A stretch of 62,693 nucleotides of DNA, taken from assembly GCA_944389215.1 (NCBI GenBank), contig CALXLN010000083.1:1-62693 (forward strand), in the 5' to 3' direction. Below, piece after piece: positions 1-62,693 of the stretch. The notes under the pieces were generated by a model, which was not told where the DNA came from, did not search any database, and saw only the letters and a list, made by a program, of their open reading frames with translations. Each line of letters begins with the position of its first letter. Position 1 is the first letter of the stretch. Both the position numbers and the translations under genes were made by a program. The DNA is from an uncultured Opitutales bacterium (GTDB lineage Bacteria; Verrucomicrobiota; Verrucomicrobiia; Opitutales; Intestinicryptomonadaceae).

Positions 1-968
1 AGGCGCTGGACGCAGCGGGCAAGGTGCAGGGCAGCGTATATTTTCCGTCGGGCAAGTATCTCTGCCACGATTTAAAAGTGCCGGAGCACACAACGGTGAT
101 GTCCGAGCCGCAGTGGGGCTACCGCGGGGACGCGGGTGCAATGCTCGTCTTGGACAGCGACGAGGCTGACTGCGTGCTTAATATAACCGGAGCTTTCGGA
201 GTCCACCTGAAGGGTCTCCACATAGTGGGTAAAAAGGGAGCCAAGAAGAAAATTCATGGCGTATTTTTAAACAACGACAAGGAGTTCAGCAAAAAGGAAG
301 ATACCGTAGTAATAGACGACTGCAAAATAGCGTCGTTTTCCGGGCACGGAGTCTATCTTTTGAGGATATGGCTCTTTATAATCCGCCATAGCATAATGCA
401 AAGCAACGCCGGCTGCGGCGTTTGTATATATGGCTGGGACGGCTTTGTTACCGACAACCAGTTCTCTGGCAACCGCATGCACGGCTTCGGTTGCGAGGAA
501 AGAGGGTCAACCGTAATGTTTACGGCAAACCGCGTCGAATGGAACGGTTCTTACGGGCTTTACATTCCTACGGGGAACGCTTGGAACGTAACCGGCAACT
601 GCTTTGACTGCAACGGAGGCGCGGGTATATGTATTCTCGACGTTCAAACGACGGCGGTTTCTGGAAATGTGTTCCGCCGCTGCGGCAAGAAAAACAACAC
701 TTTGGGCGACGAACATATTTCCGCGCATGCGATTCTCGACGGCTGCAGGGGATTGTCTTTGGTGTGCAATTCCTTTGCTGCTAGAAAGGATAAGGACAAG
801 GGTGAAGGCACTGTAACTCCCGAATACGGAATGGTGGCGAAGAATTTGGATTATGTGGTTGTTTCGTCAAACTCTTTTTATAAGGGCTATTTAAAGGAGA
901 TGGTTCTGGATAAGGGCGGACACGGCAAACAGTACTTGTTCTACAATAATGTGGGCTCAACATTCTAG
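1..968 (+). CDS. Parallel beta-helix (pectate-lyase-like) protein, 5'-truncated by window edge
   Basis: Only the C-terminal part is present. The frame is already open at base 3 (reading ALDAAGKVQG) and runs to TAG at 966-968, so the start lies outside the window. It aligns nearly end to end with the next gene: PSGKYLCHDLKV, LVLDSDEADCVLN, HGVFLNNDKEFSKKED and GWDGFV recur in the same order. The repeated short strands with Asn and Gly turns (TGNCFDCNGGAG, SGNVFRRCG) are typical of right-handed parallel beta-helix proteins such as pectate lyase and related polysaccharide-active folds. The catalytic identity cannot be read from the sequence. The next gene starts 13 bases downstream, so the pair is probably co-transcribed. 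A GTG at base 24 is not the true start, because homology extends upstream of it. Confidence 0.8.
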   Translation, partial: ALDAAGKVQGSVYFPSGKYLCHDLKVPEHTTVMSEPQWGYRGDAGAMLVLDSDEADCVLNITGAFGVHLKGLHIVGKKGAKKKIHGVFLNNDKEFSKKEDTVVIDDCKIASFSGHGVYLLRIWLFIIRHSIMQSNAGCGVCIYGWDGFVTDNQFSGNRMHGFGCEERGSTVMFTANRVEWNGSYGLYIPTGNAWNVTGNCFDCNGGAGICILDVQTTAVSGNVFRRCGKKNNTLGDEHISAHAILDGCRGLSLVCNSFAARKDKDKGEGTVTPEYGMVAKNLDYVVVSSNSFYKGYLKEMVLDKGGHGKQYLFYNNVGSTF

Positions 969-981
969 CATATTTGGTATC

Positions 982-2151
982 ATGAAAACTTCAAAACGCA
1001 ACTTCTTAAAGAAAACGGGATTGGCTCTGGGAACCGCCGGATTTGCGGGCGCTTTTGCGGCGTCTGTGGCTAAGGCGCAATCTGACGGCGCAAAAACCGG
1101 TGTAAAAAATTCATCTGTATTCAACGTGAAAGATTTCGGAGCCTTCGGCGACGGGGCAACCCACGACAGCGAGGCTATCCAAAAGGCGTTGGACGCCGCG
1201 GGAGAAGTTCAGGGTACGGTGTATTTCCCGTCGGGCAAGTATTTGTGCCACGACTTGAAAGTGCGCCCTCATACGACGGTGATGTCTGAACCCCAATGGG
1301 CGTACGGCGGAGATGCGGGGGCGATGCTCGTCCTGGACAGCGATGAGGCCGATTGCGTCCTCAATGTAACGGGGGCGTTTGGCGCGCATATAAAGGGGCT
1401 CTTCTTATTGGGCAACCGCGAATGCAAAAAGGAAATTCACGGAATATTTTTAAATAACGACAAAGAATTCAGCAAAAAAGAAGACTCCATTGTAATAGAC
1501 GACTGTCAAGTGCGCCTTTTTTCGGGCAGCGGGGCGCATCTTTTGCGCGTGTGGCTTTTCATAATCCGCCACAGCTATTTCCGCGCAAATAAAAAACACG
1601 GCATCTATATTTTCGGCTGGGATGGATTCGTGTTGGACAACCAGATTTCAGACAACGGCAGCCACGGAATGTTCGTGGACAAATGGGGCGGGACTATTAT
1701 GTTTACCGCAAACCGCGTCGAATGGAACAAGGGCTGCGGATATTTTGCGGTGGAAGGAGGCTCCACAAATTTTACCGGCAACTGCTTCGACTGCAATTGG
1801 GGCGCGGCGATAGACCTGCGCAAATGCAGCGCTATGACTATTTCCTCGAACGTGTTCCGCCGTTGCGGCCGCGAAGACAATATAGAGGGGGAAGATATGT
1901 CTTGCCAGGTAAATTTGGAAGATTGCAAGGGCATTGCCATGAATTGCAATTCCTCCGGCGCCGGCCGCAGGGACGGTTCAAAAGGGGAAGTCCGCCCGAA
2001 ATACGGCATAAAAGTAAAGAACATGTCTTACAGCGTGATAACAGACAATTCTTTCTTTAAGGGGTTCACCGACCAAATGATTTTAGACTGTGGAGGCCAT
2101 GGAGAGCAATTTCTCATGGACGGAAATGTCGGATGTCCCGCGGAAAAGTAG
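982..2151 (+). CDS. Exported parallel beta-helix protein (Pectate_lyase_3-like), Tat-type signal
   Basis: About 389 residues. I chose the ATG at 982 over an upstream GTG at 949 because it places a twin-arginine-like signal (SKRNFLKKTG, with KR instead of RR, then a hydrophobic Ala/Gly stretch ending AKAQS) at the N-terminus. The mature protein opens with VFNVKDFGAFGDGATHDSEA, the hallmark start of the Pectate_lyase_3 / glycoside hydrolase 28-like beta-helix family. The remainder is a ladder of short strands with Asn/Gly turns and many Cys residues. The preceding partial gene is a close paralogue, so this is a tandem duplication. The likely role is binding or cleavage of a plant or host polysaccharide outside the cytoplasm; substrate and mechanism are unknown. 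Confidence 0.82.
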   Translation: MKTSKRNFLKKTGLALGTAGFAGAFAASVAKAQSDGAKTGVKNSSVFNVKDFGAFGDGATHDSEAIQKALDAAGEVQGTVYFPSGKYLCHDLKVRPHTTVMSEPQWAYGGDAGAMLVLDSDEADCVLNVTGAFGAHIKGLFLLGNRECKKEIHGIFLNNDKEFSKKEDSIVIDDCQVRLFSGSGAHLLRVWLFIIRHSYFRANKKHGIYIFGWDGFVLDNQISDNGSHGMFVDKWGGTIMFTANRVEWNKGCGYFAVEGGSTNFTGNCFDCNWGAAIDLRKCSAMTISSNVFRRCGREDNIEGEDMSCQVNLEDCKGIAMNCNSSGAGRRDGSKGEVRPKYGIKVKNMSYSVITDNSFFKGFTDQMILDCGGHGEQFLMDGNVGCPAEK

Positions 2152-2317
2152 ATTTGCAAAGACTCAGTCGCTTTGAAGGTCTCTGTGGAGCAGCCCGGGC
2201 CCCGGCGGATAAGGCGGATATTTTCGCGTAGCCGCGCTCTGGGCAATGGGATTTCACCGCCTAAAAATCTTAAAAAATGCTTGATGGCTTTGGGCAGCGG
2301 AATATTTTGTATTTTGT

Positions 2318-3640
2318 ATGAAGAAGTTTTTATCTTTTATTTGCGCGGCAGTTGCGGTCTCTTGCGCTTTTGCCGCAAAATTTGAAATTTTGCCCCGCGT
2401 CGTAAAGGCCGACGCTTCCGCGCCGGTGCGCATTTCGTGCGACGATCCCGCTTTGCTTGCAAATCCGGGCAATTTGGCGGTTAGGTGCATTTCCGCAGAG
2501 GGAATTTTTTCTAACGGCAACATTGCCGGCTGGGCAAAGTACGAAGACGTTCCTTTTGAAATCAAAGACGGAAAGATTTTAGTCTCGCATGTTTTCAAGA
2601 ATCAGCAGGAACATACCTTTGTGTTTGTCGCCAAGCCTCAAAAAGCAGGAGAAAAAGAGAAGGTTTTAGGCAAGGCAAAAGTTTATTCGCTTTATCCGGA
2701 ACTGTTTGCGCTGCGCCCTTTCAAGGGTGAATTCCATCTGCACAGCAAGGGCTCCGACGGGAAGAACGAGCCTATCGAAGTGGCGCTCAAGTGTCTCGAA
2801 AAAGGATACGACTTCTTCGCGCTTTCAGATCATAGCAATTACGGGTCTTCGGTTGAGCTTTGCAAGGTCTTGAAAGAATTTCCGATAACCATGGCGAGCT
2901 ATCGCGCGGAGGAAGTACATCTTAACGGCAACGCCCACGTCCACAGTTTCGGGGCAACTCAAAGCATTACAAATTGGGCAAAGGAAAATCCGGAAGTTTA
3001 CAAGAAGGCGGTAGAGGAAAAGTTAAAATCGCTGCCGGCTATGCCTGAACAGTCAAAGTACAGTCTGGCTCAAACCTGCGTGGCTTTCGACAAGATAAGG
3101 GACTTTGGTGGAATTTCGGTATTCAACCATCCCTATTGGAAGCCAAACGACAGAACCACGGTCGACTCCTACCAGCGCAACGCCATCTTTGAAAACTTTT
3201 ATTGCGACGCCATAGAGGTCTTTAACGACTTTGACGACACTCTTCTGACTATGACAAAAGTCGCCAAAGTTCAGGGCAAATTCGGCAAGCGCATAAATGT
3301 TGTGGGCAATAGCGACGCCCATCATATAAACGATATAGGTAAGAGTTATACTATTATATTTGCGCCGTCGGTATCGTTTAAAGACTTGGCGTCTGCAATT
3401 AGGGACGGCAAATCGCTGGGCGTTGAAAATTCACGCAAGGAAAAAATAATTTTCGGAGACGACGCCTTGGTTGAATACGCATATTTCTTGGAATCTGAAT
3501 ATTTTCCCAAGCTTAGGGAAATTCGCGCCAAAGAATCCAAAGCGCTCCAAGCGGCTTTGAAAGACGAGGATAAAGACGACGAATTTGAAGAGTCGGCAAA
3601 GAAAATAAAAGATTTTAAGTCTGAATTTTGGCAGAAATAA
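2318..3640 (+). CDS. Secreted PHP-domain metal-dependent phosphoesterase-like protein
   Basis: 440 residues starting with a Sec signal peptide (MKKFLSFICAAVAVSCAFA). Residues about 25-125 look like an N-terminal beta domain. A PHP domain follows: GEFHLHSKGSDG near residue 142 and FFALSDHSNYG near 167 hold the first His/Asp metal ligands, with further ligand-like HVHSFG, FNHPYW and GNSDAHH. PHP enzymes bind two or three metals and hydrolyse phosphoesters. Exported versions next to polysaccharide genes are common in Verrucomicrobiota and Bacteroidota, but their substrates are mostly unknown. The C-terminus is highly charged (Lys, Glu and Asp rich from residue about 395). A 166-base gap separates it from the beta-helix gene. 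Confidence 0.8.
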   Translation: MKKFLSFICAAVAVSCAFAAKFEILPRVVKADASAPVRISCDDPALLANPGNLAVRCISAEGIFSNGNIAGWAKYEDVPFEIKDGKILVSHVFKNQQEHTFVFVAKPQKAGEKEKVLGKAKVYSLYPELFALRPFKGEFHLHSKGSDGKNEPIEVALKCLEKGYDFFALSDHSNYGSSVELCKVLKEFPITMASYRAEEVHLNGNAHVHSFGATQSITNWAKENPEVYKKAVEEKLKSLPAMPEQSKYSLAQTCVAFDKIRDFGGISVFNHPYWKPNDRTTVDSYQRNAIFENFYCDAIEVFNDFDDTLLTMTKVAKVQGKFGKRINVVGNSDAHHINDIGKSYTIIFAPSVSFKDLASAIRDGKSLGVENSRKEKIIFGDDALVEYAYFLESEYFPKLREIRAKESKALQAALKDEDKDDEFEESAKKIKDFKSEFWQK

Positions 3641-3900
3641 TATTGCCGAGCTTGTCCGCTCCTTGCGGGCGGCACTGGAATGTTATTATGCTAAAAAAAG
3701 TTTGACACGTTTGCCCGCGCTCCTCAAAATCTTACTAGTTAAAGGGGAGATGACATTTGCGGGGAGGCATTCATTTGTAAAACAAAAACTTGCTCTAGTT
3801 GTCTTTTGAAATGTTCTAAAGGCTATTTGTGCGTGTGAATGTATTGTCGCTATTTTGTCAAGTTTAACAATTAATATAAAAATGTAAACTATTATAAATC

Positions 3901-6900
3901 ATGAAAAACTTAATAAAAGGCTCTATATTCCTTTTGGCTGGAGCGGCAAGTTTTGCGGTTGCCCACGCCGGCGTGGATATAGAGGAAAGACCGTTGGTAA
4001 TGCCAACGTATGATATTGCGCCGGCAGATTTGAATCCGTTTTTCTTTACGGGGCGAACCTATCAAGGTGCTGCGGGGCATGTTTATCCATATCCGATGTA
4101 CGACGTCCTTACGGATAATAAACACGACCAAACCTATAAGGCCGTATATCTCGAAAACGACTACACCGAACTTTGCGTGATGCCGGAACTCGGCGGAAGA
4201 ATACTTTCGGCGATGGACAAAGCCACAAATTACGACTTCTTCTACCGCCAGCATGTGGTAAAGCCGGCGCTTATCGGAATGTTGGGCGCGTGGATGTCCG
4301 GCGGGGTTGAATGGAATATTCCCCACCATCACAGAGCCTCTACCCAGTTGCCGGTAGATTACACTCTCGTCGAAAACGACGACGGCAGCGCAACTGTCTG
4401 GATTGGCGAAACAGAATTGCGCCACAGAATGAAATGGATTATAGGCCTTACGATTCGTCCAGACCGTTCGTATGTCGAAGCGCATGTGCGCGTATTTAAC
4501 AATACTCCGTTCATACAGTCTATGCTTTATTGGGCAAATGTTTCGGTTCATTGCGACGAAAATTACCAGGTGATTTTCCCGCCGAAAACCCAGTACGGCA
4601 CCCAGCACGCCAAAAACGAGTTCATTGAATGGCCTATCGGAAAATCTAGGTACGGCGGCATGGATTGCAACGGTATGGATATGACCATGTGGAAGAATTA
4701 TCCCAAAGGTTGCTCGATTTTCGCATGGAATTTTGACGACGACTTCCTTGCAGGCTACGACTACGGCAAGGAAGGCGGAACGATTCACGTGGCAAACCAC
4801 CACATGGTCGGCGGCAAAAAATTCTTCCTGTGGGGCAACTGCGATTCCGCAAGAATGTGGCGCACTATGCTCACCGACCACGACGGCGACTATCTAGAAC
4901 TCATGGTTGGCGCATTCTCCGACAACCAGCCCGACTACAGCTGGATTGCACCCGGCGAAACCAGGGAGTTCAAACAATACTGGTATCCCGCAATTAAAAT
5001 TAGGGGCGTGAAAGAAGCCAATCTCGACGCCGCAGTCAACTTAGACAGAACCGCAATCGACAAGATTTTCTTCGGCTTCAACGCAACCACGGAATTTGAA
5101 GACGCAAAAGTTGTCGTTACCGACAAGGGCAAAGTAATTTACGAGGAAACGATAGATATTTCGCCCTCCAAGCCTTACATAAAGACTCTTACAGTGTCTC
5201 CCGCGTCCAAGGACGAAGACTTCCGCGTGGCGCTCTATTCCGAGGACAACAAGGAACTTGTGGCCTATCAAAAGGAGATTCTCCCCAAGATGGAAAAACC
5301 AAAGCCGGTTGTTCCGCCCACAAACCCGAAGGATTACAAGAGTGTTGAAGACCTCTATTTGGCGGGGCTCCGCATAGAACAGTTCCACAACGCCACTTTG
5401 AATCCGCTCGACTATTACAACGAGGCTCTCCGCCGCGCGCCCGACGACATCCGCACAAATACCGTAATGGGTATACGCATGGCGCGCGAAGGCAAGTATG
5501 ACGAAGCAAAAAAATATCTGCAGACTGCAATCGACCACGTAACAAAGAACTATACTGTCGCCAAGGATGTAGAGCCGATTTATTACATGGCGGTAGTCCA
5601 GCACAAGACCGGCCAGATTAAACAGGCAAAAGACAACTATTGGAAAGCTACTTGGAGGCCCGAATTCAAAGTTCCATCGTACTTTGCGCTAGCGCAAATA
5701 GCTTGCTCGGAGCGCAAGTACAAAGACGCCCTTGAATTGATTGATTCGTGCATACAGTTTAATTCAAAGAACGTTAAGGCTCTCGTGCTGAAGGCTTACA
5801 TCCTGCGCAAGCTCGGCTGCGAAGACGGCGCTGAAAAAGCCCTGGAAACGGCTATGGAAATCGACAAGCTCGACTTCTTTGCGCTGGCGGAGCAGGGGTT
5901 CCTTGACGGCAAAGAATGCGCTTTGTCGAAATACGAGAAGCAAATGGGCGACCGCTTGCAAAATATTCTCGAAACAGCCACTTATTACGGCAATGCCGGC
6001 GCGTATCCCGAAGCTATTGCAGTCTTGCAATGCTATGCGAAAAATGCCGACCAGTCAAAGCTGTCTCCGATGGCAAACTACTACATCGGCTACTATAAGG
6101 CGCTAAACGGCGACGCCGACGCAAAAGACGCTTACGCGGCCGCCGCAAAGGCTCCGACTGATTATTGCTTCCCGTTCCGCGCTGAGGAAATAGACATTCT
6201 CAATTCGGCAATCAAGGCCAATCCTTCGGACGCCAGGGCGCATTACTATCTGGGTAACCTCTACTATTTCCTTGAGCAGAAGGAAAACGGCATAAAGGAA
6301 TGGGAAAAGGCTGTCGCGATAGACCCGACCTTGGGTATTGCGTGGCGCAATTTGGGCTTTGCCTACAACCGCGCAAAGGATATCAAAAAGGCAGTGGCGG
6401 CGTATGAAAAGGCCGTCGAGGTTAATCCGTCCGACCCGCGCTACTACTTTGAGCTCGACAAGCTTTACGATATAACCGGAAAGCCCGCCAAGGAGCGCCT
6501 GGCTCTGATGGAAAAGAACGCGGCCGCCGTAGCCAAGCGCGACGACGCCATCAGCAGACAGATAGAGCTTTACATAATAGACGGCCAATACGCCCGCGCT
6601 TTGGATATGTTGCAAAAGCGCCACTTCCGCGTATGGGAAGGCGGCGGGCAAATTCACGGTACTTTTGTGGACGCCTGTCTCTTGAGCGGACTTGAGAAAT
6701 TCGACAAGAAAGACTACAAAGGCGCGCTTGCAGATTTCAGGCTCGGCAGCACATATCCGCGCAATCTTGAAGTCGGCCAGCCCATGCACGGCGGCAGATT
6801 GCCGCAGTCGCTCTACTTTGAAGCTCTCGCGCAGGAAAAGCTGGGAGATAAGGCGGCGGCGGAAGCCCTGTTTAAGAAAGTCGTTTCTTATCCCGACCGC

Positions 6901-7215
6901 GGAGCAGGCAACTACCTGAATTTCTACCGCGCGATGGCGTACAAGAAGCTCGGCGACCAGGCTGCCGCAAACAAGCTCTTGGACGCGCTGAAAGCCAGGG
7001 CTGAGAAATCCTTGAAAGTAGAAGAAAAAATGGACTTCTTCTCCAAGTTCGGCGAACAGGCAAGCAAACAGAAGCGCGATGCCCAGAACCACTATCTGCT
7101 GGGTCTGGTGGCTTTGGCAAACGGCGACAAGCTTAAGGCTAAGTCGGAGTTTGAAACCGCTATAAAGCTGGATGCCAACCATACTTGGGCAAAGTACTAT
7201 TTGGGTTCCATCTAA
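3901..7215 (+). CDS. DUF5107 domain protein with C-terminal TPR array
   Basis: 1104 residues, with a signal peptide (MKNLIKGSIFLLAGAASFAV). Residues about 30-370 match the DUF5107 pattern: YTELCVMPELGGRILSA, then GGVEWNIPHHH. This is a galactose-mutarotase-like beta-sandwich found in carbohydrate gene clusters. From about residue 480 to the end the protein is a series of tetratricopeptide repeats (for example AHYYLGNLYYFLEQKENG and AWRNLGFAYNRAKDIKKA), about ten or more copies. Family knowledge suggests a carbohydrate-binding or sugar-modifying module on a protein-interaction scaffold. It stands alone between a 260-base upstream gap and a strong terminator, so it is probably monocistronic. 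Export is inferred from the signal only. Confidence 0.85.
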   Translation: MKNLIKGSIFLLAGAASFAVAHAGVDIEERPLVMPTYDIAPADLNPFFFTGRTYQGAAGHVYPYPMYDVLTDNKHDQTYKAVYLENDYTELCVMPELGGRILSAMDKATNYDFFYRQHVVKPALIGMLGAWMSGGVEWNIPHHHRASTQLPVDYTLVENDDGSATVWIGETELRHRMKWIIGLTIRPDRSYVEAHVRVFNNTPFIQSMLYWANVSVHCDENYQVIFPPKTQYGTQHAKNEFIEWPIGKSRYGGMDCNGMDMTMWKNYPKGCSIFAWNFDDDFLAGYDYGKEGGTIHVANHHMVGGKKFFLWGNCDSARMWRTMLTDHDGDYLELMVGAFSDNQPDYSWIAPGETREFKQYWYPAIKIRGVKEANLDAAVNLDRTAIDKIFFGFNATTEFEDAKVVVTDKGKVIYEETIDISPSKPYIKTLTVSPASKDEDFRVALYSEDNKELVAYQKEILPKMEKPKPVVPPTNPKDYKSVEDLYLAGLRIEQFHNATLNPLDYYNEALRRAPDDIRTNTVMGIRMAREGKYDEAKKYLQTAIDHVTKNYTVAKDVEPIYYMAVVQHKTGQIKQAKDNYWKATWRPEFKVPSYFALAQIACSERKYKDALELIDSCIQFNSKNVKALVLKAYILRKLGCEDGAEKALETAMEIDKLDFFALAEQGFLDGKECALSKYEKQMGDRLQNILETATYYGNAGAYPEAIAVLQCYAKNADQSKLSPMANYYIGYYKALNGDADAKDAYAAAAKAPTDYCFPFRAEEIDILNSAIKANPSDARAHYYLGNLYYFLEQKENGIKEWEKAVAIDPTLGIAWRNLGFAYNRAKDIKKAVAAYEKAVEVNPSDPRYYFELDKLYDITGKPAKERLALMEKNAAAVAKRDDAISRQIELYIIDGQYARALDMLQKRHFRVWEGGGQIHGTFVDACLLSGLEKFDKKDYKGALADFRLGSTYPRNLEVGQPMHGGRLPQSLYFEALAQEKLGDKAAAEALFKKVVSYPDRGAGNYLNFYRAMAYKKLGDQAAANKLLDALKARAEKSLKVEEKMDFFSKFGEQASKQKRDAQNHYLLGLVALANGDKLKAKSEFETAIKLDANHTWAKYYLGSI

Positions 7216-7240
7216 CAGCAGATAGTACTCTAATTATTTC

Positions 7241-7271
7241 AAAACGCCTTCGTAACGGAGGCGTTTTTTTT
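7241..7271 (+). terminator. Rho-independent terminator after the DUF5107-TPR gene
   Basis: AACGCCT pairs with AGGCGTT around a short loop and is followed by a run of eight T residues. It sits 26 bases after the stop codon. Confidence 0.85.
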
Positions 7272-7533
7272 GTGGCGGATAGGGAGTTGAAGCCCCCCGC
7301 TGCAAAGGCGCAGCCGGCGCTATATTTTCGACCTTTGGAAAAGTCGAGCGCCTTGAAAAATTTTTTCTTCGCCGAACTTGCGCAGCGCTAAAAAGCGCCT
7401 GGCTTATTGACAATTCAAATGTAACAGCCTGATTTTTGGATGTTTGTAATGTTAATAATAAAATTTTTTTGCGTTTGCATATTGTGAAAATGCAATATAA
7501 AGTCTCTGGAATATTTTTTTAAGAGAAATATTT
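7272..7533 (+). other. Intergenic region upstream of dnaB
   Basis: Together with the preceding terminator this is a 318-base gap. A TTGACA at 7407-7412 could be a -35 box, but the matching -10 (TGATTT, 17-base spacer) is poor. The last 100 bases before the dnaB start are AT-rich. No coding sequence or RNA is recognised. Confidence 0.4.
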
Positions 7534-9012
7534 ATGGCGTTAAAAGAATCAGGCAGTTCAAATGGAAAATACGTTCGTCGAGGCAGGCGGGGAAGCTCTG
7601 TATCTGATGAAGGCGGCGTTGTGGATGCTGTCGGAGCTATAGCGCGGGCGGATCCGGATTTTGAACCGCCAAACAATTTGGACGCCGAACAGGGAATTTT
7701 GGCGAGCATAATGTTGGATGGAACCAAGGAGGTAATAGATTCCTGTCTGTCTGCAAAAGTTTCGCCCGATTACTTTTATAAGCCGCAGCATCAGAAAATG
7801 TTTGCGGCGATGGTGGAACTCAATAAAGCAGGCACTCCGATAGACGATATTGTCTTGGCGGAGTATTTGTCGTCAAAAAACCAATTGGATTCGGTCGGCG
7901 GGATAGACGCCATCAACGAAATAGCCGGAAGAATTGAAACATACGCGCACTATCGCCAATGGCTGGATATTGTCCGCGAAAAATATTTTTTGAGGGCGAT
8001 AATTAGGGCGTGCTCGCAGACTATATATGACGCCCAACACAACCACGGCAGCATCGACATGTTTATAGAAGGCGTCGAGGAGAAAATTCTTGGAATCAGC
8101 CAGGATAGGGTGGGCGATTCCATAAAAAAGGCTTCCGAGCAAGTGGACCTTGCTGTGCAGCAGATAAAAAGATTGATAACAAGCAAGGGTGAACTTGTCG
8201 GAGTTCCTACCGGATTTAGAGACTTGGACATCATGATGAGGGGCCTGCACGCCAATGAAATGATAGTGATTGCCGGGCGCCCCGGAACGGGAAAAACTTC
8301 AATAGCTTTAAATATAGCAGAAAATGCGCTTTTTGGCAAGAACCGCGTTCCGGTTCTTGTGTTCTCGCTGGAAATGTTGGCGGAGCAGCTGTATATGCGC
8401 ATGATTGCCTCGCGAGCGCGCATCGACCAGCACAAATTGGCGCAGGGATTTATAGAGAGGGAAAAATTGCAGGATATTTCGTCGGTCGCAAAGGAATTGA
8501 GCGAGGCCCCCATGTGGATTGACGATACCGCGGGCATCAGCATTTTGGAAATGCGCGCGAAGGCGCGGAGGTTAAACCAGCAGTTGGGCGGCAAATTGGG
8601 CCTTGTGATAGTGGACTACCTGCAGTTGCTCAGAGGTTCTGATCCGTCTTTGCCCCGCGAGCAGGAAGTCGCTGAAATATCAAGGGGAATGAAGGCCATG
8701 TCAAAAGAGTTGCGCGCGCCGGTGGTGGTTTTGGCGCAGCTCAACCGAGACAGCGAAAAAGAAACCCGCTATCCGCGCCCGAGCGATTTGCGCGAATCCG
8801 GCTCAATTGAACAGGACGCCGACGCAATTTTGCTCTTGAGTAGGCAGAGAAAATCTGACACAGATAATTCCGACATTTCAAATTCTCAATGGCTCATCAG
8901 AGCCGAACTTGCAAAACAGCGCAATGGGCCTACGGGTGTGGTTACATTGCTCTTTAACAGAAATTACACGCGTTACGAAAACTACAGCCCCAGGGAAGAT
9001 GTCAACATTTAA
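7534..9012 (+). CDS. dnaB: Replicative DNA helicase DnaB
   Basis: 492 residues. DnaB is the hexameric ATP-driven helicase that unwinds DNA at the replication fork. A basic, Gly/Ser-rich extension of about 45 residues precedes the usual N-terminal domain (NNLDAEQGILASIM onward). The RecA-like C-terminal domain holds Walker A GRPGTGKTS near residue 248, Walker B-type VIVDYLQLL, and the C-terminal SGSIEQDADAILLL motif. Length is slightly above the usual 450-470 because of the extension. The stop overlaps the bamA start by 14 bases, so the two are translationally linked. No intein is seen: both the Walker A and DYLQLL sites are uninterrupted. Confidence 0.96.
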   Translation: MALKESGSSNGKYVRRGRRGSSVSDEGGVVDAVGAIARADPDFEPPNNLDAEQGILASIMLDGTKEVIDSCLSAKVSPDYFYKPQHQKMFAAMVELNKAGTPIDDIVLAEYLSSKNQLDSVGGIDAINEIAGRIETYAHYRQWLDIVREKYFLRAIIRACSQTIYDAQHNHGSIDMFIEGVEEKILGISQDRVGDSIKKASEQVDLAVQQIKRLITSKGELVGVPTGFRDLDIMMRGLHANEMIVIAGRPGTGKTSIALNIAENALFGKNRVPVLVFSLEMLAEQLYMRMIASRARIDQHKLAQGFIEREKLQDISSVAKELSEAPMWIDDTAGISILEMRAKARRLNQQLGGKLGLVIVDYLQLLRGSDPSLPREQEVAEISRGMKAMSKELRAPVVVLAQLNRDSEKETRYPRPSDLRESGSIEQDADAILLLSRQRKSDTDNSDISNSQWLIRAELAKQRNGPTGVVTLLFNRNYTRYENYSPREDVNI

Positions 9013-11461
9013 TAATTTAAAAAGGGCGGCATTGTCCGTTTTTGCGTATGCGACAGCATTTGCCGTCGCTCCTGCGGTTTTTGCGCAGGCTGCCGCTCCG
9101 GATACGCCGTCGGAAGACTCTTTGGAAATTGACAGAATAGAGTACAAAATCGACGGCCCAAAGTCGATTTCGACGGATGCAATCAGTGCGCACGTCAGGC
9201 TTAGAAAAGGAATGAAGTTCGACCAGCGGGCTTTGGACCAATCTATCCGCTCTCTTTACGGAACCGGGCTGTACGAGTTCATCGACGCCAAGCGCAGCGT
9301 CAATGCCGCAGGAAAAATGGAAATCGATTTTACCATTATTCCCAAATACAGAATTTCCCAGATTGTTTTCAACGGCAATAAGGAATTTTCCGGACGGCGG
9401 CTGCAAGAGCAGATATCAAGCTATGCGGGAGGCACGCTCAGCGAGGTAGATGTCAAGCGCGACGCCGATAAAATACGCGAATATTATCAAAAGAAAGGAT
9501 ACGCCCTCGCAAAAGTTACATCGTCAATAGAGCGCAACGACGAAGCCGGCGAAGGCGCCGTCATTTTCGAGGTAGATGAAGGCGGGGATATTCAGATTCA
9601 AAATATTTATTTTGAAGGCGATCCTGCAACCACCGAAGTTTACGACTTTTGGGACAGAATGGGAGTGTTTATGTTCGGCAAAGACAACCCTGCCGAGATA
9701 AATTCCATGAAGCTTCTCAAACAAATGAAGACGGATACGTGGATTCCGATTATATCGCACATAACCGACAATGGCAGATTCAAAGAGGATGAATTGCAGA
9801 CCGACTTGGAAACTCTGCGCAAATATTACCGCGACCACGGTTATCTCGACGTAGAAATAGACGAATCTAAAGTGCGCTTTGAGTTCCCTGACGCCGACGA
9901 GCCCGGGGATATGGATTTAATTATAAACATAATTCCAAACCGCCAGTATCACGTAGGCGAGGTGTCTTTTAAGGACAATAAGCTGTTTTCCACAGAGAAA
10001 CTCATGCAGTTTGTGGAGTATTTCGATTTGACAAAAGGCAATGTATTTTCTCCGTCAAAAGTTGATGAAATGATTGAAAAAATCAGGACGTACTATGGCG
10101 AATACGGCTATATAGACACAATCGTGCGCGCGTTGCGCCGCCCGAACTTGGAGACTGGGGACATTGACTTGATTATAGAAATAATCGAGAGCGAAAAATA
10201 TTATTTGGAATCGATAAACATTCAGGGCAATACAAAAACCAAAAGCGAGGTCATAATCCGCGAATTAGCTCTTGCTCCGGGAGATATTTTCGACTTGGCG
10301 CGCATGAAATCCTCGGAAAACCGACTGAAAGAAACCAGGTTTTTTGACGAAGTTACCCTGTCGCCCGAACCAACCAACATACCGCTGCGCCGCAATTTGA
10401 GAATTGTGGTCAAAGAAGGCAGAACCGGAAATATTACGTTTGGAGCCGGATTCAGTACCATTGAAAGCTTGGTTGCAACTGTGGAAATAACCCAGAGCAA
10501 CTTTGACTATTCAAATTACAGCAGCTATTTCCAAGGCGCCGGCCAAAAGTTTAGAATTCGCGGCACAATAGGTTTGGAAAGCAACCAGATTATTTTAAGT
10601 TTTGAAGAACCGTGGGTTTTCAACCGCGAATTGGCGTACGGAATAGATTTGTACCGCACGGATACGGGGTATTATTCGGATTATTATTCGGAAGTCCGAC
10701 TTGGTGCGTCAAACTACCTCAGAAAGCGCATCTATGAATTGATAGAGGCCCGTTTGGGATATAAGCTGGAACTCGTCGACATATACGATGTGGATCAAAA
10801 ACTCATTGAAGACGGAGTTATGAAACCCGAGCGCGGGGATATTGGCGAACGCTCTCTTTCCCAGGCCAGTCTTTCGTTTCTGCGCGACACCCGCGACAGT
10901 TATATGACTCCAACGCGCGGCACCCGCCTTGAGTTTATTCAGGATGTTGCGGGAGGCCCCCTGCTGGGGCAGACAAACCTCTATCGAATAGAAGCGCGCG
11001 CCGGATGGTGGACGCCGACATTCGATTGGGGCAACCAAGTATTTTCAATCGTAGGCAGAACCGGAACGGTCATGGGATACGGCGGCAAGGATGTCCCGTA
11101 TTTTGAACAGTACTTCTTGGGCGGCGGCTATAACATGCGCGGCTTTAAATACCGCAAGGTCGGGCCTATAGACCCCGCAACGGGGGAAGCTTTCGGAGGA
11201 AAGACTTTTGCGTTTGCTTCGATTGAATATTCGATAGAGCTTTTTAATCCCGTAAGATTTGCGGTATTCTATGATATCGGTTATGTAAACAGCGGCGAAT
11301 GGGATTGGGATCCGTCGGACTACAATTCGGACTTTGGTTTCGGATTCAGGGTTTTGCTGATGGGCGCTCCCATGCGCATAGATATCGGCTTCCCGTGGAA
11401 AACCGGCGAATACAACAACGACGGAATGCAGTTTAACTTCTCGTTCGGAACGGTATTCTAA
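8999..11461 (+). CDS. bamA: Outer membrane protein assembly factor BamA
   Basis: 820 residues. BamA is the Omp85 channel that folds beta-barrel proteins into the outer membrane. I chose the ATG at 8999, overlapping the end of dnaB, because it gives a signal peptide ending near AVAPAVFAQ. Five POTRA domains occupy about residues 40-430, with recurring features such as IVFNGNKEFS, VGEVSFKDNKLFS and INIQGNTKTKSEVI. The C-terminal 16-strand barrel follows, with the conserved loop motif as NMRGF near residue 711 and a terminal aromatic strand (FNFSFGTVF). The skp-like gene follows, as in many Gram-negatives, confirming a diderm envelope. Confidence 0.95.
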   Translation: MSTFNNLKRAALSVFAYATAFAVAPAVFAQAAAPDTPSEDSLEIDRIEYKIDGPKSISTDAISAHVRLRKGMKFDQRALDQSIRSLYGTGLYEFIDAKRSVNAAGKMEIDFTIIPKYRISQIVFNGNKEFSGRRLQEQISSYAGGTLSEVDVKRDADKIREYYQKKGYALAKVTSSIERNDEAGEGAVIFEVDEGGDIQIQNIYFEGDPATTEVYDFWDRMGVFMFGKDNPAEINSMKLLKQMKTDTWIPIISHITDNGRFKEDELQTDLETLRKYYRDHGYLDVEIDESKVRFEFPDADEPGDMDLIINIIPNRQYHVGEVSFKDNKLFSTEKLMQFVEYFDLTKGNVFSPSKVDEMIEKIRTYYGEYGYIDTIVRALRRPNLETGDIDLIIEIIESEKYYLESINIQGNTKTKSEVIIRELALAPGDIFDLARMKSSENRLKETRFFDEVTLSPEPTNIPLRRNLRIVVKEGRTGNITFGAGFSTIESLVATVEITQSNFDYSNYSSYFQGAGQKFRIRGTIGLESNQIILSFEEPWVFNRELAYGIDLYRTDTGYYSDYYSEVRLGASNYLRKRIYELIEARLGYKLELVDIYDVDQKLIEDGVMKPERGDIGERSLSQASLSFLRDTRDSYMTPTRGTRLEFIQDVAGGPLLGQTNLYRIEARAGWWTPTFDWGNQVFSIVGRTGTVMGYGGKDVPYFEQYFLGGGYNMRGFKYRKVGPIDPATGEAFGGKTFAFASIEYSIELFNPVRFAVFYDIGYVNSGEWDWDPSDYNSDFGFGFRVLLMGAPMRIDIGFPWKTGEYNNDGMQFNFSFGTVF

Positions 11462-11601
11462 AAACGCGTATTGTCGGCAGGCGCGTTCGGCTTCAGAATT
11501 TTCGATACGCCGCGGCGGGCTATTGCGCAATAAAATTGCATTTCCCGGACAATTGCTGCTTTGCGAAAGTGGCGGCTAAATTGTTGTTTGATAAAAAATA
11601 C

Positions 11602-11660
11602 TTGAAAAAAAACGGAACATTGGCACTATATGCCGTTACTAAATAAAAGACTTTAGTAAC
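11602..11660 (+). promoter_or_regulatory. Putative skp promoter and 9-bp inverted repeat
   Basis: TTGAAA at 11602-11607 and CTATAT at 11626-11631 (18-base spacer) make a plausible sigma-70 promoter. Just downstream, GTTACTAAA (11635-11643) and TTTAGTAAC (11652-11660) form a perfect 9-bp inverted repeat with an 8-base loop, at or just after the expected transcript start. It is either an operator or a 5'-UTR hairpin. It ends 19 bases before the skp start codon. Confidence 0.5.
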
Positions 11661-11679
11661 AACAATAGAAAAAAATAAT

Positions 11680-12255
11680 ATGAAAAAAACAGCAGCATTG
11701 TTAGCGGGTATTTTGTCTTACGCGCTTTTGAACGCCGCACCGTCAATTCTTGTAGTTGATATGGGGCAGGTTTATCAGAACTACTACAAAGCCAAGGAAG
11801 CCGCAGCGCAAATCAATTCGTCCATTGAAACCACCAAGCAGGAGCTTGGCAAAATGGACAAAGAACGCCAAGCCCTTGAAAAAGAACTTCAGGCAATCCA
11901 AGAAAAATTGAATAACCCGGCTCTTGCAGATGACGCTAAAAAGAAGATTATTGATACGGAAGCGCAACCCAAAGTTGTTCAGATTCGCCAGATTGAACAA
12001 AATATGAGAAATATCAGCGAGCAGGCAAATCAGCGCCTGCAGCAAAATGCCCAAAGCATCCGCAAAGTCCATATGGATGAAATAAGGGAAATTGTGGCAA
12101 AAGTCGCCGCCGAGAAAAAAGCGGACTTTATCATAGAAAAGGGGGCATGCTGGTATTCCGACCCCAAGGCGGAAATCACCCAGGATATCATAAAGGCGGT
12201 CAACGCTTCCGCTCCGGCTTCAGCCGCACCTGCAGCTTCTTCCGAAAAGAAATAA
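11680..12255 (+). CDS. skp: Periplasmic chaperone Skp/OmpH family
   Basis: 191 residues. Skp trimers hold unfolded outer-membrane proteins in the periplasm and hand them to BamA. The signal peptide covers residues 1-20 (ending LLNAAPS). The conserved SILVVDMGQVYQNYYKAKEA start of the OmpH domain is followed by a long charged coiled coil at about residues 40-130, which forms the tentacles. An Ala/Pro/Ser-rich tail ends the protein. Its position after bamA supports the assignment. A strong terminator follows. Confidence 0.9.
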   Translation: MKKTAALLAGILSYALLNAAPSILVVDMGQVYQNYYKAKEAAAQINSSIETTKQELGKMDKERQALEKELQAIQEKLNNPALADDAKKKIIDTEAQPKVVQIRQIEQNMRNISEQANQRLQQNAQSIRKVHMDEIREIVAKVAAEKKADFIIEKGACWYSDPKAEITQDIIKAVNASAPASAAPAASSEKK

Positions 12256-12272
12256 AAATTATTTAAAGCAGT

Positions 12273-12308
12273 AAAAAATTCCCTCCGCAAGAGAGGGAAT
12301 TTTTTTTG
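12273..12308 (+). terminator. Rho-independent terminator after skp
   Basis: AATTCCCTC and GAGGGAATT form a perfect stem followed by eight T residues, and the stem is preceded by an A-run, so it could work in both directions. Confidence 0.9.
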
Positions 12309-12912
12309 CGCAGGATTGTCCGTTTTTGCGTTTTTCCGTATGATTTATATGTTTTTTGCGGTTTTAAAAAGATTGAAATTTTTGAGTTTACAAAGAGCCG
12401 TTGTCCGTTTTGGAAGGCGCGCGTTTGGCGCGCGGTTGAATTTTAACGCATGCGGAATTGTTTTTTTCTTGGCATTGCGGAACGGTCGCTTATGGGGTGG
12501 AGAAACCATTTTATTTATGGAAACTGCTTTTAACGCGCGAAATTAAAATACGACCGCATGGAATGGGAGCATACTAAGTCGAAGATAGACTGCGGCGGGA
12601 AAATATTTTGTTGCGGATATTCCAAAATATTTTCCGGCGGACATATTTTGACTGCTTGCTGCACAAACGCGGCAAGCTTTTAAAATGGCGCGTCTTGCGT
12701 TTCCGCTCTTTCCTGTCGTATTTGAGAATTTCCCCGGAACGGGGGTCCCAAAAATTTGCGTAGGTTTTGGGTGTTAGGGGGGCCTCTGCTAGTGCCGGAA
12801 CCTTTGGAAACTTGTGGGACGGTGCGGTTGCATCCGTGCAAAGCGAAAAAACAGGGAATTTTCGGCGCAAAAGTGTTGCAACTTTCGGTAAATTCTATTG
12901 CCTATTTGCGCT
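12309..12912. other. Long intergenic region with strong hairpins, no recognised gene
   Basis: About 600 bases without a credible protein. It contains a perfect 13-bp inverted repeat (GGAAAATATTTTG at 12598-12610 with CAAAATATTTTCC at 12623-12635). A second hairpin lies at 12654-12677 (GCTTGCTGC with GCGGCAAGC, one G-U pair, followed by TTTT). A short GC hairpin (CCCC-ggaac-GGGG) lies near 12732-12746. A small forward open frame at 12316-12546 has no recognisable features. The hairpins suggest either a small RNA gene or terminators and operators; I do not recognise a known RNA family here. Confidence 0.4.
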
Positions 12913-13653
12913 ATGGAACCCGAAAAAATAACAGCAAGCGTACGCACTGAAAATCTTGTTAAAGAATACGGCAAACGCCGCGTCGTAAAGGGCGTAAACA
13001 TATCGCTTAACGCCGGCGAAGTTGTCGGCTTGTTGGGACCCAACGGCGCGGGCAAAACTACGAGCTTTTATATGATTGTAGGATTGGTGCCGGTTACTTC
13101 GGGTAAAGTGTTTTTGGACAATGCGGACATCACGGACGTGCCGATGTATAAAAGGGCTCGAATGGGCATAGGCTATCTTCCCCAAGAACCGTCGGTTTTC
13201 CGCAAACTTACCGTCTATGAAAATATCTTGGCGGTTGCGGAAACTCTGCCTATTCCGCGCCGCGAGCTCAAAAATTACTGCGTGAAAATGCTGGAGGATT
13301 TGGGGCTTAACCATCTTTCCGACCAAAAGGCTTTCACGCTTTCCGGCGGGGAACGCAGAAGGCTTGAAATAACCCGCGCTTTGACTTCCAACCCAAAATT
13401 CCTGCTCATGGACGAACCGTTTAGCGGCGTTGACCCGATAAGTGTGGCGGAGGTTCAGGATATTATATTGCGGCTGAAAAAAAGGGGCATAGGCGTTTTA
13501 ATAACCGACCACAATGTGCGCGAAACTCTCAGCATTGTCGACAGGGCATATTTAATTCACGAAGGCAAGGTCTTATGCGAAGGCACTAGCGAATTTCTTG
13601 TAAACGACGAGCAAAGCCGCAAATTTTATCTCGGCGAAAATTTCTCGATGTAG
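12913..13653 (+). CDS. lptB: LPS export ABC transporter ATPase LptB
   Basis: 246 residues from the ATG at 12913; a TTG at 12898 is less likely. LptB powers extraction of lipopolysaccharide from the inner membrane with LptF and LptG. Walker A is GPNGAGKTTS near residue 43, the Q-loop region is YLPQEPSVFRKLTV, the signature is LSGGERRR near 142, and Walker B is FLLMDEPFSGVDP. The motif YLPQEPSVFRKL and the Glu-Arg-Arg-Arg signature are typical of LptB rather than other ABC ATPases. It lies 42 bases upstream of hprK; linkage of lptB to hprK or rpoN genes is common in diderms. Confidence 0.92.
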   Translation: MEPEKITASVRTENLVKEYGKRRVVKGVNISLNAGEVVGLLGPNGAGKTTSFYMIVGLVPVTSGKVFLDNADITDVPMYKRARMGIGYLPQEPSVFRKLTVYENILAVAETLPIPRRELKNYCVKMLEDLGLNHLSDQKAFTLSGGERRRLEITRALTSNPKFLLMDEPFSGVDPISVAEVQDIILRLKKRGIGVLITDHNVRETLSIVDRAYLIHEGKVLCEGTSEFLVNDEQSRKFYLGENFSM

Positions 13654-13695
13654 CCGTTTCACGCGCTTTTGCCGCCTTAGAAAGGCCAGTAGATT

Positions 13696-14664
13696 ATGGA
13701 GCAAAAAATCAACAAGATAAAAGTCCCGGAGGAGATCTCAGTCCGCGAGTTTTTTGAAATGTTTAAGGACACTCTGCAGCTTGAACTTCTCGCAGGCGTA
13801 GAGGGGCTTGACAGGATGATTTACGAACCCAGTCTGAATCGTCCGGCTTTGGCGATAACAGGATATTATAAAAATTTCGCGTCAAAGCGCATCCAGCTTT
13901 TTGGCGCCGGAGAAATGGCGTACATGCGCGATCTCGACGATGTCCGCCAACGCGAGGTTATAGGAGAGATGATAGACCATTCAATTCCCTGCATAATAAT
14001 TTCGCGCAATCTTGCTCCAACAAAGGCGATGCTCGACGTTGTGAACGCCCGCAACATTCCTATGATACGCACAAAAATGAAATCCAAGGAATTTTCTTCG
14101 GAGGTTTTTGTTCGGCTCGAACGGCTTTTTGCCCCGAGAATGTCGATACACGGTACGTTGATGGACATACAGGGAATAGGCACATTGATTCGCGGGGACA
14201 GCGGCATAGGCAAGAGCGAGTGCGCTCTGGCGCTAATCGACCACGGGCATTCTCTTGTCGCCGACGACCACGTATATTGCGTTAGAGCGAACGACCAAAA
14301 AGTGTTGGGCAGGGGGCACGAGCTCAACCGCGGATATATGGAATGTCGCGGAATCGGCATAATAAACGTGGCGGAGCTTTTCGGCATACGCTGCGTGCGC
14401 AAAGAGAAATCCATAGACATAGTTGTAACGTTTGTTGAGTGGCAGCCCGGAGTTGCGGAGGACCGCACGGGGCTCGAAACAAATTACTTTGATATTTTGG
14501 GCATCCCCATACCACATTTTATAATTCCCGTTCGTCCCGGGCGCGACATGGCGAGGTTGGTTGAAGTCGCCGCAATGGTGCAGGCTTTGCGCCTAATGGG
14601 ACACGATGGAGCAAAGACTTTCAACGACCGCCTGATTGCCCACATGGCAAAGGAGAGTAAATAA
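13696..14664 (+). CDS. hprK: HPr kinase/phosphorylase
   Basis: 322 residues. HprK phosphorylates or dephosphorylates a serine of HPr to control carbon metabolism. It has an N-terminal domain (residues about 15-130), then a P-loop GDSGIGKSE near 168-176, and the family signature [11 protein letters not shown] near residue 215. Length is normal. It sits between lptB and metH with short gaps. No HPr or other PTS gene is visible in this window, so its partner must lie elsewhere. In many Gram-negatives HprK belongs to an incomplete, regulatory PTS rather than a sugar-import PTS. Confidence 0.92.
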
Positions 14665-14668
14665 GGTT

Positions 14669-17600
14669 ATGCAGGATTTACCGCTTTCAAAAAATGGCGC
14701 GGAGCTGGAACAGCTTTTAAAAAGCCGCATAGTTTTTCTCGACGGCGCAATGGGGACCATTGTTCAGCGCGCGGGTCTTTCGGAGGAAGATTTTCGCCGA
14801 GGAGTTTCCGAATTGGAATCGAGCAAGCTGCAGCTGATGGGCAACAACGATCTTTTGAATTTAACCCGTCCAGACGTAATAAAAAAAATCCACTTGGATT
14901 ATGCTTTTGCGGGAGCGGATATTATTACGACAAATACTTTTGCTTCCACATCAATCGCCCAGGAGGATTACCGCATAGGCGGCGGCTTAATAGAGGAAAT
15001 TAATTTAGCAGGCGCTTCTGTCGCGCGCGCGGCGGCGGATGAGGCTGCGGAAAAAACGGGCAGAAAAATTTTTGTCGCCGGTTCGATAGGCCCCATGAAC
15101 AAAGCCGCAAGCATCGCGTCGGACGTTAATGATCCCACGGCACGGGCGGTTTCGTTTGATGAATTGCAGGCGGCGTACAAAGCGCAAATGTCGGCTCTTT
15201 ACAGAGGCGGCGTAGACTTGTTTTTGTTGGAGACTTCGATAGACACTTTGAATGTAAAGGCGGCTTTATATGCGTATCTTACGCTTATTGAAGAATGGGG
15301 CGTGCGCGTTCCCGTAGCCGTTAGCATGACAGTTTCCGACGCATCGGGCAGAATATTGAGCGGCCAGACAATTGAGGCTTTTTACGCATCCATACGCCAC
15401 GCAAAACCGTTGTTCGTAGGCTTGAACTGTTCGCTTGGAGCGGAGAAAATGCGTCCGTACATAGAGGCTTTCGACCGCATTGCCGAATGCTATACGCATT
15501 GCTATCCGAACGCAGGGCTTCCAAATCCGCTGTGCGAGTTTGGCTACGACCAAACTCCCGACGACACGGCGCGCCACCTCTTTGAATACGCAAAGAGCGG
15601 GCTTTTGAATGTTATCGGCGGCTGCTGCGGAACTACTCCAAAACATATCGCGGCGATTGTGGAAAAGTGCGCCGGCTTGGCGCCGCGCAAGCCTCGCAAG
15701 CCTCGCGCGGCTTTGGTTGTGTCCGGGCTTGAGGTTTTCGAGTCTCACGACGAAAACGCTCCGTTTATTTTCGTCGGCGAGCGCACAAATGTTATGGGAT
15801 CTCCCGCCTTTCGCAAAATGATAAAAGAAGGGCGGTTTGCGGATGCGCTTTCCGTTGCGCGCAGCCAGGTTGAGAACGGCGCAAACATTATAGATGTAAA
15901 TTTTGACGAGGGCATGTTGGACTCGCCTAAGTGCATGCAGAAATTTTTAAATCTCGTCGGCGCGGAACCCGAAATAGCGCGCGTGCCGATAATGATAGAT
16001 TCCTCCGATTGGAATACGATTGTAGCGGGTTTAAAATGCGCGCAAGGCAAATGCGTGGTAAACTCCATTAGCCTGAAAGAGGGTGAAGATGTGTTTTTAA
16101 AACACGCCGCCGAAATAATGAAATTCGGGGCGGCTGCGATTGTAATGGCGTTTGACGAGCAGGGGCAGGCTTCGACTCTCGACAGGCGTGTGGATGTTTG
16201 CCGCAGGGCGTACAAGCTTTTGGTGGAGCGCGCGGGATTCAATCCTGAAGACATAATTTTCGACGCAAACGTCCTAACCGTAGCTACCGGAATGCAGGAG
16301 CACAATTCCTATGGAATTGATTTTATAGAGGCGGTTCGCAGGATAAAGGCGTCGTGCCCAAAGGCCAGGACGAGCGCGGGCGTCAGCAATATCAGCTTTG
16401 CTCTGCGCGGCAACAACAAGGTCCGCGAGGCCATGCATACGGTATTTCTATACCACGCGCGCGCGGCGGGGCTTGATATGGGAATCGTCAATGCCGGAAT
16501 GCTTGGCAATTACGACGACATAGAGCCGAAACTCCGCAATGCCGTGGAGGACGTTATTTTAAACCGCTGTGCTTCCGCGACCGAGAATTTATTGGCGATT
16601 GCCGACTCCTACAAGCTTGATGCGCCCGCAAAACAGGAAGCCCACCGCGAGTCCGACTGGGATAGATTGTCTTGGGACGACAGGCTGATGCGCGTATTCT
16701 TGAAAGGCGAGGAAAGCAGGGCCGCGGAGGTTGCTCTGCATTTTTACGGAGAGCTTAAAGACCCTCTGAAGGTAATCGAGAAACCGTTGATGGGCGCCAT
16801 GGGAAGAGTCGGAGAACTCTTTGGCGCTGGCAAAATGTTTTTGCCGCAAGTTGTAAAAAGCGCGCGTGTAATGAAGGCTGCTGTTGCGGCCCTGCAGCCT
16901 TACATAGAGGCTAATCTCTCTGCTAAAAAAGGCGCAAAAGTAGTTCTTGCAACAGTTAAGGGAGACGTTCACGACATCGGCAAGAATATTGTGGGTGTTG
17001 TTCTTGCATGCAATGGTTTTGATGTCGAGGACTTGGGGGTCATGGTGGATCCGCAGGATATTTTAAAAGCCGCCCGCGGCGCCGCAGTAGTCGGCCTAAG
17101 CGGCTTGATTACCCCGTCTCTCGACGAAATGGCGCGCGTATTGCAAACATTTGAGCGCGAGAACTTGCGCGTGCCCGTGATGGTGGGCGGCGCGACCACA
17201 TCGGATTTGCATACCGCCGTAAAGCTCGCGCCGCTTTACAGCGGAACGGTAGTGCGCGTAGGCGACGCCAGCCTTTCTGCCGGCGTATGCGCAAAGTTGG
17301 CTTCAAAAGAATCTCTTGAAATATTTGCTCTTGAAACTTCTGCAAAACAGGCGGCAATGCGCGCGGAATTTGAGGGTTCGGCTTCCGAGTCAGCCGAATG
17401 CGATTCGGGGCTTCTTCCTATTTCCGAAGCCCGAAAAAACGCTTTTGCGGGAGATTGGTTGGAATCTAAGCGCGCGCGTCCAACTTTTTTGGGCGAAAAA
17501 ACTTTTGAACTTTCGCTTTCGCAAATCGAAGATTTTCTGCCTTGGCAAATGTTCTTTAAAACTTGGAGCATATCTTCAACCGGCTCGAAAGTATTGTCGG

Positions 17601-18370
17601 ACTTGGGCAAGGTTGAAGGTCTGGATTCTTTCTTCAAAGATGTATTGGGCGTGTTGTCGGTTTTGCGCCATTCGATTTTCCCAAAAATACGGGTCGGAAT
17701 TTACGAGGCGAATTCTGACGGCGACGACGTAATTCTAAAAACTTCCTCCGGAATGGAAGAAAGATTGGCTTTTGTGCGTTCGCAACTTCCAAATTCACAC
17801 GGAAAGTGTTTGTGTTTGGCGGATTTTGTGGCGCCGAAGTCTGCTGGATTCGCTGATATTATTGGGCTTTTTGCGGCGACAGCCGGCGTGGAGTTGGATG
17901 AAATTGCCCAAAAATACAAAAAGCAAGGCGACGATTACCGTTCGATGATTGTAAAAACATTGGGCGATATCATAGCGGAAGCGCTTTCGCAATATGCCCA
18001 GGAGAAAATATTTACCCCCATGATGCCTTCAGGAGCAACATCGGTTTCATCCGCAGTTTCCGGAGCCTACACGGGATCGCACCACACATGCGGAGGAATT
18101 CGTCCGGCAGTCGGGTATCCGTCGTATCCAGACCATTCAGAAAAGGCAAAATTTGAAAAACTTTTGCGGATGAAAGATTCTATCGATATAGAGCTTACGC
18201 AATCTTATATGATGGTGCCTGCGTCGAGCGTTTCCGCCGTATGGATAGCAAATCCGCAGGCGCGCTACTTTACGCCCGTCGTCTGCCGCGACCAGCTTGA
18301 AGATTACGCGCGCAGAACGCACAAAGACTTGCGCGAGGTATCGCGCTTCATAAAAATAAGGAATTCGTAA
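14669..18370 (+). CDS. metH: Cobalamin-dependent methionine synthase MetH
   Basis: 1233 residues from the ATG at 14669, four bases after the hprK stop. It transfers a methyl group from methyltetrahydrofolate to homocysteine through cobalamin. All four modules are present: homocysteine-binding (residues about 15-330, zinc cysteines in GLNCSLG and GGCCGTTP), pterin-binding (about 360-620, [11 protein letters not shown] start), cobalamin-binding (about 650-890, with the lower-ligand motif DVHDIGKN near 767), and the S-adenosylmethionine activation domain (about 920-1230, with [15 protein letters not shown] near 1140). It therefore needs imported or synthesised B12. The rodA start lies two bases after the stop. 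Confidence 0.96.
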
Positions 18371-18372
18371 CT

Positions 18373-19659
18373 GTGAAACTTCACGAGCGCATATACGGGG
18401 TCTTCCCGTCTGCAAGGGGCGGCAAAACGGATTTTGTGGTGCCGATTTGCATGTTTGCGCTGTTCTTGATGGGAATCGCCTTTATTTATTCGGCGCAAAG
18501 CTATAATATCGACGAGATTCCGTTGGCGCGCCAATTCTGGGTGAAGCAGACAGTTTTTTTCCTGTTTTTTGGGTTGCCTATCTATGTGGTCCTGTGCTGG
18601 ACTGACTACAAATGGCTGTTTACATATTCGTCCTTCATTTATGCGGGCACGCTTTTGTTATTGATGCCTTTGGCCTTAAAAGAAAGTTTCGGGCTGCCCA
18701 TACCGTTTGTGGAAAGCCGCTATAACGCTACGCGCTGGATAGACTTGGGGCTTATTTCAATTCAGCCGTCTGAAATTGCAAAGATTGGCACGTGCATAAT
18801 GGCAGCGTCGCTCTTTGCGCGCAATAAGATAACAAAGTTTAAGGATAATTTTAAGTTCTGGGCAAAACTTGCGGCGGTATTTTTAATTCCTATTTTGTTG
18901 ATTTTTTTGCAACCTGACTTAGGCTCTACGCTTGTTTTTTTCCCGATGCTTTTTGCTATGCTCTATATTTCCAAACTGCCAAAGAAATTTTTTGCCGTGG
19001 TGCTGCTACTTTTTGTGGCATGTATCGGTTTGGTGGCTTTGGACATATACGGCTACAACTCGTATCTGGCAAAGAACGGCGTGTCGGCTAGAGAGGCCGC
19101 TTCCGGAAATTTATACGGCTCAAGCGGCGCGCTTTGCCTTCCCATGAAAGACTATCAGCGCAATAGAATTCTGGCGTTCGTGGCGCCGGATGTTATTGAC
19201 CCCCGAGGGATTGGCGTCAGCTGGAACCAGCGTCAGAGCCTTATTTCTGTCGGATCGGGCGGGTTGGTAGGAAAGGGGCACGCGGAGGGTACGCAGGCTA
19301 AGCTCGGCTACCTGCCGTCGAGTGTCGCGTACAACGACTTCATTTTTTCAGTGCTTGCGGAGGAATCCGGATTTCTCGGCGGCACAATCGCCATTTTGCT
19401 GATGGCGATAATAGTAATTTACGGGTGTGTGCGCGCGGCGCAGGTATCGAGAGACCGGTTCGGGCAATTCTTATGTATCGGCATCGCAGCCATCCTTATG
19501 ACCCACACTTTTATAAACGTTGGGATGACCATAGGCATTATGCCTATCACCGGTCTTCCCTTGCCTATGTTAAGTTATGGCGGAACTTTTGTTTTAACGT
19601 GTTGTATTCTCCTGGGGTTGGTTCAAAGTGTCTATCGGCACAGGAGAGAGTATGCGTAA
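18373..19659 (+). CDS. rodA: SEDS-family peptidoglycan glycosyltransferase RodA
   Basis: 428 residues from a GTG start, with about ten membrane segments. SEDS proteins polymerise lipid II; RodA serves elongation and FtsW serves division. The family motif is visible as TRWIDLGLISIQPSEIAKIG, and the C-terminal GMTIGIMPITGLPLPMLSYG is a hallmark of RodA/FtsW. I favour RodA because the downstream gene is an RNase G-type enzyme, as in mre-rod clusters, and because no fts genes are near. An insertion around residues 225-265 (YGYNSYLAKNGVSAREAASG) is longer than usual for the loop at that point. Confidence 0.85.
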   Translation: MKLHERIYGVFPSARGGKTDFVVPICMFALFLMGIAFIYSAQSYNIDEIPLARQFWVKQTVFFLFFGLPIYVVLCWTDYKWLFTYSSFIYAGTLLLLMPLALKESFGLPIPFVESRYNATRWIDLGLISIQPSEIAKIGTCIMAASLFARNKITKFKDNFKFWAKLAAVFLIPILLIFLQPDLGSTLVFFPMLFAMLYISKLPKKFFAVVLLLFVACIGLVALDIYGYNSYLAKNGVSAREAASGNLYGSSGALCLPMKDYQRNRILAFVAPDVIDPRGIGVSWNQRQSLISVGSGGLVGKGHAEGTQAKLGYLPSSVAYNDFIFSVLAEESGFLGGTIAILLMAIIVIYGCVRAAQVSRDRFGQFLCIGIAAILMTHTFINVGMTIGIMPITGLPLPMLSYGGTFVLTCCILLGLVQSVYRHRREYA

Positions 19660-19698
19660 TTGCGGAAGTTTCGCTGAGAATCGATTAAAGCGAAACAA

Positions 19699-21423
19699 AT
19701 GAAACAAGAAAAAACCGATTATATTCCAGACGATTTGACAAAACGCCCCGTAGAGGAAACGGTGCAGCCGATTCCCGAAGCCCAGTTGAATCTCGAAGCA
19801 AGGTTGCGCGCCAAGAAGCGCCCTCTCTTGGAAAAAATAATAAGACTGCTAAAACGCGAAGACGATCCATACCGCGAAATCGTCATAAATGTAGAGCCGT
19901 TTGAAAAGCGGATGGCGTTGCTTGTCGACGGCGTAATGCAGAAATTTGAAATAGAACGCGCCGGCGACGAAAGCATGGTCGGGGCAATTTTTAAGGGGAA
20001 AATACAAAATCTTGAACCCGGACTAAAGGCGGCTTTTGTTGACATCGGGCAGCCCAAGAACGCTTTTCTTCACTACTGGGATATCTTTCCGACCGCGGCA
20101 GACAATTCATACGAAATAGTGCGCGAAAACCGCAGCAAAGAGCAAAAGAAAAATGCCCAGAAATCTACCACAAAGGACATTCCCGAGCGCTTTCCCGTCG
20201 GCACGGAAATAATCGTGCAGATTACAAAAACGCAGATCGGCACCAAAGGCCCGCGCGTTACTACAAATATAGCCATTCCGGGACGCTATCTCGTCTTGAT
20301 GCCATATGCGGGCCAATGCGGAATTTCCCGCAAGATAGAAGACCGCAAGGAGCGCGATAGAATAAAGAAGATTTTGCGCTCTATGAAAATTCCGGAAGGA
20401 ATGGGAGTGATAGTCCGCACTGCCGGACAGGGCAAACGCTGGACTTATTTTGTGCGCGATTTGCACATGTTGCTGAATTGTTGGAAGCGCATACAGCAGC
20501 GCATAGAAACTGTTCCCGCGCCGGCTATGATTTACCAGGAACCCGACTTGGTTGAGCGCACAGTGCGCGACTTCCTAACCGAACAAACCGATAGAATCCT
20601 CATAGACAGCAAAGAAGACTATGACCGCATAATTCATTCCGTTTCGGAAATCTCTCGCCGCGCGCGCAGCAAAATCCAGTTGTTTAAGGAGAATATCCCG
20701 ATTTTTGAGCGCTATAATATCGAACGCCAGATAGCCCAGACTTTCCAGCGCAGAGTCGCACTGCCTTCAGGCGGAGAAATCGTAATCGACGAAACCGAAG
20801 CTCTTGTTGCAATAGACGTAAATACCGGCTCGCACAAGGGCAAGGACGCCGACGGCAAAGATTTTATCCTGAATGCGAATTTGGAGGCTGTTACCGAAGC
20901 GGCTCGGCAAGTCCGCCTGCGCAATCTTGGCGGTCTAGTGATATTGGATACAATCGACATGAAAAGCCGCAAGGACAGGCAGGCAGTATACAAGCGCCTC
21001 CGCGACGAGATGGAAAAAGACAAGGCAAAGAGCCAAGTGCTTCCAATATCGCAATTGGGCATAATGCAAATGACGCGCCAGCGCCACGCACAGAGCAACT
21101 CCAGCGGCATATACACAACGTGTCCGTATTGCGGCGGCAAAGGCATTGTGAAATCTGCCCGCACTATGAGCGCGGAAATTCAGCGCAAAATAGTGGCCGT
21201 ATGCAAAAGCATACGCGCAAACACCGGCAATACAGACGAGCTCGCACTTTTAATTCTCTTGCATCCCGACAATCTCCAGCGCTTGCAGACTGAAGATTAC
21301 GAGCATCTTCTCAATATGGAAAAGGTTTATAATATTCGCCTGACTTTTCGCGCGGATCCTTCTTACCACTTGGAAAATTTCAGGATTCAAGACGCAGATT
21401 CTGGGAAAATATTAAAAGCGTAA
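19699..21423 (+). CDS. rng: Ribonuclease E/G family endoribonuclease
   Basis: 574 residues, closer in length to RNase G than to full RNase E. It cleaves single-stranded AU-rich RNA and matures rRNA. A charged N-terminal extension of about 60 residues precedes the domain. An S1-type RNA-binding region follows ([21 protein letters not shown], interrupted by a charged insert near residues 135-155). The catalytic core contains AIDVNTGS and LDTIDMKS, which carry the two metal-binding aspartates. The zinc-link motif is CPYCGG near residue 475. There is no long disordered C-terminal scaffold. A terminator follows closely, ending the run of forward housekeeping genes. Confidence 0.92.
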
Positions 21424-21440
21424 TTTTATTTTTTTCAAAA

Positions 21441-21477
21441 AAACGCCGCGCAGGAATTCTAGCGCGGCGCTTTTATT
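21441..21477 (+). terminator. Rho-independent terminator after rng
   Basis: CGCCGCGC and GCGCGGCG form an eight-base GC stem around an 11-base loop, followed by CTTTTATTT; an A-run precedes it. Confidence 0.85.
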
Positions 21478-21522
21478 TATTATTAAAATATAGAAATCTT
21501 TCCTTCAGGTTTTTATTTCGTC

Positions 21523-21690
21523 CTAATGCAGTTTTTCAGTCTCCGCATAAATAAGCGCGCACAGTTGGTTGTTTTGCGCGGATGTGATTTCAACCGCGGG
21601 AGAGTTCCTATAAATATTAAAAATCTGCGCCGCAAATTCGGCGTTGGAAAAGTCGTTGGCGCAGGGTAAAGCCGGCGCTGATTTTGCAAT
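21523..21690 (-). pseudogene. Possible degraded C-terminal coding fragment
   Basis: On the reverse strand 55 codons are open before a TAG and have protein-like composition (…FSNAEFAAQIFNIYRNSP, then …NQLCALIYAETEKLH). There is no ATG, GTG or TTG in this stretch, and an in-frame TAA precedes it. It may be the tail of a decayed gene. I do not recognise a family. The rest of the 21478-21941 gap holds nothing I can identify. Confidence 0.25.
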
Positions 21691-21941
21691 TTATGCAAAA
21701 AGCGTATAGCAAGAATGCGTAGTGGCAAACGCACAGCGCTTCCGTCTATAGAAAATAAGCGCGGAAACCTGGCTAAATAAAAAGACAGTCGATAGCAGGC
21801 GAAAATGCGCAAAGAGCATCAGGGCGGCTGAATTTTCCGGAAGTTCCGCGCAGGAAAAATAGTTTCTCGCGAGGGCGGTTTGACTCTTTTGTATTTGGGT
21901 TTTACCTTGAATGGAATTCAGTTTTTATTAAGAAAATATAT

Positions 21942-23033
21942 ATGAGATTTAGAACTTTGCTTGCCATTGCGTTCCTTATTGTTTTTTCTTCAGGTTTTTC
22001 CTCCGCAGCTCCGGTGGAGAATTCCCGCGTGCAATGGATGAAGGGAAAATACGGCATAATGGTTCATTGGCTTTATCCGTATTACAAAGGCGATATCGAT
22101 AAAATAGTCGATGGTTTTGATATCGATGTTTTTATGCGCGATTTTGATTCTAGCGGCGCAGATTGGCTGATTTTTACAGTCGGGCAGAATGCAGGCGCAT
22201 ATTGCAGCCCAAATGGCGTTCTTGAAAAATATTGCGGAGATTCGCATACTCCCAAAAAACGCGACCTGCTTTTAGAGGTAGCTGCCAAGGTAAAGGAAAG
22301 GGGAAAGTATTTTATCGTATACGTTCCGTGTGAAGTTCGTGGGAACAAAAGCGTGCGCGAAGATTTGGCGTGGATTGACGATCCGGCAAATCCGAAAACG
22401 GAATTCCAAAAACGCTGGATTGAAGTTTTGCGCGAGTGGTCGCTTAGGCTCGGCAAACTATGCGACGGCTGGTGGGTTGACGGCTCGTATGAAGACATCG
22501 CCCCGCATTTAGATTGGGGGCAATGGCACAAGGCTTTGCGCGCTGGAAATCCGGAGTCCGTTGTAACGTTTAATCCCGGGCTCATGCAAAAAGGAAGAGC
22601 CGTTGTCCTACATCCGGACCACGATTATACTGCAGGGGAAGTTTCCTATCTCGTAGACGGAGAAATAGAAATTTCTTTTTCAAAAGGAGAAATCTCCACT
22701 GTATTCTTGCCTAAGAGCGCTTATTATACCCCGACGAAAACTTTATGGCATGCGCTAATTCCGATAGATTCGTTTTGGGCGGCGTATTCAAATTGGCCGG
22801 ACAGCTGGATGAGGCTTCCTAAACATTGGAAACCTTTCGATTCCCAGAAATTGCGCAAAGTCCGCCCTCCGTTGTATTCCGAGGATGAGCTGATTAAATT
22901 TGCGTCGGCCTTCTCCGGGCGGGGCGGGGCAGTTACTTTTAATATCGGCATATACGAAAACGGCAAGTTGTCGGACGAAAGCGTAAATCTCGTAAAGAAG
23001 GTAGGGGAACGCTTGCGTGGAAGCGCAAAATAG
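21942..23033 (+). CDS. Secreted GH29-like (alpha-L-fucosidase superfamily) protein
   Basis: 363 residues with a signal peptide (MRFRTLLAIAFLIVFSSGFSS). The mature start WMKGKYGIMVHWLYPYY resembles the GH29 opening, where a His binds the sugar. The block CDGWWVDGSY near residue 175 holds the aspartate in the position of the GH29 nucleophile. Later NWPDSWMRLPKHW and FSGRGGAVTFNIG match the end of the catalytic barrel. It is shorter than usual for GH29 and lacks a C-terminal sandwich domain, so it may be a catalytic-domain-only or divergent member. Fucosidase activity is inferred, not shown. Confidence 0.7.
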   Translation: MRFRTLLAIAFLIVFSSGFSSAAPVENSRVQWMKGKYGIMVHWLYPYYKGDIDKIVDGFDIDVFMRDFDSSGADWLIFTVGQNAGAYCSPNGVLEKYCGDSHTPKKRDLLLEVAAKVKERGKYFIVYVPCEVRGNKSVREDLAWIDDPANPKTEFQKRWIEVLREWSLRLGKLCDGWWVDGSYEDIAPHLDWGQWHKALRAGNPESVVTFNPGLMQKGRAVVLHPDHDYTAGEVSYLVDGEIEISFSKGEISTVFLPKSAYYTPTKTLWHALIPIDSFWAAYSNWPDSWMRLPKHWKPFDSQKLRKVRPPLYSEDELIKFASAFSGRGGAVTFNIGIYENGKLSDESVNLVKKVGERLRGSAK

Positions 23034-23385
23034 AACGCTAAAACTTGGTTGAAATATGCTTTGAAAATTTTCCTAAACCGTTTTTTCAGCTGCAAAAACA
23101 AGAAGATAATTTAAATGATTCTGCGGGCAAAAAGTTTTCCTGCAGAAAATGCAGCTTGCGCGGGAATTTATTCTTTCTCCAATATTGGAAAATGAAGCGT
23201 TTTTTATCTGTTCATCCAAAGCGCAAAGGAAATTTTTTTAGGCAGTTCTACAATAAAATTTGAAATTTAAATGCGAGGTTCATTCGGAGTCCTTTCAATG
23301 TTTGCCTGCAAAGGCGCGCCGAAATTTTTGCTTCAGAAAAAGTGCGCATTTAAAAAAGATGCGCTGCGCATTTTTTTGCTAACTT
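23034..23385. other. Convergent intergenic region
   Basis: 352 bases between the convergent GH29-like gene and the helicase gene. It is AT-rich, with no credible gene. It holds the two-way terminator described separately at its right end. Confidence 0.5.
23352..23378. terminator. Bidirectional terminator
   Basis: ATGCGC-T-GCGCAT (23359-23371) has an A-run on its left and seven T residues on its right, so it can end transcription both from the forward GH29-like gene and from the reverse helicase gene, whose stop is 8 bases away. Confidence 0.7.
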
Positions 23386-25494
23386 TTAGAAAACTTCGTA
23401 CAAGGACGGGTCTACGCCGTTTAAAAAACGGCTTTGTTCGCGCATTTCGTAGTCTCCGCCGCTTGTGGATACGCGCGGATAGGTTATGATTAGGCAATCC
23501 TTTGCGCGGGTTGCAGCCACGTAAAAAAGGCGTTCCTCTTCGTCGATGCCTCCATCTTCTATGCTGCGCTTTGTCGGAAACAGCCCGTCTGCGGCTCCTA
23601 TTACAAAGACTACCGGAAATTCCAGCCCTTTTGCCTGGTGCACAGTCATTAGGCGTACCCGCGCGGAATTTTCCATCGGCTTGCCTTCCGCCTCGGAGAT
23701 TTCGAGAGTGGCGTTTGCGAGAAATTCGTCAAAATCTTTGTATCGCGCGGCGTATTCAAGCAGAGCGTCGAAATCGTCCGCTCTTTCGCGCCAATCCTCG
23801 TAGACGGTTTTCATCGCGTCTTTATACCATCCGGTGCAGGCTTCTTTTACGATGTCTTTTATTTGGCAGTCTTTCACAATTTTTGTCTTTTCGGAATTGG
23901 GCTGTGTGGAGGTCCCGTCCAGCATAGAAGAGAAAAAGTCGCTTTGTACTGCTTTTGTGTGCGAAGAATTTTCGCCGCCGCTTTTTTGCGATGCGTCGGT
24001 TTCGGATTTTAACGAGAGGAGCATCTCTTCCAAAACAAGCAAATCTTGCGCCATTTGCCCGAAAATTTCCCTGGCGGCAGACGGAACTTTTGCCTCTGCT
24101 TTTTTGTCGGCGAGCGCCGCAATTGGGGAAATTTTTCTCTTTTGCGAAATTTCAATCGCGGCGGAGTAGATTTTTACTGCTGTCTTGCCGCCAACTTTAG
24201 GAAGAAAGTTTAAGAATCTTGTAAACGACACGCTGTCGCGCGGATTTGCGACAAATTTTATTTGAGCGATTACGTCTTTTATGTGCGCCTGTTCAAAAAA
24301 TTTTACGCCGCTTGTCATCACAAACGGAATGTTTTTATATTGCAGCTGCAGCTGCAAATCCATCGCCTGAAAGTGCGAGCGATATAAAACCGCGATATCG
24401 TCGAACCCGTATTTTCCGCCGTCTTCGATTTCCCGGATATAGTCGGCAACTTGTCTGCCCTGCGATATTCCGTCCATTGCGCGTATAACAATCGGCTTCA
24501 TTGAATTTCCGCGCGCCGACACCAGCTCTTTGCGGTAGTCTTCGTGGACGGGCATATTTTTTAGAAGTGCGTTTGCGAATTTAAGTATCTGCGGAGTGCT
24601 CCTGTAATTGCGCTCTATCTTATAAATGAGAGCCGCTGGATAGCGCTGGCGAAAGTTGCGGATGTTCTCGATTTCTGCGCCGCGCCATGAATATATGCAC
24701 TGGGCGTCGTCGCCGACTGCGCTGAGCTGCCCGCGGTCTGCGAGAAGGTCTATTATTTTCGATTGCAGCAAATTGGTATCTTGATATTCGTCGACTAAAA
24801 TATTTTTAAAACGCGCGCGGTATTTATCCAAGACTTCGGGGTTGTCCAAAAGCAGTTTGTGCCAAAGTTCGAGAAGGTCGTCGAAGTCGCACAAATTTTT
24901 CTCGCGCTTTTTTGAGTTGTACAATTCGGCTATTTCAGAAATTTGGTTTGCGGGCGTTTCAATCCAGTCGAATCTGTCGCGCATTGCAGATGCATATGAC
25001 GAACACGTGTTGCGGGCGTAGCTGATGATTTCCTTCAGAAGCTTCGGGCGGGGATTTTCCTTGTTGGAGAAAAAGCGCGGAAAATTTTCATCTACTGAGT
25101 CTTTTATCAATTTGTCCGAATCTTCGGAATCGATAATTGAAAAGTTTGGATTAAGCCCGATTTTTTCGCCTTCGATTCTCAAAAATTTATTCCCCACCGA
25201 GTGGAATGTTCCGCCCCAAAAGCGCCAGCTTTCGTATCCAGTGAGGTCGGATATGCGGGCGAGCATTTGGTTTGCCGCCTTGTTTGTGAACGTCAGCAGA
25301 AGAATATCGTGCGGGTCCAAGCCGCATTCTGAAATCAGCCAGGCAACTCTGTATGTCAGCGTGCGCGTCTTGCCAGAGCCGGCTCCGGCGAGCACCAATG
25401 CCGGGCGGTCGGCGGGCGAAGTAACTGCCGCGAATTGATCGGGGTTCAAATCGCCTTCGAAATTTATGTCGAGTTTTCGCGCTTCAGGAAACAT
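23386..25494 (-). CDS. UvrD/PcrA/Rep-type superfamily 1 DNA helicase
   Basis: 702 residues. It is an ATP-dependent 3'-5' DNA helicase for repair or replication restart. Motifs in order: Q-motif LNPDQFAAV, Walker A AGAGSGKTRTL, motif Ia TFTNKAA, motif II VDEYQDTN, motif III AVGDDAQCIYSWRGA, motif IV ERNYRST, motif V TVHQAKGLEFPVVFV, motif VI FYVAATRAKD. An acidic, Ser-rich insert near residues 500-540 interrupts the 2B region. It is somewhat shorter than typical UvrD and lacks the C-terminal RNA-polymerase-binding Tudor-like tail. uvrD, pcrA or rep cannot be distinguished here. It is the last gene of the reverse block. Confidence 0.92.
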   Translation of the reverse strand: MFPEARKLDINFEGDLNPDQFAAVTSPADRPALVLAGAGSGKTRTLTYRVAWLISECGLDPHDILLLTFTNKAANQMLARISDLTGYESWRFWGGTFHSVGNKFLRIEGEKIGLNPNFSIIDSEDSDKLIKDSVDENFPRFFSNKENPRPKLLKEIISYARNTCSSYASAMRDRFDWIETPANQISEIAELYNSKKREKNLCDFDDLLELWHKLLLDNPEVLDKYRARFKNILVDEYQDTNLLQSKIIDLLADRGQLSAVGDDAQCIYSWRGAEIENIRNFRQRYPAALIYKIERNYRSTPQILKFANALLKNMPVHEDYRKELVSARGNSMKPIVIRAMDGISQGRQVADYIREIEDGGKYGFDDIAVLYRSHFQAMDLQLQLQYKNIPFVMTSGVKFFEQAHIKDVIAQIKFVANPRDSVSFTRFLNFLPKVGGKTAVKIYSAAIEISQKRKISPIAALADKKAEAKVPSAAREIFGQMAQDLLVLEEMLLSLKSETDASQKSGGENSSHTKAVQSDFFSSMLDGTSTQPNSEKTKIVKDCQIKDIVKEACTGWYKDAMKTVYEDWRERADDFDALLEYAARYKDFDEFLANATLEISEAEGKPMENSARVRLMTVHQAKGLEFPVVFVIGAADGLFPTKRSIEDGGIDEEERLFYVAATRAKDCLIITYPRVSTSGGDYEMREQSRFLNGVDPSLYEVF

Positions 25495-25539
25495 TGCGGG
25501 TGCGAAGTTTTGAGCCTATCGGCGGTTTGCGCGCCCTGG

Positions 25540-25971
25540 TTAAAGCTTTGCGGCCCATTCCAAGGCGGCTAAATAGCCGTATGTTCCAAGCCCGGATATT
25601 TGGCCTTCGCACACGGGAGCCGTTATAGAATTATGGCGGAATTCCTCGCGCTTGTATATATTTGAAATGTGGACTTCGACAAATTTCATTCCGCTGCCGG
25701 CTATGCAGTCGCGGAGGGCGACGCTCGTATGAGTAAAAGCGCCGGGATTTATTATGCCATATTTTACGCCTGCGTCGGCGAATTCGTAAATCTTGTTGAT
25801 TATTTCCCCTTCAGAATTCGATTGGAATGCGTCTATTTCCACTCCGAGTTCGGAGGCGCGCTTTTTTAGAGAGTCGATGATGTCGGACAGCTTTGTTTTG
25901 CCGTATATTTCCGGTTCGCGGATTCCAAGGCGGTCGAGGTTTGGACCGTTGATTATGGCTATTTTTTTCAT
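25540..25971 (-). CDS. aroQ: Type II 3-dehydroquinate dehydratase
   Basis: 143 residues, the normal length. It dehydrates 3-dehydroquinate to 3-dehydroshikimate in aromatic amino-acid synthesis. Key features: INGPNLDRLGIREPEIYG at the start, with the lid arginine and catalytic tyrosine; QSNSEGEIINKIYE; the active-site NPGAFTHTSVALRD; and EVHISNIYKREEFRH with the catalytic His. It lies 45 bases upstream of the helicase gene and 68 bases downstream of folE2 on the same strand. Confidence 0.96.
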   Translation of the reverse strand: MKKIAIINGPNLDRLGIREPEIYGKTKLSDIIDSLKKRASELGVEIDAFQSNSEGEIINKIYEFADAGVKYGIINPGAFTHTSVALRDCIAGSGMKFVEVHISNIYKREEFRHNSITAPVCEGQISGLGTYGYLAALEWAAKL

Positions 25972-26039
25972 CGTTTTCTCCTAAATTTTGCGGCGTTCGC
26001 GCCTGTTGAACGAAATTACGCTAGATAATTTTATCCGCG

Positions 26040-26933
26040 CTAGCAAATTAAATCTCCGAAATTTGAAAAGTCGGCTTTAAATCCGCCGGGCCTGCCCTTG
26101 CAGATTACGCTTACGGCGTCGTGCGAGTGCAGGCTTTCCAAATGTATGCAGGCTATTTCAAAGTCTTTTATACGGGAGTCTGCGTTAAATTCTCCATAAA
26201 GAAGGCGCGCGGCGTCTTCTATAAATTTTACGTATGCTCCGTTTAATTCCGCAAAAGCCTGTTCGTCTTCGCGGCGAACCATTGTTTGCGTTTCCGTCTT
26301 GAGGGCTGCAAGGCACAATGCGTGCATGTCTTCTATCGGCACGTGCGCCGATTTCTCGATTTCCGCGCTTATGCGGGCCTTGCTGCGCTGGGAATGCGGC
26401 ACGCAATAGATATTGCGCGTTCTTCTGGCATGTTCGCTAAGCTCCGCCGAACATGGGCAGGCAGAGGAATATACAAAGTCGAAATGGATTGTCTTTCTAA
26501 AAATATCGAGGTCGTCGATATTGCCTTCGTAGGCGCACTTGTAGTATTGCCATGCTTTTAATCCGCTTCGCAGGCTGGTTTGGAGAATCGGATATTCAAA
26601 ATCTACGCGGATGCGGGCGCGGGATGTCTTGAGTTTTTCCTTCATCTTTGCGAGTATTTCCTCAAGAGTGTCGGGAGTGAATATTCTATCGGAGAACAGA
26701 TAGAATACCCTCATTATGCGCGACATATTTATTCCCTTGCAATCCGACGCCAATGATACTGTTGCCGTAACCGACGCTTGTAGCTCGCGGACTTCGCAGT
26801 CTTTTGTAAGAAATTTTAGCGGCAGCTTAAAGTTGTGCATCCCGACCTGCATAATCGGAACGTTTGCGCCGCGGATGGCGTTTTTGTCGGCGTTTTGAAC
26901 GTCGGGCAAGGAGGATTTGTATTCGTTGCTCAT
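26040..26933 (-). CDS. folE2: GTP cyclohydrolase FolE2 (type IB)
   Basis: 297 residues. It converts GTP to 7,8-dihydroneopterin triphosphate, the first step of folate and of 7-deazaguanine (queuosine) synthesis; type IB can use metals other than zinc. The ATG at 26933 is chosen because a perfect AGGAGG lies 8 bases upstream and the protein then begins at the conserved SSLPDVQ region. Upstream in-frame starts (27023, or TTG at 27068) would add an uncharacteristic tail. Family features: [24 protein letters not shown], and the cysteine-bearing [14 protein letters not shown]. queD and queE at 58.8-59.9 kb could use its product. Confidence 0.9.
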
Positions 26934-26941
26934 TTTAAAAT

Positions 26942-26947
26942 CCTCCT
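26942..26947 (-). promoter_or_regulatory. Strong Shine-Dalgarno site deciding the folE2 start
   Basis: The reverse strand reads AGGAGG eight bases before the ATG at 26933. Most other genes in this window have weaker sites, so this one settles the start among three in-frame candidates. Confidence 0.75.
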
Positions 26948-27096
26948 CGTAACGCGACACAGGCGCGATTTGCTCCGCGTTTGCTCCGGAAATTTCGGAC
27001 TGTTGTTTCTTTATTTCGCTCATCTTTAAAAAAGCATTGTATAATCGCCAATTCGCGGTGTTAGGCAAGCATTTTTTGGCGTGTGAAAAGCTTGTG

Positions 27097-27867
27097 TTAT
27101 TTGCCGTCTGAGTTTGTCATTTCCTGTTTGCGCATGCCGCTTATAACGTACCAGATTATGCCTCCGGAAATAAGCGCGTATAGGTAGTCGGGCATGACTT
27201 CTGAAACCGCAAGCATAAGCAGAGCGTTGATTATTATAGGCGGGGTTATTGAAACCATTGCGATTTTCATGCACCTAGCCGCGCCTAGCGACGGCATAAG
27301 CGAGGCGGATAAGATTATGGCGGCTATTGAAAGCAATCCGGCGTATATTAAGTTCATTATAAACACCATTGAGAAGGCGACCGCAGGAATTACGACCCAT
27401 ACGACTTCATTTATCCCGGGCAAAAGGTCCAAAAGCTTTTCTCCATCGGGGTTCAAGTCGCCCATATCGCCGAATTTAAACGAAGTTTCCCTTCCGTTTT
27501 GGTAGGCGGTAAAGCGGTCGTTTTCAAAGGCGAACATTAGTCCGCTTAGCTTGTTGGCGTCGACATATTTTTCGGATACAACGGCGAACGGTTTGCCGTC
27601 TTTGGATTTCAGTTCTATATCAATCCCGTTGGGGGTTTTTATCTTGCCTGCTTTTATCTCGACGTTTTCGAGTTGATGCATTGCCGGTTTAAGGCTGTTT
27701 TCGTAGAAATGTTCAAACGCTTTCGACACCATAAGCGAAGTGCCTACGGATGAAATCAGCGTTATAATTATAAAATACAAAACCGCTTTCCACTTCCAGT
27801 TGTATGCGGCGTTTTTATAGGCGGATATCGAGCCGAACGATTTAAATATAGTAGAAATAATTTCCAT
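27097..27867 (-). CDS. DUF1189 family membrane protein
   Basis: 256 residues. One membrane segment near residues 28-50 ([20 protein letters not shown]), then an extracytoplasmic domain at about 55-155, then about four membrane segments at 160-245. This layout and the opening [21 protein letters not shown] match DUF1189. The function of the family is unknown. It lies 10 bases downstream of the pseudouridine synthase gene, so it is probably part of the maf to DUF1189 operon. Confidence 0.7.
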
Positions 27868-27877
27868 AAAAGTTTCT

Positions 27878-28678
27878 TTAGAATTGGTTGAAGCGCGGGT
27901 TGTCGTTTAATTTCAGAATGTTTTCGAAAATTTCCGGAGGCGGAACTTCGGCGCAAAAACATATTTGTTTATCGGCAATATTTATTTTTAATTCGGTTTT
28001 TGCGCAATGAAGAAAGAGCCTGTTAATTTTTGTGCGGGCGCGCACGAGCTTGTTTATTTTAAAGTTTCCATAAGTTGCGTCGCCAAGTATCGGCGCGGAA
28101 TGTTTTGCCGCTTGCACTCTCAACTGGTGGGTTAGCCCAGTTTGCGGCATAAGCTCCGCCAAAGTTAAGGCTGGAACGCCTTTGCCGGAGGCGACTACGC
28201 GGAAGTTCGTCATAGCTTTCATTCCGCCGGCGTTTTGCGAAGGCGCAGAGCGCACGAATCCGTTTTGGGAAGTTTCTTTCAAATAGTCTGTCCAAGTGCC
28301 TTTTTCGGATTTTAAATGCCCAATCAAAACGCTGATGTATGTCTTTAGCACGGACTTCTCCCTGAACGCTTTTTTTGCGGCGTCGGCAACTTCTTTTACG
28401 GCGGAAGCCATGACTATTCCGGAGGTCGGGGAATCCAATCTATTTATAAGGTATAAGTTTAGGACTTCTCCGCTTTCGTCTTTCCAAGAGTAGTATTCCC
28501 CTTTGAAATTATAGTCGGCGCGCACCATTGGCGGTTTTGCGCCGGAGTGTTCGCGTGGGTTGGGATGGGTTGCCCTGCCGGCTTTTTTGTTTATGGCAAT
28601 CAATCCGCAGCCGTCGAATTTTACGACTGAACATCCCGTAGAAAAGGGAATTTTTTCTATGTATTGGCTAATGTTCAT
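27878..28678 (-). CDS. RluA-family pseudouridine synthase
   Basis: 266 residues. It isomerises uridine to pseudouridine in rRNA or tRNA. The catalytic motif is LINRLDSPTSGIVM near residues 78-91, where the family usually has HRLD; the catalytic Asp is retained and only the preceding His is Asn. The second family motif is TGLTHQLRVQAAKHSAPILGD (family consensus TGRTHQIRVH). There is no N-terminal S4 domain. The start overlaps the upstream TonB-like stop as ATGA, so the genes are translationally coupled. The target nucleotide cannot be named. Confidence 0.85.
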   Translation of the reverse strand: MNISQYIEKIPFSTGCSVVKFDGCGLIAINKKAGRATHPNPREHSGAKPPMVRADYNFKGEYYSWKDESGEVLNLYLINRLDSPTSGIVMASAVKEVADAAKKAFREKSVLKTYISVLIGHLKSEKGTWTDYLKETSQNGFVRSAPSQNAGGMKAMTNFRVVASGKGVPALTLAELMPQTGLTHQLRVQAAKHSAPILGDATYGNFKINKLVRARTKINRLFLHCAKTELKINIADKQICFCAEVPPPEIFENILKLNDNPRFNQF

Positions 28679-29970
28679 CGATAGTGGAATGTTATTCTAA
28701 CCGGTTGGTCTTGCGCTCCTAGAACGTTTACCATTTCTTCCGTCCATTCCCCATAGGGAGCGGTTGTCAGAATGCACTGCTGGCAGAGGGCGGTTGCGGT
28801 ATTTGTCGAATTTGAGAAAATCACTTTTAATCTCACCAGGTCTCCGTGGACGTTGAGATAGAATTCCACAATCACGCTTGTACCGACCGCCGTTGCAAGA
28901 TCGTAGTTGGAGGCTATCAAATTCCATTGCCGCGATATGGCTTCTATCATTCTTTGCTGGTACGCCCCGAATTCGCTAAACCGCGAATCGACCGCCAAAG
29001 TGCCCTGCATGCTTGCCCGCACTCTATTGTCGGCGAGCGGGCCGGCGGGAATTTTCATGCTGAGCATGGGGCGCTTTTTGGGCTTTGGAAGCTCTTTGGG
29101 CATTTCCGGAACGGCGGAATCTTTGGGAGTTGCAGGCGGAGCCTTTTGCTCCTTGGGGCGCGGAGTTTCTTTAGGCTTTTTCTTCTGCGGCTGCGGGCGG
29201 CTGTCCGCGGAAGGTTTTTCCGCTTTCCCGTCGGAAATTTTGTCGGACATTTTTTCCGCGGCTTTTATAGTGTCTTTCGAAGGAGTTTGCGTTTTCTCCG
29301 CCTTGATTATTTGCAGGCTTGCGGAATCGGAGGTTGCGCTCTTTTCGGACTTGCCGGCATCCGATATTTCATCGCCGGGCTTGCCTCCGTCTGATTTTTT
29401 AGCATTTTGAGCTTCGGACTGGCTGTTTTCGGGCGCAGAGGGTTGTTGGAGTTCCTGGGGTTCTTGCGGAGCAGTTTGGGGGCGGCTTTGATTTTGCGGC
29501 TCTTGGGGCTCGGCGTGCGCGGATTGCTGTTCCAAGGGGCGCTTAAGGGTGTCCATAACGCTTTCGGGAGACATTGCGTCGGTTTCGGAACTCGTGCCGG
29601 ATACTATCTTGTTGCCGTCTTTTATCTCGCCTTCGACGTACGGTTTTTTCGATTTTGAAGTCGGGTCGGGAAGTTCGTCCGCGGCGCGCTGGTTTGTGAA
29701 CGATTCCGGCGAGTCGGATTGCGGAACAAGCTGGTTCGCGTAGGGATTTGCCTCTATGTATTCGGGGCGCTTCTTGTTGATTTTTGGCGGAAGAATTTCG
29801 AGCTTTAGCTCTTCGGGCTTTTGCTTGCTTTTTATGTGTTCAAATTCTGCCGGAACCGCGTAATACAAGCTTATGTGAAAAAGTATTGTGAGGATAAACG
29901 CGGCTGCGATTGCAAACGCATCGGGTTTGGTCGCGTCCATGTATAGGTCTCTGTCGGGATTTGCCTGCAT
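28675..29970 (-). CDS. TonB-like energy transducer with long Pro/Ser/Lys-rich spacer
   Basis: About 431 residues from the ATG at 29970; a GTG at 29982 and an ATG at 29940 are alternatives. A single membrane segment near residues 20-40 (AIAAAFILTILFHISLYY) is followed by about 270 residues rich in Pro, Gln, Ser, Lys and Glu, of low complexity and able to span the periplasm. A C-terminal domain follows (RQWNLIASNYDLATAVGTSV, VEFYLNVHGDLVRLKVI, TTAPYGEWTEEM) that fits a TonB/TolA-type C-terminus. It links inner-membrane proton energy to outer-membrane receptors. No exbB or exbD adjoins it; the ExbB/ExbD pair lies 18 kb away. Confidence 0.7.
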   Translation of the reverse strand: MQANPDRDLYMDATKPDAFAIAAAFILTILFHISLYYAVPAEFEHIKSKQKPEELKLEILPPKINKKRPEYIEANPYANQLVPQSDSPESFTNQRAADELPDPTSKSKKPYVEGEIKDGNKIVSGTSSETDAMSPESVMDTLKRPLEQQSAHAEPQEPQNQSRPQTAPQEPQELQQPSAPENSQSEAQNAKKSDGGKPGDEISDAGKSEKSATSDSASLQIIKAEKTQTPSKDTIKAAEKMSDKISDGKAEKPSADSRPQPQKKKPKETPRPKEQKAPPATPKDSAVPEMPKELPKPKKRPMLSMKIPAGPLADNRVRASMQGTLAVDSRFSEFGAYQQRMIEAISRQWNLIASNYDLATAVGTSVIVEFYLNVHGDLVRLKVIFSNSTNTATALCQQCILTTAPYGEWTEEMVNVLGAQDQPVRITFHYR

Positions 29971-29998
29971 TATATTATGCACTGGAATATTTGAAACG

Positions 29999-30586
29999 TC
30001 AGTATTGCAAATCGGCGCGCAGCCTGTCGAGTTCCTTTTTTACAAGCTTGCACGGGAGCCCCATTACGTTGTCGAACTCTCCCTGTATTTCTTCTATTAT
30101 GAGAGAACCGTATTCCTGCGCGGCATATGCGCCGGCCTTGTCCAAGACTTCGACTTTCTGCAGGTACTCATCTATTTTAGAATCGTCGAGATTGCGAAAT
30201 CTTACCAGAGATTCGTCGAAATTTGCGCGCAACAATTTCTGTCCGTTTTCAAATGTGTATATCAGCGCTATTCCCGTGTAGACGGAATGGGTTTTTCCGG
30301 AAAGAGTCTTTAGCATTCTTCTGGCGTCGTTTAGGTCTATCGGTTTTCCGAAAATGGTCTGTTCGTAAGCTACGACCGTGTCGGCACCCAAAACGATTCT
30401 GCCGGTATGTCGCGATGCGACGTCTTCAGCCTTTATTCTGGCGTTGGTCAAGACTAGTCCGGACGGCGTCGCATACGCGCCGTCCAGTTCGTCCGCGCGC
30501 GAGACTTCAACGTCGAATTCTATGCCGCATTCTTTTAGCAGCAGGCTGCGCCTGGGAGACGCTGATGCCAATATAATCTTGCCCAT
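29999..30586 (-). CDS. maf: Maf family nucleotide pyrophosphatase
   Basis: 195 residues, the normal length. Maf proteins hydrolyse non-canonical or modified nucleoside triphosphates to monophosphates. The N-terminal ILASASPRRSLLLKECG is the family signature; KAEDVASRH, VLGADTVVAYE and the C-terminal GEFDNVMGLP are also typical. It is the first gene of the reverse block and is divergent from the ABC ATPase gene. Confidence 0.93.
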   Translation of the reverse strand: MGKIILASASPRRSLLLKECGIEFDVEVSRADELDGAYATPSGLVLTNARIKAEDVASRHTGRIVLGADTVVAYEQTIFGKPIDLNDARRMLKTLSGKTHSVYTGIALIYTFENGQKLLRANFDESLVRFRNLDDSKIDEYLQKVEVLDKAGAYAAQEYGSLIIEEIQGEFDNVMGLPCKLVKKELDRLRADLQY

Positions 30587-30698
30587 TTCTTAAATTACTC
30601 CATTTATCGTCGCTGGAAAATCGGAAATTTTTACGCCGCACACTTTCCGCGCGTTTATGCGGATTCATTTGCCGATTTTCCGATGATTTCTATAGATA

Positions 30699-31505
30699 AT
30701 GAAAATAGTATCGCAAAAAGCAAAAAAAATAAAAAGAATTTTAGAGTTGGAAAGCTTGTCGTTCGTAGCCGACAGGCCCATAATAGATTCCATTACGTGG
30801 AATGTAGATGAGGGCGAACGCTGGGTTCTTCTTGGCGCCAACGGCGCCGGAAAGACGTCGTTGATTTCAACGCTGTGCGCTTACAATACTCCTTCTTCGG
30901 GCAGAATGTGCGTGGATGGCAAGGAGTATTCAAATTACAACTGGCAGAAAGTGCGCGAGCGCATAGCGCTCGTGGGCAGCCAGCTCCGCCAGAACATAGC
31001 GCGCACGGAAAACGCCCTTGAAGTGGTAGTCAGCGGAAAATTCGCGCAAATAAATTTTTGGGGCAAGATAACAAAACCACTAATAATGGAGGCGTATAAA
31101 AAGATGCGCGCGCTGGGCGTCGGGCATCTCGTGGATAGCCAATGGGGAACGTTGTCGCAGGGCGAAAGGCAAAAAATTTTAATTGCGCGGTCCCTCATGA
31201 CAAAGCCTTCAGTCGTGTTTTTAGACGAACCATGCATAGGCCTAGATCCTGTGGCGCGGAAGAAATTCATTGCATTTATGAAGAAACTCGCCGACAGCAA
31301 AAAAATTCCGGCGATAGTTCTCGCTACGCACTATGTAGATGAAATTCCAGATTCCTTCACGCACGCTTTGATAATAAAAAACGGTAAGGCAATAGCCTGC
31401 GGAAAGATTTCCGACGTTATGAATTCTAAAAACCTTTCCAAAGCCTACGGCGCAAAATGCGAGCTTTCCAAGTCCGGCGGGTCGTATTCGCTAAAAGTTT
31501 TATAA
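30699..31505 (+). CDS. ABC transporter ATP-binding protein, orphan
   Basis: 268 residues. Walker A GANGAGKTSL near residue 48, a signature in the form LSQGERQKI, Walker B VVFLDEPCIGLDP, and an H-loop ATHYVDEIP. The pattern is closest to the ModF/YbbL-like stand-alone ATPases. No permease or binding-protein gene is adjacent. It either works with a distant permease or has a non-transport role. It faces away from maf across a 112-base gap. Confidence 0.85.
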   Translation: MKIVSQKAKKIKRILELESLSFVADRPIIDSITWNVDEGERWVLLGANGAGKTSLISTLCAYNTPSSGRMCVDGKEYSNYNWQKVRERIALVGSQLRQNIARTENALEVVVSGKFAQINFWGKITKPLIMEAYKKMRALGVGHLVDSQWGTLSQGERQKILIARSLMTKPSVVFLDEPCIGLDPVARKKFIAFMKKLADSKKIPAIVLATHYVDEIPDSFTHALIIKNGKAIACGKISDVMNSKNLSKAYGAKCELSKSGGSYSLKVL

Positions 31506-31619
31506 TTCTTGCGGAATCTTGCAGCATATTGCCTTTTATTGCCGGCGGACTTTCTATATATTTGACTCTTGGAATGGAGCAGATATGTTCGGTTTCAAGT
31601 TTTGAAAGGGAGGGTCTTT

Positions 31620-34607
31620 ATGGCGAGGTTTGGTGTTGTTTTATCCATATTGGTTTTATGCGCGCTTTCGCGCGCGGCTGCGGGCGTTTCTCCAGAGGCA
31701 ATAAATGCCAATTATTCTGTCGGAGGAACTCTCTTTAGAATCGCGGATTCCGATTGGAATCCGGATATGCGCGGAAATCATAGGGCAGTTTTAAAGGTTT
31801 CAAATTTGGCGCGGGGCGAAAAATTTGTCCGCGCGCGCATAGACTGGCGAAGGCCGGACTTGCGGGTTGACACGAAAAAAATAATTGTCGTTTCAGCATC
31901 CACTGGCAAAGAAGTAGAAAACGTATTTGTAAAAACTCTCAACAACGAGTTTGGCGAAATCGTTTTTGAGGCAGTTTCGGGGAATGGCGAATATTTTGTA
32001 TATTATCTCCCGTATAAATTTCGCCCGCGCCATACCGACGCCAGATACGCAAATTTAAACGATTACCTGAAACCGGAATACAAAAAATTCGACTTTGGAG
32101 ATTTTTCAAAACTTCCGTCCGCCGAAACCATTGCAATAGAAAGCCGCAATGCTTTCGAATACTTCACCGATATGGGGACAATCGCAACATCCGCGGAGAC
32201 AAATAATTTTCTGAAGAAACATGCCGCCCGCCCGTTGGTTTTTGCCGAAGACAGGGTTTTCCCCATGCGGCTTGCGTCGCGGCTTTGCACAAGATGGCTG
32301 CGCAATGGCCCGTCGGAAAATTTCTCCGGCGAGGCAATGAAAAACGAGTACTATGTTTGGCAAATTTGCGTTTGGGCTGCGGATTCGGAACTCAAGAACG
32401 CAAGGCTGAAATTTTCAGACTTAAAGAATCGGGAAGACTCCGCGCGCATAAAATCGTCTGAAATAACTTGCTTTAATATGGGCGGAACAAATTGGGACGG
32501 CAAGCCCGTGTCATTTAAAATAAACGTGCCAAAGGGAAAGTTTCAGGCTCTGTGGTGCGGCGTCCAGATTCCGGAGGATATCCCCGCTGGCGAATATTGC
32601 GGAACGGCGGTTTTGTCGGCGGACGGAATTCCCGACAGAAAAATCGGAATATCGATAAAAGTCGCAGATAAAGTTCTCCCCGACAAGGGAGATTCCGAAT
32701 TGTGGCGGCATTCGCGGCTGCGCTGGCTGAATTCCTCCATAGGAATATCAGACTTGCCTATTGCTCCGTTTGGAAAAGTCTCGCTTTCCGGAAATGAAAT
32801 TTCTGCGGCGGGCAAGACTGTGAGGATTTCAAAAAACGGTTTGCCCGAATCTATAAAGGCAAACGGGCGCGAGATTTTGGAGAAACCAATGCAATTTTCC
32901 GTAATAACAGAAAACGGCGAAATTGTCTTTGACGGCGGAGAGCTTATGTTTGGCAAGGTTTCAGACGGCTTTGTTGAATGGGGGGCGAGCCAAACTAAAG
33001 GTGGATTCAATTATGAGTGCTCGGCAAAAATGGAGTTTGACGGGTTTATTTTATGCAAGGTATCCATTTCTTCTTCCCGGGAATCAAGAGCGAAGGACGT
33101 AAAATTTAAATGTTCCTACACTCCGTATGCGTCGGAATATTTTATGGGCGCGGGATTCGACGGCGGATTTCGCGAGCCTTTGCACAAGTGGGATTTTACG
33201 GGGCGTTGGGATAGTTGCTGGATTGGGAACGCCCTTGCAGGCATTCATACCGAATTCCGCGGCTCCACGTACCACGGCCCGCTCATAAGGGATTATTCTC
33301 CAAAACCTCCAGAGGCGTGGTTTAACGGGGGCAAGGGAAATCTCCGCGTGTTTGGGGAAAAAGGGAAGTCGGCAGCCCTTGAGGCGTCGCGCGGAGAGAC
33401 TGAATTTGGAAAGGAAAAGTTGGAGTACGAGTTTGCCTTGCTGGTTACTCCGATGAAAAAAATAAACACTGCCAAGCATTTCTCCGAACGCTATGCGCAT
33501 TGTCCGCCAAAGCCTTTTGAGAAAGCGTATTTGGAAGGTGCAAATGTAAACAATCTGCACCACGCCAACGAAATGAACCCGTATATAAACTATCCGTTTA
33601 TTGTTAGGGACGAATTGATTGACTACATAAAAAAACAGCATTCGAGAAATTGCCGCGTAAAACTTTACTATACTGTGCGCGAACTTACAAACCATGCGGC
33701 TGAAATTTACGCGCTTAGGAGTCTTGGGCACGAGATATTCTCAAGCGGCGAAGGCTACGATATGCCTTGGCAGTGCGAGCATCTCATAGACGATTACCGT
33801 GGAGCTTGGTATACAAAGGTAACGCAAAAAGTAGGTCCCTACGAGGCGGATTCGGCGATTCAGCTTTCCGGGTTTTCGCGCTGGATAAACTATTATCTCG
33901 AAGGATTGGATTGGATGCTGCGCAACTACGGTATAGACGGAATATATATGGACGATGTTTCATTCGACCGCACCGTTGTGAAGCGCATACGCCGCATATT
34001 GGATTCCCATAATAAAGACGGGCTAATCGATTTGCATTCAAATACGGCGTATTCAAACGGCCCCGCCGTTCAATATGCAGATTTCTTCCCGTACGTGGAC
34101 AGATTGTGGTTCGGAGAAAGCTTCAAGTACGACAAGATGTCCCCCGACCAATGGCTGGTGCGGTTTTCCGGAATACCGTTTGGAGTTATGAGCGAAATGC
34201 TTCAAGACGGCGGAAACAGATTTTTAGGAATGGTGTACGGAACGACTGGCAGGCATTCATACACAATTTCTCCCGCGCCGGTGTGGAAGCTGTGGAGCGA
34301 CTTTTCGATAGAAAAATCGGAAATGATCGGGTATTGGGATGAGCGCTGCCCCGTGAAAACAAACGACGAGAACGTAAAAGCGACGGTTTATGTAAAAAGC
34401 GGGGAAGTTCTAATTTCTCTTGGGAATTTTGGAGACAAGGATAGCGGCGTATCCTTGGAAATAGATTTTTCCAAGCTAGGCATAAAAAAAGATTCCGCAG
34501 TTTTGTACGCTCCGAGCGTAAAGGATTTTCAGAATGAAAAAACATATTCGCTTTCCGACGTAATTGCGGTTCCGTCCAAGAAAGGAGCATTGCTGATTCT
34601 GAAATAG
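31620..34607 (+). CDS. Large secreted glycoside-hydrolase-like protein (DUF6067/DUF4091-type)
   Basis: 995 residues from the ATG at 31620, chosen because a GGGAGGG site lies five bases upstream and a signal peptide follows (MARFGVVLSILVLCALSRAAA). N-terminal beta-sandwich domains fill about residues 25-400. A beta-sandwich/catalytic region follows with PYINYPFIVRDELIDYI, KLYYTVRELTNHAAEIYALR and GIDGIYMDDVSFDRTVV. The last holds consecutive aspartates at a barrel strand end, as in GH-like TIM barrels. The C-terminus carries a small beta domain. This architecture matches proteins annotated as DUF6067 or 'glycoside hydrolase domain-containing' from Verrucomicrobiota. Substrate unknown; the acid/base cannot be assigned with certainty. 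Confidence 0.7.
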   Translation: MARFGVVLSILVLCALSRAAAGVSPEAINANYSVGGTLFRIADSDWNPDMRGNHRAVLKVSNLARGEKFVRARIDWRRPDLRVDTKKIIVVSASTGKEVENVFVKTLNNEFGEIVFEAVSGNGEYFVYYLPYKFRPRHTDARYANLNDYLKPEYKKFDFGDFSKLPSAETIAIESRNAFEYFTDMGTIATSAETNNFLKKHAARPLVFAEDRVFPMRLASRLCTRWLRNGPSENFSGEAMKNEYYVWQICVWAADSELKNARLKFSDLKNREDSARIKSSEITCFNMGGTNWDGKPVSFKINVPKGKFQALWCGVQIPEDIPAGEYCGTAVLSADGIPDRKIGISIKVADKVLPDKGDSELWRHSRLRWLNSSIGISDLPIAPFGKVSLSGNEISAAGKTVRISKNGLPESIKANGREILEKPMQFSVITENGEIVFDGGELMFGKVSDGFVEWGASQTKGGFNYECSAKMEFDGFILCKVSISSSRESRAKDVKFKCSYTPYASEYFMGAGFDGGFREPLHKWDFTGRWDSCWIGNALAGIHTEFRGSTYHGPLIRDYSPKPPEAWFNGGKGNLRVFGEKGKSAALEASRGETEFGKEKLEYEFALLVTPMKKINTAKHFSERYAHCPPKPFEKAYLEGANVNNLHHANEMNPYINYPFIVRDELIDYIKKQHSRNCRVKLYYTVRELTNHAAEIYALRSLGHEIFSSGEGYDMPWQCEHLIDDYRGAWYTKVTQKVGPYEADSAIQLSGFSRWINYYLEGLDWMLRNYGIDGIYMDDVSFDRTVVKRIRRILDSHNKDGLIDLHSNTAYSNGPAVQYADFFPYVDRLWFGESFKYDKMSPDQWLVRFSGIPFGVMSEMLQDGGNRFLGMVYGTTGRHSYTISPAPVWKLWSDFSIEKSEMIGYWDERCPVKTNDENVKATVYVKSGEVLISLGNFGDKDSGVSLEIDFSKLGIKKDSAVLYAPSVKDFQNEKTYSLSDVIAVPSKKGALLILK

Positions 34608-34990
34608 CGCGCGTATTTCGGCAAAGTTTACGCAGATTCACCCTGCAGCTTGCGGCGTGTGCGCTGCAAGCCGACTGCTAAGCGCAGAGAGTTTGGCGAA
34701 CATTGAAATTTTTGGCGTTAAGCTTGCAGGACAGGAGTTTCGGCGATTGCGGTTGGGCGGGGAGAAATTTTCTTTCGGCGGGTCAACCTGGCTCCGAGCT
34801 ACATCAAATCGGCAGCGGAAATTTTTAAGAAATAGACTTTGTTTTATCTGGTTCTTCCGCAAATTCCTACTCGGCGACAGCTCGGCTGGGCGCGCAATGC
34901 ATGCGAAAATCGCGCTTTTTCTAACGCTTCACGCCATATAAAAATAATATGCGAAATTTTTTTGCCTTTGGCAGAATCTTAAGCAAATTG
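34608..34990. other. Intergenic region at the left side of the island
   Basis: 383 bases with no credible gene. A stem with arms GCTTGC and GCAAGC lies near 34648-34671. No tRNA gene or clear attachment-site repeat could be found by eye, although this is where the left junction of the island is expected. Confidence 0.4.
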
Positions 34991-35989
34991 TCAGTTAAAG
35001 AAAGCCTTCGCCCCAATGGCAGTAATTCCACGCATGTTAACGTAGCGGGAACGAAGAAGAGATAGGTCGCGATGTCCCATATTAAGCTGCAATCGCGGCA
35101 AGTCTCTAAACCGCTTGGCAAAATAGCTCGCGTAGGTGTGGCGCAAAACATCTTGAACCCAAGTGCCTTTAAATCCAGAGCTTTCTCGAATGTCCTTCCA
35201 CTTTCTCCGCCAGTTTGGCGGACATATCGCGGATTCGTCTTCTCCTTTATGTTTAGTCAAAATGCGTTTCAGCGTCGGGACAATTTCAACATGGCGCACG
35301 CCTCCTGTTTTAGAGCATTGGGAACGCACAGTGATAAAATTTTCCTCCAAGTCTATATCTTTCCATTTTAGGTGCCGTACTTCTCTGGGGCGAATTCCCG
35401 CAAATAATAAGAGCCCAACCGCAGGCAGACAGTTGCTATTTTTTTGAACCTTTGCACTTTTTAAGAGAGATTCCGCCTGCGCATATGTTAGCGGAACGAT
35501 TTCCTTTTCGACGACCTTGCGCTTTTCAATAAGCTTTATGGGGTTCCTGTCGCACCATTCGCGGCGGAAGGCAAATTCAAACAGTCCGTGAAGCATAGTG
35601 CGTGCTTTGTTAAATTGGCTTGGGGTGGAAAAGGTTTCCGACAGCCATGTTTCGCAGTCGGATACGCTAACTTCGGAAAAATTGCATTCCGCAAGTTTGG
35701 GGCTGGATTTTATCAGACGGTTACCGAGATAGCGGATATCCCTTATTGAATCGGGGCGCAAGCAGCGTTTTGTTTGCAAATAAAGGGAGAAGCCTTCCGC
35801 AAGCCGCATTTCTTTGGAGCGGATATAGCGCTTGCCCGTCTCTATTATTTTAGAGCAAAATAGAATCGGCGCAATATTTGAACCTTGGGGCAAGGTATCT
35901 AGAATATTTTTTACCAGCCTTGCGGCGTCAAGCAGTGTTATGCCAGTACTCTTCAAAAGAGCGTTTGCTGAAATAAATTCGTTGTCCAT
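34991..35989 (-). CDS. Tyrosine-type site-specific recombinase/integrase
   Basis: 332 residues. Residues about 75-165 form the SAM-like core-binding domain (DSIRDIRYLGNRLIKSSPKL…). The catalytic domain shows Arg I in AGIRPREVRHLKW, a Lys in SQCSKTGG, DVLRHTYASYF (Arg II and the following His, with Asp in place of the first His of the HxxR box), MGHRDLSLLRSRYVN with the conserved His, and the nucleophilic Tyr. All residues needed for cleavage appear present. It cuts and joins DNA through a 3'-phosphotyrosine. It is divergent from the cargo genes across a 207-base region containing mirrored palindromes. Confidence 0.88.
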   Translation of the reverse strand: MDNEFISANALLKSTGITLLDAARLVKNILDTLPQGSNIAPILFCSKIIETGKRYIRSKEMRLAEGFSLYLQTKRCLRPDSIRDIRYLGNRLIKSSPKLAECNFSEVSVSDCETWLSETFSTPSQFNKARTMLHGLFEFAFRREWCDRNPIKLIEKRKVVEKEIVPLTYAQAESLLKSAKVQKNSNCLPAVGLLLFAGIRPREVRHLKWKDIDLEENFITVRSQCSKTGGVRHVEIVPTLKRILTKHKGEDESAICPPNWRRKWKDIRESSGFKGTWVQDVLRHTYASYFAKRFRDLPRLQLNMGHRDLSLLRSRYVNMRGITAIGAKAFFN

Positions 35990-36196
35990 GGTATTTAGAA
36001 TACCTATGTCAACATTAAAAATCTAAAATACTTTGGAAGTATTTGAATAAAAATGAACTAAGAGTCTATATCATAAGAATTCAAGTAGTATCATTCCTAA
36101 AAGTTTAGACTGCTTTTTTTAACGGATTTATTTGATAGTAAGCATATTAAGAAATAAGAAAGTGAATAGTATTCTAAATACTCCATATTATCTATT
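35990..36196. promoter_or_regulatory. Divergent control region with mirrored 13-base motifs
   Basis: GTATTTAGAATAC (35991-36003) lies two bases before the recombinase start, and its exact reverse complement GTATTCTAAATAC (36169-36181) lies 15 bases before the P-loop gene start. Each is itself nearly palindromic (GTATT…AATAC). A third inverted repeat, AATACTT-TGG-AAGTATT, is at 36027-36043 and shares the AATAC/GTATT half-sites. This looks like a set of operator or recombinase-arm sites controlling both transcription directions. Confidence 0.5.
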
Positions 36197-36673
36197 ATGA
36201 GTATTGAAAACATTATTTTGGTTTCAGGACGAATAGGTTCAGGTAAATCAAATACATTAGCCAGAATTTATTTAAGGTTGTGTCAAAAACAGCCTAGGCA
36301 TTCATTTAACGGAATAGATGTTTTTACGCCACAAATACCCTCGCTTCCCATAAAAAATGACTTTTATGCAATTTATGAATCAATAAATAATGTAAAAATA
36401 GGAATAATATCCGCAGGAGATTATAAGGAAGATTTTTTGCATATCTTCAGCAAAATTAGAAATAAAGCAGACGTACTAATTTGCGCCTCTCGTTTAATAG
36501 ACAATGGCGATTCTGTTCTCAGGTACATAACATCGGATTTGTTTAACGAGGGAGTTTCAGTGGATTTAAATTTTTGCACATTCCCTACATATAGTGGTGC
36601 CGCGTTCCAAAATATGCAAATTTCAATAACAGATGCCATTTTGCGACATCTTGATGATATTTATCTTAACTAA
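36197..36673 (+). CDS. Small P-loop protein of unknown function
   Basis: 158 residues, not assigned to a family. A Walker A motif GRIGSGKSN lies at residues 11-19, immediately after the first strand (ENIILVS), so the N-terminal fold is that of a P-loop NTPase. A hydrophobic strand KADVLICASR near residue 97 could be the Walker B or base-recognition strand, but no clear DE pair follows. AT-rich codon use matches the rest of the island. It leads a likely operon with the TM2 gene 25 bases downstream. It could be an NTP-driven switch or kinase. Confidence 0.65.
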   Translation: MSIENIILVSGRIGSGKSNTLARIYLRLCQKQPRHSFNGIDVFTPQIPSLPIKNDFYAIYESINNVKIGIISAGDYKEDFLHIFSKIRNKADVLICASRLIDNGDSVLRYITSDLFNEGVSVDLNFCTFPTYSGAAFQNMQISITDAILRHLDDIYLN

Positions 36674-36698
36674 TAAATAATAAAAATAAATAATAAAA

Positions 36699-37064
36699 AT
36701 GAAAAATAACGAATCTAATCGAACGGAAGCCGGTTCTACAAAAGAAACTATGGCGGACATGCAGTCTATGATGATGCAACAAATGATGCAACAGCAGATA
36801 ATGCAACAGAACGCTATGAATCAGCAAATGTTCAATCAAATGAAGGAAATGAATGTTTCTGACAAGAGTAGACTAACTTATATTTTGCTAGCACTTTTTC
36901 TCGGCCCATTGGGAGTACATAACTTTTACGCAGGGCATTCTGGAAAAGGGATATTTCAATTAATTTTGTCTATAACCCTTGTTGGAACTTTAATTACAGT
37001 TCCATGGTGTATTTTAGATATGATCTGCGTAAAAAAAGATGGTGAAGGTAGAAAGTTTAAATAA
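36699..37064 (+). CDS. TM2-domain membrane protein
   Basis: 121 residues. Residues about 18-50 are almost entirely Met and Gln (MMMQQMMQQQIMQQNAMNQQ). A TM2 domain at about 55-115 follows: LALFLGPLGVHNFYAGH, a second hydrophobic segment LILSITLVGTLITVPW, and the terminal ILDMICVKK. TM2 proteins have two membrane helices joined by a short loop and occur with signalling or envelope domains. The stop is two bases before the lipoprotein start, which suggests coupled expression. Confidence 0.88.
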   Translation: MKNNESNRTEAGSTKETMADMQSMMMQQMMQQQIMQQNAMNQQMFNQMKEMNVSDKSRLTYILLALFLGPLGVHNFYAGHSGKGIFQLILSITLVGTLITVPWCILDMICVKKDGEGRKFK

Positions 37065-37066
37065 AT

Positions 37067-39076
37067 ATGAAAATACACATACTAAATATATCATCAATTT
37101 TCATTTCAATCATGCTGCTTGTCGGATGCGGAGAACCTGGCTCGACAAAGTGGAGATTGGATAATGAAAGTCTTTCGGCAGATGAGATAGCCCAACTAAA
37201 GACGTCTATAGCGTTTAAAGACGAGTTTTTTAAAAACGGAGCGAAATGGAATACTCTTAGCACCAAAGATTGGGCGAAGTTTTTGTCGTTTTTCCCGGAA
37301 TACTCGCGAGAATGCGATAAGTTAAATGGGTGGGGTCGATTTACAGGAAGTGATTGGGCGATACTGCTTTCAGAGGAAAGCAGATTTGAGAATCAATGCG
37401 AAAAAAATTCAGGTTGGTCGAAAATGTCTCCTGAAGATTGGATTTACCTATTGTCAAAACAACCCAAGTATGAGGTCAAAGCTGACGAATCAAAATCTTG
37501 GAATAAATTCTCTACCGAAGATTGGGTAAAAGCACTTTTAAGCAACGGTGAGTTTTTTATTAAAAAATGCGATGCGCTTAATATATGGAAAAAATTAAAA
37601 GTAGCGGATTGGTTTAGTTTAATTAAAAAAAATAAGAATTACCAATCACTTTTAGACAAATGCATAAAATTTGACACTCTTTCAAAAAACGATTGGGAAT
37701 CATTAATTAAATTAGATAAAAAATTTATAGATGTTTGTAAAAAAAATAATGCCTTAAAATTTTTTGATGTGAAAGATTTATTAAATCTAATTGATAAAGA
37801 TAATATCGAACTACTTTCAAATGAAATAGATTGGAATAGTTTTGATACAACTAAAGGAAATGATTATAGAATAAGGGAAAATAAAGAATTTTTAGTAAAA
37901 ATTATAAAGGAAAAATCCTATATAATCGAAAAATGCCCCGACAATGTTATAAAATCTATGAGCAATTATGAATGGATTGAACTATTAGGGGCAAATATCA
38001 ATCTTTCCAAATTTGCAGATAAATACAATATTTGGAAGTCCTTTAATTTTAGCGATTGGAATAATTTATTAAAGAAGAACAAAGATTATACAGACACATT
38101 TATAAAATACGAACAATGGAAAGAGTGGGAAAAATACAGCGCACGGTCGCTTTGGAATACTATCGCTGAAGGTAATCCTGCCCTGTCTCACTTAAAAGAG
38201 TTACATACTCGTTCTGTTGCAGAGTGGATAAAAATATTGAGTACTAATCCATCTGAATTTGAAAATTTTGAAAAATATGCGGACGTAAATTCACTAAGAT
38301 CTTCCGATTGGAGTAGTATTCTAATTTCCAATCCAGCACTTGCTGAATATGCAAAAAAGTATAATATCTTTGAAACAAAATTGTGGGGTGAAGATATTGT
38401 AAAAGTTGTAATTAAATATCCGGAATTGGCTAATTTATTGAGAAACAAAAAAGTTCTTGGTAAATTAGATGAACCAAAATGGAAGAAACTCGTCCTCGCA
38501 GTTCCATCGTTGATTCCACTTTATGAAAAGACAAAACGTTTCGATGAGAAATGGATTCAGTGTCTTATTTCCGATTATGACAAAGAAATTGAAGATTTTT
38601 TAGCCTTTGAGGCGTATAAAGGTTATGCGGGTTCCGGTATTATCGCGAGAAAGTGGGAGTATTTATTAAAAAATCAACCTCGTTTTGTTGAGAACTATGA
38701 AAATAAAGAAATTATATATGTTCTCCGCCATCATCCGCACGTAGAGGTTAATGGAATTGGTGCAATATTGTTTAAAATGATTCGGGACGATAAAAATCAA
38801 AAAGCATTTTTCATGTTAAAAGCTATAGCAACTCCTATAGAAGGAGAAAGGATAGGAGAGATTTATGAACATGAAAGCAATATGGGATATATTTATTATT
38901 ACCTTGCCAGATGTTACAAAGATGGACTGTGCGTAGAGAGAGACGAGAATAAGGCGAAAGCATATTATTTGCTGATGAAAAATGCAGGTGGTGATGCCAA
39001 AAGTGTTAATTTGGATGCGAACGGTAAGAATGAAGAATTTGAAAAATATTATGAAAAAGTCGGAAACGACATTTAA
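37067..39076 (+). CDS. Lipoprotein made of about fifteen 28-residue 'DW' repeats, Sel1-like end
   Basis: 669 residues. The signal ends in lipobox LLVGC (Cys 21), so it is a predicted lipoprotein. From residue about 58 to 500 it is a tandem array with a period near 28: W-x3-(F/L)-(S/T)-x2-DW-x2-LL-x4-P-x-(F/Y)-x6-(N)-x-W. Clear copies include WNTLSTKDWAKFLSFFPEYS, WGRFTGSDWAILLSEESRF and WSKMSPEDWIYLLSKQPKY; later copies diverge. Near residues 610-645, LARCYKDGLCVERDENKAKA fits a Sel1-type repeat. I know of no named function for this repeat; an alpha-solenoid for protein binding is inferred. Very AT-rich coding. Confidence 0.75.
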   Translation: MKIHILNISSIFISIMLLVGCGEPGSTKWRLDNESLSADEIAQLKTSIAFKDEFFKNGAKWNTLSTKDWAKFLSFFPEYSRECDKLNGWGRFTGSDWAILLSEESRFENQCEKNSGWSKMSPEDWIYLLSKQPKYEVKADESKSWNKFSTEDWVKALLSNGEFFIKKCDALNIWKKLKVADWFSLIKKNKNYQSLLDKCIKFDTLSKNDWESLIKLDKKFIDVCKKNNALKFFDVKDLLNLIDKDNIELLSNEIDWNSFDTTKGNDYRIRENKEFLVKIIKEKSYIIEKCPDNVIKSMSNYEWIELLGANINLSKFADKYNIWKSFNFSDWNNLLKKNKDYTDTFIKYEQWKEWEKYSARSLWNTIAEGNPALSHLKELHTRSVAEWIKILSTNPSEFENFEKYADVNSLRSSDWSSILISNPALAEYAKKYNIFETKLWGEDIVKVVIKYPELANLLRNKKVLGKLDEPKWKKLVLAVPSLIPLYEKTKRFDEKWIQCLISDYDKEIEDFLAFEAYKGYAGSGIIARKWEYLLKNQPRFVENYENKEIIYVLRHHPHVEVNGIGAILFKMIRDDKNQKAFFMLKAIATPIEGERIGEIYEHESNMGYIYYYLARCYKDGLCVERDENKAKAYYLLMKNAGGDAKSVNLDANGKNEEFEKYYEKVGNDI

Positions 39077-39087
39077 ACAATAATATA

Positions 39088-39447
39088 ATGACAAAAATCA
39101 TAACACTGTTTTTTTTGTTAGTTCTTTATTTTGTAATTTTGACGCCCCAAGATTGCATATCTTGGGCTGTGTCAAAAAACGATGAAATTAGACAGTCAGT
39201 GGCTAATGTAACAAACTCAACATTAAAAAATTACCAATGCATAAAATGCGAAGTTTGTGTAAAAAAAGACAAGTATCCGTCTTTTAGTGGTTGTCCCGAA
39301 GGCGGAAATCATAATTGGAAAGATTTAGGTACATACGGAGACAACCAATTTTTATGTAAAAAATGTTCCATTCTCTTAAAATCTAAATCTATGCCCAATT
39401 GCGCTGGTTGTCCAAAAGGTGGAAATCATGAGTGGAAAAAGTTGTAA
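39088..39447 (+). CDS. Small exported protein with duplicated Cys/His zinc-ribbon-like motif
   Basis: 119 residues. A hydrophobic N-terminus (ITLFFLLVLYFVIL) suggests a signal or anchor. Two repeats follow: residues about 50-83 (YQCIKCEVCV…GCPEGGNHNWKDLG) and 89-119 (FLCKKCSILL…GCPKGGNHEWKKL). Each has CxxC, then GCPxGGNHxWK, giving three Cys and one His that could bind a metal such as zinc. Similar short motifs occur in scattered bacterial and phage proteins, but I know of no assigned function. It lies 11 bases after the DW-repeat gene. Confidence 0.65.
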   Translation: MTKIITLFFLLVLYFVILTPQDCISWAVSKNDEIRQSVANVTNSTLKNYQCIKCEVCVKKDKYPSFSGCPEGGNHNWKDLGTYGDNQFLCKKCSILLKSKSMPNCAGCPKGGNHEWKKL

Positions 39448-39498
39448 AACCAAATAGATCTTTCTGATATCTAAAAAAAACTATTTGTTTTTTATTAC

Positions 39499-40263
39499 AT
39501 GAAATTTTTCATTATTATAACTCTCATAATTTGTTTATCAACAGGTGCGTTTGCCTATTCCCAGATTCCAGAAGAGGAAAGAAAATGCGAATACAAATTA
39601 AAATACTCAGACAGACTTTTTCTTTTTCCGGAGAAGGGGATAAATAAGGCTCAAAGGGAAGTTAACGAAGCTATAAAGCGCTTGAAAAGTCGTTATACTA
39701 GCGAATTTGTAGATGATTTAAAAAGCTTCTTAAATGATCCATGTCTATTGAGTCCCATTAATGAAAATGAACTGTTGTTGTCTTCGGAAATTTCTCAAGA
39801 TTCAGAAGATTTATTTTCTGTACGCATTGACATATATTCATATTTTCACGGTTCAAATGGGTGCCAACAAAAAGTGGTATGTTTAAATTTTGCAATGTCT
39901 GAATACGGGGCTAAAGAAATTTTGTTATCAGATTTAATTCTTAGCACAAACACATTAAAACTTCTACGTTTATCCATAAAAAACTTACGGGGAAAGATTG
40001 ATGATAATATTATATCATCTTTATTAGACGAAGGTGGACTCGAAAAATATGAAAACGCATCCGGCAATACAAAGCCGCTTTCGGAACTAATCCACTTTAC
40101 AATAAACCTGCAAGCAATGACTATAATTTTTCCTGCTTACACAATTTCCTGCGGGGCAGACGGTATCCTCTGTTCGGAGATTTCAATAAAAGAACTCGAC
40201 AAAATTTTGACGCCATATGGTAAAAAACTTTTCGGAGATATTAACAAACCACGCTATAGATAG
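39499..40263 (+). CDS. Exported RsiV/DUF3298-like protein
   Basis: 254 residues with a signal peptide (MKFFIIITLIICLSTGAFA). The C-terminal region (FTINLQAMTIIFPAYTISCG, then SEISIKELDKILTPYGK) fits the DUF3298 domain, which in RsiV-type proteins is extracytoplasmic and can bind ligands such as lysozyme. The central part (LDIYSYFHGSNG-like region, residues about 105-150) fits the preceding DUF4163-type half. No membrane anchor or sigma-factor-binding region is seen, so it is not a complete anti-sigma factor. It is the last island gene, 51 bases after the Cys/His protein. Confidence 0.6.
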   Translation: MKFFIIITLIICLSTGAFAYSQIPEEERKCEYKLKYSDRLFLFPEKGINKAQREVNEAIKRLKSRYTSEFVDDLKSFLNDPCLLSPINENELLLSSEISQDSEDLFSVRIDIYSYFHGSNGCQQKVVCLNFAMSEYGAKEILLSDLILSTNTLKLLRLSIKNLRGKIDDNIISSLLDEGGLEKYENASGNTKPLSELIHFTINLQAMTIIFPAYTISCGADGILCSEISIKELDKILTPYGKKLFGDINKPRYR

Positions 40264-40853
40264 ACTCTTATTTAGGCGAAATTTGTATATTAAGTCAAAT
40301 AGACCTGATGAGAATCTAAAAATAATGCCGTTCTAAAATTCGTTAGAAATCTTAAAATAGATAAAAAATACTAAGGGTAAAATCCTTACATTTCAAAAAA
40401 AACTGCGTAAGAAGGAACGGGGGTTACGAACGTCTCTGCCGCGTGCAGTATATCAATAGATTTTTTGTATTACAATATTGCCGCCAAAGTGTGCTGGCAA
40501 GTTGTAGTTGCAGTTTTGTTGCACATCTGGTGTACTCGGTTTTTTTTCTAAACCCTGATGGTCGAGCAGGTACAAATAGGCGAACCTATAAATAAGCCTA
40601 AGTTCAGGGCTTACTGAAAAATGGGTCTGTTGGGCTCCCTAATTTTTAATGACAATTTTAAGACAAAAAAATAAACAAAAAAAGCGCATTTTTTTGTCCC
40701 CAAAATTTTGCTAATATAGGCGCCTAAACGCGCGTCTAAAAAATCGCGATTTTTCCCAACTTTGCCGCTTGGCGTCCTATTTGCGTCCGCCATGCAGCAC
40801 CAACTCTGGCGGAAAGGTGTTCGCCATGAAGGCTCTTCCGGAATTTTTAGAAC
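40264..40853. other. Intergenic region at the right side of the island
   Basis: 590 bases with no credible gene. It contains TTCTAA-aattcg-TTAGAA (40331-40348), a hairpin ATAGG-CGAA-CCTAT (40576-40589) lying inside a wider CCCTGA…TCAGGG pair (40553-40609), and a perfect 16-base palindrome AAAAATCGCGATTTTT (40739-40754). AT-rich composition fades near 40.4 kb, so the right island junction may lie here. Confidence 0.4.
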
Positions 40854-40900
40854 TTGACAATAGGGGCATGCATCTTAAAAGTTAACGCACTAACTTTTAA
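40854..40900 (+). promoter_or_regulatory. gntR promoter with overlapping perfect inverted-repeat operator
   Basis: TTGACA (40854-40859) is a perfect -35 box; TAAAAG (40876-40881) is a plausible -10 with a 16-base spacer. Overlapping the -10 is TTAAAAGTTA (40875-40884), six bases, then TAACTTTTAA (40891-40900): a perfect 10-bp inverted repeat ending 15 bases before the regulator's ATG. The position fits autorepression of the regulator and the downstream glycosidase gene. Confidence 0.7.
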
Positions 40901-40915
40901 AATGAGTTTAGAATA

Positions 40916-41653
40916 ATGCCTCCCAAAAAGCCAAAATATGTTTCCATAGCGTCATCGATTGCGCGCGACATTTCAGCCGGCCGCTTGAAGCCTGGCGACA
41001 AAGTCCCGTCGGAAAGCGCCCTTATGCGGCGGTGGGGCATAAGCAATACAACAGCGCGCAAAATCCATTTGGAGCTTGAATTGCGCGGGGCTGTCCGCCG
41101 CGTGAAAGGCAAGGGAACGGTCGTTCTTGAAAACTCAAAAAGGTATGTTACGCGCAAGGTAGGCTTGTTTGAGGTCATTAAGGACAGCTTTTCCCAAAAC
41201 CTCATAAAAGATGGTTTTTCGCCCCGGTCGGAAATAGTGGAACGCAGGATGTTCCGTGGATCGGAAAGCGTTGAAATAGACGGAAATTTTTTTGAAATAA
41301 AAGGAAAGATTTTTAAGCTCCGCACATTGCGTTATGCGAACTCGGTCTTATTCAAAGACGAAACTCTTTTTATAGACGCCGATATGTGCGCGGGAATTGA
41401 AAATATGGGGGATGTCGATCCTGTCTTAGTCCTTCTTTCCGAAAAGTTCTCAGTAGAAATAGATTCGGTGTCCAGAAGTTTCGGGGCGTGTTTGTCGGAC
41501 GCAAAGCGCACTCCGTTCTTTAAATCTAAAAAACCGTTACCGCTCGTGTTTCTAGAAGGCGCGGGCCGTATGAAAAACGGAAGGACCGCCGTAATAGAAA
41601 AATCGTTTTACCGCGGAGACAAATACAGGTTCTCGGTAGAAAGTTCATCTTAA
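40916..41653 (+). CDS. GntR-family (HutC/UTRA-type) transcriptional regulator
   Basis: 245 residues. The N-terminal winged helix-turn-helix (residues about 8-75) carries ISAGRLKPGDKVPSESALMR and LELRGAVRRVKGKGTVV, the standard GntR signature. The C-terminal half (residues about 95-240) fits a UTRA effector domain, ending in the typical FYRGDKYRFSV. UTRA domains bind small ligands, often sugars. The stop is five bases before the start of the GH106-like gene, and a perfect inverted repeat lies in the promoter, so a sugar-responsive repressor of this two-gene operon is the simplest reading. The ligand is probably a rhamnose-containing product (inference). Confidence 0.9.
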   Translation: MPPKKPKYVSIASSIARDISAGRLKPGDKVPSESALMRRWGISNTTARKIHLELELRGAVRRVKGKGTVVLENSKRYVTRKVGLFEVIKDSFSQNLIKDGFSPRSEIVERRMFRGSESVEIDGNFFEIKGKIFKLRTLRYANSVLFKDETLFIDADMCAGIENMGDVDPVLVLLSEKFSVEIDSVSRSFGACLSDAKRTPFFKSKKPLPLVFLEGAGRMKNGRTAVIEKSFYRGDKYRFSVESSS

Positions 41654-41658
41654 ATTTT

Positions 41659-44424
41659 ATGAAAAAATTAGTTGCTATATTATGGGTGCTCGCCGCGTCG
41701 GCCGCTTGCGCGTTCGCCGTGGATTTTGGGGATTTTAAAAACGTGTCCATGCGCGACAAGCCTTGGTGCTATTGGTGGTGGGTAAACGGGCATGTCGACA
41801 AAGATACAATTACGGCTGATTTGGAGGCGATGAAGGAGGTCGGGTTTGGCGGTTGCCTGCAATTCGACGCAAGAGGCTATTGGGAAGATTCCAACCATCT
41901 CCTTTATCCTAAGCCTGCGTGCGAGTTTATGGACGGGTTTTGGCGCGAGCATTTCAAGTACGCCGTTTCGGAGGCTGACAGGTTGGGGCTGGAGTTTAGC
42001 GCAAACTTGAGCAGTTGCGCCGGCAGGTTGAAAGGGCCATGGTACGAGGGAAAGAATTCCCCAAAGCGCCTGATTTGCAAAATTACGCCGCTTGAACCGG
42101 GCAAGTTGAACTCTCTTATGTTGCTGAACCCCGATAGGGAGTTTTATTGGAATATTTCAACATACTTGGTCAAGTACGACGGCGAAACTATCTTAAAGCC
42201 TAGCGATTGGCTAAATGGCGGCGACGGGCTTTATTCTATGGGAGTCAGCGGCGGGCGTTTGGAATCCGACAAGGACGTTTCAAAAAACAGAACTGCTTTG
42301 GAGTTTAAAGACGTTACTAAAAAAATAGACTCAAACAACGTAATAGACCTTGATATCCCAGAAGGCAAGTGGGCTTTGGTTCAGTTCGTTTGCACAACTA
42401 TGGATGGACACGACAACGACGTAGACGTTCTCGACAAATCCGCGGTTTCAAATTTTTACAGACGCATGGCGGGTGCGTTAAAGTCGGATTTGGGCGGTCT
42501 TTTTGGAAAGGCGCTGACGCATTTTTATAGTGTCAGCTGGGAGGGAGCTGTCCCGAGCTGGACTCTGGGGCTTGAAAAGCATTTCAGCTCCGAGACGGGC
42601 TACGGGCTGGAGGATTGGATGCCAGTTCTCGCGGGGTTTACCGTTAAGTCTAAAGCCGACAGCGACAAATTTATGACGGATTTTCGCCGAGTCAGAAATT
42701 CGATGTTTAAAACCAACTTTTACCAGGCGATGATAGATTTGGCGCATTCGGACGGATTGCTTTGGCATTCGGAGTCGGGCGGCCCTTGGTGGCGAAAACC
42801 GCAGATTTTTGGAGAGGCAGACCAATTGGATTTTCTTGGAATAAACGATATGCCGCAAGGCGAATTTTGGGTTAATCCGTACGGGAAGCCGGGGAGATAT
42901 ATGAATAAGCCGATTGCAAACGCAGCCCATATATACGGCAGAAATCTAGTGGCTATAGAATCCTTTACGCATATGGAAATGCATTGGTCGATGTATCCGG
43001 CCCTGCTTAAGCCGTTTGTCGACCAGATGTTCTGCGACGGAGCAAACCGCGTAATTTGGCACACCTTTACATGCTCTCCGGAGAAGTTCGGCAAACCTGG
43101 CATAGAATATTTTGCGGGCACGCACATAAACAGAAACGTAACTTGGCACAAACAGTCGGCTCCGTTTTTGGAATATATTGCGCGGTGCCAGTATATGTTA
43201 AGGCAGGGGACTCCGGTTGCGGATTTTTGCGTATATACAGGGGATGTTCCGTACCAGCATTGGGGGCAGTGGAAGGACAAGGCGGGCGAGAAGTCTTCCG
43301 TAAAGATTCCGCGCGGATACTCTTATGATATTTTAAACAACGATGTACTTATAAACAGGGCAAAGTTGGAGAACGGCAAGTTGGCGCTGCCCGGCGGGAT
43401 GGCTTATAAGGCTTTAATTGTAGATCTTGAGTCTGGGCTAGTTTCTCCTAAGGCGCTGGAAAAAATACTCGAGCTAAAGGAATCCGGATTCCCCGTAATA
43501 TGCGGCGGAAATCCGCCAATCGGGGCGGCGGGACTTGGCGAGGATTCTGAGCTTGCAAAAGAACTGGGAAAACGTCTGTGGGGAAATCGTACAACTTTGG
43601 AGTCATTTATAAAAGATTCAAAGCTCGCTCCGGATTTTGGCGGAGACGCTTTCGACGCCATACATAGAAGCGCTGGCGGAGCAGAGATTTATTTCATCGT
43701 CGGCAGCGGTAGAATTAACGCCAATTTCCGCGCGCAAGGCGTTCCGGAAATCTGGGATGCTGTCTCTGGGGAATACTATTCGCCGGATTCTTGGACAAAT
43801 TCTGAAAACGGCACTTCGGTTGTTTTGGATCTGCCCAAAAACGGTTCGGCGTTTGTGGTTATAAAAAAGGAGGGCAAAGCTGCGGCGAAAAATCCTCGTT
43901 GCGTGGGCTCGCAAAATATCGACGGGAGCTGGCAAGTGGAATTTGCCGACAATCTTTCTTCTCCCAAAACCGTCAGTTTCGACAAGTTGATTTCTTGGAC
44001 TGAGCTTGAAGATTTCGACTTAAAACACTATTCAGGCACTGCTACATATTCAAAAAAGATTTTCGTCCCGAAAGCCGAAGGAAAAATATTCTTGGATTTG
44101 GGCGAAGTCGCGGCCGTTGCCGAAGTATTCGTAAATGGCAAAAATTGCGGAATAGCCTGGACTTACCCGATGTGCGTTGAAATTACAGGCGCAGTAAAAG
44201 AGGGGGAAAACGACATCAAAATAAAGGTCACCAACACATGGGTTAACCGTCTGATTGGCGACGCCCACCTCGAGCCTTCAAAGCGCGTTACAAAAAGCAA
44301 TATGGCTCTTTACAAAGGCAAGCGCACGCGCACCGTTTACAGCGGTTTCGCCTCCGGGGACGAACTGCAAAAGTCTGGGCTTTTCGGCCCGGTTTCTATA
44401 AAAACGTTCAAGCAGCCCAAATAA
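41659..44424 (+). CDS. Secreted GH106-like alpha-L-rhamnosidase candidate
   Basis: 921 residues with a signal peptide (MKKLVAILWVLAASAACAFA). The opening DKPWCYWWWVNGHVDKDTIT, followed by ADLEAMKEVGFGGCLQFDAR, is characteristic of GH106, whose catalytic barrel begins with a WWW/WPG-type strand. Later blocks include LLWHSESGGPWW and RVIWHTFTCSPEKFG. The C-terminus has a GH2-like beta-sandwich (VAAVAEVFVNGKNCGIAWTY, NDIKIKVTNTWVNRLIGD). GH106 enzymes remove alpha-L-rhamnose from pectin or other polysaccharides. It is directly behind the GntR gene and followed by a terminator. Activity is inferred from family only. Confidence 0.8.
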   Translation: MKKLVAILWVLAASAACAFAVDFGDFKNVSMRDKPWCYWWWVNGHVDKDTITADLEAMKEVGFGGCLQFDARGYWEDSNHLLYPKPACEFMDGFWREHFKYAVSEADRLGLEFSANLSSCAGRLKGPWYEGKNSPKRLICKITPLEPGKLNSLMLLNPDREFYWNISTYLVKYDGETILKPSDWLNGGDGLYSMGVSGGRLESDKDVSKNRTALEFKDVTKKIDSNNVIDLDIPEGKWALVQFVCTTMDGHDNDVDVLDKSAVSNFYRRMAGALKSDLGGLFGKALTHFYSVSWEGAVPSWTLGLEKHFSSETGYGLEDWMPVLAGFTVKSKADSDKFMTDFRRVRNSMFKTNFYQAMIDLAHSDGLLWHSESGGPWWRKPQIFGEADQLDFLGINDMPQGEFWVNPYGKPGRYMNKPIANAAHIYGRNLVAIESFTHMEMHWSMYPALLKPFVDQMFCDGANRVIWHTFTCSPEKFGKPGIEYFAGTHINRNVTWHKQSAPFLEYIARCQYMLRQGTPVADFCVYTGDVPYQHWGQWKDKAGEKSSVKIPRGYSYDILNNDVLINRAKLENGKLALPGGMAYKALIVDLESGLVSPKALEKILELKESGFPVICGGNPPIGAAGLGEDSELAKELGKRLWGNRTTLESFIKDSKLAPDFGGDAFDAIHRSAGGAEIYFIVGSGRINANFRAQGVPEIWDAVSGEYYSPDSWTNSENGTSVVLDLPKNGSAFVVIKKEGKAAAKNPRCVGSQNIDGSWQVEFADNLSSPKTVSFDKLISWTELEDFDLKHYSGTATYSKKIFVPKAEGKIFLDLGEVAAVAEVFVNGKNCGIAWTYPMCVEITGAVKEGENDIKIKVTNTWVNRLIGDAHLEPSKRVTKSNMALYKGKRTRTVYSGFASGDELQKSGLFGPVSIKTFKQPK

Positions 44425-44457
44425 GCCGGAAGAGGGGAGACTCCATTTTTTTCGAGC

Positions 44458-44493
44458 AAGGCGGCGCGCCAAGCAAAGCGCCGCCTTCTTTTG
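44458..44493 (+). terminator. Rho-independent terminator after the GH106-like gene
   Basis: AAGGCGGCGC and GCGCCGCCTT make a perfect 10-bp stem with a 10-base loop, followed by CTTTTGC. The U-run is short. Confidence 0.7.
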
Positions 44494-44658
44494 CATATAG
44501 TATATTGTGGGCAGTAAATCCGCGATATTCCTTTTTTCATATGCGCGAAATCTTTTGCAGATGGAGCAAGGCTTAATTTGGCGCTTTTAGAATATCTCGG
44601 TTTTCAAAGAAATCGGAAAAGAGAAGCGGAATAAAAATTTGGATTTTTTATCCAAGGA

Positions 44659-46941
44659 TTATTTCTCAATTTCCATGCTCAGCCTGTTTACATCGTCGGG
44701 TTTTCCCATTACAAGGAGAATATCGTTGCTGAGTATTTTTTCATCCGCGCCTGGAGTGCTTATTTTTTCCTGCTGGCGCTGGATTCCAATTATAGAAATT
44801 CCGAATTTGCGAGTGAGATTCAACTCGCGCAGAGTTTTGCCTATATACTCCGGATTGAGTCCCGCAACAAGGTACGAAATCTTAAAAGTATTTTGTTTTA
44901 TGTCTTCGTCGGTAAGGGGAACGCGGGTTGTGAGAAGGCGTTCCGCGCTTTTCAACGCTTCGGCGCTTCCTATCATGACTGCTAGGTCTCCCGGAAAAAG
45001 CGGAGTGCTGGGATTTATATCGTAGCGTACAAAACCCTCCCTTTCTATGGCTACTATGTTTGCGCCGGTTTTCTGGCGGATTGAAAGTTCGCTTATTGTC
45101 TTTCCAGCGGCCTGCGAACCGCGATCTATGGGAGTCTCCAAAATATCTATCGGCCACGGGTATTTGTTCAATATGTTCGAGCGCAGTTTCTCTCGCTTGA
45201 ATTCTCCGTCATTCTCTAGGTTTTTGTTAAAGTTTTCTATAAACGCGTATTCAAGGCGGGTGTTTATTTGCGTGAAATTCCTGTAAAAGATTATTCCTAT
45301 TGCAAGGGCGGTAGCGGACATAAAAGAAAGCGTTGCTGCGATTGGAAGACGCATACTCGCAGCGGTTAGATATATTGAAAGCAGCGCTATGGATATTCCC
45401 AGTGCGGCAGAATAGCGCAATATTGAAGCGAGCCTTATTTTATAGCGTTGCATTTTGCTCTTGAGCGTCATTGCTATAAAGGTCTCTATCATGATTGAGA
45501 CTTTTCTTATTATTGCCACCCACGACGGAAGTATGAGTATTCCCGCTGCAAGCCATATTATTGTTTTGGCAATGCTTTCATGCGGAAGACTCTCTATATA
45601 CGCCGAGTCCGAAGCAAAAGATGCCCCGAGTATAACGGAGTTAAAAAGGATAAAGTATATTGCTATTTCCGCAATTTCCCCGCGAATGGTTTTCAGCAAT
45701 AGGTTTGCGTCCAAGTTTTTGCGGGCTATTTGCAGCAGATTGTCGTAGGCTTCTAGCGCCGACTTTAAGAAACGCGGAGTAATCTTTGAAAATGTTTCCG
45801 CTATAGCCGAAGCTTTTGAAGCTATGAACGGGTTTGCGAAAATAGTTACGAAGGCAACGCCCATGGCTATGGATGCTATGGAAGAATCTATTACTCCAAG
45901 CTTCATTCCCAAAGACGCTATAACGAAACTGAATTCCCCTATGCGCGCCTTGTTGATTCCGGCAAACCAAGCCACGGTGGGTTCGACTCCGGCGATGGTT
46001 GCACCTATAAAGCAGCTGATGCTTTGCCCTGCTATGACAAGCGCCGAAAAGATAAGGATTGTTGGAATCAGGCCGAATATTTCGGAAGGCGTTATCATCA
46101 TTCCAACAGATACGAAAAACAAAGCCACAAACAGGTTTTTAAACGGGGTTATAATTTTTTCTATCTGGCCGGCAATGGCAGTTCCGGCGAGAATTGATCC
46201 CGCCAAAAACGCTCCGAGCGCCACCGAGAATTCAAGCTCCACCGCCAGTTCTCCAAGCCCGAAAATCATTGCCAGGGTAAATATCATTACCGTGTAGTTT
46301 GAGCCGCTTATGCTCATTTTGCGCAGCATCGGCTGGAGAAATACTTTTCCGGCGGCGTATATCGCTACTACGAATGTTATTAGCATGAAGCATACATGCC
46401 ATATTTTATCCCATTGCACTGCCTTTGAAATCGCCACGCCGGATAGAAAAACCAACATTAAAATCGCCAGCAAATCCTCCAAAATCAATATGCCCGTAGC
46501 CAGGTGCGCGTATTTTTTGTTTAAATCACCGCGTGCGGATACTGTTTCAATAAATACAATCGTGGAGCTTATGCTGAGCATTCCGCCGAGGAACAAGCCC
46601 ACGATCGCGGGCATTTCCATCGATTTTGCGCCTACTATTCCAACCGAACACATTGTGGCGGCTTGCAGGATTATTGCCGACAGGGACGGCGTCAAAACCT
46701 TGCGGAGCTTTGCAAGGTTGAATTCCATTCCGACAAAAAACATCATGAACAGTATTCCAAGCTCTCCAAGCTCTATGATGACGCCGTGGTCGTTTATCAT
46801 TTTGAAAACCGGGTCAATCAACATCCCCGCAACTATAAACCCCAGCAGAAGTGGCTGTTTTAGGCGCGTACAAAGGAATGTCGCCGCCCCGACAGCCAAT
46901 ATCACTATCGATAAATCCCTGCTTAAAAATCCCGTTTCCAT
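44659..46941 (-). CDS. Kef-type (CPA2) cation:proton antiporter with two RCK_C domains
   Basis: 760 residues. Residues about 10-385 hold about 12 membrane segments of the Na+/H+ exchanger family (LGFIVAGMLIDPVF, LGILFMMFFVGMEF, GAFLAGSILAGT). A second membrane region of four segments at about 415-550 is unusual and resembles a separate channel-like or linker domain. Two TrkA-C (RCK_C) domains end the protein (AAGKTISELSIRQKTGANIV; then GKTLRELNLTRKFGISIIGI…DILLVMG), which in relatives sense nucleotides or ions. It exports K+ or Na+ in exchange for protons. It is the last gene of the TPR-exbB-exbD-tonB operon, seven bases from its neighbour. Confidence 0.85.
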   Translation of the reverse strand: METGFLSRDLSIVILAVGAATFLCTRLKQPLLLGFIVAGMLIDPVFKMINDHGVIIELGELGILFMMFFVGMEFNLAKLRKVLTPSLSAIILQAATMCSVGIVGAKSMEMPAIVGLFLGGMLSISSTIVFIETVSARGDLNKKYAHLATGILILEDLLAILMLVFLSGVAISKAVQWDKIWHVCFMLITFVVAIYAAGKVFLQPMLRKMSISGSNYTVMIFTLAMIFGLGELAVELEFSVALGAFLAGSILAGTAIAGQIEKIITPFKNLFVALFFVSVGMMITPSEIFGLIPTILIFSALVIAGQSISCFIGATIAGVEPTVAWFAGINKARIGEFSFVIASLGMKLGVIDSSIASIAMGVAFVTIFANPFIASKASAIAETFSKITPRFLKSALEAYDNLLQIARKNLDANLLLKTIRGEIAEIAIYFILFNSVILGASFASDSAYIESLPHESIAKTIIWLAAGILILPSWVAIIRKVSIMIETFIAMTLKSKMQRYKIRLASILRYSAALGISIALLSIYLTAASMRLPIAATLSFMSATALAIGIIFYRNFTQINTRLEYAFIENFNKNLENDGEFKREKLRSNILNKYPWPIDILETPIDRGSQAAGKTISELSIRQKTGANIVAIEREGFVRYDINPSTPLFPGDLAVMIGSAEALKSAERLLTTRVPLTDEDIKQNTFKISYLVAGLNPEYIGKTLRELNLTRKFGISIIGIQRQQEKISTPGADEKILSNDILLVMGKPDDVNRLSMEIEK

Positions 46942-46948
46942 GGTTTTC

Positions 46949-47695
46949 TTAAGGAATGAAAGTTGCCCTGTAGTTCCCGCTCTTCAGGTTTTTCAAAAGG
47001 TTTTTGCGCGTTAAAAGTTTTGCGAGTTTTTCGTCGACTGCGTCGTTGCCGCTGGTCTTGCGGAGGATGGGCCTGCCGGTCCATCCGTCTTCTTCTATGT
47101 CGACCGCGAATTGCGCAGTGGAAAGTACTCCGTCCATTAGAGATTCCGGAAGCTTGCCGGAAAAAACTTTCTTGCCGGTTGACATGTCTATGATTTCAAC
47201 TTCGGATGTTTTGTCCGCGGGCGTGTCGGGTATGTCGGCGCGCCTGTATCCGGAGAAAACACTGCGCATTACCGAGCGCATCAATCCGAGCCTCGCGTCG
47301 CGAACGTCTTCTGCAAGAACGGATTCCAAAAAGTTTGAATCTATAATGTTTGACTCGTTAAAATAGTCTTTGCCTACCGACGTTTCCCATCCTTCGGGTT
47401 TGGGGATGCTTGGAACTGACGGTTTGTGGTTCCAGCGCGTGGTAACAAAAAGCGGAGCGTAATCCGCCAAATCGGCTGCCGCGGCGAAATCTTTTGAATA
47501 GTTTTTATAGGATACAAATGGAGGTTCTGAATATTCGGCGAAATTTTTTGTTTTAACGTCGGGCAGAAAAACGACGAATGCCGCCGACAATATCGCAGAA
47601 ATTATTGCCGCTCGCGCGAACGGAGAATGCATGGCAGTCCGCTTTTCGGCGTCCTTGGGCGGATTGTTGCGCGTATGGCTCGGGGTGTCAGGCAT
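46949..47695 (-). CDS. TonB-like protein of the exbB/exbD operon
   Basis: 248 residues with low similarity to known families that I can name. One membrane segment near residues 27-45 (AAIISAILSAAFVVFL), an extracytoplasmic middle, and a C-terminal block AQFAVDIEEDGWTGRPILRK that resembles the strand-rich end of TonB/TolA-type proteins. Position is the main evidence: it overlaps exbD by eight bases and follows exbB-exbD, the place of tonB or tolA. A shorter start at MHSPFARAA is possible. It may be a divergent energy transducer; confidence in that role is moderate. Confidence 0.55.
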   Translation of the reverse strand: MPDTPSHTRNNPPKDAEKRTAMHSPFARAAIISAILSAAFVVFLPDVKTKNFAEYSEPPFVSYKNYSKDFAAAADLADYAPLFVTTRWNHKPSVPSIPKPEGWETSVGKDYFNESNIIDSNFLESVLAEDVRDARLGLMRSVMRSVFSGYRRADIPDTPADKTSEVEIIDMSTGKKVFSGKLPESLMDGVLSTAQFAVDIEEDGWTGRPILRKTSGNDAVDEKLAKLLTRKNLLKNLKSGNYRATFIP

Positions 47696-48134
47696 TTTTT
47701 TCGGCCGCGTTTCTAGCGGCTATTTGGACCCTTTTAAAGCCGCCGGATTTTGCGGCATTGCAAATTTCCAAAAGGGTTTGGGTGTCTAAAGTTTTGTCGG
47801 TCTTTATTAGAAGAATGGAGTTTTTTCGCTTGGCCTTGGTTGCCGCAAAATGTTTTTGCAGCGCGGGAACGGCGAATATTTCTCCCTCAAAAATCAGCAT
47901 GGACTTGCCGCTTGCGTTCAGCACGCATATGTCTTCGTCGGTAAGTGCGTTTTCGGTGGCGGATATTTCAGGGAGAGAATCGGCGCCTATATCTATTCCC
48001 ATTCCGGGGGACAGAATGAATTTCGACGAAAGCATGCTCATCATCAAGGCGATTAGCAGAATGTCGAAGAGCGCCACGGCATCCACAGAAACTTCCGTCT
48101 TTCTGACTTTTGACGATATGTTAACGATTGTCAT
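47688..48134 (-). CDS. exbD: ExbD/TolR family protein
   Basis: 148 residues. A single membrane segment near residues 22-42 (ALFDILLIALMMSMLSS) with an Asp at its start, as in ExbD/TolR where the Asp carries protons. The periplasmic domain follows (ILLIKTDKTLDTQTLLEIC, a typical ExbD pattern). It lies four bases after exbB and overlaps the next gene. Confidence 0.82.
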   Translation of the reverse strand: MTIVNISSKVRKTEVSVDAVALFDILLIALMMSMLSSKFILSPGMGIDIGADSLPEISATENALTDEDICVLNASGKSMLIFEGEIFAVPALQKHFAATKAKRKNSILLIKTDKTLDTQTLLEICNAAKSGGFKRVQIAARNAAEKNA

Positions 48135-48138
48135 GGTA

Positions 48139-48795
48139 TTATTCTTTCCCGCCGTCCATGTGGAGATTTTCGTGCTCGGGCATTCCGCGCATTATAAAAA
48201 TCATTATGTCGTTCGCGGCCCAGTCGATGTCGTGGGCTATCGCCCTTACGCGGCTGTTTAAAAAGCTGTATCCCAACCAGGCTAGAATCGCTATCAGCAG
48301 TCCGAACGCCGTGGAGAGCAGGGCGTTGTATATGCTAGTGGAGAACTGGGCGGCGGTTGCGTACGAGCCGCTTTCGCCCATGTCCAAAAATATCTGCAAC
48401 AGCGCTATTACAGTTCCCATCAACCCCAGAAGCGGCGCAAGCTTTGCAACAAGCGCCACGCTTGCCACGCGCCTGTCTATCAGGGCGAACTCGTTCTCCG
48501 CCGCGGCGTTTAGTGAAGCCGACATTACCTCGGCGGGTTCTTCGGCGCTTACGAGGGCGGATTTCACTATGCGCGGAATGGGCCCGTATGTTTCGTCGCA
48601 TATTGTGATTGCCTCGAGAATTCTGCGCTTTTTGAGCGCTTCTTTTATTCCGGATACGAACTCCACCGCCTTTATTTGTCCTTTATGCAAATACAGAAGT
48701 CTCTCCAGAAAAATTATCATTCCGATGAACGCCAATCCCGCGAGGGGAATCATCATCGGTCCGCCGATTTCCATCAGGTGAAGTATTTTTTCCAT
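48139..48795 (-). CDS. exbB: ExbB/TolQ/MotA family proton channel
   Basis: 218 residues with three membrane segments (IPLAGLAFIGMIIFLERLL; VAKLAPLLGLMGTVIALLQ; STAFGLLIAILAWLGYSF). The block LAPLLGLMGTVIALLQIF and the Ala/Ser-rich STSIYNALLSTAFGLL are family hallmarks. With ExbD it forms a proton-driven motor that energises a TonB- or TolA-type protein. It lies seven bases after the TPR gene. Confidence 0.92.
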   Translation of the reverse strand: MEKILHLMEIGGPMMIPLAGLAFIGMIIFLERLLYLHKGQIKAVEFVSGIKEALKKRRILEAITICDETYGPIPRIVKSALVSAEEPAEVMSASLNAAAENEFALIDRRVASVALVAKLAPLLGLMGTVIALLQIFLDMGESGSYATAAQFSTSIYNALLSTAFGLLIAILAWLGYSFLNSRVRAIAHDIDWAANDIMIFIMRGMPEHENLHMDGGKE

Positions 48796-48802
48796 TTTGT
48801 TT

Positions 48803-51439
48803 TTAAGTATTTTTAATTTTGCGTTCGGCAGTCTGCCAGGACGGGAGTTTATTCTTGACTATCAATTCGTATGCGGCGCGGGCGTCGCGCATTTGCCCTT
48901 GGCTTTCTAGCGATTTTGCCAAGGAAAAAAGTATGCGCGCCGTCCAATAGCATACGGCGGGCTGGGCTTTTGCGTCCTTGTCCGAAAGAATTTGCGAAGC
49001 CGTAAGCCAGCGTATCTCGTTGGCTTCTCGCTCTCTGTCCGCCCGCTCAAGGGCAAAGCTCCATTTAAAGGCCGCTTCGGCTTTTGCTTCCATCGGCATT
49101 TCCGGCAGATAAAAAAGACGTTCAAATATGGCTGCTGCGTCGGCCGCCCTCTTGGGCTGGGCTAAAATACTGTCGCCAAGCCCAAGCCAGGCCAGATAGA
49201 TTTGGGGATGTTCGGGAAACTTGTTTATAATTTCATTGTACAGGGAACGCGCTTCGGCAAAGGCGTTGATAAGCCTGAGTATTTCGGCCTGGGACATTCT
49301 GGCGTAGAAGTTGCGCGGATCGTTCGGATAGTCAGAGCAAAGTTTGTCCAGAATGGAAAGCGCAGCCTTGTAACTTGCGTCCACGCCTATGAGGCGGGAG
49401 TAATGCGCGGCGTCCAGCATTGCTTCATAACGGTATTTGCCTTCCGGATACAGGTCTGCGAGCGTCTGGCAAATTTGCTGCGCGGCGGCGTATCGCAATT
49501 CAGCCGCCTCTGAACGCGCCTGGTACAGGTATGATATTTGCGCGGCCTGGGATTTTGGATATTGCAAGCGCAGAGTTTTATATATTTCGTATGCTATGTC
49601 CGTTTTGCCGAGGGATTCATAGCAGCGCGCCTTCATCAGCATTGTATTGGACGCTATTCTTTCGGCGCTGGACGGGTCTTCAAATTTTATCTTGGGCAGT
49701 TCTTTCAGAACTTCGTCGCACAGGGCTATTGTCTTTTGCCCGTCCATTTCCCCGTTGGTTATGCGCGCCCTAAGCCAGAGCATTCTCAGGCGGACAGTTC
49801 CGGGAACTTTGGATTTTCCGTTTACGGCGCGTTCTATGCGCTCTATCGCTTTTTGGGAATTGCCTTCTTCGCGCAGTTTTGAAATCAGTTTCCATTCGGC
49901 ATTCCACAAATCGTTGTCCCCTATTCCGTCCAGGGAATAGGACGAATCTAAAACCTTTTCGGCGGTTTCTGCGTCGTCCAGAATAAGCAGCACTTCGATT
50001 GTCCTGTTTAAAAGCATTCCGCGTTCGGAATGTGCGGACTCAAAGAGTTTTGTGTAAATTTCAGCTGCCGTGGAATAGTCTTTGTTGAGGTAGTAGCAGT
50101 CGGCGGCGAGAAGCCTGAGGCCGCTTTTGCGTTCGGGATTCTTTTCAATGTCTGCCAATTCGGTCAAGTATGTGGCGGCAAGTCTGTATTCCGGGGGTTT
50201 ACCGCCCTTGCTGGAAAACGCCGCCCAAGTTAGTATGCGCAACGCGTCCGGCTTGTAGCGGGAGGCGGGAAAATCCTCCAGGAGTTTCGAGGCGGTTTCG
50301 GCGGCGCCTTGCGCGCTGCCTTTTTTCAGGCGCAGCTTGGCTATTTCCAAAAGGATTCTGTCGCATATTCGGGGAGAGCCGTTCTTTACGATGTTTTCAA
50401 GAAACCCCTCGAAGTTTTGGGGCTGCGTTTCGGGGATTTTGGCAAGGAGCGAAAGCGCGTATTCGGCGACGCCCACCGAAGACGTCGTGCTTAAAATTTC
50501 CTGCAGCATTTCGGATTGCTTCTCGCGGTTTTTAGTCATGGCGGCGGCTATTACGCGCAGTTCGTCTTTGTCGATGTCTTGGGCAAGCTGTATTCCGAGT
50601 TGCTGGTTTATTACTTCTATGGCTTCGTCATTTTTGCCAAGTTTAAATAAAACCGCAGCGTATTGTTTTGCGAATTGGAACCCCGCGGGAGTGCCCATGT
50701 AAAACCTGACTTTGTCCGACAGGTCCTTCTCGATTTCCTCCAGTTTTGCGCCTTTAAAATCTTCGGAAAGTTTGCATATGTTGATGGCGATTTGCGCGTC
50801 CGCAAGCGCATATTGGGACTTTGCCGATTTTTCCGCAGCTTCAAATTCCTTCAGTGCGTCGTAGAGCTTGGAGTCTTCAAACAAAGCGTAGCCTTTGGCC
50901 AAGTGGTACCATACTTTGTCGTCGCCTTGTATGCTTGAAGCGTCGATGCCGGCCAGAAAATCTTCCGCGGCTTCGTGGCGGTTCAGGCCTATCGCAACAA
51001 GGGCTTTTCTTATTTTGTTGCGCGCCGAGTCCGCGCCTGATTTCATTTGGGCGATTTGCCTTTGCGCAAGTTCAAAATTGCCCTGCGCGATTAGAGCGTC
51101 GGCGTATACGGCCAGCAAATCTTCACGCAAATCTTCGTCAGGCGTGGATTTTGACAAAAATTCCTCTATTATAGCTTGGGTGAGCGCGGGCATTCCGGAC
51201 TCAAGCGAACATATGGCCGAACGCAATGCGGCTTTAGTATATTCGGCTTTATTATATTTTTCATTTGCCAGCAAGGGAACCGCGTCGAACTCCGTGGACG
51301 CGTCTGCCGTATCTTTTGCGGTGTTTTTTTGCGGAGAGTTTATGGAAGCTCCGCCGTCGGCGGCGCAAACACCGACGAACACGACGGTCGAAACGCAAAG
51401 CGTCGTCAGGCACGAGAAAAATTTCCCGAAACAAATCAT
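48803..51439 (-). CDS. Large exported TPR protein heading the exb operon
   Basis: 878 residues with a signal peptide (MICFGKFFSCLTTLCVSTVV; cleavage near CAADGG). The mature protein is nearly all helical tetratricopeptide repeats from about residue 50 to the end, for example YHLAKGYALFEDSKLYDALK, EIYKTLRLQYPKSQAAQISY and RNFYARMSQAEILRLINAFA. Spacing and motifs resemble the periplasmic YbgF/CpoB and BamD-type TPR proteins. As first gene of a TPR-exbB-exbD-tonB-like-antiporter operon it probably scaffolds an envelope-spanning machine. The start is divergent from the FAD oxidoreductase gene. Confidence 0.8.
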   Translation of the reverse strand: MICFGKFFSCLTTLCVSTVVFVGVCAADGGASINSPQKNTAKDTADASTEFDAVPLLANEKYNKAEYTKAALRSAICSLESGMPALTQAIIEEFLSKSTPDEDLREDLLAVYADALIAQGNFELAQRQIAQMKSGADSARNKIRKALVAIGLNRHEAAEDFLAGIDASSIQGDDKVWYHLAKGYALFEDSKLYDALKEFEAAEKSAKSQYALADAQIAINICKLSEDFKGAKLEEIEKDLSDKVRFYMGTPAGFQFAKQYAAVLFKLGKNDEAIEVINQQLGIQLAQDIDKDELRVIAAAMTKNREKQSEMLQEILSTTSSVGVAEYALSLLAKIPETQPQNFEGFLENIVKNGSPRICDRILLEIAKLRLKKGSAQGAAETASKLLEDFPASRYKPDALRILTWAAFSSKGGKPPEYRLAATYLTELADIEKNPERKSGLRLLAADCYYLNKDYSTAAEIYTKLFESAHSERGMLLNRTIEVLLILDDAETAEKVLDSSYSLDGIGDNDLWNAEWKLISKLREEGNSQKAIERIERAVNGKSKVPGTVRLRMLWLRARITNGEMDGQKTIALCDEVLKELPKIKFEDPSSAERIASNTMLMKARCYESLGKTDIAYEIYKTLRLQYPKSQAAQISYLYQARSEAAELRYAAAQQICQTLADLYPEGKYRYEAMLDAAHYSRLIGVDASYKAALSILDKLCSDYPNDPRNFYARMSQAEILRLINAFAEARSLYNEIINKFPEHPQIYLAWLGLGDSILAQPKRAADAAAIFERLFYLPEMPMEAKAEAAFKWSFALERADREREANEIRWLTASQILSDKDAKAQPAVCYWTARILFSLAKSLESQGQMRDARAAYELIVKNKLPSWQTAERKIKNT

Positions 51440-51578
51440 TTCTCGATACTCTCAAAGTCATAGGAATTTTCAAGCATAATAAAAGATTTTGATTTTATTA
51501 ATTAGGGTTTTGTTGACAAAACGTGTTTTTTTGATTACTTTCTCTCCGAATATAAATTTAAAAAGGAAATTTTGCAGT

Positions 51579-53549
51579 ATGAGCAAATCCACAGAGAAAA
51601 AATTGGGCAGGCGCAGTTTTTTGGCTTCAACGGCTGCGTCGATGCTTGGGTATTCGGTTATAGTGAAAGCGCCGCAGGTTCTTGCGCGCGAATTGCCGAG
51701 CGACGAAAATTCAGCCCGCCTAAAGAAAATTCAGGCTCCGAAAGACGCAAAGAATTTGGCGGGAGAATTCTTTATGAAACGCTCCGATATAAAGTGCGAC
51801 CTCTTGGTTGCTGGCGGCGGTCTCGCGGGGATTTCGGCGGCTTTGAGCGCCGCGCGCAAAGGAAAAAAAGTAGTTTTAGTACAAGACCGCTCCAGATTGG
51901 GCGGCAATTCCAGCTCCGAGATAAGGATGCATCCCCTGGGAGTTAATCCGGAGCGCGTCGGATGGCGCGAGGGCGGGATAATAGAGGAGCTGAAATTGGA
52001 GAACGCCGCTCACAATCCGCAGTTGGCTTGGGAAATGTGGGACTTTATTCTTTACGACAAATGCGTCAGCGAACCAAATCTCACTCTAATACTGGACGCA
52101 ACTTTGTTTAAGACTGAAACCGACGGCGACAAAATTACCGCCGCGTGGGTGCGTTCGGACACCACTCTCCAAGGATACCGCATAGAGGCCGATTTGTACG
52201 TCGACGCCACAGGGGACTGCCGCCTTGGAATGGAGTCCGGAGCCGAAATAATGACGGGCCGGGACGGTGTAGATGCTTACGGAGAGTCTTTGGCGGACTT
52301 TGACGAAGTAGGCACGCGGCAGGGGTCTACGCTAATGATTACGTCGCGCTTGCACGACAAGCCAATGCCGTTTGTCCCGCCGTCGTGGGCTAAAAAAATC
52401 ACGCCCGAACAGATGAAATTCCGCAGCATAAAAGGCGACGGCCTCTCCTACGGCTACTGGTGGATTGAGCTCGGCGGCGTTTACGACGCCATACGCGACA
52501 ACGAGATGTTGCGGTTCGAGCTTTTGTCGATAGTCATGGGCGTTTGGGACTACATAAAAAATAGCGGCAAATACGAAGGCGTGGAAAACCGCGCGTTGGA
52601 AACAATAGGCATGGTTCCGGGGCGCAGGGATACGAACAGAATCCGCGGAGAGCATTTGATGACGCAGCATGACATTGAGGGCAAGTGGAAGGACTTCGAC
52701 GATTCCGTCGCTGTCGGGGGATGGTCGATGGACGACCATCCGGCAAAAGGCTTTTACGCTTCCGACCGCCATCCATGCCGCCAAAAAGGGCATGTGCCTT
52801 GCTACAACATTCCGTTCTCAAGCCTCTATTCAAACAAGGTTAAGAATTTGATGATGGCGGGCAGAAACATAAGCTGCTCGCACGTGGCGTTTAGTTCGAC
52901 GCGCGTAATGTCTACCTGCGCTGCGGTTGGGCAGGCGGTCGGGACGGCGGCTGCTATTTGTCTCGACGACAAAATTACCCCAGCGCAGCTTCGGGCAAAT
53001 CCCGAAAAGGTAAAGCAGTTGCAGCAGACACTTCTGCGCGACGACCAGACTATTTTGGGAATAAAAAATACCGACCCCGCCGATCTCGCCCGCAGCGCCA
53101 AAGTTACGGCGTCGGAGTCGATTGCGGATTCCGCTCCGGAAAATGTCATAAGCGGCATAACAATAGACCTTCCGAAGCAGAACAAAAACCGTTGGGTGGC
53201 TTCGGCGGCGTCGAAACCGTGGATTAAGCTGGAGTGGAGTTCTCCGCAGAAATTTTCGCAAGTTCGCTTTATATTCGAGCCCGGAAATACCGCCTTGTCC
53301 CAAACGGGGTCCGATTACCTTTTAAAAACCATGATTCGCGGCCCGCAGCCGAAAATCGTGCGTGAGTACCAGGTAACCGCCGTTTTGGAAGACGGTTCTG
53401 AAAAAGTCCTTGCCGATGTAAAAAACAACTACCAGAAGTTGGTCGTCAATAAATTCGATCCCGTTTTGGCGAAAGCATTAAAAGTTCAGGTTTCGGCTAC
53501 CAACGGCGATCCGAATGTAATTATAAAGGAAATCAGGGTTGAAGCCTAG
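51579..53549 (+). CDS. Tat-exported FAD-dependent oxidoreductase with discoidin-like tail
   Basis: 656 residues from the ATG at 51579, chosen because it gives a twin-arginine signal (GRRSFLASTAAS); a start at 51489 would bury it. The FAD-binding motif LLVAGGGLAGISAAL lies near residue 78, followed by LGGNSSSEIRMHPLG, the start of the FAD_oxidored (PF12831) family. DATGDCRLG and MAGRNISCSHVAFSSTRV are further cofactor-binding blocks. The last 150 residues (NRWVASAASKPWIKLEW…) fit an F5/8 type C (discoidin-like) sugar-binding domain. Folding in the cytoplasm with bound FAD explains the Tat route. Substrate unknown; possibly a sugar or glycan. Confidence 0.82.
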   Translation: MSKSTEKKLGRRSFLASTAASMLGYSVIVKAPQVLARELPSDENSARLKKIQAPKDAKNLAGEFFMKRSDIKCDLLVAGGGLAGISAALSAARKGKKVVLVQDRSRLGGNSSSEIRMHPLGVNPERVGWREGGIIEELKLENAAHNPQLAWEMWDFILYDKCVSEPNLTLILDATLFKTETDGDKITAAWVRSDTTLQGYRIEADLYVDATGDCRLGMESGAEIMTGRDGVDAYGESLADFDEVGTRQGSTLMITSRLHDKPMPFVPPSWAKKITPEQMKFRSIKGDGLSYGYWWIELGGVYDAIRDNEMLRFELLSIVMGVWDYIKNSGKYEGVENRALETIGMVPGRRDTNRIRGEHLMTQHDIEGKWKDFDDSVAVGGWSMDDHPAKGFYASDRHPCRQKGHVPCYNIPFSSLYSNKVKNLMMAGRNISCSHVAFSSTRVMSTCAAVGQAVGTAAAICLDDKITPAQLRANPEKVKQLQQTLLRDDQTILGIKNTDPADLARSAKVTASESIADSAPENVISGITIDLPKQNKNRWVASAASKPWIKLEWSSPQKFSQVRFIFEPGNTALSQTGSDYLLKTMIRGPQPKIVREYQVTAVLEDGSEKVLADVKNNYQKLVVNKFDPVLAKALKVQVSATNGDPNVIIKEIRVEA

Positions 53550-53947
53550 CAATACTCCTGCCGGCAAACCTTGCCTAAATTCCGGTTGTTAGGCGGCATT
53601 TGCGCCGCCTTGCGCCGGATGGGGGAGGGTGCTGTATTGCCGGAAGCCAATTCCGCATTTGTTTGTCTTTTCAAAGACTTTTTCGCGACGGCGGATTTTT
53701 CAACAGGGCAGTGTCTTTTCGCGCCGGCGGATTTTTCAACAAGGCGGCGTTTCTTTTTCAACAGGGCGGTGTCTCTTGGTGGCGATAGACAAGAGCAAAG
53801 TTCGGGCTCCATATTTTGGTGCTGCTCCGCTCTTTCCCCGCATGGAGATTGGGATTTTTTCACGGGGCGAAGGCTTTTCTATAATATTATCTGAAGCGGG
53901 GCAGGTTTTTTGTTGAAAACGGCGTGTCTTGTGCTAGTGTAAAATCC
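53550..53947. other. Intergenic region with hairpin and short repeats
   Basis: 398 bases without a credible gene. A hairpin AGGCGGC…GCCGCCT (53591-53610) after the oxidoreductase gene may act as a weak terminator; its T-run is absent. Short direct repeats follow at 53680-53776. Confidence 0.4.
53680..53776. repeat. Imperfect 36-base tandem repeat with a partial third copy
   Basis: TTTTCGCGxCGGCGGATTTT recurs 36 bases apart (53680 and 53716), each continuing into TTCAACAxGGCxGxGT. A third, partial TTTTTCAACAGGGCGGTGT begins 22 bases after the second copy's TTTTT. Not CRISPR-like: no constant spacers. Confidence 0.6.
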
Positions 53948-54457
53948 ATGAGAGAATGGATTAAGGCTATTATGGTTTTGCCGTTCAATGCGTTGGTCGT
54001 CATTCCGGCGTTGTTTTTATATTTTGGCGGCTATAAATTCGCTTTGCCGTCGCGTCTGTTTTTTGCTTTGGGAATCATTTTCTTCTTATCGGGAGCTTTT
54101 CTTTTTATCTGGACATTGGTTCTATTTGAAAAAGTCGGCAAAGGAACTTTGGCGCCTTGGTCGCCCACGCAGAACTTGGTTGTAAAGGGCCCTTATTGCT
54201 TTGTCCGAAATCCGATGCTTAGCGGTGTTCTTGCAATGCTTGCGGGAGAGTCTTTAATGTTGGGCTCGGTTCAGATTTTTGCATGGGCGGTTCTTTTCTT
54301 TGTAATAAATACTTTTTATTTCATTTTCGTGGAGGAAAAGGGTCTTTCCAAGCGTTTCGGTGTGGATTACGCCCTTTATAAAAAATCGGTTCCAAGATGG
54401 ATTCCGCGGCTTTCAAAATGGCAACTACCAAGCGATTCGTCCGGGAAGGGAGATTGA
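53948..54457 (+). CDS. Isoprenylcysteine carboxyl methyltransferase-like membrane protein
   Basis: 169 residues from the ATG at 53948. About four membrane segments. The conserved methyltransferase signature of the ICMT/PEMT family is visible: GPYCFVRNPMLSG near residue 90 and, at the C-terminus, EEKGLSKRFGVDYALYKKSV followed by PRWIPR. Bacterial members methylate lipids or unknown small molecules using S-adenosylmethionine. The target here is unknown. It lies 16 bases upstream of the sensor gene. Confidence 0.82.
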   Translation: MREWIKAIMVLPFNALVVIPALFLYFGGYKFALPSRLFFALGIIFFLSGAFLFIWTLVLFEKVGKGTLAPWSPTQNLVVKGPYCFVRNPMLSGVLAMLAGESLMLGSVQIFAWAVLFFVINTFYFIFVEEKGLSKRFGVDYALYKKSVPRWIPRLSKWQLPSDSSGKGD

Positions 54458-54473
54458 GTAAAAATATCAGGTT

Positions 54474-56327
54474 ATGACGCGCATATTAAAAGCATTATTT
54501 TTGCTGTGTTTGTCGATGCTTGCGGCAGGTTCTTTCGGCGCCGTTGAAAGCGCCCGCAAGAACATAGTTTTTGTGGGCTCGTATCACGACAACCACGTAT
54601 GGACCGGAAATGTGCGCGACGCGTTTGAAAAGGTTTTGCGGGATGCAAAAATAGACGCGGATTTTAGGAATATTTACCTTGATTCCAAAAACGTCTCAAA
54701 CCGGGATGTCAGGCGCAGAATGCTGGCAGAAATGCTTAAGAGCGGCGCCAAGGCCGATGTCGTTGTGGCGGCCGATTTGGAGGCGGCGGAGGCCATTATA
54801 GACGTATGCGGGGCAGAATTTCCCGATCTGCCGGTCGTAATAGTATCTATTTGGGATAAAAAGGATTTTTCAAAGAAAAACATAGCGGTTTGCGCGGCGG
54901 AAATAGGTGTTGAAAAAACTTTTCTGGCTGCCAAGAAGATGTTACCTTGGGTAAAGCGGTTTTATGTGCTTGCCGACAAAACCGATACGGGAGAATTCTA
55001 CCTCCGCGAGGCTAAGCGGCAACTGGAAAAATATTCTAAATCCGCTGAGTTCATATACGGTTCCAACGCCGATTCAGCCGAGGGCTTTCTTGAAGCTGCG
55101 AGAAATTTTTCCTCCGACAGCGCAGTCATATTGCTTACATGGCAGCGCGACGACAAAGGTGTCTATCATAATCCGCAGCTGATTTATCCGGCATTGGCTA
55201 AAGTGAGCAGCGCGCCGGTTTTTGCGGTTATAGACAATTTGATAGAGGGCGGATTTGTAGGCGGATATTCTCTCAAGGCTTCTGAGAACGGAAAGGTTGC
55301 GGCGGAAAGGACGCTTGAGATTCTGCGGAGCGGAAGCGTCGGGAATCAAAGGCTGAGGATTATACCGCCCGTGCCTATATTTAACGACGAAGCTTTGCAA
55401 AGATGGAAAATAGACGATTCTCTTGTCCCACCTGGAGCTGTAATTCTTAACGAACCTCCGTCGTTTATTAGCCAATATTTTCCGCCGATTGTTTTGTCTG
55501 CGGCGTTCGTGGTGTTGTTGCTGGTAATAGTATTTGCCGAATTCTTCCTTCATAGGAGATACAGAAGGCTTTCAGACAAGAATAAAATGCTTTACAAGCA
55601 TTTGGAAAACACCCTTGTTTCTCTCCCGGCGGGAGTTGAAATTTACGACGATTCGGGCTTTCTGATTACTGCAAACGACGCCGACAAGGTGATATTCGGC
55701 ATGTGCGGGCGCGGAGATTCTTTGGTGGGTTCGCTCAATATTTTTAAAGAGCCGAATTTGTCGGACGAAGTGAAGGCGGCGGTCAAAAATTCAAAACCTG
55801 TCGACACTGTTTTATTGTACGATTTCGATTCGGTTTCAAAAGCCAGATATTTTGAAACATCTTTGAAAGGGAAAAAACGCATTGCTTGCCGTGGGGCTCC
55901 CATATTTTCTACGGACGGGAAAAAGTGGTGTTATGCTTTGGTTTTTATGGATCTCACGGAGCGGTTGGCGAAGTCGCACTCTCTGCAATACTTTAAGGAT
56001 GTTTTAGACCTGGCGATGAAAACGTGCGGCATGTGCGTTTGGTTTATGGATGCGAAGACTTACGGCTTTGAAATTTTAAGCGGTGGCGACAATGTTTTTG
56101 CATTTAAAAATTTGGAGGATTTTTTCGATGCAGTCGCGCCGGAAATGAGGGCAGGCGTTAGAAGAACTTTCGACGGTCTGCTCGGCGGAAAAATCGATAG
56201 GGATTCGTTGGTTGTAAGCTACAGGAATTCCGAAGCGAAAAATTTGGAACATGCTGCTATATCGGTTGCGGGCGTGTCGTCGGGCAGTGAAATTGCAGGT
56301 ATTGTGGGCACATTTAAAAAAATTTAG
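54474..56327 (+). CDS. Membrane sensor-like protein: ABC-substrate-binding-like plus PAS domains, no kinase
   Basis: 617 residues with a signal peptide (residues 1-22). Residues about 30-310 resemble an ABC_sub_bind/periplasmic-binding fold (KNIVFVGSYHDNHVWTGNVR, DLPVVIVSIWDKKDF, GGFVGGYSLKASENGKVAA). One membrane segment near 330-352 (PPIVLSAAFVVLLLVIVFA). Two PAS-like regions follow: about 375-500 (LPAGVEIYDDSGFLITAND… ALVFMDLTERLAKSH) and about 505-615 (MKTCGMCVWFMDAKTYGFEI). The layout matches the input half of a hybrid sensor kinase, but the frame ends where the His-kinase domain should begin, at a poly-A stretch (AAAAAAATTTAG). Either a naturally short sensor or a truncated gene. Confidence 0.7.
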   Translation: MTRILKALFLLCLSMLAAGSFGAVESARKNIVFVGSYHDNHVWTGNVRDAFEKVLRDAKIDADFRNIYLDSKNVSNRDVRRRMLAEMLKSGAKADVVVAADLEAAEAIIDVCGAEFPDLPVVIVSIWDKKDFSKKNIAVCAAEIGVEKTFLAAKKMLPWVKRFYVLADKTDTGEFYLREAKRQLEKYSKSAEFIYGSNADSAEGFLEAARNFSSDSAVILLTWQRDDKGVYHNPQLIYPALAKVSSAPVFAVIDNLIEGGFVGGYSLKASENGKVAAERTLEILRSGSVGNQRLRIIPPVPIFNDEALQRWKIDDSLVPPGAVILNEPPSFISQYFPPIVLSAAFVVLLLVIVFAEFFLHRRYRRLSDKNKMLYKHLENTLVSLPAGVEIYDDSGFLITANDADKVIFGMCGRGDSLVGSLNIFKEPNLSDEVKAAVKNSKPVDTVLLYDFDSVSKARYFETSLKGKKRIACRGAPIFSTDGKKWCYALVFMDLTERLAKSHSLQYFKDVLDLAMKTCGMCVWFMDAKTYGFEILSGGDNVFAFKNLEDFFDAVAPEMRAGVRRTFDGLLGGKIDRDSLVVSYRNSEAKNLEHAAISVAGVSSGSEIAGIVGTFKKI

Positions 56328-56490
56328 GAAAATTAATTTAAAAGTTTCCTTTCTGGCGGCTTTGCTTTGTTCGGGCGGTTGTTTGGCCGGCGCCTTGGCG
56401 GGTAATACGGGGGATTAATAGCAAAGATTTTAAAAGTGTACGATTAAAAATGTTGCAAACGGAAAAATCATTAACAGCATATATACCATT

Positions 56491-56892
56491 ATGAAAAAAT
56501 TATTATATTTAGCTCTTTCATCAATCGGGATTTTTCTATGTTCCTGCACGACGAATGTCGTCGTGGATTCTCCAGCGTTCCCAATGGCTTCGTATGACGA
56601 AATTTCCGGCACATTCAGCGGAAAAGTCGTTGGAAATATAAATACTGCGTTTAGGGCAACGAATCTCGCCTTGGAGGATTTGAAATATTTTAGAGTCGGT
56701 CAGATACCCGGAAACAATTCTTGGCTTGTTTACGCCAGAGCTCTGCTTGACGATCAGATTGTCGTTTCGCTGGAACAGCTTCCGAACGAGGAGGTCGCCA
56801 TTGAAATCAGTTTCGGTTCCGGCAATTTGATGAAGAGCCAGCAAATATTCAACGCCATCACAAAGAATATGCGCTTGCTCGAACGCCGCTAA
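56491..56892 (+). CDS. Small lipoprotein, DUF3568-like
   Basis: 133 residues with a lipobox at FLCSC (Cys 19). The rest is a compact alpha/beta domain (NINTAFRATNLALEDLKYF, then EEVAIEISFGSGN, QQIFNAITKNMRLL) that resembles DUF3568-type small periplasmic lipoproteins. No function is known for that family. It is separated from the sensor gene by 163 bases and followed by a perfect terminator, so it is a single-gene unit. Confidence 0.65.
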   Translation: MKKLLYLALSSIGIFLCSCTTNVVVDSPAFPMASYDEISGTFSGKVVGNINTAFRATNLALEDLKYFRVGQIPGNNSWLVYARALLDDQIVVSLEQLPNEEVAIEISFGSGNLMKSQQIFNAITKNMRLLERR

Positions 56893-56915
56893 TTCCAAGC
56901 GCGAAAGATTTTTTT

Positions 56916-56951
56916 AAAGTCTTGCCGTAAAATGCGGCAAGACTTTTATTG
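56916..56951 (+). terminator. Rho-independent terminator after the small lipoprotein gene
   Basis: AAAGTCTTGCCG and CGGCAAGACTTT form a perfect 12-bp stem with a seven-base loop, ending in TTTTATT. Confidence 0.9.
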
Positions 56952-56956
56952 TATAT

Positions 56957-57328
56957 ATGGACTTACTTCAATTCCTGCCTTACTATCAGCATCTAAAGCT
57001 TGGAGGCCATATGGCTACGGCTTTGGTTGCGGCTTTTGCCGGAGGCGCCGGAATGCTGGCGGCGATGTCTTGCAAAGGAATTTCTGAAAATTTCTTTGCG
57101 CCTTTTGGGTTTTCGCTATTTGCTGCGTCAATCTTGTGGATTGCGCCTGCCGCCGTAACTTTTGAAGGCCGCGCCGCAGGTTTGTGCGCGTATGCTTTAA
57201 TGGTTTTATTTTTGCCGCTTATAAAATATTTCTTCCGCGTAGGCTGGAAAATAGCGGCCTTGGCGTGGGTTGCGTTTTTGCTTTCGCAAGCGGCCGTATT
57301 TTTAGGAGTATATTATTTGTTAAAATGA
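56957..57328 (+). CDS. Small membrane protein of unknown function
   Basis: 123 residues with about four membrane segments (MATALVAAFAGGAGMLAAM; FGFSLFAASILWIAPAAVTF; LCAYALMVLFLPLIKYFF; IAALAWVAFLLSQAAVFLGV). No recognisable family. Its stop overlaps the start of the peptidase gene (ATGA), so the two are translationally coupled. It starts only five bases after the preceding terminator, so its promoter probably lies in or before that stem. Confidence 0.7.
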   Translation: MDLLQFLPYYQHLKLGGHMATALVAAFAGGAGMLAAMSCKGISENFFAPFGFSLFAASILWIAPAAVTFEGRAAGLCAYALMVLFLPLIKYFFRVGWKIAALAWVAFLLSQAAVFLGVYYLLK

Positions 57329-58707
57329 AATTCGACACACTAAAGCTAATATCAGATCTCGTTAAATTTGAAAGCATTTCCGCCGATTCGTCCCGCGCGT
57401 CCGAAGTGCGCAAATGCGCCGAATTCTTGAAAGCGAAGTTTTCCGAGTTCGGATTCGAGACCTCTCTTTTTGAAACTTCCGGGCATCCGATTTTAATGGC
57501 AAAGCGCGACTGCAAGTCAGGCTCGCCAAAAATGCGCGTGTTGTGCTATGGCCATTACGACGTCCAGCCGGTCGATCCGGTAGACAAATGGGAAACTCCG
57601 CCTTTCGAGCCTGTCGTTAAAAACGGCAAAATATGGGGCCGCGGAACGGCGGACAATAAAGGGCCGACATCGTGCGTAATCGGCGGGCTTATGAATTTTC
57701 TGTCGAAAAACCCCGATGCCCCGATAGACGTCGCGTTCATGCTGGAAGGAGAGGAGGAAATCGGAAGCCCTAGCATGACAGATTTCATAAAAGAGCATTC
57801 TGATTTTATTTCCGGGTACGATTTTGTCATGCTAAGCGACACTTCAAGCGCCTCTCTCGACCAGCTTGTAGTCACCATAGGATTGCGCGGAACGGGCAGT
57901 TTCGACGCGGTTTTCAAAGGCGCCAACACCGACGTGCATTCAGGAATGTTTGGCGGGGCGATATACAATCCGATTCAGGCGATGGCGGAAGTTTGCGCCA
58001 GCCTGCATACTCCCGACGGCCTTATAAACATAGACGGATTTTACGACGGACTGGCAACGCTTTCCGATTGGGAGCGCGCGGAAATTAAAAAAAGCCCGTT
58101 TAGCGAGGATGAGATAAAGCGCCATTTGGGCTTGAAAGAACTCTATTGCCAGCCAGGACATACTCCCGCCGAGGCGTTGCGGGTCTTGCCCACGGTCGAG
58201 TTCGTCGGAATAGGCGGAGGATACCAAGGCGAGGATTCAAAGTCGGTGATTCCTTCCGAGTGCTTCTGCAAAATTTCATGCCGCACGGTTCCGCCGCAAT
58301 CGACTCGCGAGGCAGTCGAAAAGGTGAAAGCTGCAATGCGCGCTCGCACGCCCCGCCAGATAAGCGTGGAATTTATAGATTACGACTCTTGCGGCGATCC
58401 GTATTTTGTAGATCCGAAAGCCCGGCCTACGGACGCCAAATCCGCCGCGCTTTCTGCCGCGTTTTCCAAGATGGAAGACTGTGTGGAAAAAGTGTTCGGA
58501 AAAAAGCCCATATTTTTGAGGGAGGGCGCGAGCATTCCGCTGATGTCGCAAATAAAAAAAATTACTGGGCTCGATTGCCTTATGCTTGGCCTTTTCACGC
58601 CGCAGGACAATCTGCACGCGCCAAACGAAGGTTTCTATATTGAAATGGTTGACAAGGCCGTAAAATATTACGAGATGTTTTTCGAGGAGCTTGTCCGTCC
58701 GCAATAG
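57325..58707 (+). CDS. M20-family metallopeptidase (dipeptidase-like)
   Basis: 460 residues from the ATG at 57325, overlapping the upstream stop. M20 enzymes hydrolyse peptide or amide bonds with two zinc ions. The ligands are visible in order: CYGHYDVQPVDP (His and Asp), RGTADNKGPT (Asp), EGEEEIGSPS (Glu pair), and SDTSSASLDQL. The dimerisation domain carries HSGMFGGA. No signal peptide, so it is cytosolic. Closest by pattern to M20/M25/M40 dipeptidases. The substrate cannot be named. Confidence 0.9.
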   Translation: MKFDTLKLISDLVKFESISADSSRASEVRKCAEFLKAKFSEFGFETSLFETSGHPILMAKRDCKSGSPKMRVLCYGHYDVQPVDPVDKWETPPFEPVVKNGKIWGRGTADNKGPTSCVIGGLMNFLSKNPDAPIDVAFMLEGEEEIGSPSMTDFIKEHSDFISGYDFVMLSDTSSASLDQLVVTIGLRGTGSFDAVFKGANTDVHSGMFGGAIYNPIQAMAEVCASLHTPDGLINIDGFYDGLATLSDWERAEIKKSPFSEDEIKRHLGLKELYCQPGHTPAEALRVLPTVEFVGIGGGYQGEDSKSVIPSECFCKISCRTVPPQSTREAVEKVKAAMRARTPRQISVEFIDYDSCGDPYFVDPKARPTDAKSAALSAAFSKMEDCVEKVFGKKPIFLREGASIPLMSQIKKITGLDCLMLGLFTPQDNLHAPNEGFYIEMVDKAVKYYEMFFEELVRPQ

Positions 58708-58796
58708 CGGTTGGCGGATATTGTCCGCCGTGAAATTTCGGACGCCCGTTCCCGAGTGTTCTCAGCCAAATATATCAACCCGAAAATTGAAAAATC

Positions 58797-59237
58797 ATGC
58801 TAACCTGCCGCAAAACATATTTCGACATTCCTTTCGCGCACCGCCAGCACAAGCACGACGGACATTGTTCTTTCATACACGGGCACAACTGGGACATATC
58901 CGTAACATTTGCCTGTTACAATACTGATGAAAACGGTTTTGTTGTGGACTTTGGCAAGCTCAAGTTTCTAAAGGCGTGGATTGACGAGCATTTGGACCAT
59001 GCATGCGTATTTTCGACCGACGACCCGATTGTCGGTAAACTTCGCGCAGCCGCTCCCGAAGCGTGGAAAATATACCTTGTGGACCAGTGCTCGTGCGAGG
59101 GGCTCGCCGCGCATCTGTACAAAATTTTCAATAGGATGGTGCGCGAGCATACGGATTCCAGAGTGCGCGTGATAGCCGTTGAAGTCAGCGAAGACAAGAA
59201 GAACACCGCTTATTACTGCGAAGAAAATCTGGCTTGA
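58797..59237 (+). CDS. queD: 6-carboxytetrahydropterin synthase QueD
   Basis: 146 residues. It converts dihydroneopterin triphosphate to 6-carboxytetrahydropterin, the second step of 7-deazaguanine synthesis. The zinc ligands and catalytic Cys are visible at the N-terminus: [20 protein letters not shown] (His-x-Cys-x3-HGHNW). Further conserved features are VVDFGKLK and LDHACVF. Length is normal. It lies five bases before queE, so the two are co-expressed. Its substrate would come from folE2 at 26 kb. Confidence 0.93.
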
Positions 59238-59242
59238 TTTTT

Positions 59243-59860
59243 ATGAAAAAATATCCCATTGCCGAACATTTTCTTTCAGTGCAAGGCGAAGGATGCCATA
59301 TGGGCAGGCGCGCATATTTTGTAAGAATGTTCGGGTGCAATGTAAAGTGTCCGTGGTGCGATTCCAAAACGGCATGGCAGGGAAACCCGGCAGGCGAGAT
59401 GTCGGCGGGGAAAATTCTGGAATCGGCGGAAACGTCCCGCGCTGAAATCGTAGTCATAACTGGAGGCGAACCGTGTATCCACGATTTGGCTCCGCTCTTG
59501 AAACTTTTGAATTCCGCGGGTTTAAAGGTCCATCTTGAAACTTCTGGCACGCTTCCAATCGTGGAATCCGATTCCGCGCGTTTCGATTGGATTGCGCTCA
59601 GCCCAAAGATTTTTCATCCGCCTCTTGTAGAAACTCTTTTGAGGGCCGACGAGCTTAAGCTCATAGTTTCTTCTCCGGTCGAGCTTGACGCCTATTCGCG
59701 GATTGTTTCCGCTTCCCGCGCGTCGAGCATATGGCTGCATCCGGAATGGAGCAGGGCGGAAGACAAATCTCTGCTCAAGGCGCTTTCTGACTTTGTCGCA
59801 AAAAACGGAAATCCGTTTAGATTGGGCTGGCAACTGCACAAGAATTTTTTTGTGCGTTAG
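59243..59860 (+). CDS. queE: 7-carboxy-7-deazaguanine synthase QueE (radical SAM)
   Basis: 205 residues from the ATG at 59243; an in-frame TTG overlapping the queD stop is less likely. The iron-sulphur cluster motif is CNVKCPWC (CX3CX2C), followed by DSKTAW. The substrate-binding GEGCHMGRRAYFVRM and SAM-binding VVITGGEPCIHDL are present. It rearranges 6-carboxytetrahydropterin to 7-carboxy-7-deazaguanine. queC, queF and tgt are not in the window. Confidence 0.93.
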   Translation: MKKYPIAEHFLSVQGEGCHMGRRAYFVRMFGCNVKCPWCDSKTAWQGNPAGEMSAGKILESAETSRAEIVVITGGEPCIHDLAPLLKLLNSAGLKVHLETSGTLPIVESDSARFDWIALSPKIFHPPLVETLLRADELKLIVSSPVELDAYSRIVSASRASSIWLHPEWSRAEDKSLLKALSDFVAKNGNPFRLGWQLHKNFFVR

Positions 59861-60004
59861 CGGCGCGGCTCTTAAGAGAACAAAACGCAGGTGTTTAGAC
59901 CTGAAAAAATTAAAGAAAACAGTCTTTTGTTCAGCGAAATTATGGCGCAGATAATTTTTTTTCAGCTTTTGTTTATAAAAAAGATTGTTTCTTGTACCTC
60001 CTAT

Positions 60005-60200
60005 AAAAAAATAGAGACCCCCGCCTGTGCCGTCTTGCCGGGTTGGTTTCGCAGCCTCCTAAAACGAGGTGGGTGCTTCCGATGCGACTTTTGTCTTCCG
60101 TCTGAAAACGGCTTGACAGCCATCGCCTCAGGTCAAGCTCCCTGAATATTGTCATTAAGGCGGGGAACCGGTAGGGCAGTCTCGAACACTGCAGAGGTCG
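60005..60200 (-). ncRNA. ssrS: Probable 6S RNA (SsrS)
   Basis: About 196 bases on the reverse strand between convergent or unrelated genes. A TATAAT box lies seven bases before the expected 5' end, and the RNA ends in GGCGGGG-GTCTC followed by T7. The 5' and 3' parts pair (CCCCGCC with GGCGGGG; GAGAC with GTCTC), giving a long closing stem. The middle reads ACCTGAGGCGATGG, resembling the central-bubble CCCTGAGCCGAT of known 6S RNAs, and the 3' side has GCACCCACCTC with a small CCTC…GAGG hairpin, as in many 6S RNAs. 6S RNA binds the housekeeping RNA polymerase and acts as promoter mimic. Another structured RNA is possible. Confidence 0.6.
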
Positions 60201-60206
60201 TACCTG

Positions 60207-60237
60207 ATTATATTGCACGAGCCTGTTAAAATTGCAA
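60207..60237 (-). promoter_or_regulatory. Promoter of the 6S RNA candidate
   Basis: On the reverse strand, TATAAT (60212-60207) is a perfect -10 box; TTGCAA (60237-60232) is a possible -35 with a long 19-base spacer. Confidence 0.6.
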
Positions 60238-60425
60238 GTTTTTCTTGCCCTTCGGGAATTTTTTACAGACTGTTTTCTGCGTTTTCCTTTTGGTTGAAAC
60301 GCAAAAAAAAGCGCGGAAAATCCGCGCTTTGGCAGTTTTAATAAATTTAAGGGCTTCAATTTTCGCGCGCCGCCTTTAAACAGTGCGCCGCAGTTTTTTT
60401 GCGCTTTTTAGCCCGCGGAGACAGG
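60238..60425. other. Intergenic region upstream of the 6S candidate
   Basis: Part of the 565-base gap between queE and the esterase gene. Apart from the 6S candidate, its promoter and the terminator at 60303-60330, nothing is recognised; 59861-60004 is AT-rich and also empty. Confidence 0.5.
60303..60330 (-). terminator. Terminator of the esterase-side operon
   Basis: On the reverse strand AAAGCGCGGA and TCCGCGCTTT form a perfect stem with a short loop and a following T8, about 96 bases after the esterase stop. Confidence 0.8.
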
Positions 60426-61268
60426 CTACTTTTTTGCGGCTTGCGCAGCAAAAAATTTGGAGAAGAAAAGCGCCTGGTAATCTATGGCGTTGTTCCAATA
60501 TGGATGGTTATGCACGCCGGGGCGGACTGTGTAGTCGTGCGGAATATTGCGGTAGAGCAGCTCGCGGTGAAGCTTTTCGTTAACTTCGTAGAAGAAGTCT
60601 CCCGTTCCGCAGTCAATGGCTATTTGAAGCTGCCCGGGGCGGACTTTGTCCAACTGCGTCATTACGGTATGGTCGTCCCAGTTCTTCGGATTGTCCCATT
60701 TTTCGCCGAGAGATTTTGCCATATCCCAGTTGTAGGGGAAGGGGCGTATGTCTACGCCGCCGCTTAAGGAACCGCACGCCCCGAACAAGTCTTGATGCCT
60801 AAATGCGAGCCACAATGCGCCGTGCCCGCCCATGCTGAATCCCGTTATTGCCCTTGCTTTGCGGTCTGCTATGGTGCGGAAGTTTTTGTCGATTTGCGGT
60901 ATCAATTCGTTGATAATATAGGTTTCGTATTTTAACGAGGGGTTTACGGGGCTGTCCCAGTACCAGCTGCGTGCGCCGTCGGGGCATACGAAAATTACGT
61001 TAAACAGCGACGCCAACTGCTGCAAATTCGGCTTTGTATGCTTTGCCCAAGTCTTGTAGTCTCCGCCGAAACCGTGAAGAAGATATATCACCGGATAGCG
61101 GGCGTTTTTGTCGGTTATGTAGGAATCTGGAAGCACGACATACGCCGGAATTTCCTTGTTCATTGCGGCGCTTGTCGAATTGAAGACCTGTTCTTTTTCT
61201 TCCTGCGCGCATGCAAACGAAACCGCAAACATTGCGGCTACTGATAATATAATTTTAAAAACTTTCAT
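60426..61268 (-). CDS. Secreted CE1-type carbohydrate esterase (esterase D-like)
   Basis: 280 residues with a signal peptide (MKVFKIILSVAAMFAVSFACA). Alpha/beta-hydrolase of the esterase family (PF00756): oxyanion region YLLHGFGGDYKTW, nucleophile GFSMGGHG, the acid near DCGTGDFF, and His in RPGVHNHPYW. CE1 members include acetyl-xylan and feruloyl esterases and S-formylglutathione hydrolase; export and the carbohydrate setting favour a polysaccharide or glycan esterase. It follows the DUF4886 gene by 82 bases. Confidence 0.85.
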   Translation of the reverse strand: MKVFKIILSVAAMFAVSFACAQEEKEQVFNSTSAAMNKEIPAYVVLPDSYITDKNARYPVIYLLHGFGGDYKTWAKHTKPNLQQLASLFNVIFVCPDGARSWYWDSPVNPSLKYETYIINELIPQIDKNFRTIADRKARAITGFSMGGHGALWLAFRHQDLFGACGSLSGGVDIRPFPYNWDMAKSLGEKWDNPKNWDDHTVMTQLDKVRPGQLQIAIDCGTGDFFYEVNEKLHRELLYRNIPHDYTVRPGVHNHPYWNNAIDYQALFFSKFFAAQAAKK

Positions 61269-61350
61269 AATATGGTATTCGTATTTTCTATTAAAAAAAA
61301 CTCAATAAATATTGTGTAGAATTTGTTTCCGCGCTCGTAGGCGGTTGCCC

Positions 61351-62268
61351 TTACCGCGTGGCGTTGGGCTGTTTGAAGGTCGCAACAGTGCGCTGCGCCA
61401 CCGAACGCAAAAATTTTGCGTCGTCCGGGTCTATCCCCTTCGGGACAAACGTTATTTCTTCGGCGCTTTTTTCGAAAAAGAAAGCGAACCACACGCACGC
61501 TTGCAGGTATTCGCCTCGCTCGTTCAAATGTATGGAGTCTCTATTTATGCGCATATTTCCGTCTTTGCCTTTTATCCATCTCAATTTTCCGACGATGGAA
61601 CCGCTCTGGTCGGGAAGTTCGGGATATTTTAGCTTTTTCAAAGTTTCGGCGCCGTAGTCTTTGAATTTTACTTTTTGTTCGTTCCGGGCGTTTTGCACTG
61701 CAAGCCCCGTCGGGATTACACGCAGATTCAATTCCTTGGCGCATTCGGCGTAAGCTTGCTCAAGCCGTTTGAACATTTCGGTTTGGTCCATATTCCATTC
61801 TCCGCCCTTTCTGATTCTGGGGTCGTCGGAGCGGTACGACCACGTTTGCTGCAATACAACTTCGGCGGACGGCGCGTTCTCATTGACGTACTCTTTTATG
61901 TTTTTTGCAAAGGGCTGGTAGGTTTCGGGGCGCCAGCTCTTGTGGCTAGCCTGTTGAATGGTTACGAAGTCCCATTTTTTGCTCTTTAAAATTTCCTTAA
62001 GCGTCTGGGTGGCTTTGCGGTATAGCTTTACATCGGGAGATTTTTCCTCGCGCAGTATGTACGACCAATGCCTGTCCAATTCGCATCCTCCGTGGTTTGC
62101 GCGCTCCATTACAAGCTCGCAGCCGGGCACGGACGCGGCGGCTTGCGGAAGGTATTTGAAAGCGCTGTCGGCAAAGCTGTTGCCTATGGTCAGCAGCTTT
62201 ATTTCCTTCGCAATGAGCGTCGAAAACGCGGATGCGAAAAGCAGTGCGATTATTAGGATTTTTCTCAT
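61351..62268 (-). CDS. Secreted SGNH-fold hydrolase (DUF4886)
   Basis: 305 residues with a signal peptide (MRKILIIALLFASAFSTLIA). KEIKLLTIGNSFADSAFKYL is the DUF4886 opening, where the GNSFADS Ser is the nucleophile of the SGNH/GDSL fold. Block ANHGGCEL carries the Gly, TIQQASHKSW the Asn-equivalent region, and RDSIHLNERGEY the Asp-x-x-His pair. Likely a carbohydrate esterase or deacetylase on exported glycans. The preceding partial gene ends one base before this start, so the three form one operon. Confidence 0.85.
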   Translation of the reverse strand: MRKILIIALLFASAFSTLIAKEIKLLTIGNSFADSAFKYLPQAAASVPGCELVMERANHGGCELDRHWSYILREEKSPDVKLYRKATQTLKEILKSKKWDFVTIQQASHKSWRPETYQPFAKNIKEYVNENAPSAEVVLQQTWSYRSDDPRIRKGGEWNMDQTEMFKRLEQAYAECAKELNLRVIPTGLAVQNARNEQKVKFKDYGAETLKKLKYPELPDQSGSIVGKLRWIKGKDGNMRINRDSIHLNERGEYLQACVWFAFFFEKSAEEITFVPKGIDPDDAKFLRSVAQRTVATFKQPNATR

Positions 62269-62269
62269 G

Positions 62270-62693
62270 CTAGTTTGATTTTATAATTTTATATTTAAAC
62301 AAGGCGAATGAATTCTTGCCTGGCAATTCCACAGGTATTTTCCCGTCTTCTTCAACGGCGCAATCAAAGGCCTTGGCATCGCCTAATACCGGAGTGCACG
62401 ATACTTTGGAGCCTTCGGGAAGGAAAGTTGCTATGCGCGCTTTTGCGTCGGGGTTGTTTTCGCGGTACACAAGCAGCCAGCCTGAATCCTCTGTCGATAC
62501 GGACTGGAAGCCCGTCCACGATTCTCCGTCGGGCTCCGCGCCTATGGGCAATATTGTCCCGCTGTGCAAATCGTGGCTGATTTCGTTGTACTTTTTTATT
62601 AGCGGGGCGAGCTTTTCCAAGTCCGCGTCGTCAAGTCCGCTTGCCTCCATCCACGCTAGAGGCTGGGCCGCCATAGTTATGGCGAAAAGGTAC
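62270..62693 (-). CDS. C-terminal part of a protein cut by the window edge, likely a glycoside hydrolase
   Basis: The frame is open to the right edge (YLFAITMAAQPLAWMEASGL), so the N-terminus is missing. The visible 140 residues have an Ala/Leu-rich helix pair, then a beta-rich end (SGWLLVYRENNPDAKARIAT, then PVELPGKNSFALFKYKI). This pattern fits the C-terminal beta-sandwich that closes many retaining glycoside hydrolases (GH27/31/36-like), but I cannot name the family. It heads the operon with the SGNH hydrolase and esterase genes. Confidence 0.55.
   Translation of the reverse strand, partial: YLFAITMAAQPLAWMEASGLDDADLEKLAPLIKKYNEISHDLHSGTILPIGAEPDGESWTGFQSVSTEDSGWLLVYRENNPDAKARIATFLPEGSKVSCTPVLGDAKAFDCAVEEDGKIPVELPGKNSFALFKYKIIKSN

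Follow-up and report, generated by a model that had tools for sequence, protein, structure and literature searches.

Invertible promoters give gut bacteria on/off diversity at the cell surface. In the enterobacterial fim switch, a tyrosine recombinase (FimB or FimE) adjoins the invertible promoter of a surface operon, and in the capsule switches of Bacteroides, which Coyne and colleagues (2003, cited in PMC11892184) reportedly described together with the Mpi recombinase, a site-specific recombinase inverts promoter segments before surface operons; Mpi is a serine recombinase and acts globally on many promoters. The invertons of Akkermansia muciniphila consist of short paired inverted sites around a short segment, in the vicinity of genes for PEP-CTERM proteins, autotransporters and capsule. 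For the Akkermansia motif CGGATT..AATCCG (credited in PMC13343947 to Jiang et al. 2019), inversion and an effect on the capsule have been shown experimentally (PMC13343947), and inverton group 138, which carries this motif, is enriched near PEP-CTERM genes (PMC11892184). The nine inverton-invertase links drawn in PMC11892184 all concern Clostridia and Bacteroidia, and the main text of PMC13343947 names no recombinase, integrase or invertase.

The locus described here lies in a window of 62,693 nucleotides (the whole stretch of DNA analysed) from an uncultured Opitutales bacterium of the family Intestinicryptomonadaceae, and is very probably a phase-variable operon, controlled by an invertible promoter that has a tyrosine recombinase of its own. 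Coordinates and a PF00589 match agree with an earlier note that this recombinase, on the minus strand, is oriented divergently to a tightly spaced run of five forward genes. That note had overlooked a perfect 13-bp inverted pair between the recombinase and the cargo, which a repeat scan located. The recombinase-side site, GTATT-TAG-AATAC (35991..36003, plus strand), abuts the recombinase start codon, and the cargo-side site, GTATT-CTA-AATAC (36169..36181, plus strand), carries the reverse complement of its spacer. The two are the sole exact copies of GTATT-N3-AATAC in the window, and they stand 165 bp apart (interior, 36004..36168), so that inverted repeats bound a short intergenic segment of 191 bp upstream of a gene. 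A 90.6% identical copy of the segment elsewhere in the same genome (G000:C6:51516) is without a recombinase, has a damaged distal site, and adjoins a PEP-CTERM fragment and glycosyltransferase-like genes. The Mpi and fim switches are likened to this locus by their working and not by sequence; the enzyme here, unlike Mpi, is a tyrosine recombinase and usually stands beside its own switch, and the fim sites and organisms differ. In Akkermansia genomes homologous recombinases (about 37-45% identical) adjoin such sites; however, the arms are GGATT/AATCC in Akkermansia and GTATT/AATAC here, where the full CGGATT..AATCCG motif is lacking, and the window switch adjoins its proposed enzyme, whereas the Akkermansia enzyme is unnamed in PMC13343947 and PMC11892184. 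The locus is best explained as a familiar type of switch with a new class of site, GTATT-N3-AATAC, and its recombinase assignment can be tested.

The recombinase (34991..35989; PF00589, E 2e-12), the proposed invertase of the adjoining switch, is a member of the phage-integrase family (PHROG 1). R200, K227, R283, H306 and Y316 are conserved in an alignment of 21 homologues, and this conservation of catalytic residues in a tyrosine recombinase that adjoins the switch points to a putative cognate enzyme. In all 21 aligned recombinases the His of the HxxR motif is replaced by Asp (DVLRH; residue 280, at about 35150 in the window). Its own genome holds close paralogues, and 12 further genomes of the family hold close homologues; overall, these recombinases are found in gut Opitutales, including the isolate Puniceicoccaceae bacterium Marseille-Q1082 (G006), which carries four switches, with more distant relatives in Akkermansia. 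Close matches in viral contigs amount to two loci on one record, which matches the G006 isolate. A Verrucomicrobiales MAG (L145) encodes a 54% identical recombinase whose paired sites read GTATA-TAT-TATAC and lie about 157 bp from each other, indicating that the arms changed together with the recombinase, and the site pair is absent at distant recombinases (about 40%) from another family of the order.

Upstream of about 30 recombinase homologues the same arrangement recurs in nearly all complete loci: one site lies at the recombinase start, and its inverted counterpart follows after 149-166 bp in the switches examined beside recombinases. The pattern GTATTNNNAATAC-N141-171-GTATTNNNAATAC was counted at 37 places across 19 genomes of the family, 13 of which contain it, and a reversed control pattern at none. 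The spacers, that is, the three central bases of each site, match within the pair in every one of the 35 switches with usable flanks, over 15 kinds of spacer, where shuffled pairing reached at most 12 matches in 100,000 shuffles; because these 35 loci are related to one another, the count overstates their independence. Viral contigs, taken as an outside control, hold 31 pairs of the same pattern with matching spacers in 5, and 2 of these 5 come from a record of the same clade. A role of the spacers in keeping switches of the same genome separate was not supported, as a shared spacer occurs in 4 of 49 within-genome pairs, against an expected 3.9. Some switches of the family have no adjacent recombinase, and there the enzyme may work in trans, or a different one may be responsible.

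The segment also carries what looks like part of a promoter. In nearly every segment TTGACA or a near variant lies at one inner end, 2-3 bases from the site, and the cargo-side flank just outside the site has the majority sequence TATAT (T24 A21 T28 A27 T20 of 35), so that whenever the TTGACA end is turned toward the cargo, 16-18 nt separate it from the -10-like flank. In the window the proposed -35 box, TTGACA (36007..36012, minus strand), stands in the position conserved in nearly all homologous switches and faces the recombinase as assembled, and the proposed -10 box, CATATT (36184..36189, plus strand), lies beyond the cargo-side site. TTGACA faces away from the cargo in 32 of the 35 assembled switches, the window included, and faces it in three (G003:C142, G008:C18:11963 and G005:C229), so that both orientations occur among homologues; for switches without a recombinase, the cargo side was set by hand as that of the adjacent co-directed PEP-CTERM gene. 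Split-promoter scores show only a modest excess for the real cargo flank over shuffled flanks (9.7 versus 9.1, P 4e-4), and so modest an excess suggests rather than demonstrates a split promoter.

Comparison of homologous switches supplies evidence that inversion has happened among these elements. Two paralogous switches of G008 have cargo flanks that are 71% identical, and their segments align at 77% over 188 columns once one of them is inverted, as opposed to 61% with large gaps when they are aligned un-inverted. Between two Akkermansia loci (L238 and L239) the recombinase-side flank is 79% identical, and the segment is 74% identical when inverted versus 48% when aligned directly. From such comparisons we infer that the segment in the window inverts in this strain too, and that it does so by this recombinase. 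The enzyme would act on GTATT-N3-AATAC at 35991-36003 and 36169-36181 and invert the 191-bp segment between them, with strand exchange requiring matching central bases in both sites. In the assembled state the -35 box, at the left end of the segment, would point at the recombinase and leave the cargo without this promoter (OFF), and inversion would set TTGACA 18 nt from CATATT before the first cargo gene, leading to transcription of all five genes; both the split promoter and the assignment of ON and OFF are predictions read from the sequence.

Palindromic 13-bp sites that flank a divergent intergenic region, one of them abutting the recombinase start, might instead be operators for divergent promoters, bound by the recombinase or a regulator with no inversion of DNA. 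Operators do not need matching central bases, yet the spacers match within every pair over 15 kinds, and such paired changes are demanded by recombination between two sites and not by an operator pair; homologous segments are, furthermore, found inverted between their sites, and related Akkermansia elements invert in experiments (PMC13343947); operators are very improbable. It is also very unlikely that the locus is an ordinary integrative island, into which the recombinase inserted AT-rich cargo and of whose attachment site the inverted sites form part. An integrase island had been the proposal of the earlier note, and the GC and codon-use comparison that it called for bore out part of its compositional argument: the cargo genes, with GC 33-35% and GC3 26-35%, do look foreign beside the flanking GH123, GntR and GH106 genes (GC 47-49%, GC3 52-55%), but the recombinase, with GC 46% and GC3 48%, resembles the flanks, so that the compositional unit spans only about 36.0-40.4 kb and its boundary falls between recombinase and cargo. 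The phage-integrase family membership of the recombinase and the differences in cargo between loci would suit an island; on the other side, the locus has no tRNA, no direct repeats (attL/attR) at its ends and no third site near the end of the cargo, the site pair is inverted at a spacing of 149-166 bp with covarying spacers, and genes of ordinary composition follow many switches. Of the flanks by which an empty site in relatives would be recognized, the GH123 gene lacks a counterpart in all 18 further family genomes, and relatives of the GntR gene are only 35-47% identical. The 'integrase' is thus best read as a promoter-switch invertase, and its five AT-rich, mostly envelope-directed neighbors were probably acquired horizontally.

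The remaining proposal, that the five genes form a conserved but undescribed envelope system for defense, sensing or attachment and move together as one block, draws on their tight spacing, their common AT-rich composition, the four exported or membrane products, and an RsiV-like fold that binds lysozyme in Bacillus (5jen). We consider it improbable, because a search of 273 genomes of the order found the five-gene order nowhere else, with single genes in other company or absent, and because PADLOC returned weak and partial matches only, nearly all to the P-loop protein, which leaves the suggested defense role without support. The identities given in the earlier note for the first four products were borne out, as was the statement that the products are mostly exported or membrane proteins. 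The first gene (36197..36673, plus strand, as are all five) encodes a small P-loop protein with the Walker A motif GRIGSGKS, whose predicted model (pLDDT 80) has no fold match in the PDB at E < 0.001. Its close relatives (41% identity) occur only as the first gene behind two other switches of the family (G007:C6 and G006:C2), where they precede different genes, namely PEP-CTERM proteins (with pentapeptide repeats at L048), and the P-loop protein has no phage relative, which counts against a phage origin. The second gene (36699..37064) encodes a TM2-domain membrane protein (PF05154, 3e-13). The third (37067..39076) encodes a lipoprotein of 669 aa that contains DW repeats, has a C-terminus weakly resembling Sel1 and finds no sequence match in the PDB; the DW repeat belongs to no strong Pfam family, and relatives of the protein occur elsewhere in the family without switches. 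At four loci (L089, L090, L095 and L097), related DW-repeat proteins that are cytoplasmic adjoin genes for PD-(D/E)XK-type-like nucleases. The fourth gene (39088..39447) encodes an exported protein with a duplicated Cys/His motif (sequence repeat D1) and has no relative in the genus.

RsiV is a lysozyme-sensing anti-sigma factor, and the earlier note had likened to it the exported product of the fifth gene (39499..40263). The likeness stands at the level of the fold: among its homologues the match is clearer (2.9e-8), and the predicted structure, a model of moderate confidence, matches 3cyg, 3s5t, 5jen and 4e72 in Foldseek at E of 1.1e-4 or below, which suggests an extracellular fold of the DUF3298/PdaC type, and a C-terminal motif is shared as well. 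The match of its own sequence to RsiV/DUF3298 is weak (E 0.004), and no sigma factor is encoded among the cargo genes or by the next gene (GntR), unlike RsiV with its ECF partner; the likeness is supported for the fold and not for a lysozyme-related function. Relatives of this protein occur only away from any switch and none is found on plasmids. The role of the cargo is most likely the variable expression of envelope components, that is, surface variation, and attachment, sensing or surface variation at the envelope are all possible.

The recombinases can be followed into Akkermansia, where 30 loci were tested and two (L150 and L155) repeat others, leaving 28 distinct. At 22 of these 28 the homologous recombinase adjoins perfect inverted repeats that are at least 12 bp long and separated by 111-174 bp, compared with 3 of 600 shuffled sequences; 21 of the 22 pairs have TCAA or GCAAG at an inner end, 6 have a GATT-N3-AATC core, and some of the homologues adjoin the published CGGATT..AATCCG motif. 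The recombinase family thus adjoins such sites in two verrucomicrobial lineages, with GTATT-N3-AATAC as the Opitutales motif, and because PMC13343947 names no enzyme and the links in PMC11892184 lie outside Akkermansia, it is a strong candidate for the Akkermansia invertases, so that which enzyme flips which switch becomes directly testable. A wider reading, which we put forward tentatively and rate at somewhat less than an even chance, is that Verrucomicrobiota share a phylum-wide family of dedicated tyrosine invertases, including the unnamed enzymes behind the invertons for capsule and surface in Akkermansia. The arms and the crossover spacers would have diverged between switches, and a movable -35 box would be separated from a fixed -10 box by the recombination site itself, so that inversion would complete or break the promoter, which bound recombinase could also block.

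A 77% identical paralogue in the same genome (L009, G000:C35; recombinase 6839-7834) retains the recombinase-side site only, and directly past it begins an AT-rich element that encodes a different tyrosine integrase of its own and seems to have disrupted this switch; in Akkermansia, a prophage truncates one repeat of an inverton (PMC13343947). At three other loci (L011, L046 and L082), the contig ends within or just past the recombinase or switch, which would be expected where assembly is interrupted by repeats or mixed orientations.

What lies behind the switches varies from locus to locus, and many switches precede genes of ordinary composition. Among the first genes, those for PEP-CTERM proteins predominate; others encode autotransporter-like proteins, lipoproteins or glycosyltransferases, or belong to a dynamin-like set or a protein kinase set. 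Eight of the switches without a recombinase precede a PEP-CTERM gene and one (G010:C3) has no clear cargo. Reading the locus as a switch explains why unrelated AT-rich surface genes recur beside the same 'integrase'. One switch of G008 (C17; L051, 10620-17000) precedes a protein kinase, an FHA-like and phosphatase-type set and a second kinase, that is, a putative phase-variable signaling cluster.
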